From: Acetivibrio cellulolyticus CD2
GTDB lineage: Bacteria; Bacillota; Clostridia; Acetivibrionales; Acetivibrionaceae
NCBI RefSeq assembly: GCF_000179595.2
Contig: NZ_JH556653.1
Location: forward strand, 1,096,237 to 1,160,236
Direction: 5' to 3'
Length of the DNA: 64,000 bases
The notes under the pieces are model-generated. The model did not search any database, was not told the origin of the DNA, and saw nothing but the letters and a program-made list of their open reading frames with translations. The translations under genes were made by a program, and so were the position numbers. This document shows, piece by piece, positions 1 to 64,000 of the stretch (positions are counted from its first letter, which is position 1; the number at the start of each line of letters is the position of its first letter).

Positions 1-428
1 GTCCACTTACCATCTGCTGCTACTGTTACTGTTCCGTTTGCTGGATCAGTTGCTTTCGTATATGTAAGTGTATCTCCGTCCACATCTGCTCCAACTACCG
101 TTCCTGACACTGGTGTATCTTCTGGCGTTGTTACATTGTAGTTAGGTACAGTTGGTGCGTCATTTACTGGGAATACATCTATTATTATTGTACTTATTGC
201 TGTTCCGCCTTTTCCATCACTTACTTCTACTGTAAAGCTGTCTGTTCCGTTGTAGTCTTTGTTCGGTGTGTATGTCCATGTTCCATCTGCATTAACTACT
301 ACTGTTCCGTTTGATGGATCACTATCTTTCGTATATGTAAGAGAATCTCCATCTATATCTGAACCATCTACCTTATCTGATATAGGAGTATCTTCGTCTG
401 TTGATAAACTGTAACTTGGTGCAGTCGG
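1..428 (-). repeat. Tandem 273-bp coding repeat (91 residues per unit)
   Basis: In the sense direction a full unit spans 428-156 and a second starts at 155 and is cut by the window edge. For example, GTTCCGTTTG occurs at 31-40 and 304-313, exactly 273 bases apart. The units encode PTAPSYSLSTDEDTP and PTVPNYNVTTPEDTP beginnings. The repeat probably continues outside the window. Confidence 0.8.
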
Positions 429-1376
429 ATTATTATTTGGGGTTACTGTTGGAAGTGTACCTTTAAACAAAGAATTGTGAGCTTCCAAATGGCTACCGCT
501 CGGACCATCACTTAGTGAATTAGCAATAAAGTTGCCCTCTACATTTCCAAATCCATTAGCAACCCAATCTGCATTTGGAGCTAAAACGGATCCTTTAATT
601 GTTATATTGCTATTCCATAAAGAAGTAGCTTCATAAAAATTCCACAAGAAGTACTGTCCATTTTCAGTAGTTGCTGTTGATCCTTTGTAGAATATAGAAT
701 AATTTCCAAAGCCAACATTATCCCCACCTACATTTATTAAAACTGTAGATTTCTCCGGAACTACAATATTAATTTGATATATGCTATTAAGAGAAAATCC
801 ACTTCCGTCTATATTGTTTCCATTAATTGAGAAAACATTTAAAACTGGATCAGTGCCTTCTAAAACTAATTGTCCATAAGTAATCTTCGAAGTACCGTTA
901 GTAGCATATTTAGCCCACGTTTGTGATGCATTCTGCAAAAAAGTTCTTGCTGCACCAAAATCGATTATATCTGCTCGAATTGGATTCGCCACTCCATTAG
1001 GATGAGTCATATCATATTTTATTATATTGCTTGTCGGAGAGATAATTGTATTCCCATTCAGATTTTGAGCGCTGGTAATATTCACATCCCCACCAACAAT
1101 CAAATCTGCTCGTGTTGTCGACCTTTCAAGTTTGCTACCTACTGCATAATTTGAATAAGTCGCATTACCTCCAACAGCCACTCTTCCTTCTGAATCAACA
1201 TTACTTTGTGTGTGGTCACCAAGAATAAATAGATTAAAACCGTTAGCAATTCCAAAATTAGTACTTTGATCATAATCTCCCAGGTAATCGGCTGCTTGAA
1301 CTAGAAAAAAGTTAGCAGAAACTATATTGACTGTAATCAATAAAGTCAAAAAGATAGATAAGTATTTTCTTGTCAC
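1..1376 (-). CDS. Secreted choice-of-anchor A protein with cadherin-like tandem repeats (partial)
   Basis: This gene runs off the left edge, so its C-terminus is missing. I read it by translating the minus strand from a GTG at 1376, which has AAAGGGGA about 7 bases upstream. Residues 1-28 form a signal peptide (MTRKYLSIFLTLLITVN, ending near VQA). Residues about 30-310 look like a choice-of-anchor A domain (FNLFILGDHTQSNVDSEGRV, then AVGGNATYSNYAVGSKL). From residue 317 there are 91-residue cadherin-like/VCBS-type repeats with the motifs EDTP, DGDxLTY and NGTVxVxADGxW; one complete unit and part of a second are visible. Proteins of this build are exported surface or matrix proteins; the anchor is off-window. 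The function is inferred as adhesion or surface layer. Its promoter is at 1426-1454. Confidence 0.8.
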   Translation of the reverse strand, partial: MTRKYLSIFLTLLITVNIVSANFFLVQAADYLGDYDQSTNFGIANGFNLFILGDHTQSNVDSEGRVAVGGNATYSNYAVGSKLERSTTRADLIVGGDVNITSAQNLNGNTIISPTSNIIKYDMTHPNGVANPIRADIIDFGAARTFLQNASQTWAKYATNGTSKITYGQLVLEGTDPVLNVFSINGNNIDGSGFSLNSIYQINIVVPEKSTVLINVGGDNVGFGNYSIFYKGSTATTENGQYFLWNFYEATSLWNSNITIKGSVLAPNADWVANGFGNVEGNFIANSLSDGPSGSHLEAHNSLFKGTLPTVTPNNNPTAPSYSLSTDEDTPISDKVDGSDIDGDSLTYTKDSDPSNGTVVVNADGTWTYTPNKDYNGTDSFTVEVSDGKGGTAISTIIIDVFPVNDAPTVPNYNVTTPEDTPVSGTVVGADVDGDTLTYTKATDPANGTVTVAADGKW

Positions 1377-1425
1377 GATCTTATTCCCCTTTAAAATAAA
1401 AATATCTATATAATCTCATTGTCCA

Positions 1426-1454
1426 ATTATAAGTATCTATCTGTAATATGTAAG
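1426..1454 (-). promoter_or_regulatory. Putative sigma-A promoter of the choice-of-anchor A gene
   Basis: On the minus strand CTTACA (1454-1449) is followed after 17 bases by a perfect TATAAT (1431-1426). Transcription would start about 45 bases before the GTG start. The -35 box matches TTGACA in four of six positions, so this is a plausible but unproven promoter. Confidence 0.5.
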
Positions 1455-1744
1455 AAATGAAGTTTTTGTAAACTTATTAGGAAATGAGTTTTATTCTCAC
1501 AAACATTTTAACATAATAATATAATTTTTACTACCAATTTTTTCTTAATTTCTTCTTCTCCAACCAATCAACTCACCAAGTGCTAACTCCCATCAAAATA
1601 CGTTTTGCAGCTATCTCCAAATCTTTATATACCTGCCTAATAAACCAATAATATTAGTGTCCTATAAAAAATTATCTACTATACTTTGGTAGAATAAATA
1701 TTACTATTACAAACAACCCTATCTGACGGCCTAAAAATCAGTTA

Positions 1745-1772
1745 TTTATTACCCCAATATGTGGGTAATAAA
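1745..1772. repeat. Inverted repeat in the 1377-1885 intergenic region
   Basis: TTTATTACCC (1745-1754) and GGGTAATAAA (1763-1772) form a perfect 10-bp stem with an 8-base loop. It lies downstream of the helicase gene, but no clean T-run follows on the minus strand, so a terminator role is uncertain. The rest of 1377-1885 is AT-rich; besides the promoter at 1426-1454 I see no gene in it. Confidence 0.4.
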
Positions 1773-1885
1773 CAACAAAAAAGATTTTGAGTAAAAATAA
1801 ATTAGATTTTCACGTATCATATTTGGGTCAAATAAGGCTAGACCGTGAAATTATAGCCGATTTTATATTTTGAATATTCCTACCC

Positions 1886-4006
1886 TTAGAAAACTATTAG
1901 TCCATTGTCAATACACACTGCAAGATCCAACTTCCTGCGCACTCCTTTGAAATCGATCTCCAGAAGAATCTGCCTGCTTTTTTGCTCAAGAATGGCAATA
2001 ACTATGCCTTCACCAAAGTGTTTGTGGCTAACAATCGTTCCTTCGCCTATTTCATTGATTGCATTATTATGGATAACCTGCTCCACTTCTTTGACAAAAG
2101 TCGATCTGGCTGTTTTTGATCCTGGACTTATAAGATACAGATATTCCTTCGCTCTGGTAATGCCCACGTAGAATAGCCTTCGCTCCTCCTCTAAAGCGGA
2201 ATAATCATTATTTTTTCCCGCCGATTCAACAGCATTTACACCTGGAATCTCCTCCTCAGTCAAATCAACCATGAATACAACATCATACTCCAAACCTTTG
2301 GATGAATGTATTGTAGTAAGTGTAACTGCTCGTTTATAATCAATTTCTCCCAAGTTGTATGACGAGCGGTGTAGCGAAGTAGAACGCCCCGCCGGGCTTT
2401 CAAATAATATTTGCAGCTCTTCAATGCGCTCTAAAAAATCCGAGATGGTCAGGCACCCCTCAGCAATTGTTTCTAAAATTCCAAACATCCTGTACAAATA
2501 TTCAAAGGACAGGCCTGTGTTTTCACAGTATTCCTTAACATAACCAATATAATTAAAACTGCGCTCAATATAATTTAACGCAAGTGAAGGATTCTTTTTC
2601 GCCAATTTTGCGAATTCAATTTTGAGTTCTGCAAGCCTGCTTTGCTGATAAGTTTTAATTTCATCACTCTTTATAATCCTATCAATAATTTGCTCCTCTA
2701 AATTACCATTCAAGGCATTTTCCAGCATAGTCTTTGAAATATATCGATTCATTTTGTAATAGATTCTCGAAAATGCTTCAACATCATGAGGATTTAGTGC
2801 AAAATTCAGAAACGCAAGGACATCAAGTACAATCCAATGACTAAAGTATGATAGCTTATTTTGTTTTACTCTAAACGAAATCCCCCTGCGGTCCAATGTA
2901 TCTGCAATCACAACAGAAGATAGGTTATTGCGATATAGTACAGCCACACTCCTGCATTCTTTTACATGCAACTGAAGTTGCTCAATCAAATATTTCAACT
3001 GCTCCCGATCACCCTGAACCTGGATTATAAACGGGTCGCACTTTTCATTGTTATCAGTTTTGTGCTTTTTATCAAATCGCTGCTTATTTTCTCTTATAAA
3101 TTTGCTGCTTATCTCAACAATGTTCTTTGTTGAACGATAATTATTCTCAAGTAAAAACACACTACATCCTTTGAACTCGTGCTTAATATCTAGGATGTAT
3201 TTAGGCTCAGCTCCCCTGAATCCATAAATTGATTGGTCATCATCAGCAACAATAAAAAGGTTGTTATTCTGTGCGTTTACAATTAGTTTCAATATTTCGA
3301 ACTGTATCTTCGACAGATCTTGTCCCTCATCCACCTGCACAAAGGAGTATTTATTTCTATAATGCGAGAGTATATCAGGACATTTCACGAGAATACTGTA
3401 AGCGTACGTAAGCATATCATCAAAATCAATAAAAAGGTTGCATCTCTTATATTCTTCATATGCTTTAAAAATAAGCGGAAAGTTTTTTGCGCTAAAATTA
3501 TAATTCTCAAAATCTTTTATCATCTTGTTTTTTACGAATCCAATTTCATTGATCAAATTCTCTAATTCATCATCATTAATTTTCGAATTATTTATTTGTT
3601 GGTAAAGGCCTCTTATGATTTTTCTTTTATTTTCTTCAATCTTTTCCTCACCCTCAATCATCTTGAGCCACTTTCCCTGTCTATTCTCATAATCCCTCAC
3701 AATTCGCTTGCAAAAACTGTGCATTGTTGCAAAGTGTACTTTTCCTCCAATATCTGTACCATATATCTTATTAAACCGATATTCCATTTCTGCCCGTGCT
3801 GCTTTGTTGAAAGTTAACGTAAGAATGTTTTCAGGCTTTACTCCACACTCTAAAATAAGGCATGCAATTCTTGCCGTAATTACAGTTGTCTTACCACTCC
3901 CTGGACCAGCCAGAACTAACGCATGACCATTTACATGATTCACTGCCTGCATATGCTGTTGATTCAAATTTATCTTGTATTTTTCCTTAAATTCAATTAC
4001 ACTCAT
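1886..4006 (-). CDS. pcrA: PcrA/UvrD-family superfamily 1 DNA helicase
   Basis: An ATP-dependent 3'-5' DNA helicase of the UvrD/Rep/PcrA group, acting in the cytoplasm in repair and replication. All hallmark motifs are present: Walker A AGPGSGKTT (K39), Walker B VDEGQD, motif III DDDQSIYGFRG, ENNYRST, motif V TIHSSKGLEYDVVF and motif VI EERRLFYVGITRAKEYLYL. The last 45 residues (HKHFGEGIVIAI) resemble the Tudor-like RNA-polymerase-binding tail of PcrA. I placed the start at the ATG at 4006 because GGTGG (4020-4016) sits 9 bases upstream; an in-frame ATG at 4033 would add nine residues but lacks a ribosome site. At 706 residues it is near the PcrA norm. A UvrD-like paralogue of the main PcrA remains possible. 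Confidence 0.88.
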   Translation of the reverse strand: MSVIEFKEKYKINLNQQHMQAVNHVNGHALVLAGPGSGKTTVITARIACLILECGVKPENILTLTFNKAARAEMEYRFNKIYGTDIGGKVHFATMHSFCKRIVRDYENRQGKWLKMIEGEEKIEENKRKIIRGLYQQINNSKINDDELENLINEIGFVKNKMIKDFENYNFSAKNFPLIFKAYEEYKRCNLFIDFDDMLTYAYSILVKCPDILSHYRNKYSFVQVDEGQDLSKIQFEILKLIVNAQNNNLFIVADDDQSIYGFRGAEPKYILDIKHEFKGCSVFLLENNYRSTKNIVEISSKFIRENKQRFDKKHKTDNNEKCDPFIIQVQGDREQLKYLIEQLQLHVKECRSVAVLYRNNLSSVVIADTLDRRGISFRVKQNKLSYFSHWIVLDVLAFLNFALNPHDVEAFSRIYYKMNRYISKTMLENALNGNLEEQIIDRIIKSDEIKTYQQSRLAELKIEFAKLAKKNPSLALNYIERSFNYIGYVKEYCENTGLSFEYLYRMFGILETIAEGCLTISDFLERIEELQILFESPAGRSTSLHRSSYNLGEIDYKRAVTLTTIHSSKGLEYDVVFMVDLTEEEIPGVNAVESAGKNNDYSALEEERRLFYVGITRAKEYLYLISPGSKTARSTFVKEVEQVIHNNAINEIGEGTIVSHKHFGEGIVIAILEQKSRQILLEIDFKGVRRKLDLAVCIDNGLIVF

Positions 4007-4198
4007 CTGATTCTTCCACCTTTTTTCATACAAGCACTACATCACTACAAAAGCCTCAGCATTATCTATATTAGATATTGCAAAGTCAGGTTTTATTATA
4101 CCCGACTTTTATCTATAATCAAATACGATAACATTAAAATACTACTGGCATTCAGTGCAGTACATCTTTAGAGAATTACCTCTTAAATTTCTTAAACA

Positions 4199-4228
4199 AA
4201 AAGGCTATCTCCTTAAAGATAACCTTTT
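4199..4228 (-). terminator. Intrinsic terminator after the permease-glycosyltransferase fusion gene
   Basis: On the minus strand AAAAGGTTATCT pairs with AGATAGCCTTTT over 12 bp with one G-T wobble, and TGTTT follows. It lies about 50 bases past the stop codon at 4277. The T-rich arms may let it act in both directions. Confidence 0.7.
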
Positions 4229-4276
4229 ACCTTCTTGCTTCTATTATAAAGCTCATACTTCCGCAGATTTATTTCA

Positions 4277-6886
4277 CTAATCATTTTCCTGAATGACTTT
4301 CCTCATGATTACACCATACCAGGAATAATCTTCATTGAAGTATTCCGGACCAACTACACAATGAAATTTGCCATTTAAAAGCCATCTGTATGAATTTTCT
4401 GCAGAAGACGAATACTGCCTGTCAACAAGCCAAATATTTTTCTTTCCTTTGACAAAGCCCTCCAAATCAGAGCCCGCCTCACCGTTAGGCGCAAACGCTG
4501 AATAGGAACTATACCCTTTAAATCCCTGACTAAGATATAAGTAATGCTTGTTGTTGGGGAAATAATATGAGAAAGTGCCAAAAGTATGCTCATCGCTATG
4601 AACAAATATATCATCCGGAGTAATTGTGTCTTCTAAATAGTTTCTGACCTCAAACATCGGCCCGCTATATCTTAGCATATTTATCTGTCTAATAGGGTCT
4701 AAGGAAAATATCAGCAGGAGAATCACTATAAATATTGATATATCCTTGTATTTAATATTCGAAATGCCATATGCAGCTGCTAATAGGAACAACCCTACTA
4801 CCGGAAAAATATACCGGTCAACAAAAATTGGTCTAACCTCTGCAGATACTTTTACAGCAACTGCAAGGGTTGTAATATAGATAAGAATTGCATACGCTGA
4901 TAGCATCCCTTCCTTTTTGCGGTTTGTATATGCCTGACTTATTCCCCAAAACGCAAATCCAACAGCTATAAGGAATGAAGGTAGGATAAAATCAAACCCG
5001 TTTGCAAACTTTGCCTTAAATGGATATATCAGCGCCTGCCATATTACCCCTCTTGTAACATCAGGTATCCAAAAATCCTTAGAAACCTTTGAAATCTGTC
5101 CCACTAAAGTCATAGCCCATGGCAAAAAACCACCCATAGTAGCAATTGCCATAACCACATACTTCAAAAACTTCTTTTTCTCAAACCGTAGTATAAGGTA
5201 CAATACCAGAATTACATTGGCAATAGTTACAGCAAGCAGAGCAAAATAATGCGTATAGGCAGCCCCAAGGGAAAATACTCCAAGCATTATAAAGTCCCAT
5301 GTCTTACCCTTTTCTGTGCACAAATAAGCATATACTGCCGCACCTGTTACAAAAAAGGCAGCCCAGGTATACATTCTTGCCTCTTGCCCCATTGAAAGAC
5401 TCATTGGCACTATAAGTACAATAACCCCAAAAATCCAGCCGGTAAAGTTGCCAAAAGCTCTTCTCACCGGACCTGCGCCAAGTACTGCAAGCATCAATAT
5501 ACCAAGTACTGAGAGCAATCTTAGAGAAGCTTCCGTTCTCCCAAACATAAGTGTGACAACTCTGAGCATTATAAAATACAAGGGAGGATGGCTATCTCCT
5601 GCAGTGATTTTCCAGATTTCAGGTATTGAATGAGTTGATACTGCTGCGGAATACGATTCATCAAACCAAAGGGATTCGTGCCCACTTCCGTTTGTAAGGT
5701 ATATAAAACCCAATATAAGAGTCAAAGGCCACAAAATAAACCAGACAAAATTGCTGCTCCGAGCCTTTAAGTATATATTGCATAAAGCACCTGATAAAAC
5801 CTTGATTTTTTTTCTAATCTCAAGTTTCAAGCATGCTGCAGATATGGCCTTCCATACTTTCAGCAACCAACTGCAAATAAACTCCAACCATTTTGCATGG
5901 CGAAAAGCGCGATCAAACCAAACACTCAGTCGGGTACTTTCTTTTTTCCTTAGAATAGACCCATCGGAAACACTTAAATCCCTCCCGAAGAACCCATACC
6001 ACAGCAGCACCGCCAAAATAACAGCAAGCATTATCATAATAGTCCCAGCTGTACCAGTTCCATAAAACCAATTTCTGAAGAAGTGCCTGTACATATAGTA
6101 AGATATTGCGTCCCATTCAAAGATCCTGTAGGAATAATAGACATTAAGAATTAATCCCAGAAAAATCAGTATTGCAATAACAGGTTTCAGTAACGGAAGT
6201 GTAATATAATAAAACTTTTGAAAACGCCCCGCCCCATCAATTCCAGCGGCTTCATAACACTCTTTGCTTATATTCTGAATACCTGAGAGCAGGAAGATTG
6301 TCCATAAAGGGACATAATGCCATACTGTAATTATTATCATTACCCAGAGCACTATTTCATCTGAAAACCAGTTAATTCTATACTGTACAAGGTGCAGCCA
6401 GTCAAACATAATCTTGTTCAACAAACCATAGTCCTTATTAAAATATGTGTCCCATGCAGCCTCCAGCAAGAAGCTCGGCATAATAAAAGGAAGAAACAAG
6501 ATAGTCCTTGATATCCCACTTAGCTTGAACTTTCTGTTTAAAGCTATTGCAAGCATCAAACCTATAGCAAGACACAAAATATTGACAATAACAACATACA
6601 TTGCAGTATTATAAAGACTTCTTCTAAATGTCTCTTCCATTGCACCATTTGACCCTGTGGCGACAAATATATAGTTTTTCAAGCCCATAAAAGGTGCAGT
6701 AAATTTGGTAAAAAACTGTTTCCATGTAGCAGGCTTTAAGTCAAGGAAAGATACATATATAGCTTGAATCAGTGGAAACAGCTGGAAAAATAAAATACAT
6801 AAAAAAGCAGGCATCAACAACAAATATGGATGTGATTTACTTTTTCTAACTTTGGACATTTTTCCAGATGTAATTCTCTCTCTCAT
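4277..6886 (-). CDS. MalF-type ABC permease fused to GT-C (family 39-like) glycosyltransferase
   Basis: One open frame of 869 residues joins two membrane modules. Residues about 15-310 are a sugar ABC transporter permease of the MalF/UgpA type with six membrane segments and the EAA loop YEAAGIDGAGRFQKFYYITL (E212), where the ATPase docks. After a basic linker (about 315-385), residues about 390-869 form a polytopic GT-C glycosyltransferase resembling ArnT/PMT family 39. It has the luminal acidic motif WFDESYSAA (D409-E410) and HPPLYF (H433), and a soluble C-terminal part. The family normally uses a polyprenyl-phosphate sugar to glycosylate an acceptor outside the membrane. AGGGGTG precedes the ATG. 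The MalG-type partner ends 47 bases upstream; no ATPase or sugar-binding protein is nearby. Coupling of transport and glycosylation is inference only. Confidence 0.8.
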   Translation of the reverse strand: MRERITSGKMSKVRKSKSHPYLLLMPAFLCILFFQLFPLIQAIYVSFLDLKPATWKQFFTKFTAPFMGLKNYIFVATGSNGAMEETFRRSLYNTAMYVVIVNILCLAIGLMLAIALNRKFKLSGISRTILFLPFIMPSFLLEAAWDTYFNKDYGLLNKIMFDWLHLVQYRINWFSDEIVLWVMIIITVWHYVPLWTIFLLSGIQNISKECYEAAGIDGAGRFQKFYYITLPLLKPVIAILIFLGLILNVYYSYRIFEWDAISYYMYRHFFRNWFYGTGTAGTIMIMLAVILAVLLWYGFFGRDLSVSDGSILRKKESTRLSVWFDRAFRHAKWLEFICSWLLKVWKAISAACLKLEIRKKIKVLSGALCNIYLKARSSNFVWFILWPLTLILGFIYLTNGSGHESLWFDESYSAAVSTHSIPEIWKITAGDSHPPLYFIMLRVVTLMFGRTEASLRLLSVLGILMLAVLGAGPVRRAFGNFTGWIFGVIVLIVPMSLSMGQEARMYTWAAFFVTGAAVYAYLCTEKGKTWDFIMLGVFSLGAAYTHYFALLAVTIANVILVLYLILRFEKKKFLKYVVMAIATMGGFLPWAMTLVGQISKVSKDFWIPDVTRGVIWQALIYPFKAKFANGFDFILPSFLIAVGFAFWGISQAYTNRKKEGMLSAYAILIYITTLAVAVKVSAEVRPIFVDRYIFPVVGLFLLAAAYGISNIKYKDISIFIVILLLIFSLDPIRQINMLRYSGPMFEVRNYLEDTITPDDIFVHSDEHTFGTFSYYFPNNKHYLYLSQGFKGYSSYSAFAPNGEAGSDLEGFVKGKKNIWLVDRQYSSSAENSYRWLLNGKFHCVVGPEYFNEDYSWYGVIMRKVIQEND

Positions 6887-6933
6887 TTTTGCACCCCTTT
6901 TATACGCTATTTAAATCTCCCAATAAAATGTAA

Positions 6934-7749
6934 TTACTCTTTAAGTGCTCCTCCGGTTAACCCTTTCATGAAGTTCTTCTGCACAACAAAGAAAATAGCA
7001 AAAATAGGAATGCTCGAAAGCGGAGCTGCAAAAAAGCGGTTATTATCATAGCTTGGCCAAAGTGCAACCGTCTTCATGTTATCCGAGGTCATCAGTACAT
7101 CAACTAAAAGTCTTTCATCCCATACAAGCATCAAAAGAAGCATTGCTGTTACAACAATTCCAGAACTTATAAGAGGTAGAAGTATTCTTGCCATTATGCC
7201 AAAAGTTGAGCACCCATCTACCCTTGCAGCCTCCTCAATCTCCACAGGTATAGAAACAATAAATCCCCTTAACATCCAGATGCTAAAGGGCAGATACATT
7301 ACTGCATACATAATCGCAAGTATATAATAGCCATTATATGTGTTATAGAATTTTATTCCGGAAATGTCCTGAATTCTCTTTATCGATACCGCAAAAGGCA
7401 AGAAATATGCTATAGTAGGGATAAGAAGAGGAAATACTACAAAAATGCTGAACATATTAAGCCCGGTAAATTTATACCTGGCTAAGGCATAAGCCGCAGG
7501 CAACGCTATTGCCAATCCCAGTATTATACTCATTGAGGATAGAAAAATACTGTTTTTCAAGTAGCTCATAAAACCTTGTTGTCTAACAAACTGAGGCATT
7601 CTAAAATTGTCAGTTATAATATAATTAAAAGAAGCATTGAGCAAAGTAATGATTGGAATTATTGAAATAGCGATAAACAAAATAAGTATTCTATCAGCAA
7701 TCTTGTCTGATAAGCTATCATTAGTTTTACACATTTCTTCCTTCACCAT
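6934..7749 (-). CDS. MalG-type carbohydrate ABC transporter permease
   Basis: The second permease half of a CUT1-type ABC sugar importer, expected to pair with the permease half of the downstream fusion protein. It has about six membrane segments, starting near residue 13 (ILILFIAISIIPIITLL), and the EAA loop EEAARVDGCSTFG with E173 followed by LLPLISSGIVV. The translated start is taken at the ATG at 7749 (MVKEEMCK) because CGAGGAGTGG ends five bases before it; an earlier ATG at 7800 has no adequately spaced ribosome site. The length of 271 residues suits the family. It lies between a lipoprotein gene (111 bases upstream) and the fusion gene (47 bases downstream), suggesting co-transcription. 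The substrate cannot be told from sequence. Confidence 0.85.
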   Translation of the reverse strand: MVKEEMCKTNDSLSDKIADRILILFIAISIIPIITLLNASFNYIITDNFRMPQFVRQQGFMSYLKNSIFLSSMSIILGLAIALPAAYALARYKFTGLNMFSIFVVFPLLIPTIAYFLPFAVSIKRIQDISGIKFYNTYNGYYILAIMYAVMYLPFSIWMLRGFIVSIPVEIEEAARVDGCSTFGIMARILLPLISSGIVVTAMLLLMLVWDERLLVDVLMTSDNMKTVALWPSYDNNRFFAAPLSSIPIFAIFFVVQKNFMKGLTGGALKE

Positions 7750-7859
7750 TCTATCCACTCCTCGATAACTATATACTACCAATAAGTCGATTTCAAACAT
7801 GTTATGGAAACTATTTTCCCCTGTTTATACTAACCCCTATTGAAGCAATATTTCATTCC

Positions 7860-9041
7860 CTAGTAGTTTAATATTTTTGTCAATGCCTCCAATTGATCCA
7901 TCTCTCTTTTTACAGTAAAGGAGTTCATTATAAAATACTCCGACCATTCTTCATAAGTAGATTTTATTATATTATAAGATTGACTGTACTTGATTTTTGC
8001 AGTTTTGTAATCTTTAAGCCCCTTGTAAGCCCGACCAAGATTCAGATATACTTCTGCCAGTTCATCCTGGGTACAGCTGATTTGATTTATATCATCCTTG
8101 TAAATGATATCGTTTAACAAATTCTTTCCTTCAACATACTTTTCCGCTTGTATCAAAGCTTCCGCCTTATATGTCTCCAGCTTAACCCTATACTTTTCAT
8201 AGTGGGAGGGTATAATATTTAACGCTCTATTCGCCGATTCAAGTGCTTCAAGTGATCTATCCGACCTTACCAGCATTTCCGTTAAGTAATACCAGTCTAA
8301 AAAGTTTCTATCATACAACCTGTTTCTTTCCTGTAGAGCCTTGATTCTCTCTTTATGATATATGGGATACACATCTTTTGCCGGTACAAGCCCGTTATCA
8401 TACCACCTTAAGACTAAAGGCGGCACATTATCATCTAACTGATCGTCGTCTTTTCTCGTTATAATAAACTCAGGCTTTCTTTCATTTTCACTCCCAGAAA
8501 GATTGGTTAAAGCCATTTCATTATATTTAATGTTACTGACTTTTTTGGGAGTACCTTTAAATGAGATAATATCCAGATTATATCCAGCCTCAAAACCCAA
8601 ATTCCATCCCAATAATAGTTCAGGAATTTTATCATCAGTTATGTCTATAAACTGAGCCCAATCAAGCCCTATAATATTTATCTTATAATCCTCATGCCAA
8701 ATATTCTGCCATTCACCATGCCTGTTTTTTAATACAATTGCACCGAAACCGTTACCAGATTCGTTGTCTTTATATGTAACAAGCATTTCATCCTGTCCAT
8801 CACTTTCAATGTCTACAAGCTGTATAGCATCAGCTCCATTTGGATGCGTGGGATATAAAAACTTCGTCCCTTGAGGCAAGAATTTTTCTGCTATAATCTT
8901 AATATCTTCTGCACTACTGGTCGCTATCTGTGAATAATAAGGAGGCCCAATTATGCTGCCTGGTGCCGGCAATAGATCGCACCCCGTTACCATAGATAAT
9001 ACCAATAAGTTAAATAATATATAAAACCCCTTTAATTTCAT
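7860..9041 (-). CDS. Lipoprotein with FG-GAP/VCBS-like and TPR-like regions
   Basis: A predicted membrane-anchored lipoprotein: signal peptide with lipobox LSMVTGC, so Cys21 is the likely lipidated residue. Residues about 60-170 contain blade-like units such as DAIQLVDIESDGQDEMLVTY and AQFIDITDDKIPELLLGWNL, similar to FG-GAP/VCBS beta-propeller repeats. Residues about 245-385 are helical with TPR spacing (LEALESANRALNIIPSHYEK; LAEVYLNLGRAYKGLKDYKT). GGAGA precedes the ATG. It sits between the sensor kinase and the two permease genes on the same strand. It is not a recognisable sugar-binding protein; a ligand-capture or scaffold role for the locus is a guess. I know no named family for the whole protein. 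Confidence 0.65.
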   Translation of the reverse strand: MKLKGFYILFNLLVLSMVTGCDLLPAPGSIIGPPYYSQIATSSAEDIKIIAEKFLPQGTKFLYPTHPNGADAIQLVDIESDGQDEMLVTYKDNESGNGFGAIVLKNRHGEWQNIWHEDYKINIIGLDWAQFIDITDDKIPELLLGWNLGFEAGYNLDIISFKGTPKKVSNIKYNEMALTNLSGSENERKPEFIITRKDDDQLDDNVPPLVLRWYDNGLVPAKDVYPIYHKERIKALQERNRLYDRNFLDWYYLTEMLVRSDRSLEALESANRALNIIPSHYEKYRVKLETYKAEALIQAEKYVEGKNLLNDIIYKDDINQISCTQDELAEVYLNLGRAYKGLKDYKTAKIKYSQSYNIIKSTYEEWSEYFIMNSFTVKREMDQLEALTKILNY

Positions 9042-9179
9042 ATGAATTCTCCATTTCAGCCAGAATTCTTTGTAACTTAATTCTATAGCATTAAAAATAT
9101 TAAATGGTTACCAAATGTTTAAAAAGTAAAATCAATTTTAAAGACAACCAACACCCATTTCATAAAATTTTATCCACTA

Positions 9180-10592
9180 TTACAACTGGATTTCTTTAGA
9201 CAAAGGAAGATATATCTCTACCCTTGTACCCACTCCAAATTCACTGCTAATCTCAAGCCTGCCATTATGCAGACTTATTATTTCATCACATATGGCAAGT
9301 CCTAATCCATTGCCTGAAAAAGAAGTACTAACCTTATAAAACTTTTCTTTTACCTTTGGCAAATCATCTTCAGGTATTCCAATTCCGGAATCTTCAATGC
9401 CTATTAAAACTTCATCCTCTTTAGATTGACATGATATCTTTATTCGTCCGCCTTCCTGTGTATATTTAAGTGAATTATCGAGGATATTTATCATTACCTG
9501 CTTTAATCTGTTTCTGTCAGCCTTTATTAAAGCCATATCATATTCAATCTCTAGTCCAAGATCAATTCCCTGTCTCTGCGCTCTAGGATTCATCTGGTTT
9601 CTTATTTCGCAAATAAACTCACCAACATCAATTGCTTCCATGCCTAAAGAAGCACTCTTAGAGGTAAGCTTAGAAAAGTCCAGCAGTTCATTTACCAAAA
9701 GCGCCAACCTGTCAGTTTCATTTTCAATTATCCCAAGACCTTCCTTAATCTCACCCATATCAGTAAAGCCGCCCGAGTTTAAAGTTGCAGCCCATCCCTT
9801 TATTGATGTAAGTGGCGTACGGAGTTCATGAGAAATTGATGCAATAAAATCATTTGTGAGCTTCTGATGATTTGATAGTTCCTTTGCCATGTAATTAAGG
9901 GTAATAGCCAGCTTACCCACCTCATCGTCATATCTTTTAGGAACGCGAACATCCAACTTGCCTTGCGCTATTTCCTCCGCAGCAATTGTAATTTCCTTAA
10001 CCGGCTTAATTATTGTAGTGGAAAGAAAATAACTCAAAAGCAGCACAACCAGTAAAATTGCTATATCTACCAATAGAAGAACCAAACCATCCATTACCAT
10101 TATCCAGTTAACTTTAGAAAGTGTCGAAATCAATCTGACAACTCCAATTACCTTATCATCTACTTTTATAGGATGTGAAACAGAAATTGCTGTATCATTT
10201 GTAAATAAAATATTACCTATGGAATTAGAAGGCTTGCCTTTTAAAGAACTCTCAACATCAGAACTGTTTACCTTATATCCAACACCCAAACCTTCTATAG
10301 AATCCGCCAGAACTATTCCATCACTATCAATAATCTGAACCTGGGAACTTGTGGTTCGCCTGATACTATCCAATAACGTTTTAGCACTTTTTTGCAAATT
10401 ATCTTTTCCAGTATAAAGATTACACGAATTTGCCGCAAACATGGCTTCTCTCTCTAAAGTCATTTCTGTATTGACGTAATAATATTGTCTTAACATAAAT
10501 ATAAGAATTAAACTAAAAATAGTAACCGTTAACAGACTAATTATGAGATAGCTTCCTATCAACCTGCCTCTTATGCTTTTCAAACTATTCAC
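9180..10592 (-). CDS. Membrane sensor histidine kinase (PhoR/ResE type)
   Basis: The sensor half of a two-component system. In order: membrane segment about 11-34, an extracellular PAS/Cache-like domain about 35-165 (VQIIDSDGIVLADS), second membrane segment about 167-190, HAMP, HisKA with ISHELRTPLTS (phospho-accepting H255), and a HATPase_c domain with the N box LDNSLKYT, G1 DSGIGIP and G2 GNGLGLAI. I start it at the GTG at 10592, overlapping the regulator's stop by 8 bases with GGAGAAAG just upstream. An upstream ATG at 10655 would lie deep inside the regulator gene and has no ribosome site. It is translationally coupled to the regulator and probably controls the lipoprotein-permease-glycosyltransferase genes downstream. 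The signal is unknown. Confidence 0.88.
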   Translation of the reverse strand: MNSLKSIRGRLIGSYLIISLLTVTIFSLILIFMLRQYYYVNTEMTLEREAMFAANSCNLYTGKDNLQKSAKTLLDSIRRTTSSQVQIIDSDGIVLADSIEGLGVGYKVNSSDVESSLKGKPSNSIGNILFTNDTAISVSHPIKVDDKVIGVVRLISTLSKVNWIMVMDGLVLLLVDIAILLVVLLLSYFLSTTIIKPVKEITIAAEEIAQGKLDVRVPKRYDDEVGKLAITLNYMAKELSNHQKLTNDFIASISHELRTPLTSIKGWAATLNSGGFTDMGEIKEGLGIIENETDRLALLVNELLDFSKLTSKSASLGMEAIDVGEFICEIRNQMNPRAQRQGIDLGLEIEYDMALIKADRNRLKQVMINILDNSLKYTQEGGRIKISCQSKEDEVLIGIEDSGIGIPEDDLPKVKEKFYKVSTSFSGNGLGLAICDEIISLHNGRLEISSEFGVGTRVEIYLPLSKEIQL

Positions 10593-11271
10593 CCTTTCTC
10601 CACAGGTAGCCGCGTCCCCATAAAGTCTCAATATACTTTGGATTGGATGGATCATCCTCTATTTTTTCTCTTATTCGTCTTATATGAACATCTACCGTCT
10701 TAGGGTCTCCTACAAAATCCTCTCCCCAAACAATATTTAGAATTTCATCTCGCGTAAATGCTTTATTTATATTGTTTATGAATACTTTCATCAAGCTGAA
10801 TTCTCTCGGAGTGAAGTCTAAAAGCACATCATTTTTATATATACTTTGCGCCTCCATATCAACTCTAAATGGACCTATATGAATTTCAACACTGGAATTT
10901 TGCTTGCCTGCACGTCTCAGAATTGCCTTAATTCTAGCTACAAGCTCCATAGGACTAAATGGTTTTATTATATAATCATCTGCCCCTAATTCAAGACCTC
11001 TCACTTTGTCAAGGTCTTGTCCCCTTGCAGTAAGCATGATCACCGATAATGATGGGTAATCGCATGATATTTCCTTACAAACCTGAAATCCATCCATATC
11101 AGGAAGCATTATATCTAATAAGACCAAATCTGGCTTTTCAAATTTGACCAATCGTAAAGCCTCATGCCCTGTACCAGCTTCCAGAACTTCAAAATTATTT
11201 CTTTTCAGATTTGTAATAATAAAGCTTCTTATAGATTTCTCATCGTCTACAACTAAAATTCTCGCCCCCAT
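10585..11271 (-). CDS. OmpR/PhoB-family response regulator
   Basis: A DNA-binding response regulator. The N-terminal receiver domain has the acidic pair D9-D10, phospho-acceptor D53 in LVLLDIMLPD, the switch Thr in MLTARG and the Lys in IIKPFSP. The C-terminal winged helix (about 130-228) includes LDFTPREFSLMKVF, VDVHIRRIREKIEDDP and the ending YIETLWGRGYLW. AAAGGAAG lies 6 bases before the ATG. It is first in its strand group, followed with an 8-base overlap by its kinase. Putative targets are its own group and the permease-glycosyltransferase genes. Confidence 0.92.
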   Translation of the reverse strand: MGARILVVDDEKSIRSFIITNLKRNNFEVLEAGTGHEALRLVKFEKPDLVLLDIMLPDMDGFQVCKEISCDYPSLSVIMLTARGQDLDKVRGLELGADDYIIKPFSPMELVARIKAILRRAGKQNSSVEIHIGPFRVDMEAQSIYKNDVLLDFTPREFSLMKVFINNINKAFTRDEILNIVWGEDFVGDPKTVDVHIRRIREKIEDDPSNPKYIETLWGRGYLWRKGE

Positions 11272-11308
11272 AAAATACTTCCTTTCCCCAACTTAAAACA
11301 ATAATTTA

Positions 11309-11317
11309 ATTATATCA
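11309..11317 (-). promoter_or_regulatory. Putative extended -10 promoter for the two-component operon
   Basis: On the minus strand TGATATAAT (11317-11309) is a TGn-extended -10 element with a perfect TATAAT. It is about 40 bases upstream of the regulator's ATG. No good -35 box is visible at 17 bases, which is common for extended -10 promoters. Confidence 0.4.
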
Positions 11318-11510
11318 AAAACCTCGAAAGAAAATTAGTCCCAATATTACTAAAAAGTTAATATCAACATTGTAAATTGCAGAAACATATTTATGATACA
11401 AATTAAATAAAAACTTTATAATAATTAATCAGACATTCTATATGATTAAGAGTATAATATGTTAAATGCAGTAACACAAGCTATGAATTTATTATATTGG
11501 AGGAATTATA

Positions 11511-12020
11511 ATGCAAAAAAGCAACTTTATCTGGGGATTTTTACTGATTATTTTGGGCGGACTGTTGTTGTCCTCAAACATATTCAACTTTAATTTTTTA
11601 ACACCAATGCTTTTTTTACCAATACTTGTACTTGGCATAGGTCTTTCTTTTGAAGCAAGTTATTTCATAAACAGAAGAGCTCCTGGTCTTTTGGTACCCG
11701 GAGGAATTCTATCAACAATCGGACTGCTGTTCTTTTTTGAAGTCACCACCAACTGGCAATTTGCAAGCCGAACCTGGCCAATATATGTTTTATCTGTTGC
11801 TATAGGCCTCTTTCAGCTCTATCTTTTTTCCGGAAAGCCAAAGGGACTTCTAATACCAATCTTTATACTCTTAGCAGTTACAGTATCATTCTTATCAATG
11901 ACTATTTTAAGCGTTTTCAACTCATTAATTAACTTCAGATTAGTAATATCCATACTCTTGATCTTATTTGGGCTCTTTATTGTAACAAAGAAAAGCACAG
12001 GTCAAAAAGAATGGAATTAA
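11511..12020 (+). CDS. Small polytopic membrane protein, LiaF/DUF5668-like
   Basis: A 169-residue integral membrane protein with about five hydrophobic segments. The N-terminus (FIWGFLLIILGGLLLSSNI) resembles the LiaI/LiaF-like transmembrane region found in envelope-stress proteins of Firmicutes. No soluble domain or catalytic motif is seen. TTGGAGGA lies 8 bases before the ATG. It is transcribed divergently from the two-component operon at 11271, and a strong terminator follows. A role in sensing or adapting the membrane is only suggested by the family likeness. Confidence 0.6.
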   Translation: MQKSNFIWGFLLIILGGLLLSSNIFNFNFLTPMLFLPILVLGIGLSFEASYFINRRAPGLLVPGGILSTIGLLFFFEVTTNWQFASRTWPIYVLSVAIGLFQLYLFSGKPKGLLIPIFILLAVTVSFLSMTILSVFNSLINFRLVISILLILFGLFIVTKKSTGQKEWN

Positions 12021-12037
12021 TTTTACCAAGCTATGCA

Positions 12038-12085
12038 AAGAGCCGTCAGACTTATTTTAATGTCTTACGGCTCTTGTTTTGATTT
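12038..12085 (+). terminator. Intrinsic terminator of the small membrane-protein gene
   Basis: AAGAGCCGTCAGAC (12038-12051) and GTCTTACGGCTCTT (12062-12075) form a 14-bp stem with one mismatch, followed by GTTTTGATTTT. It lies between convergent genes and mainly fits plus-strand termination. Confidence 0.85.
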
Positions 12086-12092
12086 TATAGCG

Positions 12093-13556
12093 TTAATCTA
12101 TCATATCTTTCTTCTTTCTTAAAAATCGGTATACCAGCAGTATTATAATTAATAAAGCAACACACCCACCAATAATCAAAACTACAGTTATACCACTTAA
12201 AGGCGTGCTTGCGGAATTAGTTTCTTTGTTGTTTATATTATTTTGTGTTACCTCAGGGTCTTTAATAGTATTCTCTTCATTTTGATTCACTTTATTAGTT
12301 ATATTAGGGTTATTGTCATTTTGATTTTCTGGCTCTGACGGATACTTTATTTTTTTCGTTGCTATGTTGTCTTGTGAATCCTTTACCATAAAATCAATAT
12401 CATAATTAATATCCGGCAAAAAATCTACATAAAAAGATTGTTCATCCTGAAAATTAGTCAAATAATCTCCTATTGTATATACTTCGTTGTAATCCACTAC
12501 TTCCTGACCGTTTTCAATATGTGAAACTTTAAGACTTGCACTTACAAAATCTCCATTTACATCTTCAAATTTACCATTTACTCTATAGGAATTACTCGTA
12601 TTCTCATCCCCCTCAATTGATAAATCCTTAATTACCGGTCCCCCTTCTGGTATTACACCTTCAGGCATTTTACTCATTATATATTTTGCAATGACAGTTT
12701 TTCGGTCTGAAATATATTTATTATAATAACTTAATAACTCTTCTTGTGATAATTTATCCAACTCTTTATCCAGTTTTTTAAATGCCTCTACTTCTGCCAA
12801 AGCTTCTTTTTTATCTTCACTCATTTCTTGAAAATATTCTTCACTATAAAAATACCCGTGATACTTAACTGCAAGGTCAAAATCCGGTTCAAAGTCGCTC
12901 CTTTCCCATACAAGCGTATTTTTCCCATTAAAACGCATGCTATATGGATAAATATTTATAATCCTGTATGGTTCAATATTTCCAAGATCAAAAGTCACCT
13001 TTGCATATCCAATCGGGTCCTTCCAGAAGGCTCCAGTCTTCAATATATACCCCGCATGTACTTCTCCATTCGAATATGAGGTAAAGTTTACATTGTAAGT
13101 ATTTCTAATATTCTTTTTTTCGCCTGACTCAAAGTGAACACTAAACGTATACCACGCACTATAGTAAGGAGTGCTTGAGTCCTTTAAATCTTTAGGTTTA
13201 ACGCCCTTATCGGTTTTCACAGATATTTCACTGCCGCCTGAAAACGTTTTAAAGTCTTTAAGATATAAATTATCTTCCGATGTATTATCCCCATCGTTTT
13301 CCATCTTCGCAGGAAAACCCATTAATACATCTTTTTCCTCACCGGTATTCTTAAAAATAAAATTACACTCTACAAAACCTTTTTCAACATCTACCCTTAT
13401 ATCCTCAGATTCCATTACGATATCCGTATCTTCCATTGGATAGACACCGTCAGGCGTTCTACCAACACTGCAATCATCTGCATACACCGTCGTAATGGAA
13501 AACAGCAGCATAAAAAAAATGGTTTTTAACACTGTTAGTATTGATTTTGCTCTCAT
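12093..13556 (-). CDS. Secreted, membrane-anchored DUF4424-like protein
   Basis: A 487-residue exported protein whose biochemical role is unknown. It has a signal peptide (FFMLLFSITTVYA), then a region like DUF4424: ESEDIRVDVEKGFVECNFIF with KNTGEEKDVLMGFPAKM. A helical Lys/Glu-rich part sits near 245-300. A second beta-rich, Ig-like part follows (ENTSNSYRVNGKFEDVNGDF). An Asn-rich low-complexity linker leads to a C-terminal membrane helix (ITVVLIIGGCVALLIIILLV) and a basic tail, giving a type I topology. The start is the ATG at 13556 because GGGAGGTAG sits 4 bases upstream; the in-frame ATG at 13601 lacks one. It stands alone, convergent with the small membrane-protein gene and divergent from the macroglobulin gene. 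Confidence 0.6.
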   Translation of the reverse strand: MRAKSILTVLKTIFFMLLFSITTVYADDCSVGRTPDGVYPMEDTDIVMESEDIRVDVEKGFVECNFIFKNTGEEKDVLMGFPAKMENDGDNTSEDNLYLKDFKTFSGGSEISVKTDKGVKPKDLKDSSTPYYSAWYTFSVHFESGEKKNIRNTYNVNFTSYSNGEVHAGYILKTGAFWKDPIGYAKVTFDLGNIEPYRIINIYPYSMRFNGKNTLVWERSDFEPDFDLAVKYHGYFYSEEYFQEMSEDKKEALAEVEAFKKLDKELDKLSQEELLSYYNKYISDRKTVIAKYIMSKMPEGVIPEGGPVIKDLSIEGDENTSNSYRVNGKFEDVNGDFVSASLKVSHIENGQEVVDYNEVYTIGDYLTNFQDEQSFYVDFLPDINYDIDFMVKDSQDNIATKKIKYPSEPENQNDNNPNITNKVNQNEENTIKDPEVTQNNINNKETNSASTPLSGITVVLIIGGCVALLIIILLVYRFLRKKKDMID

Positions 13557-13966
13557 TGATCTACCTCCCGAATACTTTCCTAGTATTATTTTATTTTTCA
13601 TAACCTTAAGCTTTCAAACAAAATATATAAAAAACTATATACCAATATTCTATACATATTCTTACTTATATTCAATTTGGTTTTTTCAATTATTCTGAAC
13701 GTACAAAAGAATTAATTCCTCCCAATATATTGAAATTTTATATATAAGTATGATAAATTATATGTACGAGGGTTTATTAGTTATGATGTACACTTATGCA
13801 TTCGCAAATCAGTACACATGTAGTTTTATTAAAAGGCTTAATGTAATCTTTGCATACTTTTTCTCAACTACGGAACTTATCTTTTCTTAATACGTCTAAT
13901 TAATTTACTTGTCTTTTAAAAACTTGGTAATAAACAAAACATATATAATAAAGGGGAGGAAAATTT
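13557..13966. other. Divergent intergenic region with a possible promoter
   Basis: This 410-base AT-rich gap separates divergent genes for two secreted proteins. On the plus strand TTGAAA (13730-13735) and GATAAA (13752-13757), 16 bases apart, may form a promoter for the macroglobulin gene, leaving a leader of about 200 bases. I see no gene or clear RNA structure in it. Confidence 0.3.
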
Positions 13967-16900
13967 ATGTTTAAGAAAATCACGGCTCTTATTGTAATTT
14001 TGACAATGTTAGCCACATTCATGACATCAGGTTTTGCATCAGGTATCTCGCCATATCCTAAAAATGGATTCCGTCTGGTAGCCCAAGATACTGATTCAAC
14101 AGGAATTGCTGTTGACACTGAGTTTATCCTTGAGACAGAAAAGAATTATTCTCTCGAAGAAATTCAAAATGCCTTTTCAATTGATGGAGAGCCATCACCT
14201 AAAATTGAAGAAATGGATACAAACCTGTTCAGTATCAATTTATCAAGACCACTCATGGAAAACAGTCTTTATACTTTTAGGATGAGTATGGATACCGAGA
14301 CTACTTGGGTATTTCAGACACAATCAAGCTTTAAGATCGTCAGTTCACTTCCTGCCGAAAAATCGGTCAGTGTTCCTGTAAACAGTGGAATTGAAATAAC
14401 CTTCAGCCATGAAAACTTTAGTAACATTGAGAGTTATTTTGAGATTACACCTGCTGTTAAAGGAAAGTTTGAAGTACATAAAAAAACAGCCGTATTTGTT
14501 CCGGAAAGCCTTAACTATGATACAGTCTATACGGTAACTATTCATAAGGGAATGTACATTCAAGGAACAAAAAGAACAATAGGCGAAGATTATGTTTTTT
14601 CATTTGAAACACAAAGTAAAGCTGCAAATTCCACTCCTGCACCAGGCCAAGTTATTACTAATCTCAATCCGGGAAGATATCTATATGATTTTGGATCTTT
14701 AGAAAATCCTGATGTTGTAATAAATTATTCAAGTTATATGATAGGAGGCGGAACTTTTACACCTCCTACAATAACAACCAAAAACAGTATTTATGCTTAC
14801 AATGATTTTAATTCCTTCGTTAGCGCAATTGAAGAAAAGAATGTTACTCCTTACTGGGCACAAAGCTACAATAAGAAGTTTGCTCCAGTTGACAAACTCC
14901 AAAAAGTCCTTGAATTTGAACAGGTATTAAATGAAGACAGTACAGAACGTTACGGAAATGGCCATTTGAAAGTTCCCCAAACATTGCCTGAAGGGTATTA
15001 TGTTCTTGACGGATATTATAAAGATATTAGATTTCAAACATTCCTTCAGATAACGAATACAGGAATATATATATCTGAAAGTAACTCAAAGACACTGGTA
15101 TGGTTAAATGACCTGTCAACTCAAAATCCTATCGAAGGAGCAAGCATAAGTTTTATAGGCTGCGATAAGATTAATTACTCCGGAGTTGATGGAATTGCAT
15201 ACTTTGATAGTATTAATACACCGGTTAATAACAGTAATAAGTATTACAGCTATTATATTTATAACCGGTACAATCAATATATGATTGTTACAACCAAACA
15301 AGGTAAATCATCCCTGCTGGATTGCAGCAACTATTCCTATATTAACGAAAACAACTACTGGAGCTATTTCTATACCGATAGAGGTATGTATAAATCAAAT
15401 GACACAATTAACGTCTGGGGTTATATCAAAAACCGGTACGAAGATGAGAAAATAGATTATTTGTCCCTTGAAATAAACCGAAGTTATTACTCTAATACAC
15501 CACCTATAGTAAAACAAAATATTGACGTGAACAAATCATTCTATGAAGGGGCAGTTAAATTACCAGACCTTCCAGAGGGCTATTATTATATAACTCTCAA
15601 AAAAGGTGATAAAACTATTATTAATAGATATATTACAGTAGAGAACTACACTAAACCTTCATACAAATTGGAAATCTCCAAAGATAAGAACGCCATTTTT
15701 GTCGATGACGAGGCTAATTTTAATATAAAGGCGTCGTTTTTCGAAGGTACTGGAGTATCAAATCTCTCCACAAGTTATTCCATATACTCATATAATTTAT
15801 TAGGAAATACAAACAAAACACAAACAGCCGACTTAAAAGGAAATCTGGGTGTAAAATATGCTCCTTCAGTAGGCTCCAGTGTTCAAGATGAATGCACAGC
15901 ATATCTTGAGGCACGTGCAACTCTTCCGGAAAGCGGTGAAATAAGGGCTTCAAGTTATTTACGTGTGTTTGTTAATGATATTAAAATTCAACCAAGCGGT
16001 AAAATTAAAGATGGCGTAGGTACAATCAGTGCACAGGTTAATAAGATCGATCTTGACCGTATTAATAGCGGAACTGCCAAAAACAGCTATGATTATCTCA
16101 GTGATGCTGTAAGCGGAAAAACTATAAAAGGTACAATATACAAAAATACATGGAACAAAATCGAAAATGGTACTTACTATGATTACATAAACAAAATTAC
16201 TTATAAGACTTACCGTTACGAATTGTTAAAAGAACCTGTAAGCAACTTTTCAATGGTAACATCCAATGATGGATATGCTTCATATACTTTTAATGTTCCA
16301 AATATCCCTGATACCTACTATACAGCACAACTAGACAGTGTTGACAGCAACGGAAGATCTATGACCTACACCGTATACTGCGGAGAGCAATTGGATTATT
16401 CAAGATACCAATACAGAGGATATACTCTCGAGGGAACTAAGAGCTCTTATGGCCTTGGCGAAAGTGTAGATCTTACCTTCAAATACGGAAATGAACCTCT
16501 TCCTGCAGGGAAGTACATCTACTACAAATCCCAAAATGGTACATATGACTATGCTGCTGGCTCTTCATCCTCCTATTCCTTCAACTTCAGCGAAAGGGAA
16601 GTGCCTAACACACAAGTAACAGGAGTATATTTTAACGGTAAAACTTACGTATCTGCTTCCTACAGTGCAGTGTACAACGTAAAGGAAAAGAACCTCACAA
16701 TTGAAGCAAAGACAGATAAGGATTCCTATAAACCAGGAGATCAGGTTACCATAAACCTTGATGTCAAAGACATAAACGGAAAGCCTGTAAAGTCAACAAT
16801 AAATCTAAGTGTAGTTGATGAGGCCTTCTTCAATTTGCTTGATCAGGATGTTGATCTTCTTCACAATTTATATGCCAATGTGAATTCAGGTGTATACTAC

Positions 16901-19129
16901 CAAGGCAAATCACACGATTTGTACTATTCCTATAATAGTTATTACGATTATGTAGGAATCCGTCTTGAAAATGCACCTGCAGATTCGAATTCCGGCAAGT
17001 CATCCTCGGAAACAAAAGTAAGGGAAGACTTCAAGGATACAGCTCAATTCGCATCAGTTGAAACTGACGAAACCGGCAGGGGCCAGATCACATTCAAACT
17101 TCCTGACAATATCACATCATGGAGAGTAACCCTTTCTGCCATTTCAGAAGATCTGCATGCAGGAAGCGACAAGGTTAATATGATTGTAACTCTTCCATTT
17201 TTTATAAACTATAGTTTTAACACTTCATACCTTGAGGGTGATAAACCTATTCTCGGTGTAAACGCTTATGGTAACGGTTTGGAAGAGAATGACGAGGTTA
17301 CTTTTGAGGTGACAGGCTCAGATCAATCAAGTCCTAAACTTACTGTTACAGGCAAAGCTTTTGAAAGAGTCAATATACCTCTTTGGGCATTAAATGAAGG
17401 TAAACAGGATATAACAATAAAGGCTTACACTGATAAATATTCTGACGCAGTAAAGCATACATTCAATGTAGTAAAATCTTACTACCAGATTGAGAAAGCA
17501 GAATATTATGATGCTGCTCCGAATATGACAATTGCAGGAGGCAAGTCCGGATTTACAAAAGTAGTGTTCCAGGATAAAAGCAAAGGTGTGTTCTTATGGG
17601 ATCTTATCGGCTTAAGATATTCATATGGCAATAGAATAGACCAGATTATATCCAATTATACTGCTTCCAGCTTGATTTCAAAATACTTCCCTGATTACAG
17701 CTATAGTATCGATATTCAGAAACCATTACTCAATGAATACCAGAAGGCTGATGGAGGTTTGTCATTATTGCCGTATTCAGAAAGTGACCTTGAACTTACA
17801 GCTAAGCTTACAAAACTTGCAAAAAGCATGGTAAATACCCAGTCCCTTAAAGACTACTACTATAATATACTTGACAGCAGTACACTCGCTGAAGATAAAG
17901 CAAAAGCTTTATATGGTCTTTCCGTTTTGAACGAACCAGTATTGCTGACACTTGAAAATCTGGCACAAATAGATAATTTAAATGTTAAAGCTCTTATGTA
18001 TATTGCACTTGCTTACTGTGAGCTTGGTGATATTTCAACAGCAGAACAAATTTACAATAATAGAATTTATCCGCTAGTTGAAAATTTCGAACCCTATTAC
18101 AGGGTTAACACCAGTGGAGACAAGGACAATATTCTTGAAGCAACTTCACTTTGTTCATATCTTGCTGCACAGCTTCAAAAACCTGAATGTGAAGGCCTGT
18201 ATGAATATTGTGAAAAAAATTATGCCAAGGATATCCTGCTAAATACGGAAAAACTCATGTTTATCTCAACTCAAATAGAAAAGAGAATTGATGCAGTTGG
18301 AAAAGTTACTTACTCATTAAATGGAGAAGAAAAAACTGTAACATTTGAGAATGGATCGTCCTACTGCCTTTCACTTTTACCTTCACAGCTTGCTGGTCTG
18401 AAGATAACAAACGTTGAAGGAGCTGTATCTGCAGTATCCATCTTCAAGGAAGACATACTTGAAACAGGTAACGTTGATGAAGACATTTCAGTAACAAGAA
18501 CTTATATGTTCACTAATGGAACTCCACTGTCTTCAAATACATTAAAGCAGGGCGATGTAATTAAAGTCAGACTTGATTGGAATATGAGCGATACTGCCTT
18601 TGATGGAGTTTATGAAATAACTGACTATCTGCCATCAGGGTTGAAGCCTTATAACTCATATTACAACACCGAAGGTCAGAAAATCAGCTTCTATATCTAC
18701 AACAGCACCTACTGGAAGTATCAAACATATATCGAGTATTATGCAAGAGTAATAAGTCCTGGAACTTATACAGCTCAAGGACCGATTATTCAGGGCAAAA
18801 CATCAAGAGACAATATCAATTGCGGAAAAACTGAAATAGTGACAATTGATGCTTCTGATCCAGTGTTGACACCTGTTCAAGAACTTCCAAATCCAACATC
18901 TACTCCTGTAAAAGATATTTTATATGGAGATTTGGATGGCGACGGCAAAATCAGTTCAATTGACTTTGGATACCTAAGGTCATGTTTGCTTGGACTGAAG
19001 TCCCAATTCCCAATGCCCATTGAAAACGCTGACTTAAATGGTGATGAAAAAATAAACTCTCTTGATCTGGCCTTAATGAGACAGTATTTGCTTGGTTATA
19101 TCAAGCAGTTCCCCGTTTACAAATCTTAA
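13967..19129 (+). CDS. Alpha-2-macroglobulin-like protein with C-terminal type I dockerin
   Basis: A 1720-residue secreted protein. It has a signal peptide (LIVILTMLATFMTSGFASG), then a Big_5-like Ig domain about 120-215. Macroglobulin-type beta domains follow, including TDRGMYKSNDTINVWGY of the MG2 type. The A2M signature region is near 1020-1090 (ETDETGRGQITFKLPDN, then ITSWRVTLSAIS), followed by a helical toroid like the thioester domain. At the thioester site the expected YGCxEQ reads YSYGNRIDQ (N1222, Q1226), so the reactive Cys is absent. Residues about 1650-1717 are a dockerin with two F-hand repeats (GDLDGDGKISSIDFGYL; ADLNGDEKINSLDLALM). It is likely carried on a cellulosome scaffoldin, perhaps as a protease trap or structural protein. 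AAAGGGGAGG precedes the ATG. Confidence 0.88.
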   Translation: MFKKITALIVILTMLATFMTSGFASGISPYPKNGFRLVAQDTDSTGIAVDTEFILETEKNYSLEEIQNAFSIDGEPSPKIEEMDTNLFSINLSRPLMENSLYTFRMSMDTETTWVFQTQSSFKIVSSLPAEKSVSVPVNSGIEITFSHENFSNIESYFEITPAVKGKFEVHKKTAVFVPESLNYDTVYTVTIHKGMYIQGTKRTIGEDYVFSFETQSKAANSTPAPGQVITNLNPGRYLYDFGSLENPDVVINYSSYMIGGGTFTPPTITTKNSIYAYNDFNSFVSAIEEKNVTPYWAQSYNKKFAPVDKLQKVLEFEQVLNEDSTERYGNGHLKVPQTLPEGYYVLDGYYKDIRFQTFLQITNTGIYISESNSKTLVWLNDLSTQNPIEGASISFIGCDKINYSGVDGIAYFDSINTPVNNSNKYYSYYIYNRYNQYMIVTTKQGKSSLLDCSNYSYINENNYWSYFYTDRGMYKSNDTINVWGYIKNRYEDEKIDYLSLEINRSYYSNTPPIVKQNIDVNKSFYEGAVKLPDLPEGYYYITLKKGDKTIINRYITVENYTKPSYKLEISKDKNAIFVDDEANFNIKASFFEGTGVSNLSTSYSIYSYNLLGNTNKTQTADLKGNLGVKYAPSVGSSVQDECTAYLEARATLPESGEIRASSYLRVFVNDIKIQPSGKIKDGVGTISAQVNKIDLDRINSGTAKNSYDYLSDAVSGKTIKGTIYKNTWNKIENGTYYDYINKITYKTYRYELLKEPVSNFSMVTSNDGYASYTFNVPNIPDTYYTAQLDSVDSNGRSMTYTVYCGEQLDYSRYQYRGYTLEGTKSSYGLGESVDLTFKYGNEPLPAGKYIYYKSQNGTYDYAAGSSSSYSFNFSEREVPNTQVTGVYFNGKTYVSASYSAVYNVKEKNLTIEAKTDKDSYKPGDQVTINLDVKDINGKPVKSTINLSVVDEAFFNLLDQDVDLLHNLYANVNSGVYYQGKSHDLYYSYNSYYDYVGIRLENAPADSNSGKSSSETKVREDFKDTAQFASVETDETGRGQITFKLPDNITSWRVTLSAISEDLHAGSDKVNMIVTLPFFINYSFNTSYLEGDKPILGVNAYGNGLEENDEVTFEVTGSDQSSPKLTVTGKAFERVNIPLWALNEGKQDITIKAYTDKYSDAVKHTFNVVKSYYQIEKAEYYDAAPNMTIAGGKSGFTKVVFQDKSKGVFLWDLIGLRYSYGNRIDQIISNYTASSLISKYFPDYSYSIDIQKPLLNEYQKADGGLSLLPYSESDLELTAKLTKLAKSMVNTQSLKDYYYNILDSSTLAEDKAKALYGLSVLNEPVLLTLENLAQIDNLNVKALMYIALAYCELGDISTAEQIYNNRIYPLVENFEPYYRVNTSGDKDNILEATSLCSYLAAQLQKPECEGLYEYCEKNYAKDILLNTEKLMFISTQIEKRIDAVGKVTYSLNGEEKTVTFENGSSYCLSLLPSQLAGLKITNVEGAVSAVSIFKEDILETGNVDEDISVTRTYMFTNGTPLSSNTLKQGDVIKVRLDWNMSDTAFDGVYEITDYLPSGLKPYNSYYNTEGQKISFYIYNSTYWKYQTYIEYYARVISPGTYTAQGPIIQGKTSRDNINCGKTEIVTIDASDPVLTPVQELPNPTSTPVKDILYGDLDGDGKISSIDFGYLRSCLLGLKSQFPMPIENADLNGDEKINSLDLALMRQYLLGYIKQFPVYKS

Positions 19130-19174
19130 GCAGCAAATAAGAATATAAAACCGGCATAGTCTCTTAATATTAAG

Positions 19175-19216
19175 CTAGCTGCACAGTCTTCTGACTGATG
19201 CAGCTAGTGCTTTTTT
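19175..19216 (+). terminator. Intrinsic terminator of the macroglobulin-dockerin gene
   Basis: CTAGCTGCA pairs with TGCAGCTAG, and CAGTC with GACTG inside it, giving a long stem with a one-base bulge, followed by TGCTTTTTT. It lies 46 bases after the stop codon. Confidence 0.9.
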
Positions 19217-19242
19217 ACATTACTAATTTCCAAGCTTTCATA

Positions 19243-19284
19243 AAAAAATGACCCGCTACACTTTACACAAGGTAACGGGTCATT
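19243..19284 (-). terminator. Intrinsic terminator of the small dockerin gene
   Basis: On the minus strand AATGACCCGTTAC pairs with GTAGCGGGTCATT (one G-T wobble) and a run of seven T follows. It is about 37 bases beyond the stop of the dockerin gene at 19321. Confidence 0.88.
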
Positions 19285-19320
19285 ATTATATTTGGCAGAT
19301 ATTTATACCTCAAGTTTTTG

Positions 19321-20058
19321 TTATATGCACAAAATCCATTTTCTAAACAACGCAAGGTCAAATACATTAATTACACCATCGTTATTTAAGTCTGCTACTT
19401 CAAGTGGACATGGCAGTAGAATCATTCCTAAAAGATATTTTCTTAAATATGCAAAATCAATCGAATTAACTACTCCATCCCCATTCAAGTCCCCCTTAAG
19501 AATTTCAGGAGGCGGCGCTGTAGGAATTAGGTTTTCGTCGTATATCTTTACCCAATCAACATCAACCTCTGTAGAACTTCTATATTCAACTCCTTCCAAT
19601 ACTACATAGATATCACTTGTACCCGATTCTTTTATAGGAATTGTGTATTCACCTGTTTCATTATCTGCCTTAACGTCTATAGTACCCAGCAAATTACCAT
19701 CTTCACTATCAGAACGTACAGAAAGCTCGACTTCATCAACATTCATCCTATTAATCTTAATTGTAAGTTGATCAGGTCCTAAATGTCCGCATCCAAAATT
19801 TACATCTTCAACTCTAAGGCAGGTATTGAACAATGGAAGAATATAACCTTCTGGCCAATTAACATACCCAAGTCGCCCTCCAGTAACCCAAACTGGCTTA
19901 CCAGGTGCACACGGTGTAGCTGTTGGTCTAACAGCTCCAGTAGCAGCAGGACTACTTACTCCTTCATTTTCGGCTAAAACCCCTACCGCCTGTGAAACAA
20001 ACGTTGTGGTTAATACAACTACAAGGCATAAAACAGATATTTTCTTTCTAAACAACAT
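19321..20058 (-). CDS. Small dockerin protein with CBM6-like beta domain
   Basis: A 245-residue secreted cellulosome component without an evident catalytic domain. The signal peptide (ISVLCLVVVLTTTFVSQAVG) is followed by a Ser/Pro/Thr-rich linker. Residues about 85-178 resemble the C-terminal part of a CBM6-type jelly roll (GNLLGTIDVKADNETGEYTI; SDIYVVLEGVEYRSSTEVDV; DWVKIY). After a Pro-rich linker, residues about 188-245 are a type I dockerin: GDLNGDGVVNSIDFAYLRKY and ADLNNDGVINVFDLALFRKW. Positions 10-11 are Ser-Ile in repeat 1 but Val-Phe in repeat 2, so the two halves may not bind a cohesin equally. AGGGGGGA precedes the ATG. The carbohydrate bound, if any, is unknown, and the CBM assignment is tentative because the domain is short. 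Confidence 0.8.
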   Translation of the reverse strand: MLFRKKISVLCLVVVLTTTFVSQAVGVLAENEGVSSPAATGAVRPTATPCAPGKPVWVTGGRLGYVNWPEGYILPLFNTCLRVEDVNFGCGHLGPDQLTIKINRMNVDEVELSVRSDSEDGNLLGTIDVKADNETGEYTIPIKESGTSDIYVVLEGVEYRSSTEVDVDWVKIYDENLIPTAPPPEILKGDLNGDGVVNSIDFAYLRKYLLGMILLPCPLEVADLNNDGVINVFDLALFRKWILCI

Positions 20059-20308
20059 TATAATCCCCCCTAAGAAATATGTATTTATTATGTTATATAA
20101 ATATCGTATTTTTATAGGATTTTAAGGGGGCTAAAAATGTAAACTTTTTAGTTAACTTCCTTTAACTTTATAATAATCCTAAACTGTTTTTGTGAGGAAT
20201 AAAATACATTAAATATTACCTTTACCACTCTTTTCATAAAGTTTGCTTTTTTCAAATATCTAACGATATACTCGTTTTCCATATTTTATTCGAAATGTCG
20301 CATGCCCT

Positions 20309-22978
20309 TTAGTTCTCTATTGTACCGTTCAGGTCATCATACATTGAACCATTTACAGTCACTTGTACTTTATCCAATGAGTATACACCTTTTAAAGTTC
20401 CAAGCTTCTTATATTCATTACCAATACCAGATAATTCAATATCATCTATCCACGCCATAACTGTATACTTTCCATCTGACATGTTTATATTAGTATACAC
20501 CTTTCTGTTTTCCGGGTTAATTTGAATCGTGACTGCCGTCTTTTCGGTTATCCTGTATATGTGTTGTCCATCCTTTAAGTATTCCCTGTATTTATAAATA
20601 TCCTTGCTGCCAATTGTCCCAGACTCCTCATATCCTTCAAGTATTGCTTTCAGATATTCGTGAGTGTACCCATTGCTTTGCTGGGAATGTTTCAGTTCCT
20701 CCACCTTTTTGCTATATCGTGCTTCATTATCGTTCCTATCCAGTACATTAAGCAATACTAAACCATCAACTCCAGTCGGGTCTTGGGCTGTCAGTGCTGC
20801 TGGACGTCTGTTGTAACTACTTCCGCTTTTTGACAATAATTCATTTTGAAGATTTACCGGTTCTTTTCGGCTGTTTATATACATCAAATCAGACTCATAG
20901 CGGAAGGAGTTAATTACCGCATTTACAAGATCTCTATGATCTTTGGTATCAGCTTCGGTAGTTTTGTATGTAACCGTTTCGACCGTGAATGTATATGTTC
21001 CCGTTGGATTGAAGTAATACCCTGATCTAATCGGATAGTCGACCTTTTTAAATTCTATATCTGTGGCAAATACAGCTTTGTCATATTTACTAACCTCGTA
21101 AATTTGTGCCCTGGCTGCTTCTCTGGCTTGTTTGTATTCTTCTGCCATGCTGTTGTCTTTTTTATAAGTTCCGCTGACATCTTTTCCAATTGACCAGTTG
21201 AGAACTGCACTATTTTGCTGTGTAAAAGTTCTCTGATGTTGTCCCGGTACGGGCGTCCATCCATACAAAGAATTGTCTTCATTCTGGTGACACATCCAAC
21301 GTATTACATTGAATTTATATGGTTCACTTGCCCAGAACAAATTTTTCTGTAGGTAATTTGATGTATTATAGTCAATCTTATTTTGAAAGGTCTTTGCTGT
21401 TATCATGGGTTTGCCATTGTAGATATGAGTTGTAATGATTCTTGTATCAGTACCTGAGTTAAATTGGGCAGAAGTTCTACCTGTGTGACCACTGCAATAA
21501 GTACTTCCATCAGCATTTGTCTGACAGCCGTTGCAGCTATATTTGTAATTTCCATACGCATCACCGCTAAAGGATATTTTTCCGCTTATCGTCTTTGAGT
21601 CCGGCCCTTTCAGATATTTACCCTCTATTGGATTGTCATAAAGTCCGGTAGTTGTATCATATGTAGCATCTTTCCTGTAAATTGTTGAACTTATTTGAGG
21701 ATGTTTAATTATCGTACCTGCCGGTTCATCCACTTCTATTTCTTCGCCTGCGTATCCGTGGAACAATTTAGGTGTCTCATTATCTACAATCAATTTACCC
21801 CATGCTTTTCCTGTCATACTTCCTTTTGGAGCAGCCAATTTCGCTGTAATATCTTTACCATTAGCCAGAGGAAATGCAACCTTTTTACTTATAACATTAT
21901 AGTCAAGGTCGAATTTTCCTGTTGTGTTTATCGGTATCACAGGTGTTATAACTGCATTAAGGCTATTATTGTCAAGGACAGTTTCTGCCGGATTCAGTCC
22001 GTCTTTATTTATCTCAAACTTTATGTTCACATCGCTTTCCGGCATTGCAAATGCTGCATATAACACTTTTTCTGAATTAGTTGGCAGGTCTAGATTCTCT
22101 GTATCCTTTTCGGAATAACCAGCATATGTTACTGAAGTTATTGGTTTATTTGTGGTTTTGTCTGTAATTTCCCACTTAAATAATGGTGCATTGCCATTAG
22201 TTTTTGAAAGATCTCTATTTATAGTTGATTTAACTACAATACCTATTAATACAGTATCTCCAGCGATAGCACTTGATGGAATTTCTTCAAATTGCGCATT
22301 AATATCACCTTTTAGGCCATCCGGCGACAAAGGTACTGTTAAATAATTGACCTGATTGCCCGATGGATTGTGAAACATAATTCCACAGCCCCAACTTACA
22401 CTTGTAGGGGGCTGATATATATGAACATATTTGTACCATTGCCTTTCATTTAATTTGTCATTAGGGAAGTCCATCAAGGATCCATCAGAATTCTTTCTCG
22501 AAATCAACTTTAGGCCTAATCTTATACTTTCCTCGTAAATTGGGTTGTTATCAAATGTATCTTCACCTTTGACTTCATTTCGGTTTTTGGTTAATGTATT
22601 ATATTTAGGATCTTCAATCCAATTTCTATCCCATAATCCCTTTATTGAAGTAATATCGTTTGGAAAAAGAAAATTTGTAAAAAGTGCACCCATCCTCGTA
22701 TATCCTAAGTAGCGATATCTGTTTTCTTTGAAATCTCCATTTGGTTGACCATATACGATATAATTTCTATTTCCTTTTAAATGCTCATTTTCTGATAAAG
22801 GTTTTCCATCAATGTTGGCTAATCTAAAATACTCATCAGATAAAATTCCCATATCTATAATTTCTTTATTAGCTAATTTAACAAGTTCTGTAGGTGCTAG
22901 GCCTTCATCAGCTGCTTTTATATTAAAATTTTGAGCTAACAATATAGATACAAAAATAAATATAAGAACTTTTTTCAT
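20309..22978 (-). CDS. Large secreted protein of unknown family with Cys cluster
   Basis: An 889-residue exported protein (signal peptide KKVLIFIFVSILLAQNFNIK, residues 2-21) that I cannot assign with confidence. Residues about 240-345 look like a CARDB-type beta domain (AIAGDTVLIGIVVKS, ending AETVLDNNSLNAVI). Residues about 480-500 hold a cysteine-histidine cluster, CNGCQTNADGSTYCSGH, with a further Cys-His pair at WMCHQNED that could bind metal or form disulfides. The C-terminal third is mixed alpha/beta. Its ATG overlaps the last A of the preceding stalk-protein stop codon (TAATG), so the two are translationally coupled and probably act together. It could be a DUF5704-type protein, but I cannot verify that. 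No terminator is obvious after it. Confidence 0.6.
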   Translation of the reverse strand: MKKVLIFIFVSILLAQNFNIKAADEGLAPTELVKLANKEIIDMGILSDEYFRLANIDGKPLSENEHLKGNRNYIVYGQPNGDFKENRYRYLGYTRMGALFTNFLFPNDITSIKGLWDRNWIEDPKYNTLTKNRNEVKGEDTFDNNPIYEESIRLGLKLISRKNSDGSLMDFPNDKLNERQWYKYVHIYQPPTSVSWGCGIMFHNPSGNQVNYLTVPLSPDGLKGDINAQFEEIPSSAIAGDTVLIGIVVKSTINRDLSKTNGNAPLFKWEITDKTTNKPITSVTYAGYSEKDTENLDLPTNSEKVLYAAFAMPESDVNIKFEINKDGLNPAETVLDNNSLNAVITPVIPINTTGKFDLDYNVISKKVAFPLANGKDITAKLAAPKGSMTGKAWGKLIVDNETPKLFHGYAGEEIEVDEPAGTIIKHPQISSTIYRKDATYDTTTGLYDNPIEGKYLKGPDSKTISGKISFSGDAYGNYKYSCNGCQTNADGSTYCSGHTGRTSAQFNSGTDTRIITTHIYNGKPMITAKTFQNKIDYNTSNYLQKNLFWASEPYKFNVIRWMCHQNEDNSLYGWTPVPGQHQRTFTQQNSAVLNWSIGKDVSGTYKKDNSMAEEYKQAREAARAQIYEVSKYDKAVFATDIEFKKVDYPIRSGYYFNPTGTYTFTVETVTYKTTEADTKDHRDLVNAVINSFRYESDLMYINSRKEPVNLQNELLSKSGSSYNRRPAALTAQDPTGVDGLVLLNVLDRNDNEARYSKKVEELKHSQQSNGYTHEYLKAILEGYEESGTIGSKDIYKYREYLKDGQHIYRITEKTAVTIQINPENRKVYTNINMSDGKYTVMAWIDDIELSGIGNEYKKLGTLKGVYSLDKVQVTVNGSMYDDLNGTIEN

Positions 22979-23742
22979 TAAAACACTACACCCTCTTTCC
23001 AGACTTTTAGCAATATGCTAAATCCAGCGGCCTCTGCAGTTACAGTCTTTTTACCCAAATTATACGTTTTAAGCGTTAATTCATCGTTGACTGTCTTCTT
23101 TTGTCTTAAATATTGAAAAACATCTTTTGCTATATCTTCCCCATATGCATCTGCAAACATCTTTTCTGCTGCATCATATCTTTCTTCCAGTATCTTAGAA
23201 TCTGAAGTAAATGTAATGGATATGCCATACTCTACATCTTGTCTATCAGTATCAACCTTTATCCACCCATAAACAGGATCCTTCGTTGCCTGCGGCGTAG
23301 GTACTACTCTCCCGTCAGTATAAATATACACTGTTTTAATAACATTGTCCCAGGTTACTGTCGCACCAAAAGCTTCTGCCACGTATCTTGCGGGTACGAA
23401 CGTTCTATTCTCTACAAGAAGTGCGGCAGTATCCATTTGCAGCTTCCTTCCATCAAGTTCATATTCTTTCTTGCCTATGTACAGCACAAGCTTTTTACTA
23501 TCCATAACAAAAGTCGCTTTCTTTGAAGCAGCATCCCAGGTTACTGATGCGCCTAGTGCCTCACCTATAAACCTTGCCGGTGTTTGAGTTCTTCCGTTTG
23601 AATCTATAAAAGGCTGCGCATCAGGAAAGCTAAGTTTATTACCATCTACCACTACACGAAGGGGTAGCTCCAATGATACTGCAAATGTTGCCATTATTGA
23701 CAGACATAAAATAATCGTTAGAATAAATGCTATTTTCTTCAT
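22978..23742 (-). CDS. Secreted protein with copper amine oxidase N-terminal (stalk) domains
   Basis: A 254-residue exported protein. After a signal peptide (LTIILCLSIMATFAVSLEL) come two stalk-type copper amine oxidase N-terminal repeats: QTPARFIGEALGASVTWDAA (about residues 52-71) and FVPARYVAEAFGATVTWDN (about 113-131), each with the usual beta-rich flanks. The C-terminal part (about 155-254) has no family I recognise. Such repeats in clostridia are surface or matrix modules; they are not amine oxidases. GGGAGGATT precedes the ATG. The stop codon shares one base with the start of the downstream 889-residue gene, which makes the two a coupled pair. Confidence 0.8.
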   Translation of the reverse strand: MKKIAFILTIILCLSIMATFAVSLELPLRVVVDGNKLSFPDAQPFIDSNGRTQTPARFIGEALGASVTWDAASKKATFVMDSKKLVLYIGKKEYELDGRKLQMDTAALLVENRTFVPARYVAEAFGATVTWDNVIKTVYIYTDGRVVPTPQATKDPVYGWIKVDTDRQDVEYGISITFTSDSKILEERYDAAEKMFADAYGEDIAKDVFQYLRQKKTVNDELTLKTYNLGKKTVTAEAAGFSILLKVWKEGVVF

Positions 23743-24447
23743 AATAAAATCCTCCCTGGTTTTTAATCTAAATTTCTAAGAAAATCAATTTTCCTGCCAA
23801 TTGCTACTACTTGATATGCTTTTATATTAATGAAATGTTTATAATAGTTACTAGTAAAAAAACACAAAACAATACCCTACGTTCACCATCTTACCATATA
23901 TTACTACGTACTTAAATATCGACATAATCTTTCTATAATATAATTGGAAATTCGAAAAATCTATTATGACCTACAATGACCTAATAAGTGCCTCTTTGCA
24001 AAGGTCCCATCGTAAAAACAGTCAAGTTCTTTTAATTAATTTAACAATTATCAAAACATTGTTGCAAATTTTAAAGGATTTTACTTTTTATTGTAGAATA
24101 TATCTCAAAAGTGTTCTGTAAACAAATATATTTGTAAAACAAAGTCATATTTTTAATTCCAGAGTATTGTTAACAAAAAAATAAAATGGCAAAACAATAA
24201 TTACATTCTAGGAAATATTCGAGAAATAAAACTTGATTTTATTGATATTTATTGAATTTAAATTTGGATATTAAGTAGCACATATAATCCTTCTAAATGT
24301 TATTCTTATACAGTTTCTAGCACATTATTGAAGTTCACTAAAACTACTGTTAATATTATGAATATTTTATACGATAATTACTATAAATTATCTTGAATAT
24401 AGTAATACAAATACAGTACAATATCAACAAGAAGAGGGGGAATTATA
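23743..24447. other. 705-base divergent intergenic region, no gene recognised
   Basis: The stretch is very AT-rich and holds stop codons in all frames I followed. A short near-palindrome, CCTCTTTGCAAAGG, lies near 23991-24004. I see no tRNA, riboswitch consensus or insertion-sequence end. It must hold promoters for the stalk-protein pair (minus) and the 99-residue gene (plus), but none stands out. Confidence 0.3.
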
Positions 24448-24747
24448 ATGTTCAAAAGAAAAAGCAAGAAACGCCCATATAAAGTACAGATAGTTCCAGG
24501 TGATACAATCTTTGCACCTGCAGCTAGAGATGTATATCGAAAAGCAACAGTTATAGATTCACAGATGAAAAATGGCAATCAAGTTTTCAGAATCGAATTT
24601 GAATCTACGGGGACAACACACTTTGTTTCAGCGGAATTATGTTATAGAGTTCTTAACGGAATAATTGTTCCGTTAGAAAAACCCACCAGCAAAAAGCAGG
24701 AGTTTTGTATTTGGCTGGTTAGAAAGTTTGGATTGATTGAGGTATAA
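24448..24747 (+). CDS. Conserved-looking small basic protein, unknown
   Basis: A 99-residue cytoplasmic protein with a basic start (MFKRKSKKRPYKVQIVPGD). The middle alternates as an SH3/Tudor-like small barrel would (DTIFAPAARDVYRKATVIDS, then QVFRIEFES and THFVSAELCYRVL). No signal peptide or membrane helix is seen. A strong ribosome site (AGAGGGGG) lies 7 bases before the ATG and a strong terminator follows, which supports a real single-gene unit. I do not recognise the family. Confidence 0.6.
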   Translation: MFKRKSKKRPYKVQIVPGDTIFAPAARDVYRKATVIDSQMKNGNQVFRIEFESTGTTHFVSAELCYRVLNGIIVPLEKPTSKKQEFCIWLVRKFGLIEV

Positions 24748-24810
24748 TAGTCAGCCATTATCAACCAATTTGGGGCATTTAAAGCCTCTTAATTTTTGAC
24801 TAAATTTAAA

Positions 24811-24855
24811 TAAAAAAAGGCACATCTCCAAATTCCCGGATGTGCCTTTTTATTT
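24811..24855. terminator. Bidirectional terminator between convergent genes
   Basis: AAAAAGGCACATC and GATGTGCCTTTTT form a perfect stem with A-run and T-run on the two flanks, so it can end transcription from both the 99-residue gene and cellodextrin phosphorylase, whose stop is 4 bases away. Confidence 0.92.
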
Positions 24856-24858
24856 AAA

Positions 24859-27828
24859 TTACGCAAATATTATTTCTACATTATGTTCCTTATTGTCACT
24901 GAATAGAGGAATAAGGTTACCATCGATACCTTTTCCGTCAACAGAAATCTTTGCATTTCCATCCGCACTGCGGTAGAATCCTTCAGGTTTCTTTATTGTA
25001 ATATTGTAAACTGCCTTACCTGTATTTATGCTGTAAGAAGTAGTCTTCTGTTCTTCTCTGATTACCGGGTCAAGTACCAAACCTTTTGTTGTGTATTCAA
25101 CTCCGAATGCACTCATTAATGTTAATGTGAGCCATGTTGAAGTTCCGCTCAACATAGGTCCGATGTTTTCTCCATTGTCACTGTTGTTGTACTGTGTACA
25201 GAACCTTGGATTTCCAGCCTTTTCAAATGGATTTACCATAGTTCTGAACGGTGCAACAAGGTCAATCATCCAGTATCCCATGTTTGCAAGTCTTGCAGCA
25301 AGTTCTTTGTTTTTAACTGTTTTAGCAGCCTTAAACATAGCGGCTGTAGCCATCATTGTAGCATGCTTGAATACTCCGCCGTTTTCTCTATCACCAGGGA
25401 AATAGTGTCCTGTAGCTGTATCATTTGCAACCTTGCCAAGGTCTGTAGGTGTAACAAGTTTGATACCGTAAGGAGTCTTAAGATACTTCTCTATTACATC
25501 AAGCATAATTGCCATCTGTTCTTCACTTGCACAATCACCAAGTACTGCCCAACTGAAGGAATTTAAGAAGTATGAACCATCAATTTCAGGATCTGCTGAT
25601 AAATTATCTCCCTTAGCTCCAAGGTAAGTAAATTTGCCATCCTTAAACTTGTTGAACAATACCCTTGCAAAGAAGTCTTCCTTCCATGCATATTCCTGTA
25701 TATTGTCAAATAACTTCTTGGACATATCTTCAAGCTGTGCCTTATACTGTGCATCACCTTTTTCGCTTGAAAGCTGTATCATTTCATCTATAGCAACCTT
25801 CAACAAGAAGGCATTCATAACACTTTCGGAATAATCGCTTTCGAAAGGATCGCCCATCTTGCCGCCTTTAGCGATCTGCTCTTTATAAAGCTTTTCCTTT
25901 GTGATTCCATCAATGAAATCGTTATCAAGCTTCAAGCAGTCATTCCAGTCAGCATTATCAAGAAGCGGCATTCCATGCTTTCCAACTGAAATCTGCGCTG
26001 AGTATCTTAAAAGTGCTTTAATAGTTTCATAAACAGGTCTCTTACTTACAGGCTTACTACCTGCTACTTCAACTTCTTCATCAAGGAATTTGATATCCCC
26101 TGTCAAGCTGATATAACGGTAAACTGCTTGAACAAACCAAAGAGCATCATCAGACCATTTGCCGGCTTCCTTACCTGTCCAGAAGAAGTTATGGTAAGCA
26201 TAACCGAATTCAAATATCATTGAGCACCATTCTTTGAGGAGTTGCTTTACAAAATCGCCTTCTCCCATACTCGCAAAATAGTACATAGAAGCATATATAT
26301 CCTGTATTTCTCTAAAACCTAATTCCCTGTATCCTTTCTGAGTCTGACAGAAAGATCTTGATACAAATGTCTGATAAAGAACCTGAAAAGGAAGGTTTTT
26401 ATTGAAATATGTATTGAACTCTTCATCTTCAGTCTTAAGCTGCATAAAGCTTGAGTACTTTTCTGAGAACTTGATAACCTGTTCAAGTGCCTTTTCAACT
26501 TCTCCAGCTTTTGAGAACTTATCAACAAGATTTGAAACTTCTTTCTTAAATACTTCTTCATTAAATGAAGGGTTAACCTTATTTGAGGAAAGGCCTGTGA
26601 AATTGTCAAATACAACAGTCTTGTTTGCACCAATCTTAGCCTCAGCCCCTAATGCAAAGAAACCAGGTCCTTTACGGTAGAAGTAGTTGCTAAGCTTGCT
26701 GATATTTTCAGGATTTTCCAAAGTACCATTTCCAACGAATTCATTGTAGTTTGCACAGAATTCCTTAGGGAACTCAACGCTGTCATCGCTTCTGACCATC
26801 ATCGTATGGAATCTCATATCTTCTCTCCAAGGTTCCGGATAATAGTCTGGAGTAATAGCAATTATTGAACCGTCATCATTTCTTAATATGGATGATTGCA
26901 TGATAACGTTTGTATAAAGTACGTCCTCAAATATAGCGTGTGTTGCAGGAGTTCCAAACATACCTGTATATATGAGTTTGATATTTCTTTCTTTGTCTGA
27001 AAGATTCTTAACTTCAATCTTCTGCACTTCTGTTGCCAAAGGAAGCCCTTCCATCTGAGGAAGTATGAATATAGTCCTCTTTATGGAGAGTCCACATTTT
27101 GTCTTGTACTCAATAACTGTATTATTCTGCGAATGAGTACATATAGCAGATTCAATATTGCTGTCATTAGGATCAGCTGAATAGAAAATCTTTTTAAAGC
27201 CTTCAACGAGATAGAACTGACGGTTTGCAGGGAAACCTCCCTCTTCCTGTCTCATATCCCAACGTGTAGCAAGTACCTGAGTTGCAGCATGAGACCTGAA
27301 TGCACCTCTACCAAGTCTGTCAACAACACTCTTTGGAGTTGTTTGAAGAGCATGGTCATAACCTGTTCTATTTCCCATAAGAAGGTTTACATAGAAGTGA
27401 GGTCCTGGAGCTGGAGTGCGCAAATCTATAACATGCTCACCATCTTTATTTAATTGACCTGCCCAGGCATTTACATTAGAAAGTACAGCTTCAATTCCTG
27501 CTTTGATATTGCCTGGAACTTCTACCTTCTCAGCTTCTCCATTGTTACTCTTATACACATTAACACTGCCGTTACCTCCATGCTCGATCATTATGGACGC
27601 ACCGCCGGAAACCTGTGTAAGTAGGTATTCAGATACATCTCTGTTCTTTAAAAGTTGTAATACAGCAGGCACTTTAAAAGGTAGCCCTGATACTCCTATC
27701 ACGCTCTTAAAAGTTGTATCTGCAAACATTGCATCTACTTTTACATTTTCATTTAAGCTCTTAAAGCTATTTCTTAAAACTGACTCGGGAGTCAACTTAA
27801 CTTCCCTTGCAACTAATTTTTCAAACAT
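24859..27828 (-). CDS. cdp: Cellodextrin phosphorylase (GH94)
   Basis: A 989-residue cytoplasmic GH94 enzyme that cleaves cellodextrins (cellotriose and longer) with inorganic phosphate, giving alpha-glucose 1-phosphate and a shortened chain; this saves ATP for a cell importing cellodextrins. It matches the clostridial cellodextrin phosphorylase along its length, for example APGPHFYVNLLMGNRTG, TTPKSVVDRLGRGAFRSHAA, VLATRWDMRQEEGGFPANRQ and LSADPEIDGSYFLNSFSWAV. The catalytic acid motif DNADWNDCLKLD places the proton donor at D630. No signal peptide. AAGGAGG lies 7 bases before the ATG. It is the last gene after lacI and cellobiose phosphorylase, separated from the latter by 214 bases with two stem-loops. 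Confidence 0.95.
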   Translation of the reverse strand: MFEKLVAREVKLTPESVLRNSFKSLNENVKVDAMFADTTFKSVIGVSGLPFKVPAVLQLLKNRDVSEYLLTQVSGGASIMIEHGGNGSVNVYKSNNGEAEKVEVPGNIKAGIEAVLSNVNAWAGQLNKDGEHVIDLRTPAPGPHFYVNLLMGNRTGYDHALQTTPKSVVDRLGRGAFRSHAATQVLATRWDMRQEEGGFPANRQFYLVEGFKKIFYSADPNDSNIESAICTHSQNNTVIEYKTKCGLSIKRTIFILPQMEGLPLATEVQKIEVKNLSDKERNIKLIYTGMFGTPATHAIFEDVLYTNVIMQSSILRNDDGSIIAITPDYYPEPWREDMRFHTMMVRSDDSVEFPKEFCANYNEFVGNGTLENPENISKLSNYFYRKGPGFFALGAEAKIGANKTVVFDNFTGLSSNKVNPSFNEEVFKKEVSNLVDKFSKAGEVEKALEQVIKFSEKYSSFMQLKTEDEEFNTYFNKNLPFQVLYQTFVSRSFCQTQKGYRELGFREIQDIYASMYYFASMGEGDFVKQLLKEWCSMIFEFGYAYHNFFWTGKEAGKWSDDALWFVQAVYRYISLTGDIKFLDEEVEVAGSKPVSKRPVYETIKALLRYSAQISVGKHGMPLLDNADWNDCLKLDNDFIDGITKEKLYKEQIAKGGKMGDPFESDYSESVMNAFLLKVAIDEMIQLSSEKGDAQYKAQLEDMSKKLFDNIQEYAWKEDFFARVLFNKFKDGKFTYLGAKGDNLSADPEIDGSYFLNSFSWAVLGDCASEEQMAIMLDVIEKYLKTPYGIKLVTPTDLGKVANDTATGHYFPGDRENGGVFKHATMMATAAMFKAAKTVKNKELAARLANMGYWMIDLVAPFRTMVNPFEKAGNPRFCTQYNNSDNGENIGPMLSGTSTWLTLTLMSAFGVEYTTKGLVLDPVIREEQKTTSYSINTGKAVYNITIKKPEGFYRSADGNAKISVDGKGIDGNLIPLFSDNKEHNVEIIFA

Positions 27829-27905
27829 GTTAAACCTCCTTAATCTTACCTATATAAATTAAATATTCTTTGAATGTTCTAAGCCACAAGTGCCAAAAAT
27901 GCCAT

Positions 27906-27946
27906 GTGCCTTGCAAAAGAATAATTCCTTAGAGTATGCAAGGCAC
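27906..27946 (-). repeat. Stem-loop 1 between cellobiose and cellodextrin phosphorylase genes
   Basis: GTGCCTTGCA (27906-27915) and TGCAAGGCAC (27937-27946) are perfect inverted repeats with a 21-base loop. In the transcript it lies about 75 bases before the cdp start. No T-run follows, so it is not a usual terminator. It may act in mRNA processing, stability or partial attenuation. Confidence 0.65.
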
Positions 27947-27956
27947 AAACAGCGGA

Positions 27957-28008
27957 AGTGCATTTTTAGCATTATGAATAATTAGAATCTGTAATGCTAA
28001 AAAGCACT
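27957..28008 (-). repeat. Stem-loop 2 between cellobiose and cellodextrin phosphorylase genes
   Basis: AGTGCATTTTTAGCATTA (27957-27974) and TAATGCTAAAAAGCACT (27992-28008) pair over 17 bp with one bulged base; flanking GCGG and CCGC can extend it. It begins about 35 bases after the cellobiose phosphorylase stop. No T-run follows on the minus strand. Confidence 0.7.
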
Positions 28009-28042
28009 AGACCGCGAAGCATCAGACACTTCTATATGTTTT

Positions 28043-30478
28043 TTATCCCATTACAACTTCTACTTTATGCTCTTTACCGTCACCAAATACAGGAACGATA
28101 ATTCCGTTAATTTCCTTGCCATCAACAACAATTTTCTTAACGCCTGTGGATACATGATCAGGGTTCTTGATGTCTATAACATAAGTTGCTCCTCTGTACA
28201 ATCTGGAAATTGAATATCCGTCCCATGCTTTTGGAATACATGGTTCAATTCTCAATCCTTCAAATTCAGGCTTGATACCTAAAATCCACTGGGAAATTGC
28301 AACAAAGTTCCATGCTGCTGTTCCAGTAAGCCATGAATTCTTAGCTTCTCCCTTACGTCTTGCATCCTTACCGCCTATCATCTGTGCATATACATAAGGT
28401 TCTGTTTTGTGAACATCACTTATATCTTCTGTGTAAGCAGGAGCTATCTTTGAATAGTATTCAAATGCCATGTCTCCTCTTCCAACAACTGTTTCAGCAC
28501 ACATTATCCATGCATTGTTGTGGCAGAAGATACCTGCGTTTTCCTTATATCCTGCAGGATATGTTGAAATTTCGCCGTACTCTATATAGTATTTTGTAAA
28601 GGCAGGATTATTGAGAACTATACCGTAAGGAGTATCGAGGTACTTCTTAACGGAATCCATCGCCTTTAATGCCTTTCCGTCTTCAAGACCTATACCTGCC
28701 ATTACGCAGAAGCCCTGTGATTCGATAAATATCTTACCTTCTTCGTTTTCATTGCTTCCAATTTTCTTGCCGAAGTCATCATATGCTCTCAGGAACCATT
28801 CTCCGTCATAACCATACTTGAGAACAGTTGCTTTCATGTCTTCAATCTGCTTCTGAGCTTTTTTAGCCTCATCTGCAAAACCCATGTATTCGCATAATTT
28901 TACGTAATCAGCGCCTGTATATACAAACATACCTGCAATCATAACTGATTCTGCAACTTTACCATCTTTACTTGTAGTAGTCTGGAAGGATTCATCCGGA
29001 GTACTTGAGAAACAGTTCAGATTGAGACAGTCGTTCCAGTCTGCTCTTCCAATAAGTGGTAAACCGTGAGGTCCAAGGTTGTTTGTAACATGATCGAATG
29101 AACGTTTTAAATGTTCAAAGAATGTAGTTGCCTTACTCATGTCATTATCATAAGGTACTTGTTCCTTTAATATGCTAAAGTCACCAGTCTCCTTGATATA
29201 GGCAGCAGCAGCCATAATAAGCCACAATGGATCGTCATTGAAGTTTCCGCCGATTTCATTATTACCTTTTTTAGTAAGTGGTTGGTACTGGTGGTATGCA
29301 CCGCCATCTTCAAGCTGTGTAGCAGCAATATCCAAAAGTCTTTCCTTTGCTCTTTCAGGAATTTGGTGAACAAAACCTAACAAGTCCTGGTTTGAATCTC
29401 TGAAGCCCATACCTCTTCCGATACCTGATTCAAAGTATGATGCACTTCTTGACATATTGAAAGTAACCATACACTGATACTGGTTCCAGATGTTTACCAT
29501 ACGATCAAGTTTTTCGTCATGGCTCTTTATTGTATATTGTGAAAGCAGAGAATTCCAGTATTCTTTAAGCTGATCAAATGCCTTGTCCACATCAGCGGAA
29601 GTCTTAAATTGAGCAATCATTTCCTTAGCTTTCTTCTTGTTTATAACGCCTTTTGATTCCCATTTTTCTTCTTCTTTATTTTCAACATAACCCAATATGA
29701 ATACGAGTTCTTTCTTTTCTCCAGCTTTTAATTCGATATCTAAAGAGTGTGATGCTACAGGTGACCAACCATCTGCAACTGAATTATTCGATTTGCCGGC
29801 AACTACTGCTTTAGGTGCTTCAAATCCATTATAAAGTCCGATAAAGCTGTCTCTGTCACTGTCAAACCCTGTAATAGGTTCATTTACTGAATAGAATGCG
29901 TAGTGATTTCTACGTTCTTTGTACTCTGTTTTATGGTATATAACTGATCCTTCGATTTCAACTTCTCCAGTGCTGAAGTTTCTCTGGAAGTTTGTCGTGT
30001 CATCTTGAGCATTCCACAAGCACCATTCTTGGAATGAGAAGAGAGTTATCTTCTTTGTTGCAGTTCCCTCATTCTTAATTACAACCTTTTGAACTTCACC
30101 GTTGTAATTCTGTGGAACAAAGAAAGTAACTTCAGTGCTTATGCCGTTTCTCTTACCTGTGATTCTTGTATATCCAAGACCGTGTCTGCACTCGTAGCTT
30201 TCAAGCTCCTTCTTAACAGGTGCCCATCCTGGTGACCAGAAATCGCCATTGTCATATATGTAGAAATAGCGTCCGCCCATATCTATCGGCACATTGTTGT
30301 ATCTGTATCTTGTTAAACGTCTTAGCTTTGCATCTCTATAGAATGTATATCCTCCTGCTGTATTTGAGATAAGGGAGAAGAACTCCTGTGTTCCTAGGTA
30401 GTTTATCCATGGATATGGAGTAGTTGGGGATGTGATTACATACTCTTTGTTTAAATCATCAAAAAAACCAAATTTCAT
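28043..30478 (-). CDS. cbp: Cellobiose phosphorylase (GH94)
   Basis: An 811-residue cytoplasmic GH94 enzyme that converts cellobiose and phosphate to alpha-glucose 1-phosphate and glucose. The length equals that of the well-studied clostridial enzyme. Recognisable parts are the N-terminal beta-sandwich ([38 protein letters not shown]), the (alpha/alpha)6 barrel with [19 protein letters not shown], and the catalytic motif [12 protein letters not shown], with the general acid at D483, the same number I recall for the C. thermocellum enzyme. CAAGGAGG precedes the ATG. It lies 110 bases after the lacI stop on the same strand and before cellodextrin phosphorylase, so together they handle imported cellobiose and longer cellodextrins. 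Confidence 0.96.
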
Positions 30479-30588
30479 TTTATAGCCTCCTTGTATTTTA
30501 TAATTAATATTTTAGCAGCATTAGCTGAAATCTACTTACTATTTCCCGTTCTAACTGATTCTCGGTATTGAAACAATATTTATTATCT

Positions 30589-31638
30589 TCAATTTTTTGC
30601 AGAGCATGTATCCCTTTCAACGAATTTAGTGGGATACGTATAGGAGCAAAAAGTTTTTGAGCCCTGTTCTATACTGTTTATAAGCGCTTCAGTAACCTGA
30701 GTAACCATATTATAAACCGGTATATTTACTGTTGAAAGCGCAGGTTTTACATGTGAAGCCATTGGTATATCGTCAAATCCAATAACAGATATATCCTCAG
30801 GTACTCTTATTCCTTCATTCATGAATACTTCAATAGCAGCGATGGCCATATCATCATTACATGCAAACAAAGCAGTGGGAAGTCTCTTAGAATCGATAAG
30901 TTTTTTTACCTCATCATACGTATTCTTTTTCAAAAACTCGCCCTTTAATATAAACTCAGGCTTTACCTCTATACCGTTTTCTTTTAGGGCATATTCATAT
31001 GCTCTGTAACGTTCTTTTCCAGAATATGTGCCCATTCGGCCTGTAATAATTCCAATATCCCTGTGTCCCAACTTAATTAAGTGGTTCAACGCCTCAACAG
31101 TTCCTTCAAAATCGGAAGAATTGACGACAATCAAACCGGAATTATTCAGCTTGTTTTTTTCTATTTCCTCGATGTCATAATCTACGATCCCTATAGGATA
31201 ACCCATTCTGGCTATATTCCTGATTGTATTTAAGTCCTTTTCATTTCCTACCAGAATTCCACCGCTGATCCTTTTTTGCATAAAGGACTGGCTGATTTTT
31301 GAGTAATCCTTGTCCGAATATATGGTGTGAACTAAAACGTAGTAGCCTATTGTGTTTGCTGTGTCAACAACTGTATTGATAAAGGTCGAATAATATGCGC
31401 TTTGATAAATTTTACTTGGTCCATCGTTTTCAGATACACTTATTACGAATAATCCTATAGTGTTGTTGGATTTGCCTGCAAGTATTTGTGCGGATGTGTT
31501 AGGTTCATAGTTATGCTCTTCAATTATTTTCAGAACCTTTGCCCGGGTTTCTTCAGGAACATTAGGATACTTGTTGATAACCCTCGACACCGTACTCCTG
31601 GACACTCCTGCCAGCCGAGCTATATCCTCACTCTTCAT
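30589..31638 (-). CDS. LacI/GalR-family transcriptional regulator
   Basis: A sugar-responsive repressor of 349 residues. The N-terminal helix-turn-helix reads SEDIARLAGVSRSTVSRVIN followed by the hinge helix region (NYEPNTSAQILAGKSN). The periplasmic-binding-protein-like effector domain follows (residues about 60-345; NHLIKLGHRDIGIITG; TALFACNDDMAIAAIE; DISVIGFDDIPMA). I start it at the ATG at 31638 since GGGGGTG lies 4 bases upstream; an ATG at 31650 has no ribosome site. It is the first gene before cellobiose and cellodextrin phosphorylases, so the effector may be cellobiose or a cellodextrin. A CG-centred palindrome in its own promoter region suggests autoregulation. Confidence 0.92.
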   Translation of the reverse strand: MKSEDIARLAGVSRSTVSRVINKYPNVPEETRAKVLKIIEEHNYEPNTSAQILAGKSNNTIGLFVISVSENDGPSKIYQSAYYSTFINTVVDTANTIGYYVLVHTIYSDKDYSKISQSFMQKRISGGILVGNEKDLNTIRNIARMGYPIGIVDYDIEEIEKNKLNNSGLIVVNSSDFEGTVEALNHLIKLGHRDIGIITGRMGTYSGKERYRAYEYALKENGIEVKPEFILKGEFLKKNTYDEVKKLIDSKRLPTALFACNDDMAIAAIEVFMNEGIRVPEDISVIGFDDIPMASHVKPALSTVNIPVYNMVTQVTEALINSIEQGSKTFCSYTYPTKFVERDTCSAKN

Positions 31639-31651
31639 ATTCACCCCCATG

Positions 31652-31661
31652 AACGCGCGTT
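31652..31661. promoter_or_regulatory. Putative LacI-family operator
   Basis: AACGCGCGTT is a perfect 10-base palindrome with a central CG step, as is usual in LacI-family operators. It covers roughly +3 to +12 of the predicted lacI transcript and would block transcription when bound. I did not see a second copy before cellobiose phosphorylase. Confidence 0.5.
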
Positions 31662-31670
31662 TACTAAACT

Positions 31671-31699
31671 ATTATACATGGGTTTGGTTTATTATTCAA
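31671..31699 (-). promoter_or_regulatory. Sigma-A promoter of lacI-cbp-cdp
   Basis: On the minus strand TTGAAT (31699-31694) and a perfect TATAAT (31676-31671) are spaced 17 bases apart. Transcription would begin near 31664, giving a leader of about 26 bases before the regulator's ATG. Confidence 0.7.
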
Positions 31700-31877
31700 G
31701 TGGTCAAATTTCTTATTTTACAAGATGCCTTAATGAGCATTTAAAAATTTTTTCTTAAGTTTATAGTTTTTTAATATTTTTTCATTTTATTTTAATGTTT
31801 CTTTCACGGCTGTTTAATTTTCGAGGGGTAATATAAATATGTAGCAAGAAAATTTAAACTTAAAGGAGGCAATAAAA

Positions 31878-32765
31878 ATGAATAAAAATTTATTAAGAAC
31901 ATGTATTGGTTTAACAGTTGGAGGATCACTTTTAGTAACCTCTACAGTTATGGGTATGGCAGCCGGCCCTACCGGTTATGAAACCTTGAAAGCTGCTGTA
32001 AAAAGTTCAAGGACAATCAAAAATGCAACATTTAATATCTCTGGCTCCATTGCAGACAGCAACAAAAAATTCACCAATGTAAATTCCACTCTAAAGCTTG
32101 AAAAGGATGAGTTAATAAGTGGAGCTATTTCCCTTGACAGCAATGATGTTAACAAAAGTTATAGCTTCTTCGAGGGCGAAAACAGCATAATTTTCAAGGA
32201 TGATGCGTCGAATGTGTATAACAAAATAAACTTCACCGATGACGAGTCAGATAAAGAGGATGAGGAACACGATAATCCCCGAGTTGAAGCACTCTGTGAA
32301 AACATTCTGGATACTTTAGTTGGGGACCTTAAAAAGAAGGTAGACCTAAAGAAACTTGACAATGAGGAAAAACAGATCAGCATTGATCTCGACAAAAGTG
32401 AAATCCCTGCTTTAGTTAATCTGGCACTCAATGCAGATGATGGAGAAGATGATAAGGAATGTAAGACAGAAGCTAAAATAAAAGACATCATTGGCGTAGA
32501 CCCCTTGAAGTTAGATTTACCTGAACTCACCAACATAGAGGCTGATAAAATCAATGTTGAAATAGTAGTTGATAAAAACAACATCGTAAAAGAAATGGAT
32601 TTAGTTTTTGATATTACTGGAAACGACGCTCAAAACAAGGTTCACAATCAAGAACTTAAGTTAAGTGTGGATGTAGGTGGAATTAATTCAACTTCTGTAG
32701 ACACAGTAGACTTAAGTGGTAAAGAAGTAAGGGAAATATCCGACAAAGATTTTGATCAAGACTAA
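31878..32765 (+). CDS. Secreted acidic protein of unknown function
   Basis: A 295-residue exported protein with a signal peptide (TCIGLTVGGSLLVTSTVMGM) and no lipobox. The body alternates beta-type segments (NATFNISGSIADSNKKFTNV; INVEIVVDKNNIVKEMDLVF) with two very acidic stretches (DDESDKEDEEHD and DDGEDDKEC). This pattern recalls LolA/LppX-like lipid-binding or DUF-type envelope proteins, but I cannot assign a family. AAAGGAGG precedes the ATG. It is followed by genes for a BcrAB-like ABC transporter and a two-component system on the same strand, with a hairpin in between, so it may be the extracellular part of that module. Confidence 0.6.
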   Translation: MNKNLLRTCIGLTVGGSLLVTSTVMGMAAGPTGYETLKAAVKSSRTIKNATFNISGSIADSNKKFTNVNSTLKLEKDELISGAISLDSNDVNKSYSFFEGENSIIFKDDASNVYNKINFTDDESDKEDEEHDNPRVEALCENILDTLVGDLKKKVDLKKLDNEEKQISIDLDKSEIPALVNLALNADDGEDDKECKTEAKIKDIIGVDPLKLDLPELTNIEADKINVEIVVDKNNIVKEMDLVFDITGNDAQNKVHNQELKLSVDVGGINSTSVDTVDLSGKEVREISDKDFDQD

Positions 32766-32783
32766 GAATAGAAAAGCTTACAT

Positions 32784-32830
32784 AATTCTTTCAAAAAGTT
32801 TGTTTTCCCAAACAGACTTTTTGAAGAATT
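32784..32830 (+). terminator. Strong hairpin after the acidic secreted protein gene
   Basis: Arms at 32784-32805 and 32810-32830 pair over about 20 bp with one bulge and one wobble. The descending arm ends in AATT with few T after it, so termination may be partial and the ABC genes downstream may be reached by read-through. Confidence 0.55.
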
Positions 32831-32870
32831 AGGTACAGCTGATTGCATCATTTCGAAGGAGTGAATTAGA

Positions 32871-33632
32871 ATGGAAAAAATACTGGAAGTAACGGATCTT
32901 AAAAAAATTTATAAAAACGGCAGAGGCGTCTGTGATATAAATTTTGACATAAATCAGGGTGAAATCATCGGGCTTCTTGGTCCTAACGGGTCTGGCAAGA
33001 CAACAATTATGAAATCCATAACAGGACTGCTGAAGATTGACAATGGAAATATAAAAATCTGCGGCATCAATATTTCCGATAAATTTGAAGAGGCAATAGT
33101 AAATGTAGGCTGTCTGATTGAAACTCCATCAGCCATTGGAAATATGAGTTGCTATAACAATCTTAAACTTATATCAAATTACTATAGCAATATTGATACA
33201 TCAAGAATTGATGAAGTACTTCAAATAGTAGGTCTTTCAAAGTATAAAAATGATAAAGTCAAGAATTTTTCGCTTGGGATGAAGCAAAGACTGGCAATAG
33301 CAATGGCTATTTATCAGAAGCCAAGACTGGTAATACTGGACGAACCTGCCAATGGGCTTGACATAGAAGGATCAAAGGAATTAAGGAAAATTATTTCAGA
33401 CCTTGCAAAAGAGTTTATGATAAGTTTCTTGATCTCAAGTCATCAGATTTATGAAATAGAAATGCTGTGTGATAAAATCCTAATAATACAGGATGGAAAA
33501 ATAGTTGACACATGCAGAGTTAAAAACGTTAAAGCTGAAGGCATTTCACTCGAAGACTATTTTATCGAAAAGACGAATTTAAATAAGGAGGCTGATGGAA
33601 ATGAATTCAATTATAATAGGAACAAAGAATGA
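32871..33632 (+). CDS. ABC transporter ATP-binding protein (BcrA-like)
   Basis: The 253-residue ATPase of an ABC exporter of the bacitracin/antibiotic-resistance (BcrA, CcmA) class. It shows Walker A GPNGSGKTT, Q-loop region LIETPSAIGNMS, signature FSLGMKQRLAIAMA, Walker B LVILDEPANGLD and the switch His in LISSHQIYE. GAAGGAG precedes the ATG. The permease gene overlaps its end by 32 bases. With the following sensor kinase and regulator this is a typical peptide-antibiotic detoxification or envelope-stress arrangement in Firmicutes; the substrate is unknown. Confidence 0.9.
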   Translation: MEKILEVTDLKKIYKNGRGVCDINFDINQGEIIGLLGPNGSGKTTIMKSITGLLKIDNGNIKICGINISDKFEEAIVNVGCLIETPSAIGNMSCYNNLKLISNYYSNIDTSRIDEVLQIVGLSKYKNDKVKNFSLGMKQRLAIAMAIYQKPRLVILDEPANGLDIEGSKELRKIISDLAKEFMISFLISSHQIYEIEMLCDKILIIQDGKIVDTCRVKNVKAEGISLEDYFIEKTNLNKEADGNEFNYNRNKE

Positions 33633-34353
33633 AACCTCTAAAATATTTTCAAAAAAGAAGTTTATCTTTCTATTTTCAATCTCATTGCTTGTAACAGTGG
33701 CAGCTTCAACCATCAATTTGTTATCATCCAGAAACTTTGGTGCTCCGTTGCTAAATAATGCAAACCTTCCAGTCACTGTACTAAACTTTATGTCATCATT
33801 ACTTCTACCGCTATTTATACTTATGCTCACAAGTGATCTGTTTTCCGGAGAATTTTCCGACAATTCAATTGTTATGTCATTGGTAAGGCCAATTACACGT
33901 AATAAACTTTATATTTCTAAAATTTTAGCAATTGGAATAAGCATCCTGTTTCTCTTGCTGGGTACTTTCCTAATCTCCTTAATTGCCAGCCTATTTGGAG
34001 GTAATTTAAGTACATGCTTATCAAAACTTCCATCTAATTTTATAGCATATGTATCTGCAGTTATCCCCATGCTGCTCGTAGCTATAATTACTGCCTTTGC
34101 AGCTCAATTCACAAAAAGCGGCAGTCTGACGGTTGTAATTATGATATTGGCCTCAATCTTTATGTCAGCAGCTTCGCTTATTTTCCCGGAAATAATACCG
34201 TTTATGCCAACAACATACCTTACATGGTATCAAAACTTTTATACCGATTTTAATCTTTCTATCATCCTAAATCAGTTATTATATATTCTTGCATATGGTA
34301 TAATATTTATGTTTGCAGGAACGTACCTTTTTACGCAAAAAGACATAAGCTAG
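33601..34353 (+). CDS. ABC transporter permease (BcrB/ABC-2 type)
   Basis: A 250-residue permease with about six membrane segments, the first at FIFLFSISLLVTVAAS. Between segments it has the sequence SDLFSGEFSDNSIVMSLVRP, typical of ABC-2 permeases (the 'E..G....l....Pi.R' pattern). The partner ATPase ends inside it, a 32-base overlap. I chose the ATG at 33601 because AAGGAGG ends 9 bases upstream; an ATG at 33595 would leave only 3 bases. It forms the membrane pore of the BcrA-like transporter. Confidence 0.85.
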   Translation: MNSIIIGTKNETSKIFSKKKFIFLFSISLLVTVAASTINLLSSRNFGAPLLNNANLPVTVLNFMSSLLLPLFILMLTSDLFSGEFSDNSIVMSLVRPITRNKLYISKILAIGISILFLLLGTFLISLIASLFGGNLSTCLSKLPSNFIAYVSAVIPMLLVAIITAFAAQFTKSGSLTVVIMILASIFMSAASLIFPEIIPFMPTTYLTWYQNFYTDFNLSIILNQLLYILAYGIIFMFAGTYLFTQKDIS

Positions 34354-34477
34354 TGCCCGGTAAGGTGATTTTTTATAAGGCGTACGTGGCTTAGAACAGA
34401 TGAAGTGTATTTTTAATGGTATGAAAGGTTAGAAAAATAGTAATGTTAAAGAGTACTAGCCAAGGGGGCTTTTACAA

Positions 34478-35956
34478 ATGTCTATCCGATTTAAATTGAT
34501 ACTATCAAATGTTTTGATGATAGTAATCCCATTAGTATCATCAGTAGTGCTGGCAATTATTTTAATTGGCACAAACTTTGACAAGGCCGGCTTTGGACAT
34601 GATAGTTCTAAAGAAATATCCGATGAGGTTGTCCAGAATACATTTAAGGAATTTATAACTATATCAAATGATGCTTTAAACAATCCAGATAAATTTAAGA
34701 GTTTGCAATATCTTCAGAATATTGATACAAAATTGAGAGCACTTAATGGATATCTGGGCTTTACAATTGAAGATAAAATCTACTACCTGTCTGACAAAAT
34801 AGCCCGGCAAAAGTTTGAAAACCACTTGTCATTAATTGCAGCTAATAAACAATCTTCTGATGAATCGGATCATACGTTTGATGAAATGGATTACTTCAAC
34901 CACAAATTCAAATTATCGGATGGAAAAGATTGCACAATTTATATTTTCTTTAATACAAAACCCTTTGAAAATTTCTTTCATGGGTTTGTATCAAACTTTG
35001 TAAGCTGGTTTTTGATAATCGTGCTGCTTACTAATGGAGTTCTTACATTTATTGTATCACGGAGCATTATTAAACCCCTGAAAAAGCTTAAATATGGTGC
35101 TGAACAGATAAAAGACGGCAATCTATCCTTTGTTATAGATGAAAAATCCAAGGATGAAGTCGGAGAAGTCTGCCATGCCTTTGAAGAGATGAGATACAGG
35201 CTTAAAAGCGCACTCGAGCAGCAGCTAAAATATGATGAAGAGCGTAATGAATTTATAGCAAGCATCTCTCATGATTTAAAAACACCACTAACCTCTATTA
35301 AAGGCCATATCGACGGTTTAAAGGATGGTGTTGCCGATACTCCCGAGAAAACCGCAAGATATATGGATATTATCTACAAAAAAGTTATTGATATGGACAG
35401 ACTTATAAATGATCTGACCTTTTATTCCAATCAGACTTTAAAAAAGGTGCCCTTTAACTTTTCCAAGGTTAATCTAAAAATCTTCATTGAAGATATGATT
35501 GATGAATACCAGATAGAACTAGATAAACTTGGAATAACCATTACAAGCTGCTACAATTTATCAGGCGATACACTGGTAAAAGCCGACTCAGAAAAACTTA
35601 AAAGGGTTATAGCAAATATATTTGAAAATTCTATAAAATATATGAATAATGAAAACAGTCAAATAAAGATAGATGTACAGGATAGACAAGATAAGGTTTT
35701 GATCGGTATACACGACAATGGTGAAGGAATTAAAAAAGAACATCTGCCAAACATATTTAACAGATTCTACAGGGCAGATCCTTCAAGAAATACAACTAAA
35801 GGCGGAAGCGGCCTTGGACTTGCAATTGCAAGTCAGATAATAGAAGAGCACGGAGGTAGGATCTGGGCTGAGAGCGAATTTGGAAATGGAACAAGTATAT
35901 ACTTTCAATTGGAAAAGGTAGGTACAGGTAATGAAAAAACGGATACTGATAGTTGA
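34478..35956 (+). CDS. Sensor histidine kinase of the ABC-linked two-component system
   Basis: A 492-residue membrane kinase. Membrane segments lie at about 8-30 and 172-195 with a extracytoplasmic domain of some 140 residues between. HAMP follows, then HisKA with ISHDLKTPLTS (H265), and HATPase_c with the N box ENSIKYM, DNGEGI and GSGLGLAI. The large extracellular loop distinguishes it from the intramembrane-sensing BceS group. AAGGGGG precedes the ATG. The regulator gene overlaps its 3' end by 26 bases, showing translational coupling. It likely regulates the preceding ABC genes. Confidence 0.9.
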   Translation: MSIRFKLILSNVLMIVIPLVSSVVLAIILIGTNFDKAGFGHDSSKEISDEVVQNTFKEFITISNDALNNPDKFKSLQYLQNIDTKLRALNGYLGFTIEDKIYYLSDKIARQKFENHLSLIAANKQSSDESDHTFDEMDYFNHKFKLSDGKDCTIYIFFNTKPFENFFHGFVSNFVSWFLIIVLLTNGVLTFIVSRSIIKPLKKLKYGAEQIKDGNLSFVIDEKSKDEVGEVCHAFEEMRYRLKSALEQQLKYDEERNEFIASISHDLKTPLTSIKGHIDGLKDGVADTPEKTARYMDIIYKKVIDMDRLINDLTFYSNQTLKKVPFNFSKVNLKIFIEDMIDEYQIELDKLGITITSCYNLSGDTLVKADSEKLKRVIANIFENSIKYMNNENSQIKIDVQDRQDKVLIGIHDNGEGIKKEHLPNIFNRFYRADPSRNTTKGGSGLGLAIASQIIEEHGGRIWAESEFGNGTSIYFQLEKVGTGNEKTDTDS

Positions 35957-36623
35957 AGATGAGGTCACAATAGCTGAACTCCAAAGAGATTATCTTGAGA
36001 TCAGCGGATATGACGTTGAAATAGAAAAGACAGGAGATAAAGGGCTTTCCAGATCATTAAAGGAAGACTTCAACTTAATAATTCTAGACCTAATGCTTCC
36101 CAATATTGACGGTTTCGAAATATGCCGGAAGATCAGGGAATCTAAGAATATACCTATTCTTATGGTATCAGCCCGTAAAGAAGACATTGACAAAATAAGA
36201 GGACTTGGACTTGGCGCTGATGACTACATAACAAAGCCCTTCAGCCCGAGCGAACTTGTAGCTAGAGTTACAGCACATATATCCCGTTATGAGAGACTTA
36301 TAGGAAGCAAAGAAAAGAAAACGGAAACAGTTAACATTAGAAACCTTATTATAGATAAAGATTCCCGCAGAGTCTGGCTTGAAAACCAGGAGATTACTCT
36401 TACAGGTAAAGAGTTTGATCTTCTATTATTCATGGCCGAAAACCCCAACAGGGTTTTTTCTCGTGAGGAATTGTTTGATAACATCTGGGGAATGGATGCC
36501 TGCGGGGACATTTCCACTGTCACAGTTCACATTAAGAAGGTCCGGGAAAAAATTGAGCTCGACAATTCAAAACCTCAATACATTGAAACTATTTGGGGAA
36601 TCGGCTATAGGTTTAAAGTATAA
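35931..36623 (+). CDS. OmpR-family response regulator
   Basis: A 230-residue regulator with a receiver domain (E9-D10, phospho-acceptor D53 in LIILDLMLPN, K in YITKPFSPSE) and a winged-helix output domain (EITLTGKEFDLLLFM; VTVHIKKVREKIELD; YIETIWGIGYRF). Its ATG lies within the kinase gene, preceded by AGGT. It ends the plus-strand module and faces the transketolase genes across a terminator. Likely targets are the acidic secreted protein and ABC genes. Confidence 0.92.
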   Translation: MKKRILIVEDEVTIAELQRDYLEISGYDVEIEKTGDKGLSRSLKEDFNLIILDLMLPNIDGFEICRKIRESKNIPILMVSARKEDIDKIRGLGLGADDYITKPFSPSELVARVTAHISRYERLIGSKEKKTETVNIRNLIIDKDSRRVWLENQEITLTGKEFDLLLFMAENPNRVFSREELFDNIWGMDACGDISTVTVHIKKVREKIELDNSKPQYIETIWGIGYRFKV

Positions 36624-36650
36624 TATTTGTATAAATGACTATTCACTTCA

Positions 36651-36682
36651 ACACAAAAACAAAGGGGAGCTGCGCGCCCCCC
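36651..36682 (-). terminator. Intrinsic terminator after split transketolase genes
   Basis: On the minus strand GGGGGGC pairs with GCTCCCC (one wobble) around the loop GCGCA, followed by TTTGTTTTTG. It is 20 bases past the stop at 36702. Confidence 0.75.
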
Positions 36683-36701
36683 GGAATTTTAAGAGTAAAA
36701 C

Positions 36702-37646
36702 CTATACTTTTTTCATAGCAATTGCTTCTTTTGCTTTATTTACAATATTTTCAGCTGTCAGGCCATACAGTTTAATTAATTCATCCGGTTTGCCTGATTT
36801 ACCAAATTTGTCCTGAACCCCTACCATCTTAACCGGTACAGGATAATTTTCAACCAGCACTTCTGCTACCGCGCTTCCGAACCCACCCATTACAGTGTGT
36901 TCTTCACATGTCACAATGGCACCGGTTTCCTTAGCTGCTCTAACGATAATATCTTTGTCAATTGGCTTTATAGTATGAATATTTACTACTCTGGCACTGA
37001 TTCCCTGGCTCTTAAGTATCTCACCAGCTTCAACAGCTTTTCCCACCATGTATCCTGTAGCAATTATTGTCACATCTGTACCTTCTGAAATAGTAACACC
37101 TTTTCCCAATTCAAACTTATAGGTATTTTCATCAAATAATACAGGAACAGCAAGACGTGAAAGCCTTAAATACACAGGTCCTTCAAACATAGCCGCAGCG
37201 ATGGTCGCATGTCTTGCCTCTACTGCATCAGCCGGACTGATAACAGTCATATTAGGAATGGATCTCATCAATGCAATATCTTCAATAACCTGATGGGAGG
37301 CACCGTCCTCTCCAACAGTCAGTCCTGCATGAGAACCTCCTATCTTCACATTTAATGCTGGATAACATATTGAGTTTCTTACCTGTTCAAAAGCTCTTCC
37401 TGTAGCAAACATTGCAAAGGTGCTGGCAAAAACCACCTTACCACAGGAAGCAAGTCCCGCAGCTGCCGACATCATGTTTGCCTCAGCGATTCCCATATTA
37501 AAAAATCTTTCAGGATATTTTTTCTTGAATACTTCAGTCTTTGTAGACTTTGAAAGGTCAGCATCCATTACCACAATTCTTGTATCTGCACCTATCTCAG
37601 CTAGAGCATTTCCATATGCTTCTCTTGTCGCTATACTTTTTTGCAT
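36702..37646 (-). CDS. Transketolase, C-terminal subunit
   Basis: The 314-residue half of a split transketolase that supplies the pyrimidine-binding and C-terminal domains. With the N-terminal half it moves two-carbon ketol units between pentose phosphate sugars using thiamine diphosphate. Diagnostic sequence: RFFNMGIAEANMMSAAAGLA with the catalytic Glu, FEQVRNSICY and GGSHAGLTVGEDGASHQVIE. The C-terminal domain follows (TVISPADAVEARH; HTIKPIDKDIIV). It starts 6 bases after the N-terminal subunit's stop; the ribosome site GAGGT lies in the end of that gene. This two-gene form is usual in clostridia. Confidence 0.95.
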   Translation of the reverse strand: MQKSIATREAYGNALAEIGADTRIVVMDADLSKSTKTEVFKKKYPERFFNMGIAEANMMSAAAGLASCGKVVFASTFAMFATGRAFEQVRNSICYPALNVKIGGSHAGLTVGEDGASHQVIEDIALMRSIPNMTVISPADAVEARHATIAAAMFEGPVYLRLSRLAVPVLFDENTYKFELGKGVTISEGTDVTIIATGYMVGKAVEAGEILKSQGISARVVNIHTIKPIDKDIIVRAAKETGAIVTCEEHTVMGGFGSAVAEVLVENYPVPVKMVGVQDKFGKSGKPDELIKLYGLTAENIVNKAKEAIAMKKV

Positions 37647-37652
37647 TCTAAA

Positions 37653-38495
37653 TCATACCTCCATTCCAGCCAAAACTGCATCCAGTTCAGCTATAGCCTT
37701 TTCTGCCTGCTCCTTGTTAGGAGCTACGCCATGCCATCCAGCTTGATTTTCCATAAATGAAACGCCCTTGCCCTTAATAGTCTCAGCAACGATCATAGTA
37801 GGCTTGTCCTTAGACTTCTTAGCTTCATTTATTGCCTCAATAATTTGCAAATGGTCATGCCCGTTTATCATAATTACTTTCCAGCCAAAGGCTTTAAACT
37901 TCTCCTCAACAGGTTCAGGAGACATTACTTCGCTAATATTTCCGTCTATCTGTAAATGGTTGTGATCCAGAAAAGCTATAAGATTATCAAGCTTATAATG
38001 AGCTGCTGCCATTAATGCTTCCCAAACTTGTCCTTCCTGAATTTCACCGTCACCTAGCAAAGCATATACATTATAGTCCTTATTGTCAATTTTTCCCGCA
38101 ATAGCCATTCCAACAGCGGCAGATATACCCTGACCCAGGGAACCTGTCGACATATCAACTCCAGGTACGTACCTCATGCTGGGATGTCCCTCAAGAAAGC
38201 TGTCCACACTCCTGAATTTTACCAGTTCTTCTTTTGGAAAAAATCCTTTCTCAGCTAGTGCTGCGTACAAAGCAGGAGAACAATGTCCTTTTGACAAAAC
38301 AAATCTATCCCTATCTTCCCAGTGCGGGTTCTTTGAGTCTAGCCTCATCTCGTTAAAATACAATACAGTAATTATATCTGTACAAGAAAGTGATCCACCT
38401 GGATGACCTGATTGGGCATTATATACTTGCTCAATTATATGTTTCCTCAATATTGTGGAGTACTTTTTTAACTCTTTTATCTGACTTTCGTTCAT
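37653..38495 (-). CDS. Transketolase, N-terminal subunit
   Basis: The 280-residue thiamine-diphosphate-binding half of split transketolase. Motifs: SGHPGGSLSCTDI, DRFVLSKGHCSPALYAALAE, STGSLGQGISAAVGMAIAGK and the cofactor/Mg site GDGEIQEGQVWEALMAAAHY with DHNHLQIDG. AGGAGATGTATC precedes the ATG. Directly upstream of the C-terminal subunit gene, so both are made in step. It serves the non-oxidative pentose phosphate pathway. Confidence 0.95.
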   Translation of the reverse strand: MNESQIKELKKYSTILRKHIIEQVYNAQSGHPGGSLSCTDIITVLYFNEMRLDSKNPHWEDRDRFVLSKGHCSPALYAALAEKGFFPKEELVKFRSVDSFLEGHPSMRYVPGVDMSTGSLGQGISAAVGMAIAGKIDNKDYNVYALLGDGEIQEGQVWEALMAAAHYKLDNLIAFLDHNHLQIDGNISEVMSPEPVEEKFKAFGWKVIMINGHDHLQIIEAINEAKKSKDKPTMIVAETIKGKGVSFMENQAGWHGVAPNKEQAEKAIAELDAVLAGMEV

Positions 38496-38621
38496 GATAC
38501 ATCTCCTAAGAAAAATTTTTTCGTAATAAGTATACTACAGTGGAAACTTTTAGTCTACAGATACGCTTCTTTTTTAACAAATTTATTACACAAAATGCTT
38601 TACAAAACGTGCTCTAAACCC

Positions 38622-39527
38622 TCATTCATAGGTTTTAAAGCCTTCCCCCAGAACCTCCCTAATATCTGCCAATATTATAAACGCATTCCTATCAACATCT
38701 TTAACTATATTTTTCAGCATTGGCATTTGCCCTCTATTTAAAATACAAAGAAGTACCTTTTTTTTGTTTCCTGTGTACATGCCTGTCCCATCAAGTGCTG
38801 TCACTCCTCTATCTAAATCTATTAGAATTTTTGCTGCTATCTGATCTGAAAGATCTGAAATTATAAAGACTGCCTTTGCAAAGTTCACACCTTCTAATAT
38901 AGCATCAATTACTTTTGAACTTATAAATAAAGTAACAATTGCATACAATCCCAACTGAAAACTTTTAAATGCAACAGCTGCAAGTATAATTACACTTGTA
39001 TCAATAAGTAAAAGAGTCTCACCCATTGTCAACACCGGGAAAAAGTGAGTTACTATTCTAGCTGCAAGATCAGTTCCGCCGGTAGTGGCACCTGATCTGA
39101 ATACAAAGCCAAGTCCTACTCCCATTAAAAAGCCGCCAAACAGGGCATATAGAAGTATATCCTGTGAATTAATAAGACTTCCAGATTCCCCAAGAAAATT
39201 TTTGACAAATGTATTTGTAAAAGGCTCAGTCAGGTCAATAATAACAGACAACAGTACAGTCCCGAAAAGTGTCTTTAAAACAAACTTTTTACCAATAAAG
39301 CGCATACCCAGTAAGAACAGTGGAATATTTAGAGCAAGCATGGTTGTACCAACCGGTAACTTACCATTGCTTACATAATATAAAACTGTTGCTATCCCAC
39401 TAACTCCTCCCGGAGCAATCTTATAAGGAACTAAAAATATATTTATTGAGCCCGCTGTTATTATTGAGCCTACACCAACCATCAAATAATCTTTCCAGTT
39501 TTTGGTTGCATTTTCTTTTAAATTCAT
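38622..39527 (-). CDS. YitT-family membrane protein
   Basis: A 301-residue protein with five or six membrane segments in the N-terminal 200 residues (DUF161/YitT: YLMVGVGSIITAGSINIFLV; KIAPGGVSGIATVLYY; FRSGATTGGTDLAARI). A cytoplasmic C-terminal DUF2179 domain follows (about 215-300; LDRGVTALDGTGMYTGNKK). The family is common in Firmicutes, with no settled function; export or transport across the membrane is presumed. AGAGGT precedes the ATG. It is divergent from the glycosyltransferase-CsaB gene. Confidence 0.88.
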   Translation of the reverse strand: MNLKENATKNWKDYLMVGVGSIITAGSINIFLVPYKIAPGGVSGIATVLYYVSNGKLPVGTTMLALNIPLFLLGMRFIGKKFVLKTLFGTVLLSVIIDLTEPFTNTFVKNFLGESGSLINSQDILLYALFGGFLMGVGLGFVFRSGATTGGTDLAARIVTHFFPVLTMGETLLLIDTSVIILAAVAFKSFQLGLYAIVTLFISSKVIDAILEGVNFAKAVFIISDLSDQIAAKILIDLDRGVTALDGTGMYTGNKKKVLLCILNRGQMPMLKNIVKDVDRNAFIILADIREVLGEGFKTYE

Positions 39528-39652
39528 TTTTTACCTCTGTTAAACACCTCAAATTTAATTTATGTTTCCCAAATATTATATTATTCATCCAATTCACTAA
39601 TACAAAGCTTTAGATAATATTAACCAATCTCTTTTATTACATATTGTGTTTA

Positions 39653-39661
39653 TGCTATAAT
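39653..39661 (+). promoter_or_regulatory. Extended -10 promoter of the GT4-csaB gene
   Basis: TGCTATAAT is a TGn-extended, perfect -10 element. The -35 region (TTTATT, 39633-39638, spacing 17) is weak. It would give a leader of about 110 bases that contains three stem-loops. Confidence 0.5.
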
Positions 39662-39686
39662 GTGATGGACATAATATAATTTGATT

Positions 39687-39759
39687 GCAGCCGAGGGCTG
39701 CTTCAGGAATTCTGAAAATATAACTTCAGCTATTTCTTAATATAAAAATTAAGAAAGCT
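39687..39759 (+). promoter_or_regulatory. Structured 5' leader with three consecutive stem-loops
   Basis: GCAGCC-GAG-GGCTGC (39687-39701), TTCAG-GAATT-CTGAA (39702-39716) and an arm pair at 39728-39741 / 39748-39759 (TTTCTTAAT with ATTAAGAAA and AGC/GCT, two bases bulged) stand in a row before the ribosome site CAAGGAG. No riboswitch consensus is recognised. It may control translation or mRNA stability. Confidence 0.45.
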
Positions 39760-39777
39760 ATTATCAAGGAGATTGCA

Positions 39778-42009
39778 ATGAAAGTTCTTCATCTAATTGG
39801 TGGAGGAGACATAGGTGGAGCAAAAAGCCATGTTCTCTCTCTAGTAAATGAGCTCGGCAAGCATATAGATGTTAAATTAATCAGCTTCAGGACAGGTGCA
39901 TTTGCTGATGAAGCCCACACTTTAGGTATAAATATAGACATTGTAAAAACGGGTACTATTTTTTCTGATGTCAAGAAGGTTTTGGAAATAATAAAGGAAG
40001 AGGGATATGAACTTATACATTCGCACGGTGCTAAAGCGAACATGGTTGCTGTGGCAGTTAAAAAGATTACAGGTTTGCCTGTAGTAACAACGGTTCACAG
40101 TGATTACAGGCTTGATTATCTTCAAAATATAGTAAAGATGTTTTCTTTTGGTATGGTAAATATGGTTGCACTTCGATTCGTAGATTACTATATCGGTGTA
40201 TCTAAAAATTTCAAAGATATGCTGATTGAAAGAAGGTTTAACCCCCAAAATATATTTACTGTTTATAATGGTATCAATTTCGAGAAGAAGGAATTAAAGC
40301 TTACCAAAGAGGGGTTTTTATCAAAATATAATCTACATTTTGATAAAGATGATGTAATTATCGGAATTCTTGCAAGACTTCACCCGGTAAAAGGAATCAC
40401 AACTTTTCTTCAGGCTGCCGCTGAAGTAGTTAAGCAAAATCCTTCAGTAAGGTTTCTGATAGCAGGTGATGGTGAAGAAAGAAAATCTTTAGAACGTAAA
40501 GCTGCTTCTCTCAAGCTTGATAAAAACGTGTTCTTTCTAGGCTTTGTTAATGAACCCTATGAGTTTATTAACACTATAGATATAAATGTCCTTACTTCCT
40601 TAAGTGAAAGTTTTCCATATTCTATTTTAGAGGGTACACTCTTTAAGAAAGCTACAATAAGCAGTAATGTAGGGGGTATTTCAGACCTTATTGATACTGA
40701 AAGAAATGGATTTCTTTTTGAGCCTAAGGATTATCAAGCCCTCGCCAAGCACATGCTTACACTCGTTAATAATACGCAGCTTAGAGAAGAAATGGGTCAA
40801 AAAATTCATCAAAAGGCTAGTACGTATTTCTCCCTTGAAAATATGTGTAATACTCAACTTGGAATATATGAAAACATTATATGCAGAAGCCTTGACAGAA
40901 AAACTCCCCGAAATCATTATGATGCTATAATTTCCGGGTACTACGGTTTTAAAAATGTCGGTGATGATGCAATGCTCATGGCTATAATAGATAATCTAAG
41001 GATGTGTAAAAAGGATCTTCGGATATTGGTACTTTCAAAGAATCCTGTTGAAACAAGACGTATTTATAATGTTGATTCAATAAACAGAATTAACCTCCTT
41101 AGAATCCTCTTTACCATGAGAAAATCCAAACTATTTATAAGCGGCGGAGGAACCCTAATTCAGGATAATACAAGTACCCGTTCCCTTATATATTACCTTG
41201 GAATGATCTGGTTGGCTAAAAAAACGAACATGAAAGTTATGATCTATGCCAACGGTATCGGACCTTTAAACAAGAAGAACAATAGAAATCTAACAAAATA
41301 TGTTGTCAATAAAGTAGATGTTATTACTCTTAGGGAAGAATTATCCTACAAAGAGCTTGTTAATTTAAATATAGACAAACCCCAAATTCATGTGACTGCA
41401 GATCCTGCCTTCACTATAAAAGCTGAAAATCCTGAACATATTAATTATTTACTTTCAAGTGAAGGGATCGACCCTCAGACCCCATTTATCGGTTTTTCGG
41501 TAAGAAGGTGGAATAACCATGACAAATATGAAACAACCATTGCCAAAATTGCGGATTACATCATAGAAACATATGGCATTAACACACTATTTATTCCAAT
41601 GCATTATCCTGGTGATCTTGTAATTATTGAAAACATACTATCCAAGATGAAAAATAAAGGTTATGCAATCAGAAAAAAACACTCTGTATCAGAAACACTT
41701 GGAATAATTGGTAAAACTCAAATGCTTATTGGCATGAGGCTACATGCTTTAATATTTGCAGCCAGTATAGGCATTCCATCAGTCGGTATTGTTTACGAAC
41801 CTAAGGTTGAAGGCTTTCTAAAGTATGCAAACCAAGCCTCGGCAGGTCATGTAAATTCATTGGAATTTGATAAAATGAAACAAATAGTTGATAATGTATG
41901 GAACAACAGGGAAAGTATCAAAAGAGAACTGGATTCTACTACTGCAGACCTTAAGGAAAAGGCATTAAAAAATGCCCATGTAGCTTTTGATCTTATTGAA
42001 AACTATTAA
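39778..42009 (+). CDS. csaB: GT4 glycosyltransferase fused to CsaB-type polysaccharide pyruvyl transferase
   Basis: A 743-residue two-domain protein. Residues 1-375 are a GT-B family 4 glycosyltransferase (HLIGGGDIGGAKSHVLSLVN; IGILARLHPVKGITTFLQAA; SESFPYSILEGTLFKKA). After a short link near 375-382, residues about 383-743 are a CsaB-type pyruvyl transferase (ISGYYGFKNVGDDAMLMAII; LFISGGGTLIQDNTSTRSL; IGMRLHALIFAASIGIPSVG). CsaB adds ketal pyruvate to the secondary cell-wall polymer, which SLH domains then bind; in cellulosome makers this holds anchoring scaffoldins on the cell. CAAGGAG precedes the ATG. A TagA/WecG glycosyltransferase gene follows 47 bases later. The fusion implies that sugar addition and pyruvylation are linked, an inference. 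Confidence 0.88.
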   Translation: MKVLHLIGGGDIGGAKSHVLSLVNELGKHIDVKLISFRTGAFADEAHTLGINIDIVKTGTIFSDVKKVLEIIKEEGYELIHSHGAKANMVAVAVKKITGLPVVTTVHSDYRLDYLQNIVKMFSFGMVNMVALRFVDYYIGVSKNFKDMLIERRFNPQNIFTVYNGINFEKKELKLTKEGFLSKYNLHFDKDDVIIGILARLHPVKGITTFLQAAAEVVKQNPSVRFLIAGDGEERKSLERKAASLKLDKNVFFLGFVNEPYEFINTIDINVLTSLSESFPYSILEGTLFKKATISSNVGGISDLIDTERNGFLFEPKDYQALAKHMLTLVNNTQLREEMGQKIHQKASTYFSLENMCNTQLGIYENIICRSLDRKTPRNHYDAIISGYYGFKNVGDDAMLMAIIDNLRMCKKDLRILVLSKNPVETRRIYNVDSINRINLLRILFTMRKSKLFISGGGTLIQDNTSTRSLIYYLGMIWLAKKTNMKVMIYANGIGPLNKKNNRNLTKYVVNKVDVITLREELSYKELVNLNIDKPQIHVTADPAFTIKAENPEHINYLLSSEGIDPQTPFIGFSVRRWNNHDKYETTIAKIADYIIETYGINTLFIPMHYPGDLVIIENILSKMKNKGYAIRKKHSVSETLGIIGKTQMLIGMRLHALIFAASIGIPSVGIVYEPKVEGFLKYANQASAGHVNSLEFDKMKQIVDNVWNNRESIKRELDSTTADLKEKALKNAHVAFDLIENY

Positions 42010-42056
42010 TTTCGGGAATTAATCCCTTGGTAAATTTATAATACAAAGGAGTTAGT

Positions 42057-42794
42057 ATGAGAAGGACTGTAAAAATTTTAGATATACCTGTAGATAACTT
42101 GACAATGGAGGGAGCAGTAGAAAGGTTTAAATACCTCCTGGGCGAACCCGGTATACACACCATTTATACCCCAAACGCCGAGATAATGATGGCTGCACAA
42201 CGAGAGCCAGATTTAAAAGCAATCTTAAGTGAAGCTGACATGCTTTTACCTGATGGGGCGGGTGTGGTTCTTGCATCTAAAATTATCAGGGATAATTTAA
42301 AGGAACGTGTTGCAGGTTATGATCTTACTCTAAATTGTTTCAAGCTGTCTTCTAAAATGAATATTTCTTATTTCTTTTTTGGTGGAAAACCTGGAGTGGC
42401 TGAGGAAGCAGCGAAAAAAGTACAAACAGAAAACCCTGACATCAATATTGTTGGAATTAGAAACGGATATTTTTCTGCTGATGAAGAATCAAATATAATT
42501 GAACAAATAAATGCCTCAAATCCTGATGTTCTGTTGGTTGCTCTTGGCGCTCCAAGGCAGGAAAAGTGGATATACAAAAACAAACATAGACTTAATGCAA
42601 AAATTTGTATAGGTGTTGGAGGTACTTTTGATGTACTTGCAGGCAGGGCCAAAAGGGCACCAGTGTTTTTTCAAAAGAATGGTCTTGAATGGTTATACCG
42701 TCTTTACAAGGAACCTTGGAGGTTTATAAGAATGCTTGATTTACCAAGGTTTATCCTGCTTGTAACTGCTAAGAAAGTAGGTCTAAAAAAATAA
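42057..42794 (+). CDS. tagA: WecG/TagA/CpsF-family glycosyltransferase
   Basis: A 245-residue GT26 enzyme. In the family, TagA adds N-acetylmannosamine to lipid-linked GlcNAc in wall teichoic acid or secondary polymer synthesis. Motifs: IYTPNAEIMMAAQREPDL, EADMLLPDGAGVVLASK, FFFGGKPGVAEEAAKK, ALGAPRQEKWIYKNK and GVGGTFDVLAGRAKRAP, then the membrane-binding C-terminal tail NGLEWLYRLYKEPWRFIRML. CAAAGGAG lies 6 bases before the ATG. Following the CsaB fusion gene and before a terminator, it likely makes the early linkage or backbone unit of the same pyruvylated wall polymer. Confidence 0.9.
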   Translation: MRRTVKILDIPVDNLTMEGAVERFKYLLGEPGIHTIYTPNAEIMMAAQREPDLKAILSEADMLLPDGAGVVLASKIIRDNLKERVAGYDLTLNCFKLSSKMNISYFFFGGKPGVAEEAAKKVQTENPDINIVGIRNGYFSADEESNIIEQINASNPDVLLVALGAPRQEKWIYKNKHRLNAKICIGVGGTFDVLAGRAKRAPVFFQKNGLEWLYRLYKEPWRFIRMLDLPRFILLVTAKKVGLKK

Positions 42795-42814
42795 ATTTTA
42801 AAAGAGTCAGAATA

Positions 42815-42848
42815 AAATAGCCTGCTACATTCGCAGGCTATTTATATT
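42815..42848. terminator. Bidirectional terminator between tagA and chemoreceptor gene
   Basis: AAATAGCCTGC and GCAGGCTATTT form a perfect 11-bp stem with a 7-base loop, flanked by A-rich and T-rich sequence. It is placed between convergent genes whose stops are about 20 and 3 bases away. Confidence 0.9.
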
Positions 42849-42850
42849 TA

Positions 42851-45235
42851 TTATACTTTAAACTCACCAATTGTAGATTCAAGTCGTCCTGAAAGTTTAC
42901 CCAAATCCTCCGATAGAAGTACAAGATGCTTGATTATCTGAACTAGCTCGCTAAAACCACCTGATATGTTGTCAATATCTTGAACATTTTTCTTTGTACT
43001 GTTGTTCAATTTTAGCAAAGACTCTAGCATTTCTTCTTTTGCATCCTGTATATACTTAACTGAGTTATTAATGTTATTCATCTGGTTAAAGACGTTATCC
43101 ATGAAATCCATAATGCTATCAAACTTCTCTATAGTATCGCTGACTGATGAATCATGCTGACTGATAACCTCATCTGACACTTTAACTACTTCACCAGTTT
43201 TTTCAATAGTCTCTGTTATATACTTCAGCTTATTTTCAATATAAAATGCTGAATCGTTTGATTGAGCCGCAAGCTTCTTTATTTCCTGTGCAACAACGCT
43301 GAAGCTTTTACCGGCATCTCCGGCTTTAGCTGCTTCAATTGTAGCGTTTAGTGCGAGTAATTTCGTCTGTCTTGCTATACTCTTTATAACATTTGTTATT
43401 TTTGATATTTCTGTAGATTCAACCTTTAATATACTAATCAACTTGGAAAACTCGGATAAAGTATTCTTAACCTCATGAGCATTCACCTGGAGGCTGTTTA
43501 CAGTTGACTTACCATATTCACTAAGTTCTTTTGCGCCTAATACTATGCTATTGACTTCCTTAAAGTCGTCAGTTATAAGTTGAATCTTATCTGATAGGTT
43601 ATTGGCAATGTTTTCATTTACATCAATCTCTTTATTCTGTTTATCCATCTCCGAATTCATCCTGGTAAGCATCAAAAGAAATTCCTGTATAGAAGCATAG
43701 CTTTCTTCGCAAGTTGCCGATACGGACTGAGAAGACTCAATAGAAACTTGAGATGCTTCCTTTACACTGCCTATAAGCTTCTTTAAATTTTGTACCATTT
43801 CCTTAAAGTTTTCACCAAGACTTCCAATTTCGTCCTTCCTCTTCAGGTCAAATACTTCCCCAAGGTTACCCATTTTTATTTCATTCATAGAATTTGCCAA
43901 AACTTTTATACCAGATGTAATATCAGAAGTAATAATTACCGATATAATTAAACTGAATATGAAACAAATCAAACCTATTATCAATATATTTCTCGACGTT
44001 TCATATACCTTACCAACTACTAAAGACTCCTTGGTCATTGATATCAAAGTCCAGTTAAGAGGAGTTCCATCTATATTTTTTATTGAGTAGTACCCTACAA
44101 CTACTTTCTTTCCATTAACATACAAATCTTCTAACATTCCACCTACTAAGTTGCTCTCTGACTCCTTATACGCTTCCTTTACTTTTGCCTGTACCAGATT
44201 ATATATTTCCTCTGTTAAATAGTTGTCCCTCTGCTTTAAACCTACTTTCTGCTCATCAGTGAGCTTAGTTCCTATATCTAATTTGTATGTAGGCTCTGTC
44301 AATATCTCTTCGCCTACTTTGATTTGAGTTTTTCCAAGCAAATCAGCCATTGTTTTTCCTTCTTTATTTGCTAAAAACAACTCATTTAATGAAAATCCAT
44401 CTTCACCTACGTTACTTCGGTTATATATCATATTATTTTGTCGCCCTACCAAAAACACTTCACCTTTATTGGGTATATCTACACTAGACAAGACATCTCT
44501 TAATACATCCTCTTTGACATCAAATTGAAGTATTCCCTGGCTTTGCAAACTAGTTGCAGTATAAACATTTCTAAAAAAGCAAAATAATCGATTTTGCCCT
44601 AAGTTGATAAAACTGAGGTCTGTAATGTGAGTATCAATCCACAAAGATTTCTGTTTGCTTTCAGCAAATTCTCTCATTCCCAAGGTATCAAAATAGTTTA
44701 GTCCGGCTCTCAGATGTTGCAAGCTTCCCTCTCCTACCATTTCAGCCTGTGAAGACTTTGTAGAGTTATTACTCGATATTATCATATATGCAATCTTATC
44801 AGAACTGTTTGCAAGATATCTTTGTAAATCGCCTTTAATTTTGCCTCTATAACTTTCAAAAACATTGCTGTCTTTTGTGCTATTCATCGCCTGAATGTTC
44901 TCAGCAATACTACTATTATTAGCAACAAGCTCCGCAACTCCGGAAATATCCTCTAATTCTCTTTCAATATTGCTGGCTGTCTGTTCAAGTATATTAATTG
45001 TATTGCTTTTATTTTGCTCAAGTAGTATATTTGAAATATTTTTATATGAGTAATAAACAATTACAAAGAGAGTAAATAGAATAATAGCTCCGAAGGCCAT
45101 AGTTAATTTAAGACCTATCTTTGCATTCCTTAGGTTTAATATGTTCGTAATTTTCAATCCTTTTGACTTTAAATTTTTTATATTTGGTATTCGGCCTTTT
45201 ATAAAAAACTTTTTCAAATTAAAATTAATTCTCAT
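42851..45235 (-). CDS. Methyl-accepting chemotaxis protein
   Basis: A 794-residue chemoreceptor. An unusually long basic N-terminal tail of about 44 residues precedes membrane segment 1 ([20 protein letters not shown]). A large extracellular sensor of about 340 residues, probably Cache-type, follows; membrane segment 2 is near 405-428, then HAMP. The signalling domain has the conserved hairpin tip [20 protein letters not shown] and [22 protein letters not shown] precedes the ATG. It stands alone, facing tagA. The ligand is unknown. Confidence 0.93.
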
Positions 45236-45655
45236 ATTTTCACCTCGTAAACCAATTTATATCCATAACTTAGCATGAGTAGAAACAGAGTTAAAGTACC
45301 AAAAAGAATCATTAAACCTGGAATTGTAATTTCTGATATTATCAAGAACTATAATCAACCATATTACATTGGTTAAATCATAAGAATAAGCTACAGGAAT
45401 TATTAGATCTTAAAAGATGTAATTTCCACCTTCAAAATAATTCTATATGTAAAATAATTCTACACAAAATACATTTTTCCTTCTTTTCATAATTTATTTT
45501 CATAATAATTTTTTATTCATTCGCCAGTCTATCCATAATTTCTTTAATAAGTGCTGGCATAAAATAAGCCTCAATTAATATGAGTCTTATTAAAAAATAC
45601 ATTAAATTTTTTAAGTAAAACCTTGGCTGCAATTCTCGAAACATTAAAACCCAAA
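45236..45655. other. 420-base intergenic region with one doubtful mini-ORF
   Basis: The stretch is AT-rich. On the minus strand a frame at 45560-45513 reads MPALIKEIMDRLANE with TTGAGG about 9 bases upstream; extending to an ATG at 45602 gives 29 codons. There is no independent support that it is translated. No RNA gene, repeat or clear promoter was seen elsewhere in this gap. Confidence 0.3.
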
Positions 45656-46210
45656 CTACTCTATAGTATATGGGCCTTTCACAAGTACCCATGCCTTTTT
45701 ACCTACAATTTTAATTCCTCTTCCATCATCTCTGGACACTAGAAGCAAGTGATTTAGAGGTACATCTTGGTTTGTGGTAATGTCAGTACCTGTTCCTGAT
45801 GTGATATCAGATAATCCGCCTCCAGTTCCTCTTATAGCTTTTGCCTTTCCACCTCTAACAATTATTTCTGCACTTGCACCAGCCATAAGCTTCTGGTTTT
45901 CAGTGAGCTCTAAAGCTACAAACATACCATACTTTTCTATGCTTGACAGCCTGCTTTCCATATCTTTGTTTTTTGAAGACAATTCATTTACTGTTTTGGT
46001 CAATTCATCAACTTTCTTGATAAGCTCCTGCTCATTAGTAGAGAGCGAATCAATTTTCTGATCAACATAACTTTGAGTAACCAAAGGATCAGAATCTGTG
46101 CCAGGCTCTGCAGCAACTGCCGCCTGAATAATATGTACCGCAACCAAACTTGACGCAATAATTAATAAAGAAGCTATGGTTTTCTTATTCCATCTTCTAA
46201 TAGTTTTCAT
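45656..46210 (-). CDS. Exported coiled-coil protein of unknown function
   Basis: A 184-residue protein with a basic start and a hydrophobic signal or anchor (TIASLLIIASSLVAVHIIQA). Residues about 48-95 form a coiled coil (VDQKIDSLSTNEQELIKKVD; ELTKTVNELSSKNKDMESRL). The C-terminal 90 residues are a small beta domain (AEIIVRGGKAKAIRG; GIKIVGKKAWVLVKGPYTIE). AGGGGG precedes the ATG 9 bases upstream. It follows mazF by 17 bases, so it is probably in the mazEF transcript. Its function is not known to me. Confidence 0.7.
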   Translation of the reverse strand: MKTIRRWNKKTIASLLIIASSLVAVHIIQAAVAAEPGTDSDPLVTQSYVDQKIDSLSTNEQELIKKVDELTKTVNELSSKNKDMESRLSSIEKYGMFVALELTENQKLMAGASAEIIVRGGKAKAIRGTGGGLSDITSGTGTDITTNQDVPLNHLLLVSRDDGRGIKIVGKKAWVLVKGPYTIE

Positions 46211-46227
46211 CTTTTGTAACCCCCTTA

Positions 46228-46578
46228 CTACATCTCTACTAATCCAAAACTAACACTGAGTGCATCATTTACTCTTTCCATAAGTTCATCATCAAGATGG
46301 CCAATCTTTTCCCTTAGCCTCTTTTTGTCAATAGTCCTTATTTGCTCTAAAAGTATTACAGAATCCTTTGGGAGTCCGTAATCCTTTGCACTTAATTCTA
46401 TATGTGTAGGCAATTTTGCTTTGTTTATCTGTGATGTTATCGCAGAAGCTATAACAGTAGGACTGTATTTGTTGCCTATGTCATTCTGGACAATCAACAC
46501 AGGTCTTATGCCACCCTGTTCCGAACCAATAACCGGACTTAAGTCAGCATAAAATATATCTCCACGTTTTATAACCAC
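46228..46578 (-). CDS. mazF: MazF/NdoA (EndoA) endoribonuclease toxin
   Basis: A 116-residue PemK/MazF toxin that cuts mRNA at short sequences (UACAU in the B. subtilis member). Conserved: [58 protein letters not shown] and [16 protein letters not shown]. It starts with GTG at 46578, sharing one base with the antitoxin's TAG stop (TAGTG), so translation is coupled. The pair lies downstream of alr, as in Bacillus. Confidence 0.94.
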
Positions 46579-46856
46579 TATTTTTCCAACTCCCTAAGCC
46601 CTTCCTCATATTTTTGCTGTTGATCGTTGTCGGCTTCAAACCATATTTCAGCCAGCTTCTCATTAATTTCTGCCATCTGCTGGTAGCCCTTCTTCATCCT
46701 ATCCCTCATTTCAATTCTTCTCTTTTCTCGTATATAAAGCTTCATAGCCTCCCTTACAAATTCACTTCTGTTAATTCTCTCCATAGCTACTATGGAATCA
46801 ACCTCTTTTAATAAGTTATCGGGAAGACTTATCAAAATCTTTTTTAACTGAGCCAA
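46578..46856 (-). CDS. ndoAI: Ribbon-helix-helix antitoxin (NdoAI/MazE type)
   Basis: A 92-residue antitoxin. The N-terminal ribbon-helix-helix ([38 protein letters not shown]) binds DNA and autoregulates; the acidic C-terminal tail wraps MazF. I start it at a TTG at 46856 because GGGGG lies 7 bases upstream and the protein then begins at the fold ([15 protein letters not shown]); longer frames reach an ATG at 46967 but add an unrelated Cys-rich stretch without a ribosome site. One-base overlap with mazF. Confidence 0.9.
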
Positions 46857-47404
46857 AATAAAACCCCCACTTCTTTTATTGGGTCTACAAGATTTAAAAG
46901 AAACAATTAAAATGAATAACCTGTAAACTTTGCAATAATTATTAAGAAACATCTGCCTACAGCACAACTAATTATGTACTTTGCAACTTTAATTGTACTA
47001 CCGTGCGATAAGAATAATATATGAATATGCAATTTTAGAGCATAATTATTGCATACTTATATATATAATTATAAAGCGCAACATATGCACGGGTCAAATT
47101 AAAATTAAATTACTGCGCTATTACAAGCTATGTAAATAATTCCATGCAATTAACTCAAATTTTCAATGCATCTATATCATCCCCACCAGTATTAAAACTG
47201 AAATATTTTATTAAAGTTAGTTTTTAATATTATTTGCCAACTTATACATATATAACTCCAAAAATTTAAAATATGTTGACATCAAAATATTCCAGTTTTC
47301 CTTTTATGGCCGATTTTAGGACATTTGCTTCGCAAATTCCTTCAGTGAAAATCTCAGGGGCATTTAGCCCCATTCCATTTTAGGACATTTGCTTCGCAAA
47401 TTCC
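46857..47404. other. 548-base intergenic region between alr and mazEF
   Basis: The half near mazEF is AT-rich and must hold any mazEF promoter, which I cannot place. The half near alr holds two copies of a 30-base repeat and between them a short hairpin, GGGGC-ATTTA-GCCCC (47357-47371). No gene was found. Confidence 0.4.
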
Positions 47405-47406
47405 TT
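47313..47406. repeat. Two 30-bp direct repeats, each with an inner palindrome
   Basis: Identical 30-base copies lie at 47313-47342 and 47377-47406, a 64-base period. Each contains ATTTGC-TTC-GCAAAT, able to form a small hairpin. The second copy overlaps the alr stop codon. The form is like a short interspersed or REP-type element rather than an insertion sequence. Confidence 0.75.
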
Positions 47407-48574
47407 ATATCAAGTAGTTCAACACATTAAAAAGCTGCCCGTCTTTCCAGTAAACCCTAGGTATTCTCTTTCCGATAATACATGCTATTTCATAATTTAT
47501 GGTGCCAATTTTGCTTGCTAGATCTTCTATCGATATTTCACTTCCGTTCTGGCTTCCAAAAAGCACAACTTCATCTCCTACGTTAACTTCTCCCTGAACG
47601 TCGGTCACATCTATCATACACTGATCCATACATATCTTTCCTACGATAGGCACCGACTGCCCATTAACCAATACTCTGCCCTTATTTGTCAGAAGCCTTG
47701 TATACCCATCAGCATAACCTATAGGTAATGTCGCAATCCTGCTTTCACGCTGCGTCTTGAATATCCTTCCATAACTTATGCAGGTATCTGTTTCTACGTC
47801 CTTAACCAGTATTATGTTTGCCTTTAAGGTCATGGCCGGCTTCAGGTTTATCCTGTCCTTTTGAACTTCTTCAGAAGGATACATTCCATATAATGCAATC
47901 CCGGGTCTTACCATATTAAGATGCATCTCCGGGAATTCAATAACACCTGCACTGTTGCAAACATGCTTTACAGGAATATATATACCTATACGGTTCAATT
48001 CACTGACAATACTCATAAATCTTTCGAACTGCATGTAGGTATAGCTTCTGTCAATCTCATCTGATGATGCAAAGTGTGTAAACAACCCTTCAATAATTAT
48101 TTTAGGCAGTTTACTTATTTTTACAACATTCTTTACTGCGCTGTAGCCAGGCATAAAACCTACCCTTGTCATTCCCGAATCTATTTTAATATGAATTTTT
48201 ATATTTTTATCAAGCCTTACGGCAGCTTCAGATAGCGCCTCTGCCAGGTCGTGACTGAATACCGTCTGAGTAACATCATTTAAAATGATCTCTTCTGCCC
48301 TTCTAGGGTCTGTATAGCTAAGTATCAGTATCGGTACGTCAATGCCGTTTTTCCTTAACTGAATAGCCTCATCAAGCATGGAAACCGCCAATCGTGTAAC
48401 CCCATTTTCAAGCAAGGTTTTAGCTACTTCCATTACACCATGCCCGTAAGCATCAGCTTTTACAACCCCCATTATTTCAGCCTTTTTGTCTGTTATTCTT
48501 CTTATCTCTTTTACATTATGGGCTATATTGTCAAGATTAACCTCTGCCCAAGCCCTGTTAAATTTGTAGTCCAT
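47405..48574 (-). CDS. alr: Alanine racemase
   Basis: A 389-residue pyridoxal-phosphate enzyme that interconverts L- and D-alanine for peptidoglycan. The cofactor Lys is K39 in VVKADAYGHG; the second catalytic base Tyr is in CISYGRIFKT near residue 265. Other marks: HIKIDSGMTRVGF, HVCNSAGVIEFPEMHLNMVR, RPGIALYG and ICMDQCMIDVT. I start it at the ATG at 48574 since GAGGGG lies 5 bases upstream; an ATG at 48592 lacks one. Order nnr - CBS - alr - mazEF on one strand resembles other Firmicutes. Confidence 0.95.
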   Translation of the reverse strand: MDYKFNRAWAEVNLDNIAHNVKEIRRITDKKAEIMGVVKADAYGHGVMEVAKTLLENGVTRLAVSMLDEAIQLRKNGIDVPILILSYTDPRRAEEIILNDVTQTVFSHDLAEALSEAAVRLDKNIKIHIKIDSGMTRVGFMPGYSAVKNVVKISKLPKIIIEGLFTHFASSDEIDRSYTYMQFERFMSIVSELNRIGIYIPVKHVCNSAGVIEFPEMHLNMVRPGIALYGMYPSEEVQKDRINLKPAMTLKANIILVKDVETDTCISYGRIFKTQRESRIATLPIGYADGYTRLLTNKGRVLVNGQSVPIVGKICMDQCMIDVTDVQGEVNVGDEVVLFGSQNGSEISIEDLASKIGTINYEIACIIGKRIPRVYWKDGQLFNVLNYLI

Positions 48575-48654
48575 TTCGACCCCTCGATCCATTATTTCAG
48601 TAAATTAGCTCACATTCTATTCTATCCGCAGCGGAACTCTTACTTGAAAATCTA

Positions 48655-49104
48655 TTACCGCTGTGATATGTACTTTATAACATCTGCTCTGCTTATGATA
48701 CCCACAAGCTTTTGATTATCAACAACAGGAATTCTGTTAATATCCTTTTCAATCATAAGTTCAGCAATCCGCTCAACTTCAGTGTCCGGTCCAATAGTTA
48801 CCACCTTTTTTGTCATTATCTCTTCTGCTCTAGTTGCAACAAGTTTCCTGAGTTCTTCATTATATTGCTTTACACTTTTTAAAAATATCAGTCCTCCAAG
48901 AATTTCTACAACAGGAGGGAAATGAGGTTCAATGTCTTTATATAGCAAATCCTTTTCCGAAACCATTCCTATAACTTTACTGCTGTCATCCAAAACCGGT
49001 ACTCCGCTGATATTCTTTTCAGATAATAAGTGGGCAATCTCTTCAACTGTAGTATCTTTCTTAATGGCAATTACATCTGTAGACATAATATCTCTAGCCT
49101 TCAT
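48655..49104 (-). CDS. Tandem CBS-domain protein
   Basis: A 149-residue protein made of two CBS motifs: MKARDIMSTDVIAIKKDTTV to about residue 60, and AEEIMTKKVVTIGPDTEVER to the end. CBS pairs bind adenine nucleotides and act as energy or ligand sensors; here no effector domain is attached. GGAGTGG lies 6 bases before the ATG at 49104, so I reject an upstream ATG at 49161. It lies between the NAD(P)HX repair gene and alr on the same strand. Confidence 0.9.
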   Translation of the reverse strand: MKARDIMSTDVIAIKKDTTVEEIAHLLSEKNISGVPVLDDSSKVIGMVSEKDLLYKDIEPHFPPVVEILGGLIFLKSVKQYNEELRKLVATRAEEIMTKKVVTIGPDTEVERIAELMIEKDINRIPVVDNQKLVGIISRADVIKYISQR

Positions 49105-49197
49105 TTTACACCACTCCTCTGTTTTTATATTAAATAAAGCAATTGCTTCCAACCGCAGCAAACCATTTCAACGATGCAGTTTCATCCCGCTACTCCA

Positions 49198-50790
49198 TTA
49201 AGGCAATTGTAAAATTTTTATTTGGTTAGGAATTTCCCGAACCAGATCGCCCGCAATAAGGCCATGTTCACCTTTTTCTGCTGCAATATTATCCCCACAA
49301 GCTCCATGCAAATATACTCCTGCAATTGAAGCATCCAGAGGTTTTAGTCCCTGCCCAATGAGCCCGGCGATAATTCCTGTCAATACATCTCCACTTCCAC
49401 CTGTAGACATTCCCGGATTACCTGTAGTATTTATATAGATTTCACCTTCAGGTGATGCAATGATAGTTCTTGAACCTTTTAGAACAGTGATTACACCCCA
49501 TTCTTTTGAGAAATTTCTGGCAATATTAACTCTGTCCTTCTGGACCTCTTTAACACTTGTGCCTATTAATCTTGCCATCTCACCCGGATGAGGAGTCATA
49601 ACTATCTGCGTTCTTATATCCTTTAGAACGGACAAATCTTTTGCTACCAGATTTATACCATCTGCATCAAGCACAATAGGTACTCTTGAACCTTTTATAA
49701 TATTATATACCACATCTGCAATTTCATTCCCTGCTGAAAGACCAGGCCCCACTGCTGCAACATTTACATTATTGAGCTGCTCTAATATTCCTGAAATTGA
49801 TTGCCTCGGAAGATAACCTTTATTCTCATCTTCAAAAGGTATTGTAACCGCCTCAACTAAAGCCCCAGCGTAAACAGGTACTAAAGATAACGGAGCTGCC
49901 AGATAAACAAGCCCTGCTCCTGATCTTAAGGCTGCTCCACCTGTAAGACACGCCGCTCCTGTCATTCCTCTAGATCCTGCTACAACAAGAATCTTTCCAT
50001 AGGTACCTTTATTGCTGTCTCTTCGCCTTCTTGGTATTAATTGTGAAACAAACTCCATGTCAATTAAATGGCCTTTTATTTTGATGTTATCGACAGCTGC
50101 CTTAGGTATTCCTATATCTACAATTTTCAAATCTCCAACATAGTCACAACCCGGATGTATTAGCTGCCCAATCTTCGGGAACCCAAAAGTCACTGTTGTA
50201 CAAGCCTTAATACATGAGCTTGATACTTTTCCGGTTTCTCCGTTCACTCCCGATGGAATATCTATAGCTATTACAGGAACATGGCAATCATTCACAAGCT
50301 CAATAACACACGCCATGATACCTTTAACCTCACCTTTTAGTCCCGTGCCCAATAATCCATCCACCACTATATCTGCCAATTCTACTCTCTTTTTAACCTC
50401 ATCGATTTGCTCATCTCTTGTAACTTCATTTATTTCAATTCCCATTTTGACCAGTATATCGAGGTTGGTCTTTGCATCTCCGGTAATATCAACAAGCTTT
50501 GACAACACATATACACTTACACTGGCACCCATGTTAAACAGGTGTCGTGCAACTGCAAAAGCGTCTCCTCCGTTGTTACCCTTACCTGCAAGTATAATAA
50601 CCTTTTTACTTGGCTCGTTTCGCTTCGCTGCACTGCTCGCCATGCAGCCTGGATCAGTGCCAAGGATTTTTGAAATCTCCCGGACAACCCCCAAGGCTGC
50701 ATTCTCCATCAATACCATCCCCGGTATACCAAAGTCATTTATGGCAGTTTTGTCAATTTCCTTCATTTGGTCAGGTGTTACTGCTCTCAT
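49198..50790 (-). CDS. nnr: Bifunctional NAD(P)HX epimerase / ADP-dependent dehydratase
   Basis: A 530-residue repair enzyme for damaged nicotinamide cofactor. Residues 1 to about 215 are the YjeF-N epimerase (MKEIDKTAINDFGIPGMVLM; ILAGKGNNGGDAFAVARHLF). Residues about 225-530 are the ribokinase-like dehydratase (GKILVVAGSRGMTGAACLTG; VMTPHPGEMARLIG; TTGNPGMSTGGSGDVLTGII). GGAGG lies 6 bases before the ATG at 50790; another ATG at 50793 is only 3 bases from it. Its place near alr follows the usual Firmicute order. Confidence 0.94.
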   Translation of the reverse strand: MRAVTPDQMKEIDKTAINDFGIPGMVLMENAALGVVREISKILGTDPGCMASSAAKRNEPSKKVIILAGKGNNGGDAFAVARHLFNMGASVSVYVLSKLVDITGDAKTNLDILVKMGIEINEVTRDEQIDEVKKRVELADIVVDGLLGTGLKGEVKGIMACVIELVNDCHVPVIAIDIPSGVNGETGKVSSSCIKACTTVTFGFPKIGQLIHPGCDYVGDLKIVDIGIPKAAVDNIKIKGHLIDMEFVSQLIPRRRRDSNKGTYGKILVVAGSRGMTGAACLTGGAALRSGAGLVYLAAPLSLVPVYAGALVEAVTIPFEDENKGYLPRQSISGILEQLNNVNVAAVGPGLSAGNEIADVVYNIIKGSRVPIVLDADGINLVAKDLSVLKDIRTQIVMTPHPGEMARLIGTSVKEVQKDRVNIARNFSKEWGVITVLKGSRTIIASPEGEIYINTTGNPGMSTGGSGDVLTGIIAGLIGQGLKPLDASIAGVYLHGACGDNIAAEKGEHGLIAGDLVREIPNQIKILQLP

Positions 50791-50868
50791 CATTTACCTC
50801 CAGACAGCTCTTTACAACGTATCTATTTAATATTTATAAAGGTGTATTTTATATGTTCATCGTTAGTT

Positions 50869-51561
50869 TTACTCATTTTCATTATCGGCATTATTCTCAG
50901 GCCTTAAAGTAGTAAAAGTTTCCCCAAAGTATTCCCTATCCAATTTTTCCAGCTCTTCTCCTCCTAGAAGGTCATGAAAATATGAATAAGTAGCAGTATC
51001 ATCCTGGGATAAAAACTCCTTCTCTTCAGTATATTCTTTTAACTTTTGCCTGGTTACCTCAATTAAACCTTCCAGTTCCCTATATATTTTCTGGTTTTCG
51101 CGCATTTTAAAATAGACAGTATTCACTGTATGCTCAAGAAGCTCAAGATTAGTATCTCTGACTTTGTCAGGATTAATCTCAAGCCCCTCTTCTATTTCCT
51201 TCAATCTTTCATTGATATGCTTTATTTCTTGTTCACAATTGTGCATTTCAAGTTTTGCCTGTTCGTCATTTTTCTCAAACACATCCGGAGTGAGCTTTAT
51301 AATTTTATCCATGCACTCTTTTTTTCTGTGCACCAGCTCTTTGGTTTCGGAAGTAAACCGTGAATCGTCCTTAATAAGCTCCCTAAGCTTTTTCTCACAT
51401 TCTAATATTTCCTCTGTTTTAGGGGTGTTTTGAAAGAGCCCATTCCACCTTTCATCAAGAATGAGAAGATGTATATTGTTTTTTTTAAGCACCCTTCTAT
51501 CAAACTTTTTCCGCTGATGCTGAACCTTCTTTTCAAAAAGCTTTTCAAGTGGATTAAACAT
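50869..51561 (-). CDS. Coiled-coil cytoplasmic protein of unknown function
   Basis: A 230-residue soluble protein without signal peptide, rich in charged residues. It is mostly long helices likely to form coiled coil (KTEEILECEKKLRELIKDDS; NCEQEIKHINERLKEIEEGL; KIYRELEGLIEVTRQKLKEY). The C-terminal 30 residues look disordered (ETFTTLRPENNADNENE). GAGGGGG precedes the ATG. It comes before the NAD(P)HX repair gene on the same strand. I know no family for it. Confidence 0.7.
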   Translation of the reverse strand: MFNPLEKLFEKKVQHQRKKFDRRVLKKNNIHLLILDERWNGLFQNTPKTEEILECEKKLRELIKDDSRFTSETKELVHRKKECMDKIIKLTPDVFEKNDEQAKLEMHNCEQEIKHINERLKEIEEGLEINPDKVRDTNLELLEHTVNTVYFKMRENQKIYRELEGLIEVTRQKLKEYTEEKEFLSQDDTATYSYFHDLLGGEELEKLDREYFGETFTTLRPENNADNENE

Positions 51562-51694
51562 AATACATCCCCCTCACCTGGCGCTTATCAACATTATACC
51601 TCTTTAATCCGTCATTAATGTTAAAAACGCACTGCACATGCTTGTGGTCTGCACTCCTTGGAAATTAATCCATGTCATTATCAGGTTATGGTTA

Positions 51695-53305
51695 TCAATT
51701 TTCCGTAAGTTTGTTTTTCCTTATTCTTATAATGCTTAAAACCGATAAAACAATCGCTACATCAACCCAAAAGAACAACATAACTCTAGGATAATACCAT
51801 ATATACTCAACCGCTGCCATAGTAAGTATTCCTAAAAGTGATGATATACCTGCTATTAATACATTGGTAAAATATACATTTGATTTTTCCAAAACACTTG
51901 TAACTGAACTTTTAACTGTTCTAAACAAAAACCATACAAATGATAAAATCCCCATGATACCCATCTCAATCCATATCTGCATATACAACACATGGGTGTG
52001 AACTGGCACTTTAGATGTATAAAGCTTATATTTGCCTACAATATCCATAAACACATCAGTTCCCAATCCAACTCCCGTTAGTACATAATCCTTTAGCATA
52101 GGCCATGAAGTCTGAATAATCTTAACTCTATATTGAGCCGATGTGTCTTTTGAAAGATTGAATAAAGTTTGTATCCTTCTATATACATGCTGCGGAAGAA
52201 ATGGTACTGCAATTATTCCAACAACCATCATTAAAGGCAGCAAACGTTTGTTTTTAAAAAACGTAAATACCAAAGCCGATACAGCAAATGCAATCCATGC
52301 CGACCTTGCACCTGTACAAAACAGAACTGCCAAAGCCGAAAGGCCCATTAATGAAAATATCGCTTTCTTGACAAAAGTCTTGGCATTTAATATAACCGCG
52401 ACGTAAAAAGGCAGCATCATTATCAATATTTCTGCAAAATTGTTCGGATTAAACACAGTAGCGTAAACCCTACCAGGCATACCTTCGTTTAATTTTACAT
52501 TAGTTAGCGAAGGATCAAAACGCACCGAATCAGAAGCAAACTGCCATAAACCATATAGTGAAATTACAGTTATACCAGCAAGAATTATCTCAACAAACGC
52601 GCCTAGGGACTTCTCATTTTTAATAGAACTCACAATAAGTATAACGAACAAAAAGCAAGTCATATTAATTAAAAGAAAATTAAAACTTAAACCACGATTA
52701 ATTGAGGTAATCCATGAAAGTGCTACAATCAACATAAACAGAACCAATGAAAAATCAAATGCCTTAAGGTTAAAATACGAATTCCGTTTAATTACGGTAC
52801 ATATAAATAACAAAACCAGCAATGCTATAGCCAATATAGCGCTATAGATGTTATGCCACATTTCATGAGGTGCAATCAATGTCACAAACAGAACCATTCC
52901 GATAATAATTTCAAACCTATGAAGCAATAATGACAGCAATCTTAGAAATATACTTTCTTTAAAAACCGCTTCATTACTTCTGTACAGATTTTTAAACATG
53001 TTTGAAGGTGCAGTAAATAAGAAATTTGCGAACCTGAATATCAGGCTGTTTTCCCACCACTTACCGACCCTTCCACTCCTTGCAAAGAATCCGAAAATTG
53101 AGCTGTTTGTAAACAAAACTATTAACATAACTACAACTTTATCTATAACTCGATGTATCAAACTATTCTCATAGGCTTCATTTACCCTATTTGCCACTCT
53201 TAGAACCCAGGCGAAAAACTTTCCGGTAAAACTCCCGGGATATGAAGCTTCAATTATTCTGATAATATAGAATATCGGCTTTAAAATAAAACTATTATAT
53301 ATCAA
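51695..53305 (-). CDS. O-antigen ligase-like (Wzy/WaaL) membrane protein
   Basis: A 536-residue polytopic protein with about eleven or twelve membrane segments. The Wzy_C-type features are the large external loop containing PVHTHVLYMQIWIEMGIMGI (about residue 438) and ARSAWIAFAVSALVF. Such enzymes polymerise or transfer lipid-linked glycans outside the membrane. The start is a TTG at 53305, 9 bases after AAAAGGAG; no ATG fits. It ends a six-gene surface-glycan group and starts 6 bases after the DUF4330 gene stop. It may attach the glycan to protein or lipid. Confidence 0.82.
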   Translation of the reverse strand: MIYNSFILKPIFYIIRIIEASYPGSFTGKFFAWVLRVANRVNEAYENSLIHRVIDKVVVMLIVLFTNSSIFGFFARSGRVGKWWENSLIFRFANFLFTAPSNMFKNLYRSNEAVFKESIFLRLLSLLLHRFEIIIGMVLFVTLIAPHEMWHNIYSAILAIALLVLLFICTVIKRNSYFNLKAFDFSLVLFMLIVALSWITSINRGLSFNFLLINMTCFLFVILIVSSIKNEKSLGAFVEIILAGITVISLYGLWQFASDSVRFDPSLTNVKLNEGMPGRVYATVFNPNNFAEILIMMLPFYVAVILNAKTFVKKAIFSLMGLSALAVLFCTGARSAWIAFAVSALVFTFFKNKRLLPLMMVVGIIAVPFLPQHVYRRIQTLFNLSKDTSAQYRVKIIQTSWPMLKDYVLTGVGLGTDVFMDIVGKYKLYTSKVPVHTHVLYMQIWIEMGIMGILSFVWFLFRTVKSSVTSVLEKSNVYFTNVLIAGISSLLGILTMAAVEYIWYYPRVMLFFWVDVAIVLSVLSIIRIRKNKLTEN

Positions 53306-53311
53306 AGCACA

Positions 53312-53806
53312 TTACTCCTTTTCTATATTATAAATTCTTCCTGAGAAAACAGCGTTTCCTACCCTCATTGTAACAGTTCTTCCTATATAGTAGTTAGCAC
53401 CAGTGAAAGAATATCCACCATCAGTGTTAGTTACACCAGTTCCTTCAACTTTCATATAATAAGAACAATAACCCGTTTTGCTGCCTACTATCCACTCACC
53501 GTTATGAAATTCGTGAAAAGATATTGCCTTGTCTATTTTTGGCGCTTCTATTACTTTTCCAAAAGTAGAACCATTTTCAAAATCTTTTACAATATCCCCT
53601 ACTTTAGCTGCTTTTACTGAGTAATCTGGGGCCTCATCAGCGTAAAAGGTTAATAAAAACTTTTCTTCATTTGGCTTAAAGGAAATAGTGTTTGACTTCG
53701 TCAGCTTGTACCCCACACCTACAACTGCTGCAACTACTACTAAAACAATTAAAATATCAATAATGCTTACCTTCCCAAAAAGCTTCCCCTTACTGTCAAT
53801 AATCAT
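53312..53806 (-). CDS. DUF4330 membrane-anchored protein
   Basis: A 164-residue protein with one N-terminal membrane helix (SIIDILIVLVVVAAVVGVGY) and an external beta-rich domain (EEKFLLTFYADEAPDYSVKA; KVGDIVKDFENGSTFGKVIE). The pattern is that of DUF4330, found beside polysaccharide genes in Firmicutes. Its function is unknown. TAGGAGTG precedes the ATG. It sits between the GT4 and ligase genes. Confidence 0.8.
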   Translation of the reverse strand: MIIDSKGKLFGKVSIIDILIVLVVVAAVVGVGYKLTKSNTISFKPNEEKFLLTFYADEAPDYSVKAAKVGDIVKDFENGSTFGKVIEAPKIDKAISFHEFHNGEWIVGSKTGYCSYYMKVEGTGVTNTDGGYSFTGANYYIGRTVTMRVGNAVFSGRIYNIEKE

Positions 53807-53828
53807 TTTTTATACACTCCTATATTAT

Positions 53829-54935
53829 TTATTCTTTACCTTTGCAACTTTCCCTGTATAAATTATATGTTTCTGCAGCCACCTTATCAAGGTTAAATTT
53901 CTCTTTAACAGTTTTTAACGCATTTTCCCTAAGCATCCTTTGCAGGTCTTTGTCACTCATAATGCGGTTAACAGCTTCTGCCAGTCCCTTTGAATTGTTA
54001 TATTCCACCAGTATTCCACAATTAGTCTCGTCATTAATTATATCACCATTTCCTGCCATATTTGTAGCTATAACAGGAATTCCACATGCCAAAACCTCAA
54101 TAATTGCGAAACTCAAAGCCTCATGCTCAGATGAATTTATATACAGATCACTTCCATATATCAAGTTTTTAATATCCTTACGAAAACCCGTAAATATTAC
54201 ATCATTTTCAAGACCCAATTCCCTTACTTGATTTTTGCACTCCTCAAACAAAGGCCCATCATTTGCAAGTACACACCTAAACTTCCTGTCTGTCAGCTTC
54301 TTAAGTTCAGCAACAGAATTAATGAGAAATTTGTGGCCCTTGTCATTGGCAAACCTTGATGCACATAAAAATACAAACTCGTCCTCTCCAATGCCAAATT
54401 CCTTTCTCATTGTGGATTCTATTTTCTCAGCCCAGTAGTTTACATCAATACCGTTAAAGATTACCTTTATCTTCTTGCCATCTACGCCATTTGAGATCAT
54501 CATATCCTTACCTTTGTTACAAACTGCAATAATAGTTGACCTGAGCGGATTAAGCATTCTGTTGGTTATTCTTAAGAATTTGTTATTATACAATATAAAA
54601 TGGTTTGTATAAAATACCTTAACCTTTGGATTTAACAGCTTTGACAACAATGCTATATAGTTCTCTCTCAAAAACTGTGTATGAATAAGATCAATATCCA
54701 GTTTTCTGCACAAATTGTTAAGCTCAATAACGGCTTTTATATCAAAAGGGTTTTTCATCTCAATCCTATAAGTATCTAGCCCTAGTTCCTTCAATCTTTC
54801 TACCAGCAAGCCCTCTTCATTATATGCAAAATATGCCTTGATTTTATCGTTATTCAGCTTTTCAACAAGTGTTTCAACATACCTTTCGGTTCCAGCCTTA
54901 CCTGCATGATTAAGCAAATACAAAACCTTTAACAT
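53829..54935 (-). CDS. GT4 glycosyltransferase
   Basis: A 368-residue GT-B fold enzyme of family 4. N-terminal acceptor domain: VLYLLNHAGKAGTERYVETL. C-terminal donor domain: FLCASRFANDKGHKFLINSV and the nucleotide-sugar site SSEHEALSFAIIEVLACGIP. It adds a sugar from a nucleotide donor to a lipid-linked intermediate on the inner face of the membrane; donor and acceptor are unknown. GGAGGTGAT lies 5 bases before the ATG at 54935, so I reject the ATG at 54968. Confidence 0.92.
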   Translation of the reverse strand: MLKVLYLLNHAGKAGTERYVETLVEKLNNDKIKAYFAYNEEGLLVERLKELGLDTYRIEMKNPFDIKAVIELNNLCRKLDIDLIHTQFLRENYIALLSKLLNPKVKVFYTNHFILYNNKFLRITNRMLNPLRSTIIAVCNKGKDMMISNGVDGKKIKVIFNGIDVNYWAEKIESTMRKEFGIGEDEFVFLCASRFANDKGHKFLINSVAELKKLTDRKFRCVLANDGPLFEECKNQVRELGLENDVIFTGFRKDIKNLIYGSDLYINSSEHEALSFAIIEVLACGIPVIATNMAGNGDIINDETNCGILVEYNNSKGLAEAVNRIMSDKDLQRMLRENALKTVKEKFNLDKVAAETYNLYRESCKGKE

Positions 54936-54995
54936 ATTATCACCTCCATAATAGGTATTAGTATCCAATGCTTTTTAACATAACATATACTATCT

Positions 54996-55532
54996 CTAGA
55001 CAGGTTTCCCATTTCTATACTTGATAACACGCGCAGGATTGCCCCCAACAACAGCATACTCGGGTACATCTTTAGTTACAACTGCTCCTGCACCAACTAT
55101 TGCTCCTTTATGGATTGTAACACCCGGCAGTACAATCACCCTGGCCGCAATCCAGACGTCATCTTCTATTACTACGGGCTTTTTCGGGTCAGTCTGAAGC
55201 CTCATTGGAATATCCAACCTGTCGTTTCTGTGATTCTGAGTAAAGATCATTACGTCGGGTCCAATCATTACATCATTGCCAATTTTTAAAGGCCCTGAAA
55301 CTCTGCTGTTCACACCCAAACCCGAGTTGTCACCTATTTCAATGCCTATCCCTGCTCCGAAAAAAGCACCGTGCTCGATATTTATATTTTTGCCTGTCTT
55401 TTCAAATATCCCTTTACACAACAAACGTCGTATCCGTTTGGACCCCAGGCTATAAACCATATCTGATCCTGGAAGATGCCGGCCAAAAGAATAATACAAC
55501 ATTAAACAAATATAGTATTTCAACTTTTTCAT
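54996..55532 (-). CDS. Hexapeptide-repeat O-acetyltransferase
   Basis: A 178-residue left-handed beta-helix acetyltransferase of the WbbJ/LacA group. Hexapeptide repeats run through [40 protein letters not shown] and [20 protein letters not shown]; the catalytic His is in FTQNHRND. The ending [17 protein letters not shown] is typical. GGAGGATTTGAA precedes the ATG. It probably acetylates the glycan made by this operon using acetyl-CoA. Confidence 0.92.
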
Positions 55533-55574
55533 TTCAAATCCTCCAAAACTATTGCTTTTTACATCTAATTCTTC

Positions 55575-57113
55575 CTAAAAGCCAACCTTGGTTTTGAGCT
55601 TATTTAATACATTCACAGTCTCATCAACTTTTAATATATATGTAGAAGCAAAATACACCAAAGCTCCAACTGCTGCAGGTAAAATAAGCTTAATTGTCCT
55701 ATCAATCAGAACATCTCCATATGTAAATCTGTTGACAACGTAAATCACAGGTAAAACAACTGCTGACATAATAATGCACGATAATGCTATCTTAAATACT
55801 ACCTTAGCAAGCTTTTTACATCCAAAGGCACCGATTTTCTTTCTAAGCATCAATACCAGCACCATAGCACCAGTCAGTATAGATATTGAGTTTGCAAGCG
55901 GTATCCCGTAAGCACCTATAATACGCAATAATACAAGGCTGAAAGAAATATTAACTGCAATTATAATTATACCTATCACTGCAGGCTTTTTAGTATCTTT
56001 TAATGAATAAAAAGCTCTGTCAACAACTTCCTTTACACCTGTACCAATTATACCAATTGCATAAAATGCCATCAGCATACTCCCAAGGTTTACAGCATCT
56101 GGTGTAAACTTGCCCCACCCTACAACTAGGTTTAATAGTTCTTTCCTCACTAAAATAAATCCCGCTGTTACAGGTAATAAAAAGTAAAAAATAGTTGTGA
56201 GGACCTTTATAATACTGGCCTTAAATTCATCCATTTCACCTCTTGCAACAAGGGCTGAAAACTTCGGAAAAATAACCGCCGTAACTGAGTATACAAAAGC
56301 CAGCACAGCATATGACACAAGGTTTTGTGCAAACGTAAGTATTGTTACCATATTGCCAAGGTTTGCCGCAACTGTAACATTAAAAAAATTATTCAGAGGA
56401 TAGGCAGAAGTACCTATCATAATTGGAATCATAAGCTTTATAGCTTTTCTTATATCTTCATCCCTGTAATTTAAAGACGGCCTGAACCGATAATCGGTAT
56501 TCAAAATGGGTGGTATCAGAATAAGTGCCTGTGTGGAAAGACCAATAAACGTCGCAATCAGCAAGCCTTTAACTCCAAATCTATTGCCCAAAAACAGGAC
56601 ATATCCTATAACAATAACACTGCTTGGTATACTCACAAGAGCAGGCCAGTTAAACTTGCCCAAGGATTGCAAAATACCTTGAAATATGTAGTTTAAAGCA
56701 AAAAATATCATAATCGGAAACATTATTCTTAGTGCAGTAACTGCAAAATCATAACTTTTTGTCTTAAACTCTGTCATCAAAGGAAAAATTGGAGCCAAAA
56801 GTATTCCTGCAATAGCTAGCAGCATTGTAAAAACTGTTGCAAGGCTGATAGCATTGTCCGCAAATTTATATGCTCTAGTTTTGTTTCCTGCTTCAAGATT
56901 ACCTGAAAATATTGGTATTACTACTGTAGTCAAAGCTGTTCCAAACACAGTAAAAATAATATTTGGAAACTGTGTCGCATACGAGTAAATATTTATATAT
57001 ACATCATCTGTTCCAAAAAATGCTGTATATATGATCACACTTAAAAAGGACATAAGCCTTGAAACTATCGTGATAATCATAACAATGCTTACTGTTTTTG
57101 CAGTACTTTTCAT
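55575..57113 (-). CDS. murJ: MurJ/MviN-family lipid flippase
   Basis: A 512-residue polytopic protein with about 14 membrane segments of the MviN/MurJ (MOP exporter) family: VSIVMIITIVSRLMSFLSVI, NYIFQGILQSLGKFNWPALV, SAYPLNNFFNVTVAANLGNM and VVDRAFYSLKDTKKPAVIGI. MurJ flips lipid II for peptidoglycan; copies within glycan operons may instead flip a lipid-linked oligosaccharide. AAGGAG precedes the ATG. Given its place among glycan genes the second role is a fair inference. Confidence 0.88.
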   Translation of the reverse strand: MKSTAKTVSIVMIITIVSRLMSFLSVIIYTAFFGTDDVYINIYSYATQFPNIIFTVFGTALTTVVIPIFSGNLEAGNKTRAYKFADNAISLATVFTMLLAIAGILLAPIFPLMTEFKTKSYDFAVTALRIMFPIMIFFALNYIFQGILQSLGKFNWPALVSIPSSVIVIGYVLFLGNRFGVKGLLIATFIGLSTQALILIPPILNTDYRFRPSLNYRDEDIRKAIKLMIPIMIGTSAYPLNNFFNVTVAANLGNMVTILTFAQNLVSYAVLAFVYSVTAVIFPKFSALVARGEMDEFKASIIKVLTTIFYFLLPVTAGFILVRKELLNLVVGWGKFTPDAVNLGSMLMAFYAIGIIGTGVKEVVDRAFYSLKDTKKPAVIGIIIIAVNISFSLVLLRIIGAYGIPLANSISILTGAMVLVLMLRKKIGAFGCKKLAKVVFKIALSCIIMSAVVLPVIYVVNRFTYGDVLIDRTIKLILPAAVGALVYFASTYILKVDETVNVLNKLKTKVGF

Positions 57114-57135
57114 TTAGTTAAATCTCCTTATATTT

Positions 57136-58038
57136 CTAAATATACAATATAACAATACTAAGTATCCCCCACAGAACAATACTAATTATAAGAGGTATGT
57201 CGGACAAAACTGTCTCTTCCGGACTTCCTCCCTCTTTTTTCTTGTAAATAATATATTGATACCTAAATATACCATATAAAACAAAAGGTATAGTAATCAT
57301 CATATTATAATTTCCGTTATTAGTTGAAAACGTATATAAAGAATATGCCATTACAGTTGATGCGGTTATAATAGAGAGCATATTGTCTATAAACTCAAGA
57401 GAATATTCTTCCAGTATCTTTCTATGATTTTCTGCCCCCGTCTCCAGTATGACAAGTTCGTTTCTCCGTTTACTAAAACCTAAAAACAAGGAAAGAAGTA
57501 ATGTACACAAAAGTATCCACGGAGAAATATATACCCTTATTACAAGAGCTCCTCCAATAACCCTAAGCAAAAACCCCACCGCAATACTCATTACGTCAAG
57601 TATAACTAAATGTTTAACTTTAAACGAATAAAGCACATTATTTATAAAATACAGTAAAATTACAAACCCAAAATACCTTTCAACGTAAAAAGCTACAGCC
57701 AGAACCAATGGCAGTAAAACTGCCAAAAGTATACCACCTTCAACTTTGCTTATCACACCTGATGCAATTGGTCTGTTTTTCTTTTTAGGATGGTGCCTGT
57801 CCTTCTCACAATCAATAATATCATTTAACAAATAAACACTCGATGAAATAAGACAAAATATTATAAAGGCAGCAACAACTTTCTTGAGGTATACATATTC
57901 AAACACATGCTTTGCAAATATCAAAGGCGCAAATACAAATAGATTCTTAATCCACTGTTTCGGTCTTAATAATCTCAAATAAGCTGTAATTTTTTGAATA
58001 ATATTTATTTCAACTGATTTTCCTGAACACTTATCCAA
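57136..58038 (-). CDS. UbiA-family prenyltransferase, DPPR-synthase-like
   Basis: A 300-residue membrane enzyme with about nine helices. The first Asp-rich site reads YLLNDIIDCEKDRHHPKKK followed by NRPIASG; the N-terminus has LLRPKQWIKNLFVFAPLIFA; and a second motif is YSFKVKHLVILDVMSIAVGF. These fit decaprenyl-phosphate phosphoribosyltransferase (the first step to polyprenyl-phosphoryl ribose/arabinose) better than menaquinone or heme UbiA enzymes. The start is a TTG at 58038 with GTGGAG 5 bases upstream. As the first gene of the glycan operon it may supply a pentofuranose donor; this needs proof. Confidence 0.82.
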   Translation of the reverse strand: MDKCSGKSVEINIIQKITAYLRLLRPKQWIKNLFVFAPLIFAKHVFEYVYLKKVVAAFIIFCLISSSVYLLNDIIDCEKDRHHPKKKNRPIASGVISKVEGGILLAVLLPLVLAVAFYVERYFGFVILLYFINNVLYSFKVKHLVILDVMSIAVGFLLRVIGGALVIRVYISPWILLCTLLLSLFLGFSKRRNELVILETGAENHRKILEEYSLEFIDNMLSIITASTVMAYSLYTFSTNNGNYNMMITIPFVLYGIFRYQYIIYKKKEGGSPEETVLSDIPLIISIVLWGILSIVILYI

Positions 58039-58215
58039 TACAACTCCACTCCCAGGTCATGACTATATTAAGCTATTCAAACCATATACCACTAAATAAA
58101 GCAAACTCGTACAATTATTATTTCCTAAGTCATCAGTCATTTATTATACCACTTGCTATTCGTCAATACCAGTGTATTAACAAATATGTAATTATAAATC
58201 TAAAAAAACTTAACA

Positions 58216-58243
58216 GGCCGGTAAGAACATGTTCTTACCGGCC
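58216..58243 (-). terminator. Intrinsic terminator of the Spo0E-like gene
   Basis: A perfect 28-base palindrome (14-bp arms beginning GGCCGGTAAGAACA). On the minus strand it is followed by TGTTAAGTTTTTTTA, so it ends the gene at 58319. Confidence 0.85.
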
Positions 58244-58318
58244 CAGTCTGATGTACACTATGTTTGCGCTATATGCACCCTTATTAGTCTACTTAACGAT
58301 GCAAATTCTCTGTTCACT

Positions 58319-58495
58319 CTAACCTTCTTCAATATTATATCTTAATGTCTTGTAATACTGGTAAAGAAGGTTATCCAGCTGAACTTTCACAATTTCCGCA
58401 CTTTCCTTGTCTGAGTCATAGTTTTGGTCGAAGGAATTAAGAAGTGTGTTTTTTTCAACAATCTCCTCTTTTAACTTCTGTGTAATATTATTCAT
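58319..58495 (-). CDS. Spo0E-like small protein
   Basis: A 58-residue helical-hairpin protein: KLKEEIVEKNTLLNSF for helix 1 and SAEIVKVQLDNLLYQYYKTL for helix 2. The second helix matches the Spo0E pattern (SQxLDxLIxxYy), though the usual SQELD reads KVQLD. Spo0E proteins remove phosphate from Spo0A~P and so hold back sporulation. GAGGAGGG lies 6 bases before the ATG at 58495; an ATG at 58528 is less likely. Its own terminator follows, so it is a single-gene unit. Confidence 0.6.
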   Translation of the reverse strand: MNNITQKLKEEIVEKNTLLNSFDQNYDSDKESAEIVKVQLDNLLYQYYKTLRYNIEEG

Positions 58496-58725
58496 TAATG
58501 ACCCTCCTCTCAAACTATACTCCCCCAAATAAAAATGTCTTCTGGAATATTATACTATATTTTCCCTCAATTCTCAATAAGCGTAACAAAAACTTAATAT
58601 GTGTGTAATCATTACTAAACAAGCACTCTTCACCTATCCTTCAGCTATTTAAATTAAACGCAAATTATATATATGCTCAAGTCAGGAAATTATTACAAAT
58701 TTAAAAATTTTTTTTTAATAAAATT

Positions 58726-58763
58726 AAAGCTTCAGACAAAGATTAATCTCCACCTGAAGCTTC
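58726..58763 (-). terminator. Likely terminator of the hsp20 gene
   Basis: On the minus strand AAGCTTCAG and CTGAAGCTT form a 9-bp stem followed by TTAATTTTATT. It is about 90 bases beyond the hsp20 stop. The rest of 58496-58853 is AT-rich with no gene seen. Confidence 0.6.
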
Positions 58764-58853
58764 AAATATATTATGCTTCTTTAGAAACTATTTTTTTGAT
58801 TTCACCTTATCAAAGGTAAAATCATATCCTACTTAGGATATAGAAATGTTTTA

Positions 58854-59309
58854 CTACTGAATATCAATTTTATGAGTATTCCGTTTAGTATCCAATTCTT
58901 TTGGTAAAGTTACAGTAAGAATACCATCCAAATACTTCGCCTTCACGTCTTCAGCTTTGATGTTTTCTACGTAGAAACTTCTGCTTACAGAACCATACCT
59001 TCTTTCTCTCCTGATATAATTTCCCTTTTCTTCATTTACTTCTTCATTGCGGTCAATTGAAACAGTAAGAACATCATCCCTTAAATCCAGTTTTATATCT
59101 TCCTTCTTAATCCCAGGCACCTCAATATCCACTACATATTCCTTCTCGTTTTCACGTATATCGGCTCTAATTTCAGTCGCGGAAGGAAAAGTCCCTCTAA
59201 AAAAGGAATCATTAAAAAAATCTTCAAAAATGCTTCTACTAACATCCCAAATTTCTCCTCTTCCTGCAATTCCATTATTTTTCCTATTATACGGCACAAT
59301 TCCAAACAT
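58854..59309 (-). CDS. Hsp20 / alpha-crystallin small heat-shock protein
   Basis: A 151-residue ATP-independent chaperone (Hsp18 type of clostridia) that holds unfolded proteins in large oligomers. The alpha-crystallin domain spans about 43-148: EYVVDIEVPGIKKEDIKLDL, YIRRERRYGSVSRSFYVE and the signature AKYLDGILTVTLPK. The C-terminal anchoring motif appears as HKIDI. GGAGGTG lies 7 bases before the ATG. Two perfect CtsR boxes frame its promoter, indicating heat and stress control. Confidence 0.95.
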   Translation of the reverse strand: MFGIVPYNRKNNGIAGRGEIWDVSRSIFEDFFNDSFFRGTFPSATEIRADIRENEKEYVVDIEVPGIKKEDIKLDLRDDVLTVSIDRNEEVNEEKGNYIRRERRYGSVSRSFYVENIKAEDVKAKYLDGILTVTLPKELDTKRNTHKIDIQ

Positions 59310-59329
59310 ATAAAAACACCTCCATTAAC

Positions 59330-59346
59330 TTTGACTTTCTTTGACC
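59330..59346 (-). promoter_or_regulatory. CtsR operator 1 of hsp20
   Basis: On the minus strand GGTCAAAGAAAGTCAAA is a full match to the established CtsR heptad repeat (R-GTCAAA-NAN-R-GTCAAA). It covers the expected transcription start, just downstream of the -10 box. Confidence 0.88.
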
Positions 59347-59356
59347 TTACAATATA

Positions 59357-59386
59357 TTTATACCATGTCTAATAATCAATTTTCAA
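59357..59386 (-). promoter_or_regulatory. Promoter of hsp20
   Basis: On the minus strand TTGAAA (59386-59381) and TATAAA (59362-59357) are 18 bases apart; TGG before the -10 makes it extended (TGGTATAAA). It lies exactly between the two CtsR boxes. Confidence 0.75.
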
Positions 59387-59394
59387 AATTTGAT

Positions 59395-59411
59395 TTTGAC
59401 CTTCTTTGACC
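59395..59411 (-). promoter_or_regulatory. CtsR operator 2 of hsp20
   Basis: On the minus strand GGTCAAAGAAGGTCAAA is a second full match to the CtsR repeat, 8 bases upstream of the -35 box and 48 bases from operator 1. Confidence 0.85.
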
Positions 59412-59531
59412 ATTAATTAAAATTGGTTTTATTTATCTGTATTTTCTTTTGTTTTTCATAAGATTTCTAATTCAGACTATGAAAAAGTAATTATACTTGT
59501 GCATAAACAAGAAAAGGTTGAAATACTCCTT

Positions 59532-61082
59532 TCACCTGGAAAATTTATTTATACCTATTAGCTTCATTGTTTCCTTTCTATCAAGCACGCCAAACACGAA
59601 TAACAATATAAAAGCTATAAGCACATCACCAAATATAGCTAGTAGTATAGTTATAGCAGCACCAAGTTTAAATATTGTGAAAAAGTAATATATATACTTT
59701 CCAATTACAAACATTATAAGCCCTATAATCCCAGGCTTTATTAACCAATTTCTTATATCAAGAACCATTCCAGTAGTTTTTACCACCGTACACATATTTA
59801 GAACACTAACAACTGCGGAACTTACAACCATACCTATAATATAACCTTTAATTCCATAGGCAGGAATAAAGTATATTACAAAAGCTATTCTGATTGCATA
59901 TCCTACCATAGAATTCCTCAAAGAAATTCCCTGCTTTCCAAGTCCATTCATTATTCCTAATAATGTTTGCTGCAGATACATAAATATGCTTGTAAATGAG
60001 AGCAAATATAGTATTTCACCGATATGCTCCTTCCTGTAAAGCATATCACCGATTTCATTTGGAAAAACAATAAAAACAGACGTAAATATAAATCCAAGTA
60101 TTAAACTCAGTTGAATTGACATGGACATTCTGTAATTCACAGTTTTGTAATTTTTGAGAGACATAGCCTCAGAAATTGCAGGAACAAGAGTGGTTGCCAG
60201 TGATGAAGTGACAAGTGAAGGAAAAAACACCAGTGGCATTGCCATCCCTGTAAGCTTTCCAAACTCCTCCATACTATTTTGGTAATTCAAACCTCCAACC
60301 AGAAGCATTCTTGGTATTAAAATCATTTCCACTGCTGCCATAATAGAGGTTACAAATCTGTTAAAAGAAATGGGAATTGAAACCTTCGTAAGGTCTCTTA
60401 CTATATATCTTTTCCTCACAAATCCTCTTTTGGATACATTACCTTCCTTGTTTTTCTTAAGTTTATACACTACCAAAAGAACCAATAAATTCGCTATTTC
60501 TCCTGCAGCCATTCCTATTGTTGCCAACGCACAAGCATATTCCAGACCTATATTTAAAAAATATCCTGCCATAGTTATTACCAGTGTTATTCTGACTACC
60601 TGCTCTGCTATCTGAGAAAATGCCGTAGGTACTACTTCCTGAATCCCATAAAAATAACCCTTTAATGCAGACGCCGCTGCAACAACCGGAATACATGGTA
60701 TCAAAAGCAGCATTGAGTAATATGTTCTTGAGTCTTTTAAAATAACGTTTACAATCGGGTCAATGAATAAATACAAAAGTACTGAAACTACTATTCCAGA
60801 AGATATGACTATAAAGAGTGCACATGATGTAATTCGCCTTAAATTAACAGAATGATTTTTAGCCATCTCTTCCGCTACCATTTTTGATACAGCTATTGAA
60901 ATACCCGAGGTCAAAGTTAGAATAATCAGGGAGTATATAGGAGATATAAGTTGGAAAAGCCCCATTCCTTCCGCACCTATAAGATTTGAAAGATATATTC
61001 GATATACAAAACCTAATATTTTCACTATAAATCCCGCCAACATTAAAACTATTGCGCTTCCCACAAATGATTTTTTTCCCAT
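59532..61082 (-). CDS. spoVB: Stage V sporulation protein B (SpoVB), MOP-family flippase
   Basis: A 516-residue polytopic protein with about 14 membrane segments. The start GSAIVLMLAGFIVKILGFVY with RIYLSNLIGAEGMGLFQL is characteristic of SpoVB/YtgP-like exporters, as are PIYSLIILTLTSGISIAVSK and VVAAASALKGYFYGIQEVVP. SpoVB is needed for spore cortex and is thought to flip lipid-linked peptidoglycan precursor; YtgP-type lipid II flippases look alike. GGGGGATAAT precedes the ATG. Confidence 0.88.
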   Translation of the reverse strand: MGKKSFVGSAIVLMLAGFIVKILGFVYRIYLSNLIGAEGMGLFQLISPIYSLIILTLTSGISIAVSKMVAEEMAKNHSVNLRRITSCALFIVISSGIVVSVLLYLFIDPIVNVILKDSRTYYSMLLLIPCIPVVAAASALKGYFYGIQEVVPTAFSQIAEQVVRITLVITMAGYFLNIGLEYACALATIGMAAGEIANLLVLLVVYKLKKNKEGNVSKRGFVRKRYIVRDLTKVSIPISFNRFVTSIMAAVEMILIPRMLLVGGLNYQNSMEEFGKLTGMAMPLVFFPSLVTSSLATTLVPAISEAMSLKNYKTVNYRMSMSIQLSLILGFIFTSVFIVFPNEIGDMLYRKEHIGEILYLLSFTSIFMYLQQTLLGIMNGLGKQGISLRNSMVGYAIRIAFVIYFIPAYGIKGYIIGMVVSSAVVSVLNMCTVVKTTGMVLDIRNWLIKPGIIGLIMFVIGKYIYYFFTIFKLGAAITILLAIFGDVLIAFILLFVFGVLDRKETMKLIGINKFSR

Positions 61083-61312
61083 ATATTATCCCCCAAAAAA
61101 ATTGTCCTCCTTATTAATATTTAACAGCAAAATTACTTATGACCTATTTTCACTATTCTTAATGAGTTTTATTGTTCACTAGCCCCTTGTCATAAATGCT
61201 ATGCCTCCTTGGACGTCAATTTAATATGCAATCAGATTTTCCGCAACTACCATGATAACTGCATCCAGCTTGAGCATAAAGTTATTGGTTGGTAGAAGAA
61301 TAATACAAGCAT

Positions 61313-61354
61313 AAAAAAATGAGATGGTTCAACATCAAACCATCTCATTTTTTT
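61313..61354. terminator. Strong terminator after the acyl-CoA thioesterase gene
   Basis: The arms at 61313-61329 and 61338-61354 are perfect 17-base complements with A-run and T-run ends (core ATGAGATGGTT). It can work on both strands; on the minus strand it ends the thioesterase gene 7 bases away. Confidence 0.92.
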
Positions 61355-61361
61355 ATTATTT

Positions 61362-61868
61362 TTACATTTCCATGCTTTTTCTCTTAAGTCTTTCCTCCCG
61401 CCTTGATTCTGCCTGAGAAAAATTAAGCTTCTCTTCTTCAGTTTCAGGTATTAAAGGAGGAACTTGCGTAGGCTTTCCTGATTCATCTAAAGCAACAAAA
61501 GTGATGTATGCTTTATTTGTCAATATGGTTTTGCCTGACTTTATATTCTCTGCAAAAACGTTTACACTTACCTCCATGGAAGTTCTTCCTGTCCATGTTA
61601 GTTTGGCTTTTAAAATAACCAATTCTCCCATACGTGCAGGGTGTCTGAAGTCGAGGCTGTCTAACGCAACAGTTGCAACTATACGTTCCGAATGCCTTGA
61701 AGCAGCCATTGCTCCTGCGATATCAATCCAGTGCATCAACCTTCCGCCTAGAAGATTACCCAAAAGATTTGTATCATTAGGTAAAACCAATTCAGTCATC
61801 TCTACCTGTGATACACTTGGGGTCTTGGCATTAATACTATTTAAATGTTCCTTTGATACATCATGCAT
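61362..61868 (-). CDS. Acyl-CoA thioesterase (hot-dog fold)
   Basis: A 168-residue single hot-dog-fold thioesterase of the YciA/BFIT-like group that hydrolyses acyl-CoA. Key sequence: LPNDTNLLGNLLGGRLMHWI with DIAGAMAASRHS (active-site helix), VALDSLDFRHPARMGELVIL and AYITFVALDESGKPTQVPPL. AAGGAGAG precedes the ATG. It lies between spoVB and pilM, with terminators on both sides. The chain length accepted is unknown. Confidence 0.9.
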   Translation of the reverse strand: MHDVSKEHLNSINAKTPSVSQVEMTELVLPNDTNLLGNLLGGRLMHWIDIAGAMAASRHSERIVATVALDSLDFRHPARMGELVILKAKLTWTGRTSMEVSVNVFAENIKSGKTILTNKAYITFVALDESGKPTQVPPLIPETEEEKLNFSQAESRREERLKRKSMEM

Positions 61869-61968
61869 ATTAGACTCTCCTTATAAAAAGCTATAAATCA
61901 AAATCTCCGGGTCACTTAACCCTTTACGATTTTATGTAACATACTCTACTTGAATTTCTCAAACTAAA

Positions 61969-61991
61969 AAACGACACATAATGTGCCGTTT
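61969..61991 (-). terminator. Intrinsic terminator of pilM
   Basis: On the minus strand AAACGGCACA and TGTGTCGTTT form a 10-bp stem (one wobble) with a TTA loop, followed by TTTTAG. It is 20 bases past the pilM stop. Confidence 0.8.
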
Positions 61992-62010
61992 CAATAATCA
62001 CATTTACACA

Positions 62011-63114
62011 TTATAAAGTTATACCTACAGAATTTATCAGATAGTTCAGTCTCTCGCTATCCAATCCTTTGTTTATATCAATTCCTTCAATGCTTAAAAG
62101 GCTGACCGGATAAATCGGTAAATTAAATACATCCTCCATATATTCTCTTAAACCTTTAAGTAAAGATCCTCCACCTATAATGTATATTTTTCCAACCTTA
62201 TCGCCATAACATCTTTTTTCGTAAAAATCAAAGCATTGGAAAATCTGCTTTGTTATATCATCGATTACACCCTTTATGCTTTGGAAAATCAACTCTTCTT
62301 CCTCAGCAACATTAGTATCAGGTAATATCATTCCACGCATTTTCTTAAGGCGTTCAGCTTCATCAACCCTTTTATCAACCTTTGCAGCAATAGCTTCATC
62401 AAGATTACTGCTGCCCCTTAATATGACCTTGTTAAACTCAAGAACCCTATCTTTAAGAACATTTACTATCGTTGTTTCGGACCCAAAATCAATAACCGCA
62501 AAAGTATTTTGACTTAGCTTGCTATACTTCTTTTTCTTAAACCACGTTTCACTTTCTGTTACCATTATATCTCTATTAAAAAACTTAGCTGTACTGTTAG
62601 CAGGTATGTCAACCGACATAGGCTTCAAACCAAGCTCAACCAATATCTCTATATAGCTTTGAATAATACTTTTTAATACAGCAGTAACAAACACCTTCAT
62701 TTTAGTAGACCCATCTTCCTTGAGTTCGTGAAGAACTTTATAATCTATCTGATGGGCATCCATATCAATAGGCATATTCTGTGAAATAGTGTTCCTGACG
62801 GCAACAGCCAAATCCTCCCCAGGAATTTTGTCTATCATAAAAATACGAGAGATAATATTAGTACCTGACATAACAATTTTTGCATTCTTAGCCTTAACAT
62901 TAATCTCGTTCATTACTTTTTTAATTTCGTTGGTAACGCTTTTAACGTCCTTAATAGCCCCATTCTTTATAGACCCCTTAGGTGTAGATGCTATTCCGAA
63001 GTTCTTGATAAATATCTCATTGTTTCGCCCGACTTCAACTTCAACAATTTTTATATTCCTGAAGCCGATATCAATACTTAAAAGGCTACTTTTTACAAAA
63101 GGTAACGTTACCAT
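62011..63114 (-). CDS. pilM: PilM-type pilus assembly protein (actin-like ATPase fold)
   Basis: A 367-residue cytoplasmic protein with the FtsA/actin-like fold of PilM. Phosphate 1 motif: SLLSIDIGFRNIKIVEVEVG; phosphate 2: TFAVIDFGSETTIVNVLKD; adenosine motif: KIYIIGGGSLLKGLREYM. PilM links the inner-membrane PilN/PilO complex of type IV pili to the assembly ATPase. AAGGAGTAG precedes the ATG. No other pil gene lies in the window, so partners must be elsewhere, or it serves another envelope complex. Confidence 0.88.
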   Translation of the reverse strand: MVTLPFVKSSLLSIDIGFRNIKIVEVEVGRNNEIFIKNFGIASTPKGSIKNGAIKDVKSVTNEIKKVMNEINVKAKNAKIVMSGTNIISRIFMIDKIPGEDLAVAVRNTISQNMPIDMDAHQIDYKVLHELKEDGSTKMKVFVTAVLKSIIQSYIEILVELGLKPMSVDIPANSTAKFFNRDIMVTESETWFKKKKYSKLSQNTFAVIDFGSETTIVNVLKDRVLEFNKVILRGSSNLDEAIAAKVDKRVDEAERLKKMRGMILPDTNVAEEEELIFQSIKGVIDDITKQIFQCFDFYEKRCYGDKVGKIYIIGGGSLLKGLREYMEDVFNLPIYPVSLLSIEGIDINKGLDSERLNYLINSVGITL

Positions 63115-63251
63115 TTTATCTACTCCTTAAGTATTATTGAATAAACTGTGCCTGAAAAAACTTATTCAGTATATATATTACCATTCTGATATACTAAAAT
63201 CAATATTTTGCCCTAATTAAGTTATAAATTACACTTACATACACTACTTTA

Positions 63252-64000
63252 TTAATTATTTATAGTATACATGCTGTGTAAATATTCATCTAGCAAGTTT
63301 ATCACTTCATCCTGGGAATTTGAGTGAAAAACTTTCTCTCTTAGTATAGCTGAATTTTTCATTCCTTTAACATACCACGCAATATGTTTTCTCATTTCCT
63401 TGATTCCTGAGCTTTCTCCCTTAAGTTTCACAAGCATTTCCATGTGTCTTTTAATCATATCTATTTTATCTTCATCGTATATATCGGATAGTTTTGGATT
63501 AAATTTTAGATATTCTAAAATATTCTTAAAAATCCAAGGGTTACCCTGAGCTCCTCTACCAACCATAATAGCATCGCAGCCTGTCTCTTCAAGCATTTTC
63601 CTTGCATCTTCCTCTGTAAAAATATCTCCATTGCCAATAACAGGTATAGATACTGCTTCCTTTACCTTCTTAATAATATCCCAATCCGCCTTGCCGGAAT
63701 AAAACTGTTCCCTGGTCCTCCCATGAACAGCTATAGCCGCTGCCCCGCTATCCTCTGCTATCTTTGCAATTTCAACAGCATTTACGCTATTTTCATCCCA
63801 CCCCTTACGGATTTTAACAGTAACAGGTTTACTCGATGCCCTTGATACCTCACTGATTATCTTCCTTACCAGTAAAGGATTGCGCATTAGAGCACTTCCC
63901 TCACCGTTTTTAGTTATCTTTGGTGTCGGGCATCCCATATTTATATCAATAATCGCAGTATTTAGCTGACTCAACCTCTCAGCAACCTTTGCCATTATAT
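63252..64000 (-). CDS. dusB: tRNA-dihydrouridine synthase (5' end outside window)
   Basis: A flavin enzyme that reduces uridine to dihydrouridine in tRNA. About the first 70-75 residues are missing because the gene crosses the right edge; the Met near 63995 is internal, in the place where the family reads '..IMAKVAERL'. Present are [20 protein letters not shown] with the catalytic Cys, [44 protein letters not shown] and [13 protein letters not shown]. The helical C-terminal tRNA-binding domain follows (about the last 80 residues). Confidence 0.93.

Follow-up and report, generated by a model that had tools for sequence, protein, structure and literature searches.

The window, the whole stretch of 64,000 nucleotides of Acetivibrio cellulolyticus CD2 DNA analyzed here, contains a gene, malF::GT, that is a genuine, duplicated, and constrained fusion of two known modules, a MalF-type permease and a GT-C glycosyltransferase (GT). 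The reading we prefer, at a probability of roughly 45%, is that its product is a transporter-tethered, externally acting glycosyltransferase. The gene forms a single uninterrupted frame of 869 amino acids on the minus strand (positions 4277 to 6886), with the coordinates, strand, and length given in the original prediction; the positions of E212, D409-E410, and HPPLY were also as claimed. The first module (residues 1 to 305, positions 5972 to 6886, minus strand) was assigned by model matches, by phmmer matches to MalF (2r6g) and the sugar permease 7cad_A, and by the Pfam family BPD_transp_1 (hmmscan, residues 107 to 296, 45.5 bits, above the cut-off). It includes the EAA coupling loop YEAAGIDGA...LPLLKP (residues 211 to 235, positions 6182 to 6256, minus strand), identified by column conservation against transporter-B MalFs. 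The basic linker (residues 306 to 378, positions 5753 to 5971, minus strand) is characterized by low identity between the two fusions, low model confidence, and its charge, with 17 K+R versus 6 D+E in loop 302 to 379. The GT-C module (residues 379 to 869, positions 4280 to 5752, minus strand) was recognized by PMT_2 and by VIA-align comparison with Pmt4, Pmt1-Pmt2, and ArnT. It carries the acidic motif D409-E410 in its first external loop (positions 5657 to 5662, minus strand) and the HPPLY motif (residues 433 to 437, positions 5576 to 5590, minus strand). In alignment A5, E410 was invariant across 25 rows, D409 was present in at least 90%, and H433, P434, L436, and Y437 were each conserved in at least 90%.

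The PMT_2 match in the window protein (residues 432 to 583) scored 24.4 bits against a cut-off of 26.1 in the hmmscan search, while a six-frame search gave 29.6 bits for the same gene and the second fusion reached 31.1 bits. PF02366, the Pfam PMT family corresponding to GT39 proper, had no match in the fusion protein at E values up to 0.1. In NCBIfam, the permease part gave its best partial matches to MalF/UgpA-type permeases and the GT part to a mannosyltransferase model, with scores that all fell far short of the curated cut-offs. ArnT belongs to CAZy family GT83. The designation "family 39-like" is thus approximate: the Pfam match is to PMT_2, and the fold is equally near to Pmt (GT39) and ArnT. 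The MalG-type permease partner is encoded at positions 6934 to 7800 of the minus strand (BPD_transp_1, 56% identity to the second MalG); a start-site scan placed its likely start at 7749, at an ATG at residue 18 preceded by AGGAG. A terminator-like hairpin with a T run lies 3′ of the fusion gene (positions 4196 to 4232, minus strand, −14 kcal/mol, z −4.4) and is absent from the list of a separate terminator pattern scan.

Contig C8 of this genome (6.16 Mb in 10 contigs) encodes a second full-length fusion of 1,013 amino acids, which has a C-terminal DUF2141 domain. Both the two-domain fusion and the oddity that had been ascribed to it are supported. The two proteins are 52% identical over residues 15 to 834, E212, D409, E410, and HPPLY are identical in both, and each gene is located after its own malG, the two MalGs being 56% identical. 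Linker identity is only 18%, and the linker length differs too. A codon comparison gave dN values of 0.36 for the permease, 1.10 for the linker, and 0.41 for the GT module; dS exceeded the estimable range in the permease and came to 1.7 in the linker and 2.1 in the GT module, and was therefore saturated or nearly so. Because dN is low in the modules compared with 1.10 in the linker, the permease and the GT both look constrained by selection, whereas the linker looks free. The window linker contains no ATG and only TTG codons, one of them with a distant GGAG; the second fusion has an internal ATG (residue 338) after AGGA that could yield a separate GT. A possible, if less probable, explanation is that the two activities are uncoupled, so that the importer imports, the GT glycosylates, and the join merely fixes co-expression and location. 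Two conserved modules connected by a linker that is free in sequence and length would fit this explanation, as would the lack of a fusion in the other 57 of 58 genomes of the order sample, which implies that coupling is not generally needed. The retention of the fusion in both copies across the long divergence indicated by 52% identity speaks against it.

BPD_transp_1 with an EAA loop is present in both MalF and MalG. In trees of 15 rows each, the fusion permeases grouped with CbpB-associated permeases (support 100/100), their nearest relatives being 38 to 41% (MalF) and 35 to 37% (MalG) identical; given the long branches of the fusions and a program warning about long-branch joining in the MalF tree, their exact placement is unsure. 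Of the columns invariant in five transporter-B MalFs, both copies kept 18 of 23 in the EAA loop, and 67 to 68 of 171 were kept in the rest of the protein. For MalG, 13 of 24 columns were kept in the EAA loop versus 59 to 60 of 143 elsewhere (p about 0.27), so that this loop is not better kept. In the window MalF, about 12 residues are also missing from a strongly conserved stretch that precedes the last permease helix. As conserved MalF and MalG residues are changed and these residues are missing from the window copy, transport may be altered or lost. At its extreme, this would leave a GT on a dead permease, with the MalF half as a mere membrane anchor, an explanation that we consider unlikely. 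The lost residues, the deletion near the last helix, the reversed gene order, and the absence of a binding protein in cis would agree with it, but the MalF EAA loop is kept at 18 of 23 columns in both copies, MalG stands beside both, and the permease dN is as low as that of the GT.

Hydropathy analysis assigned the permease C terminus and the basic linker to the inside and located D409-E410 in the first external GT loop; a second model added a helix pair at about residues 123 to 149. The linker is thus predicted to be cytoplasmic and the acidic site to lie outside. The fusion protein was also folded with two alignments, A5, which is rich in GT sequences, and A7, which includes MalF sequences. 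With A5, the GT module mostly had a pLDDT above 85 and the permease mostly one below 60; with A7, the permease improved to moderate confidence. The permease model matched the SugABC chains 8hpr_A and 7cad_A (TMt 0.77) and also MalF, and the GT model matched Pmt4 (VIA-align Z 29.1), a Pmt1-Pmt2 chain (Z 28.0), and ArnT (Z 28.0). Modeling of both domains, which had been proposed as a check, thus recovered a GT-C fold and a SugABC/MalF-like permease. The linker was poorly predicted in both models, which therefore do not firmly give the arrangement of the modules.

As originally noted, neither a CUT1 ATPase nor a binding protein is encoded among the genes of the window locus. Transporter B of C. 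thermocellum comprises CbpB and two permeases, and its ATPase gene, clo1313_2554, lies outside the cluster; such ATPases are reported to be shared in other Gram-positive bacteria (available text of PMC9601137). The only ATPase of the A. cellulolyticus genome above the NF008653 cut-off is encoded about 15 kb before the window and matched the ABC ATPase structure 7x0q, presumably that of Clo1313_2554, over its full length (E 7e-220). The genome encodes CbpB-type binding proteins and transporter-B permease pairs in equal number, three of each. One of these binding proteins belongs to an ordinary operon on contig C9. The other two, on C8, have an N-terminal copper-amine-oxidase-N stalk and are encoded in tandem (L065:7622-9160 and L065:9329-10957), 4.5 and 6.2 kb downstream of a third GT gene and with no permease beside them. 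By eye, we saw no cysteine in the N-terminal hydrophobic stretch of the stalk-type proteins. The ligand-stacking residues W90 and W296 of CbpB are kept in all three binding proteins. That an ATPase and a binding protein are missing from the locus is not diagnostic of a sensor, since the transporter-B ATPase is encoded elsewhere and candidates in trans exist here. By analogy, we infer that the MalG/MalF::GT pairs could be served by this ATPase and the CbpB-type proteins. As dedicated partners of the fusions, the orphan binding proteins are only a possibility: a stalk-type protein, also an orphan, occurs in another genome (G009) that has no fusion, and a broken one in a further genome (G012).

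The genes for MalG, a lipoprotein, a sensor kinase (HK), and a response regulator (RR) do precede the fusion gene on the same strand. The lipoprotein had been called FG-GAP/TPR-like; its TPR matches scored under the Pfam cut-offs, and the search reported no FG-GAP family. In two genomes of the same genus (G001 and G002), a macroglobulin-like gene is followed, in this order, by the genes for RR, HK, lipoprotein, and UvrD, with identities of 55 to 82% to the window block. The gap between the lipoprotein gene and UvrD amounts to 35 and 151 bases without a gene in these genomes and to 3,826 bases, with malG and the fusion gene, in the window. The two genes look like an insertion between the lipoprotein gene and UvrD, and the genes around them look incidental; only short imperfect repeat matches were found at the insertion edges. 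It is very improbable that the cassette is a sensor-type transporter acting together with the neighboring two-component system and lipoprotein. In favor of this reading are the position of the cassette directly downstream of these genes on the same strand and the finding that deletion of transporter B in C. thermocellum abolished the induction of cellulosome production by cellobiose and cellulose (available text of PMC9601137). Against it, the cassette is missing from the RR-HK-lipoprotein-UvrD block of G001 and G002 and from the RR-HK-lipoprotein trio of G013, and no RR, HK, or lipoprotein gene was found within the 19.5 kb examined at the second fusion. A two-component/lipoprotein system that contains the fusion was therefore rejected. 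The macroglobulin-like gene of the window (positions 13967 to 19129, plus strand) encodes a 1,720-residue alpha-2-macroglobulin-like protein that ends in a type I dockerin, as does its G001 homologue, and may be cellulosome borne. Elsewhere in the window (positions 39778 to 42009, plus strand), a 743-residue frame combines a group 1 glycosyltransferase with a polysaccharide pyruvyl transferase domain.

No fusion was detected in the other genomes of samples of 58 genomes from the order (E 1e-40), 391 from the class (E 1e-55), and 398 from the phylum (E 1e-38). The samples overlap and each includes the source genome, and with two candidates scored per genome a distant fusion could escape the two larger ones. 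A 638-residue frame of G608, encoded between a binding protein and MalG, was read as a normal MalF that is extended upstream by a long high-GC stretch. Two other genomes of the genus gave no GT match at E 1e-20. A scan of genome contigs returned 34 loci with GT relatives, some of which coincide with loci from the sampled genomes. By phmmer, no permease or binding protein was found near the GT at any of the 34, several of whose flanks end at contig ends, and at one locus (L097) phmmer found no GT frame. The same two-domain order thus recurs as a second copy in this genome, whereas the modules are separate in all relatives examined, and the fusion is apparently limited to one species. The two fusions were sisters in the trees of MalF (support 97/99), MalG (100/99), and GT (99/98), and the fusion GT joined stand-alone GTs of G008 and G013 (89/92). 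The simplest history is a single fusion followed by duplication within the lineage. The absence of the fusion from every relative searched would be compatible with an assembly or sequencing artefact, a concern raised at the outset, but its probability is negligible given a divergent fused paralogue on another contig, two stop-free frames, and a module G+C content (0.36 to 0.39) near that of the window (0.355).

The genome has 17 PMT_2 matches, 15 of them above the cut-off, and two of them are the fusions. No MalF or MalG was found by phmmer near eight others (L108 to L115), including the third GT paralogue (L065:1237-3126), which is 31% identical, has EE for DE and Q for H433, and carries a DUF2141 domain. 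Apart from the fusions, the genome has no close homologue of the stand-alone GT found in G008 and G013, so that GT activity has probably been conserved, the distant PMT_2 genes notwithstanding. GT-C enzymes use lipid-linked sugar donors, and the GT domain probably does the same. A seven-cohesin protein with Thr/Pro-rich linkers is encoded directly before the second MalG-MalF::GT pair (L023:11582-15541) and would be a natural candidate acceptor. Among nine GT-neighbor proteins chosen by eye, SLH or dockerin domains occur in those at L033, L035, L036, and L065, and both at L026 had no Pfam match; SLH and dockerin genes are frequent in such genomes. In A. straminisolvens, the stand-alone GT is split into two frames (L077:4917-6481), either as a broken gene or as a draft error.

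The sequence shows a MalF subunit that belongs to the cellodextrin transporter-B type and continues in frame, via the basic linker, into a GT-C enzyme resembling PMT and ArnT. Under the preferred reading of a transporter-tethered GT, MalG and MalF::GT would assemble with an MsmK-type ATPase and a CbpB-type binding protein from elsewhere in the genome. The GT domain would move sugar from a polyprenyl-phosphate carrier onto an external acceptor, most likely a secreted protein, for example the Thr/Pro-rich linkers of surface or cellulosomal proteins, or possibly an envelope glycan, and the permease half would still be an oligosaccharide importer or serve as an anchor. The second fusion with the same order and motifs, the constrained modules, the kept MalF EAA loop, the sister placement, the SugABC/MalF and Pmt/ArnT model matches, and the ATPase and CbpB-type proteins in trans with W90 and W296 argue for this reading, as do the cohesin protein before the second fusion and the analogy to C. 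bescii GT39 glycosylation (available text of PMC6151902). The changed permease columns, the loss of about 12 residues, the unremarkable MalG EAA loop, the G009 stalk-type protein without a fusion, the 17 PMT_2 matches, and the possible internal GT start count against it. So does the observation, made by eye, that the GT genes of G008 and G013 have neighbors in common that are not shared by the GT genes of G028 to G030. A highly doubtful extension is sugar-gated glycosylation, in which cellodextrin captured by a CbpB-type binding protein would drive the MalG/MalF::GT/MsmK cycle and thereby switch the GT on or deliver its acceptor; glycosylation of surface and cellulosomal proteins would then follow cellulose breakdown. 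We found no description of a malF::GT-type fusion in the open-access literature, subscription journals being mostly outside the scope of this search. The fusion, which had been put forward as a candidate for a new system, does not represent a multi-gene system of a new kind. Sugar importers normally work apart from GT-C enzymes, as separate machines, and a duplicated, constrained fusion suggests that holding them together pays in one lineage of cellulose degraders. It provides a concrete test case for a linkage of sugar uptake with external glycosylation and points to a candidate GT for surface proteins of cellulosome-forming clostridia.

To our knowledge, none of Pmt4, Pmt1-Pmt2, and ArnT is joined to a transporter subunit; the GT module shares the GT-C fold with these structures (Z 26.8 to 29.1 over 340 to 435 residues) but is only 9 to 12% identical to them. 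Much closer are the stand-alone PMT_2/ArnT-like GTs of L026, L027, and L033 to L036, and of the named species Acetivibrio mesophilus (L079) and Pseudobacteroides cellulosolvens (L066 and L067), which have the same motifs and 46 to 52% identity over the GT module; unlike the fusions, they are single genes, and no permease was seen next to them. The GT39 protein Cbes_1864 of C. bescii is required for the glycosylation of extracellular proteins, among them secreted cellulases, and enables the organism to grow on crystalline cellulose; it is described as homologous to protein mannosyltransferases, as probably using a lipid-linked donor, and as also occurring in C. thermocellum (available text of PMC6151902). 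In description, it resembles the GT module in being a membrane GT of a cellulose degrader, but it has 556 amino acids, and the available text mentions no fusion for it. The fusion cassettes resemble transporter B in that their MalF and MalG are nearest to permeases beside CbpB-type binding proteins and in that the ATPase lies outside the cluster, with a highly similar ATPase and CbpB-type proteins present in this genome. In contrast to transporter B, with its order SBP-MalF-MalG and single-domain MalF, the cassettes have the order MalG-MalF without a binding protein in cis, many conserved permease residues are changed, and MalF carries a C-terminal extension of ~560 residues with the glycosyltransferase.
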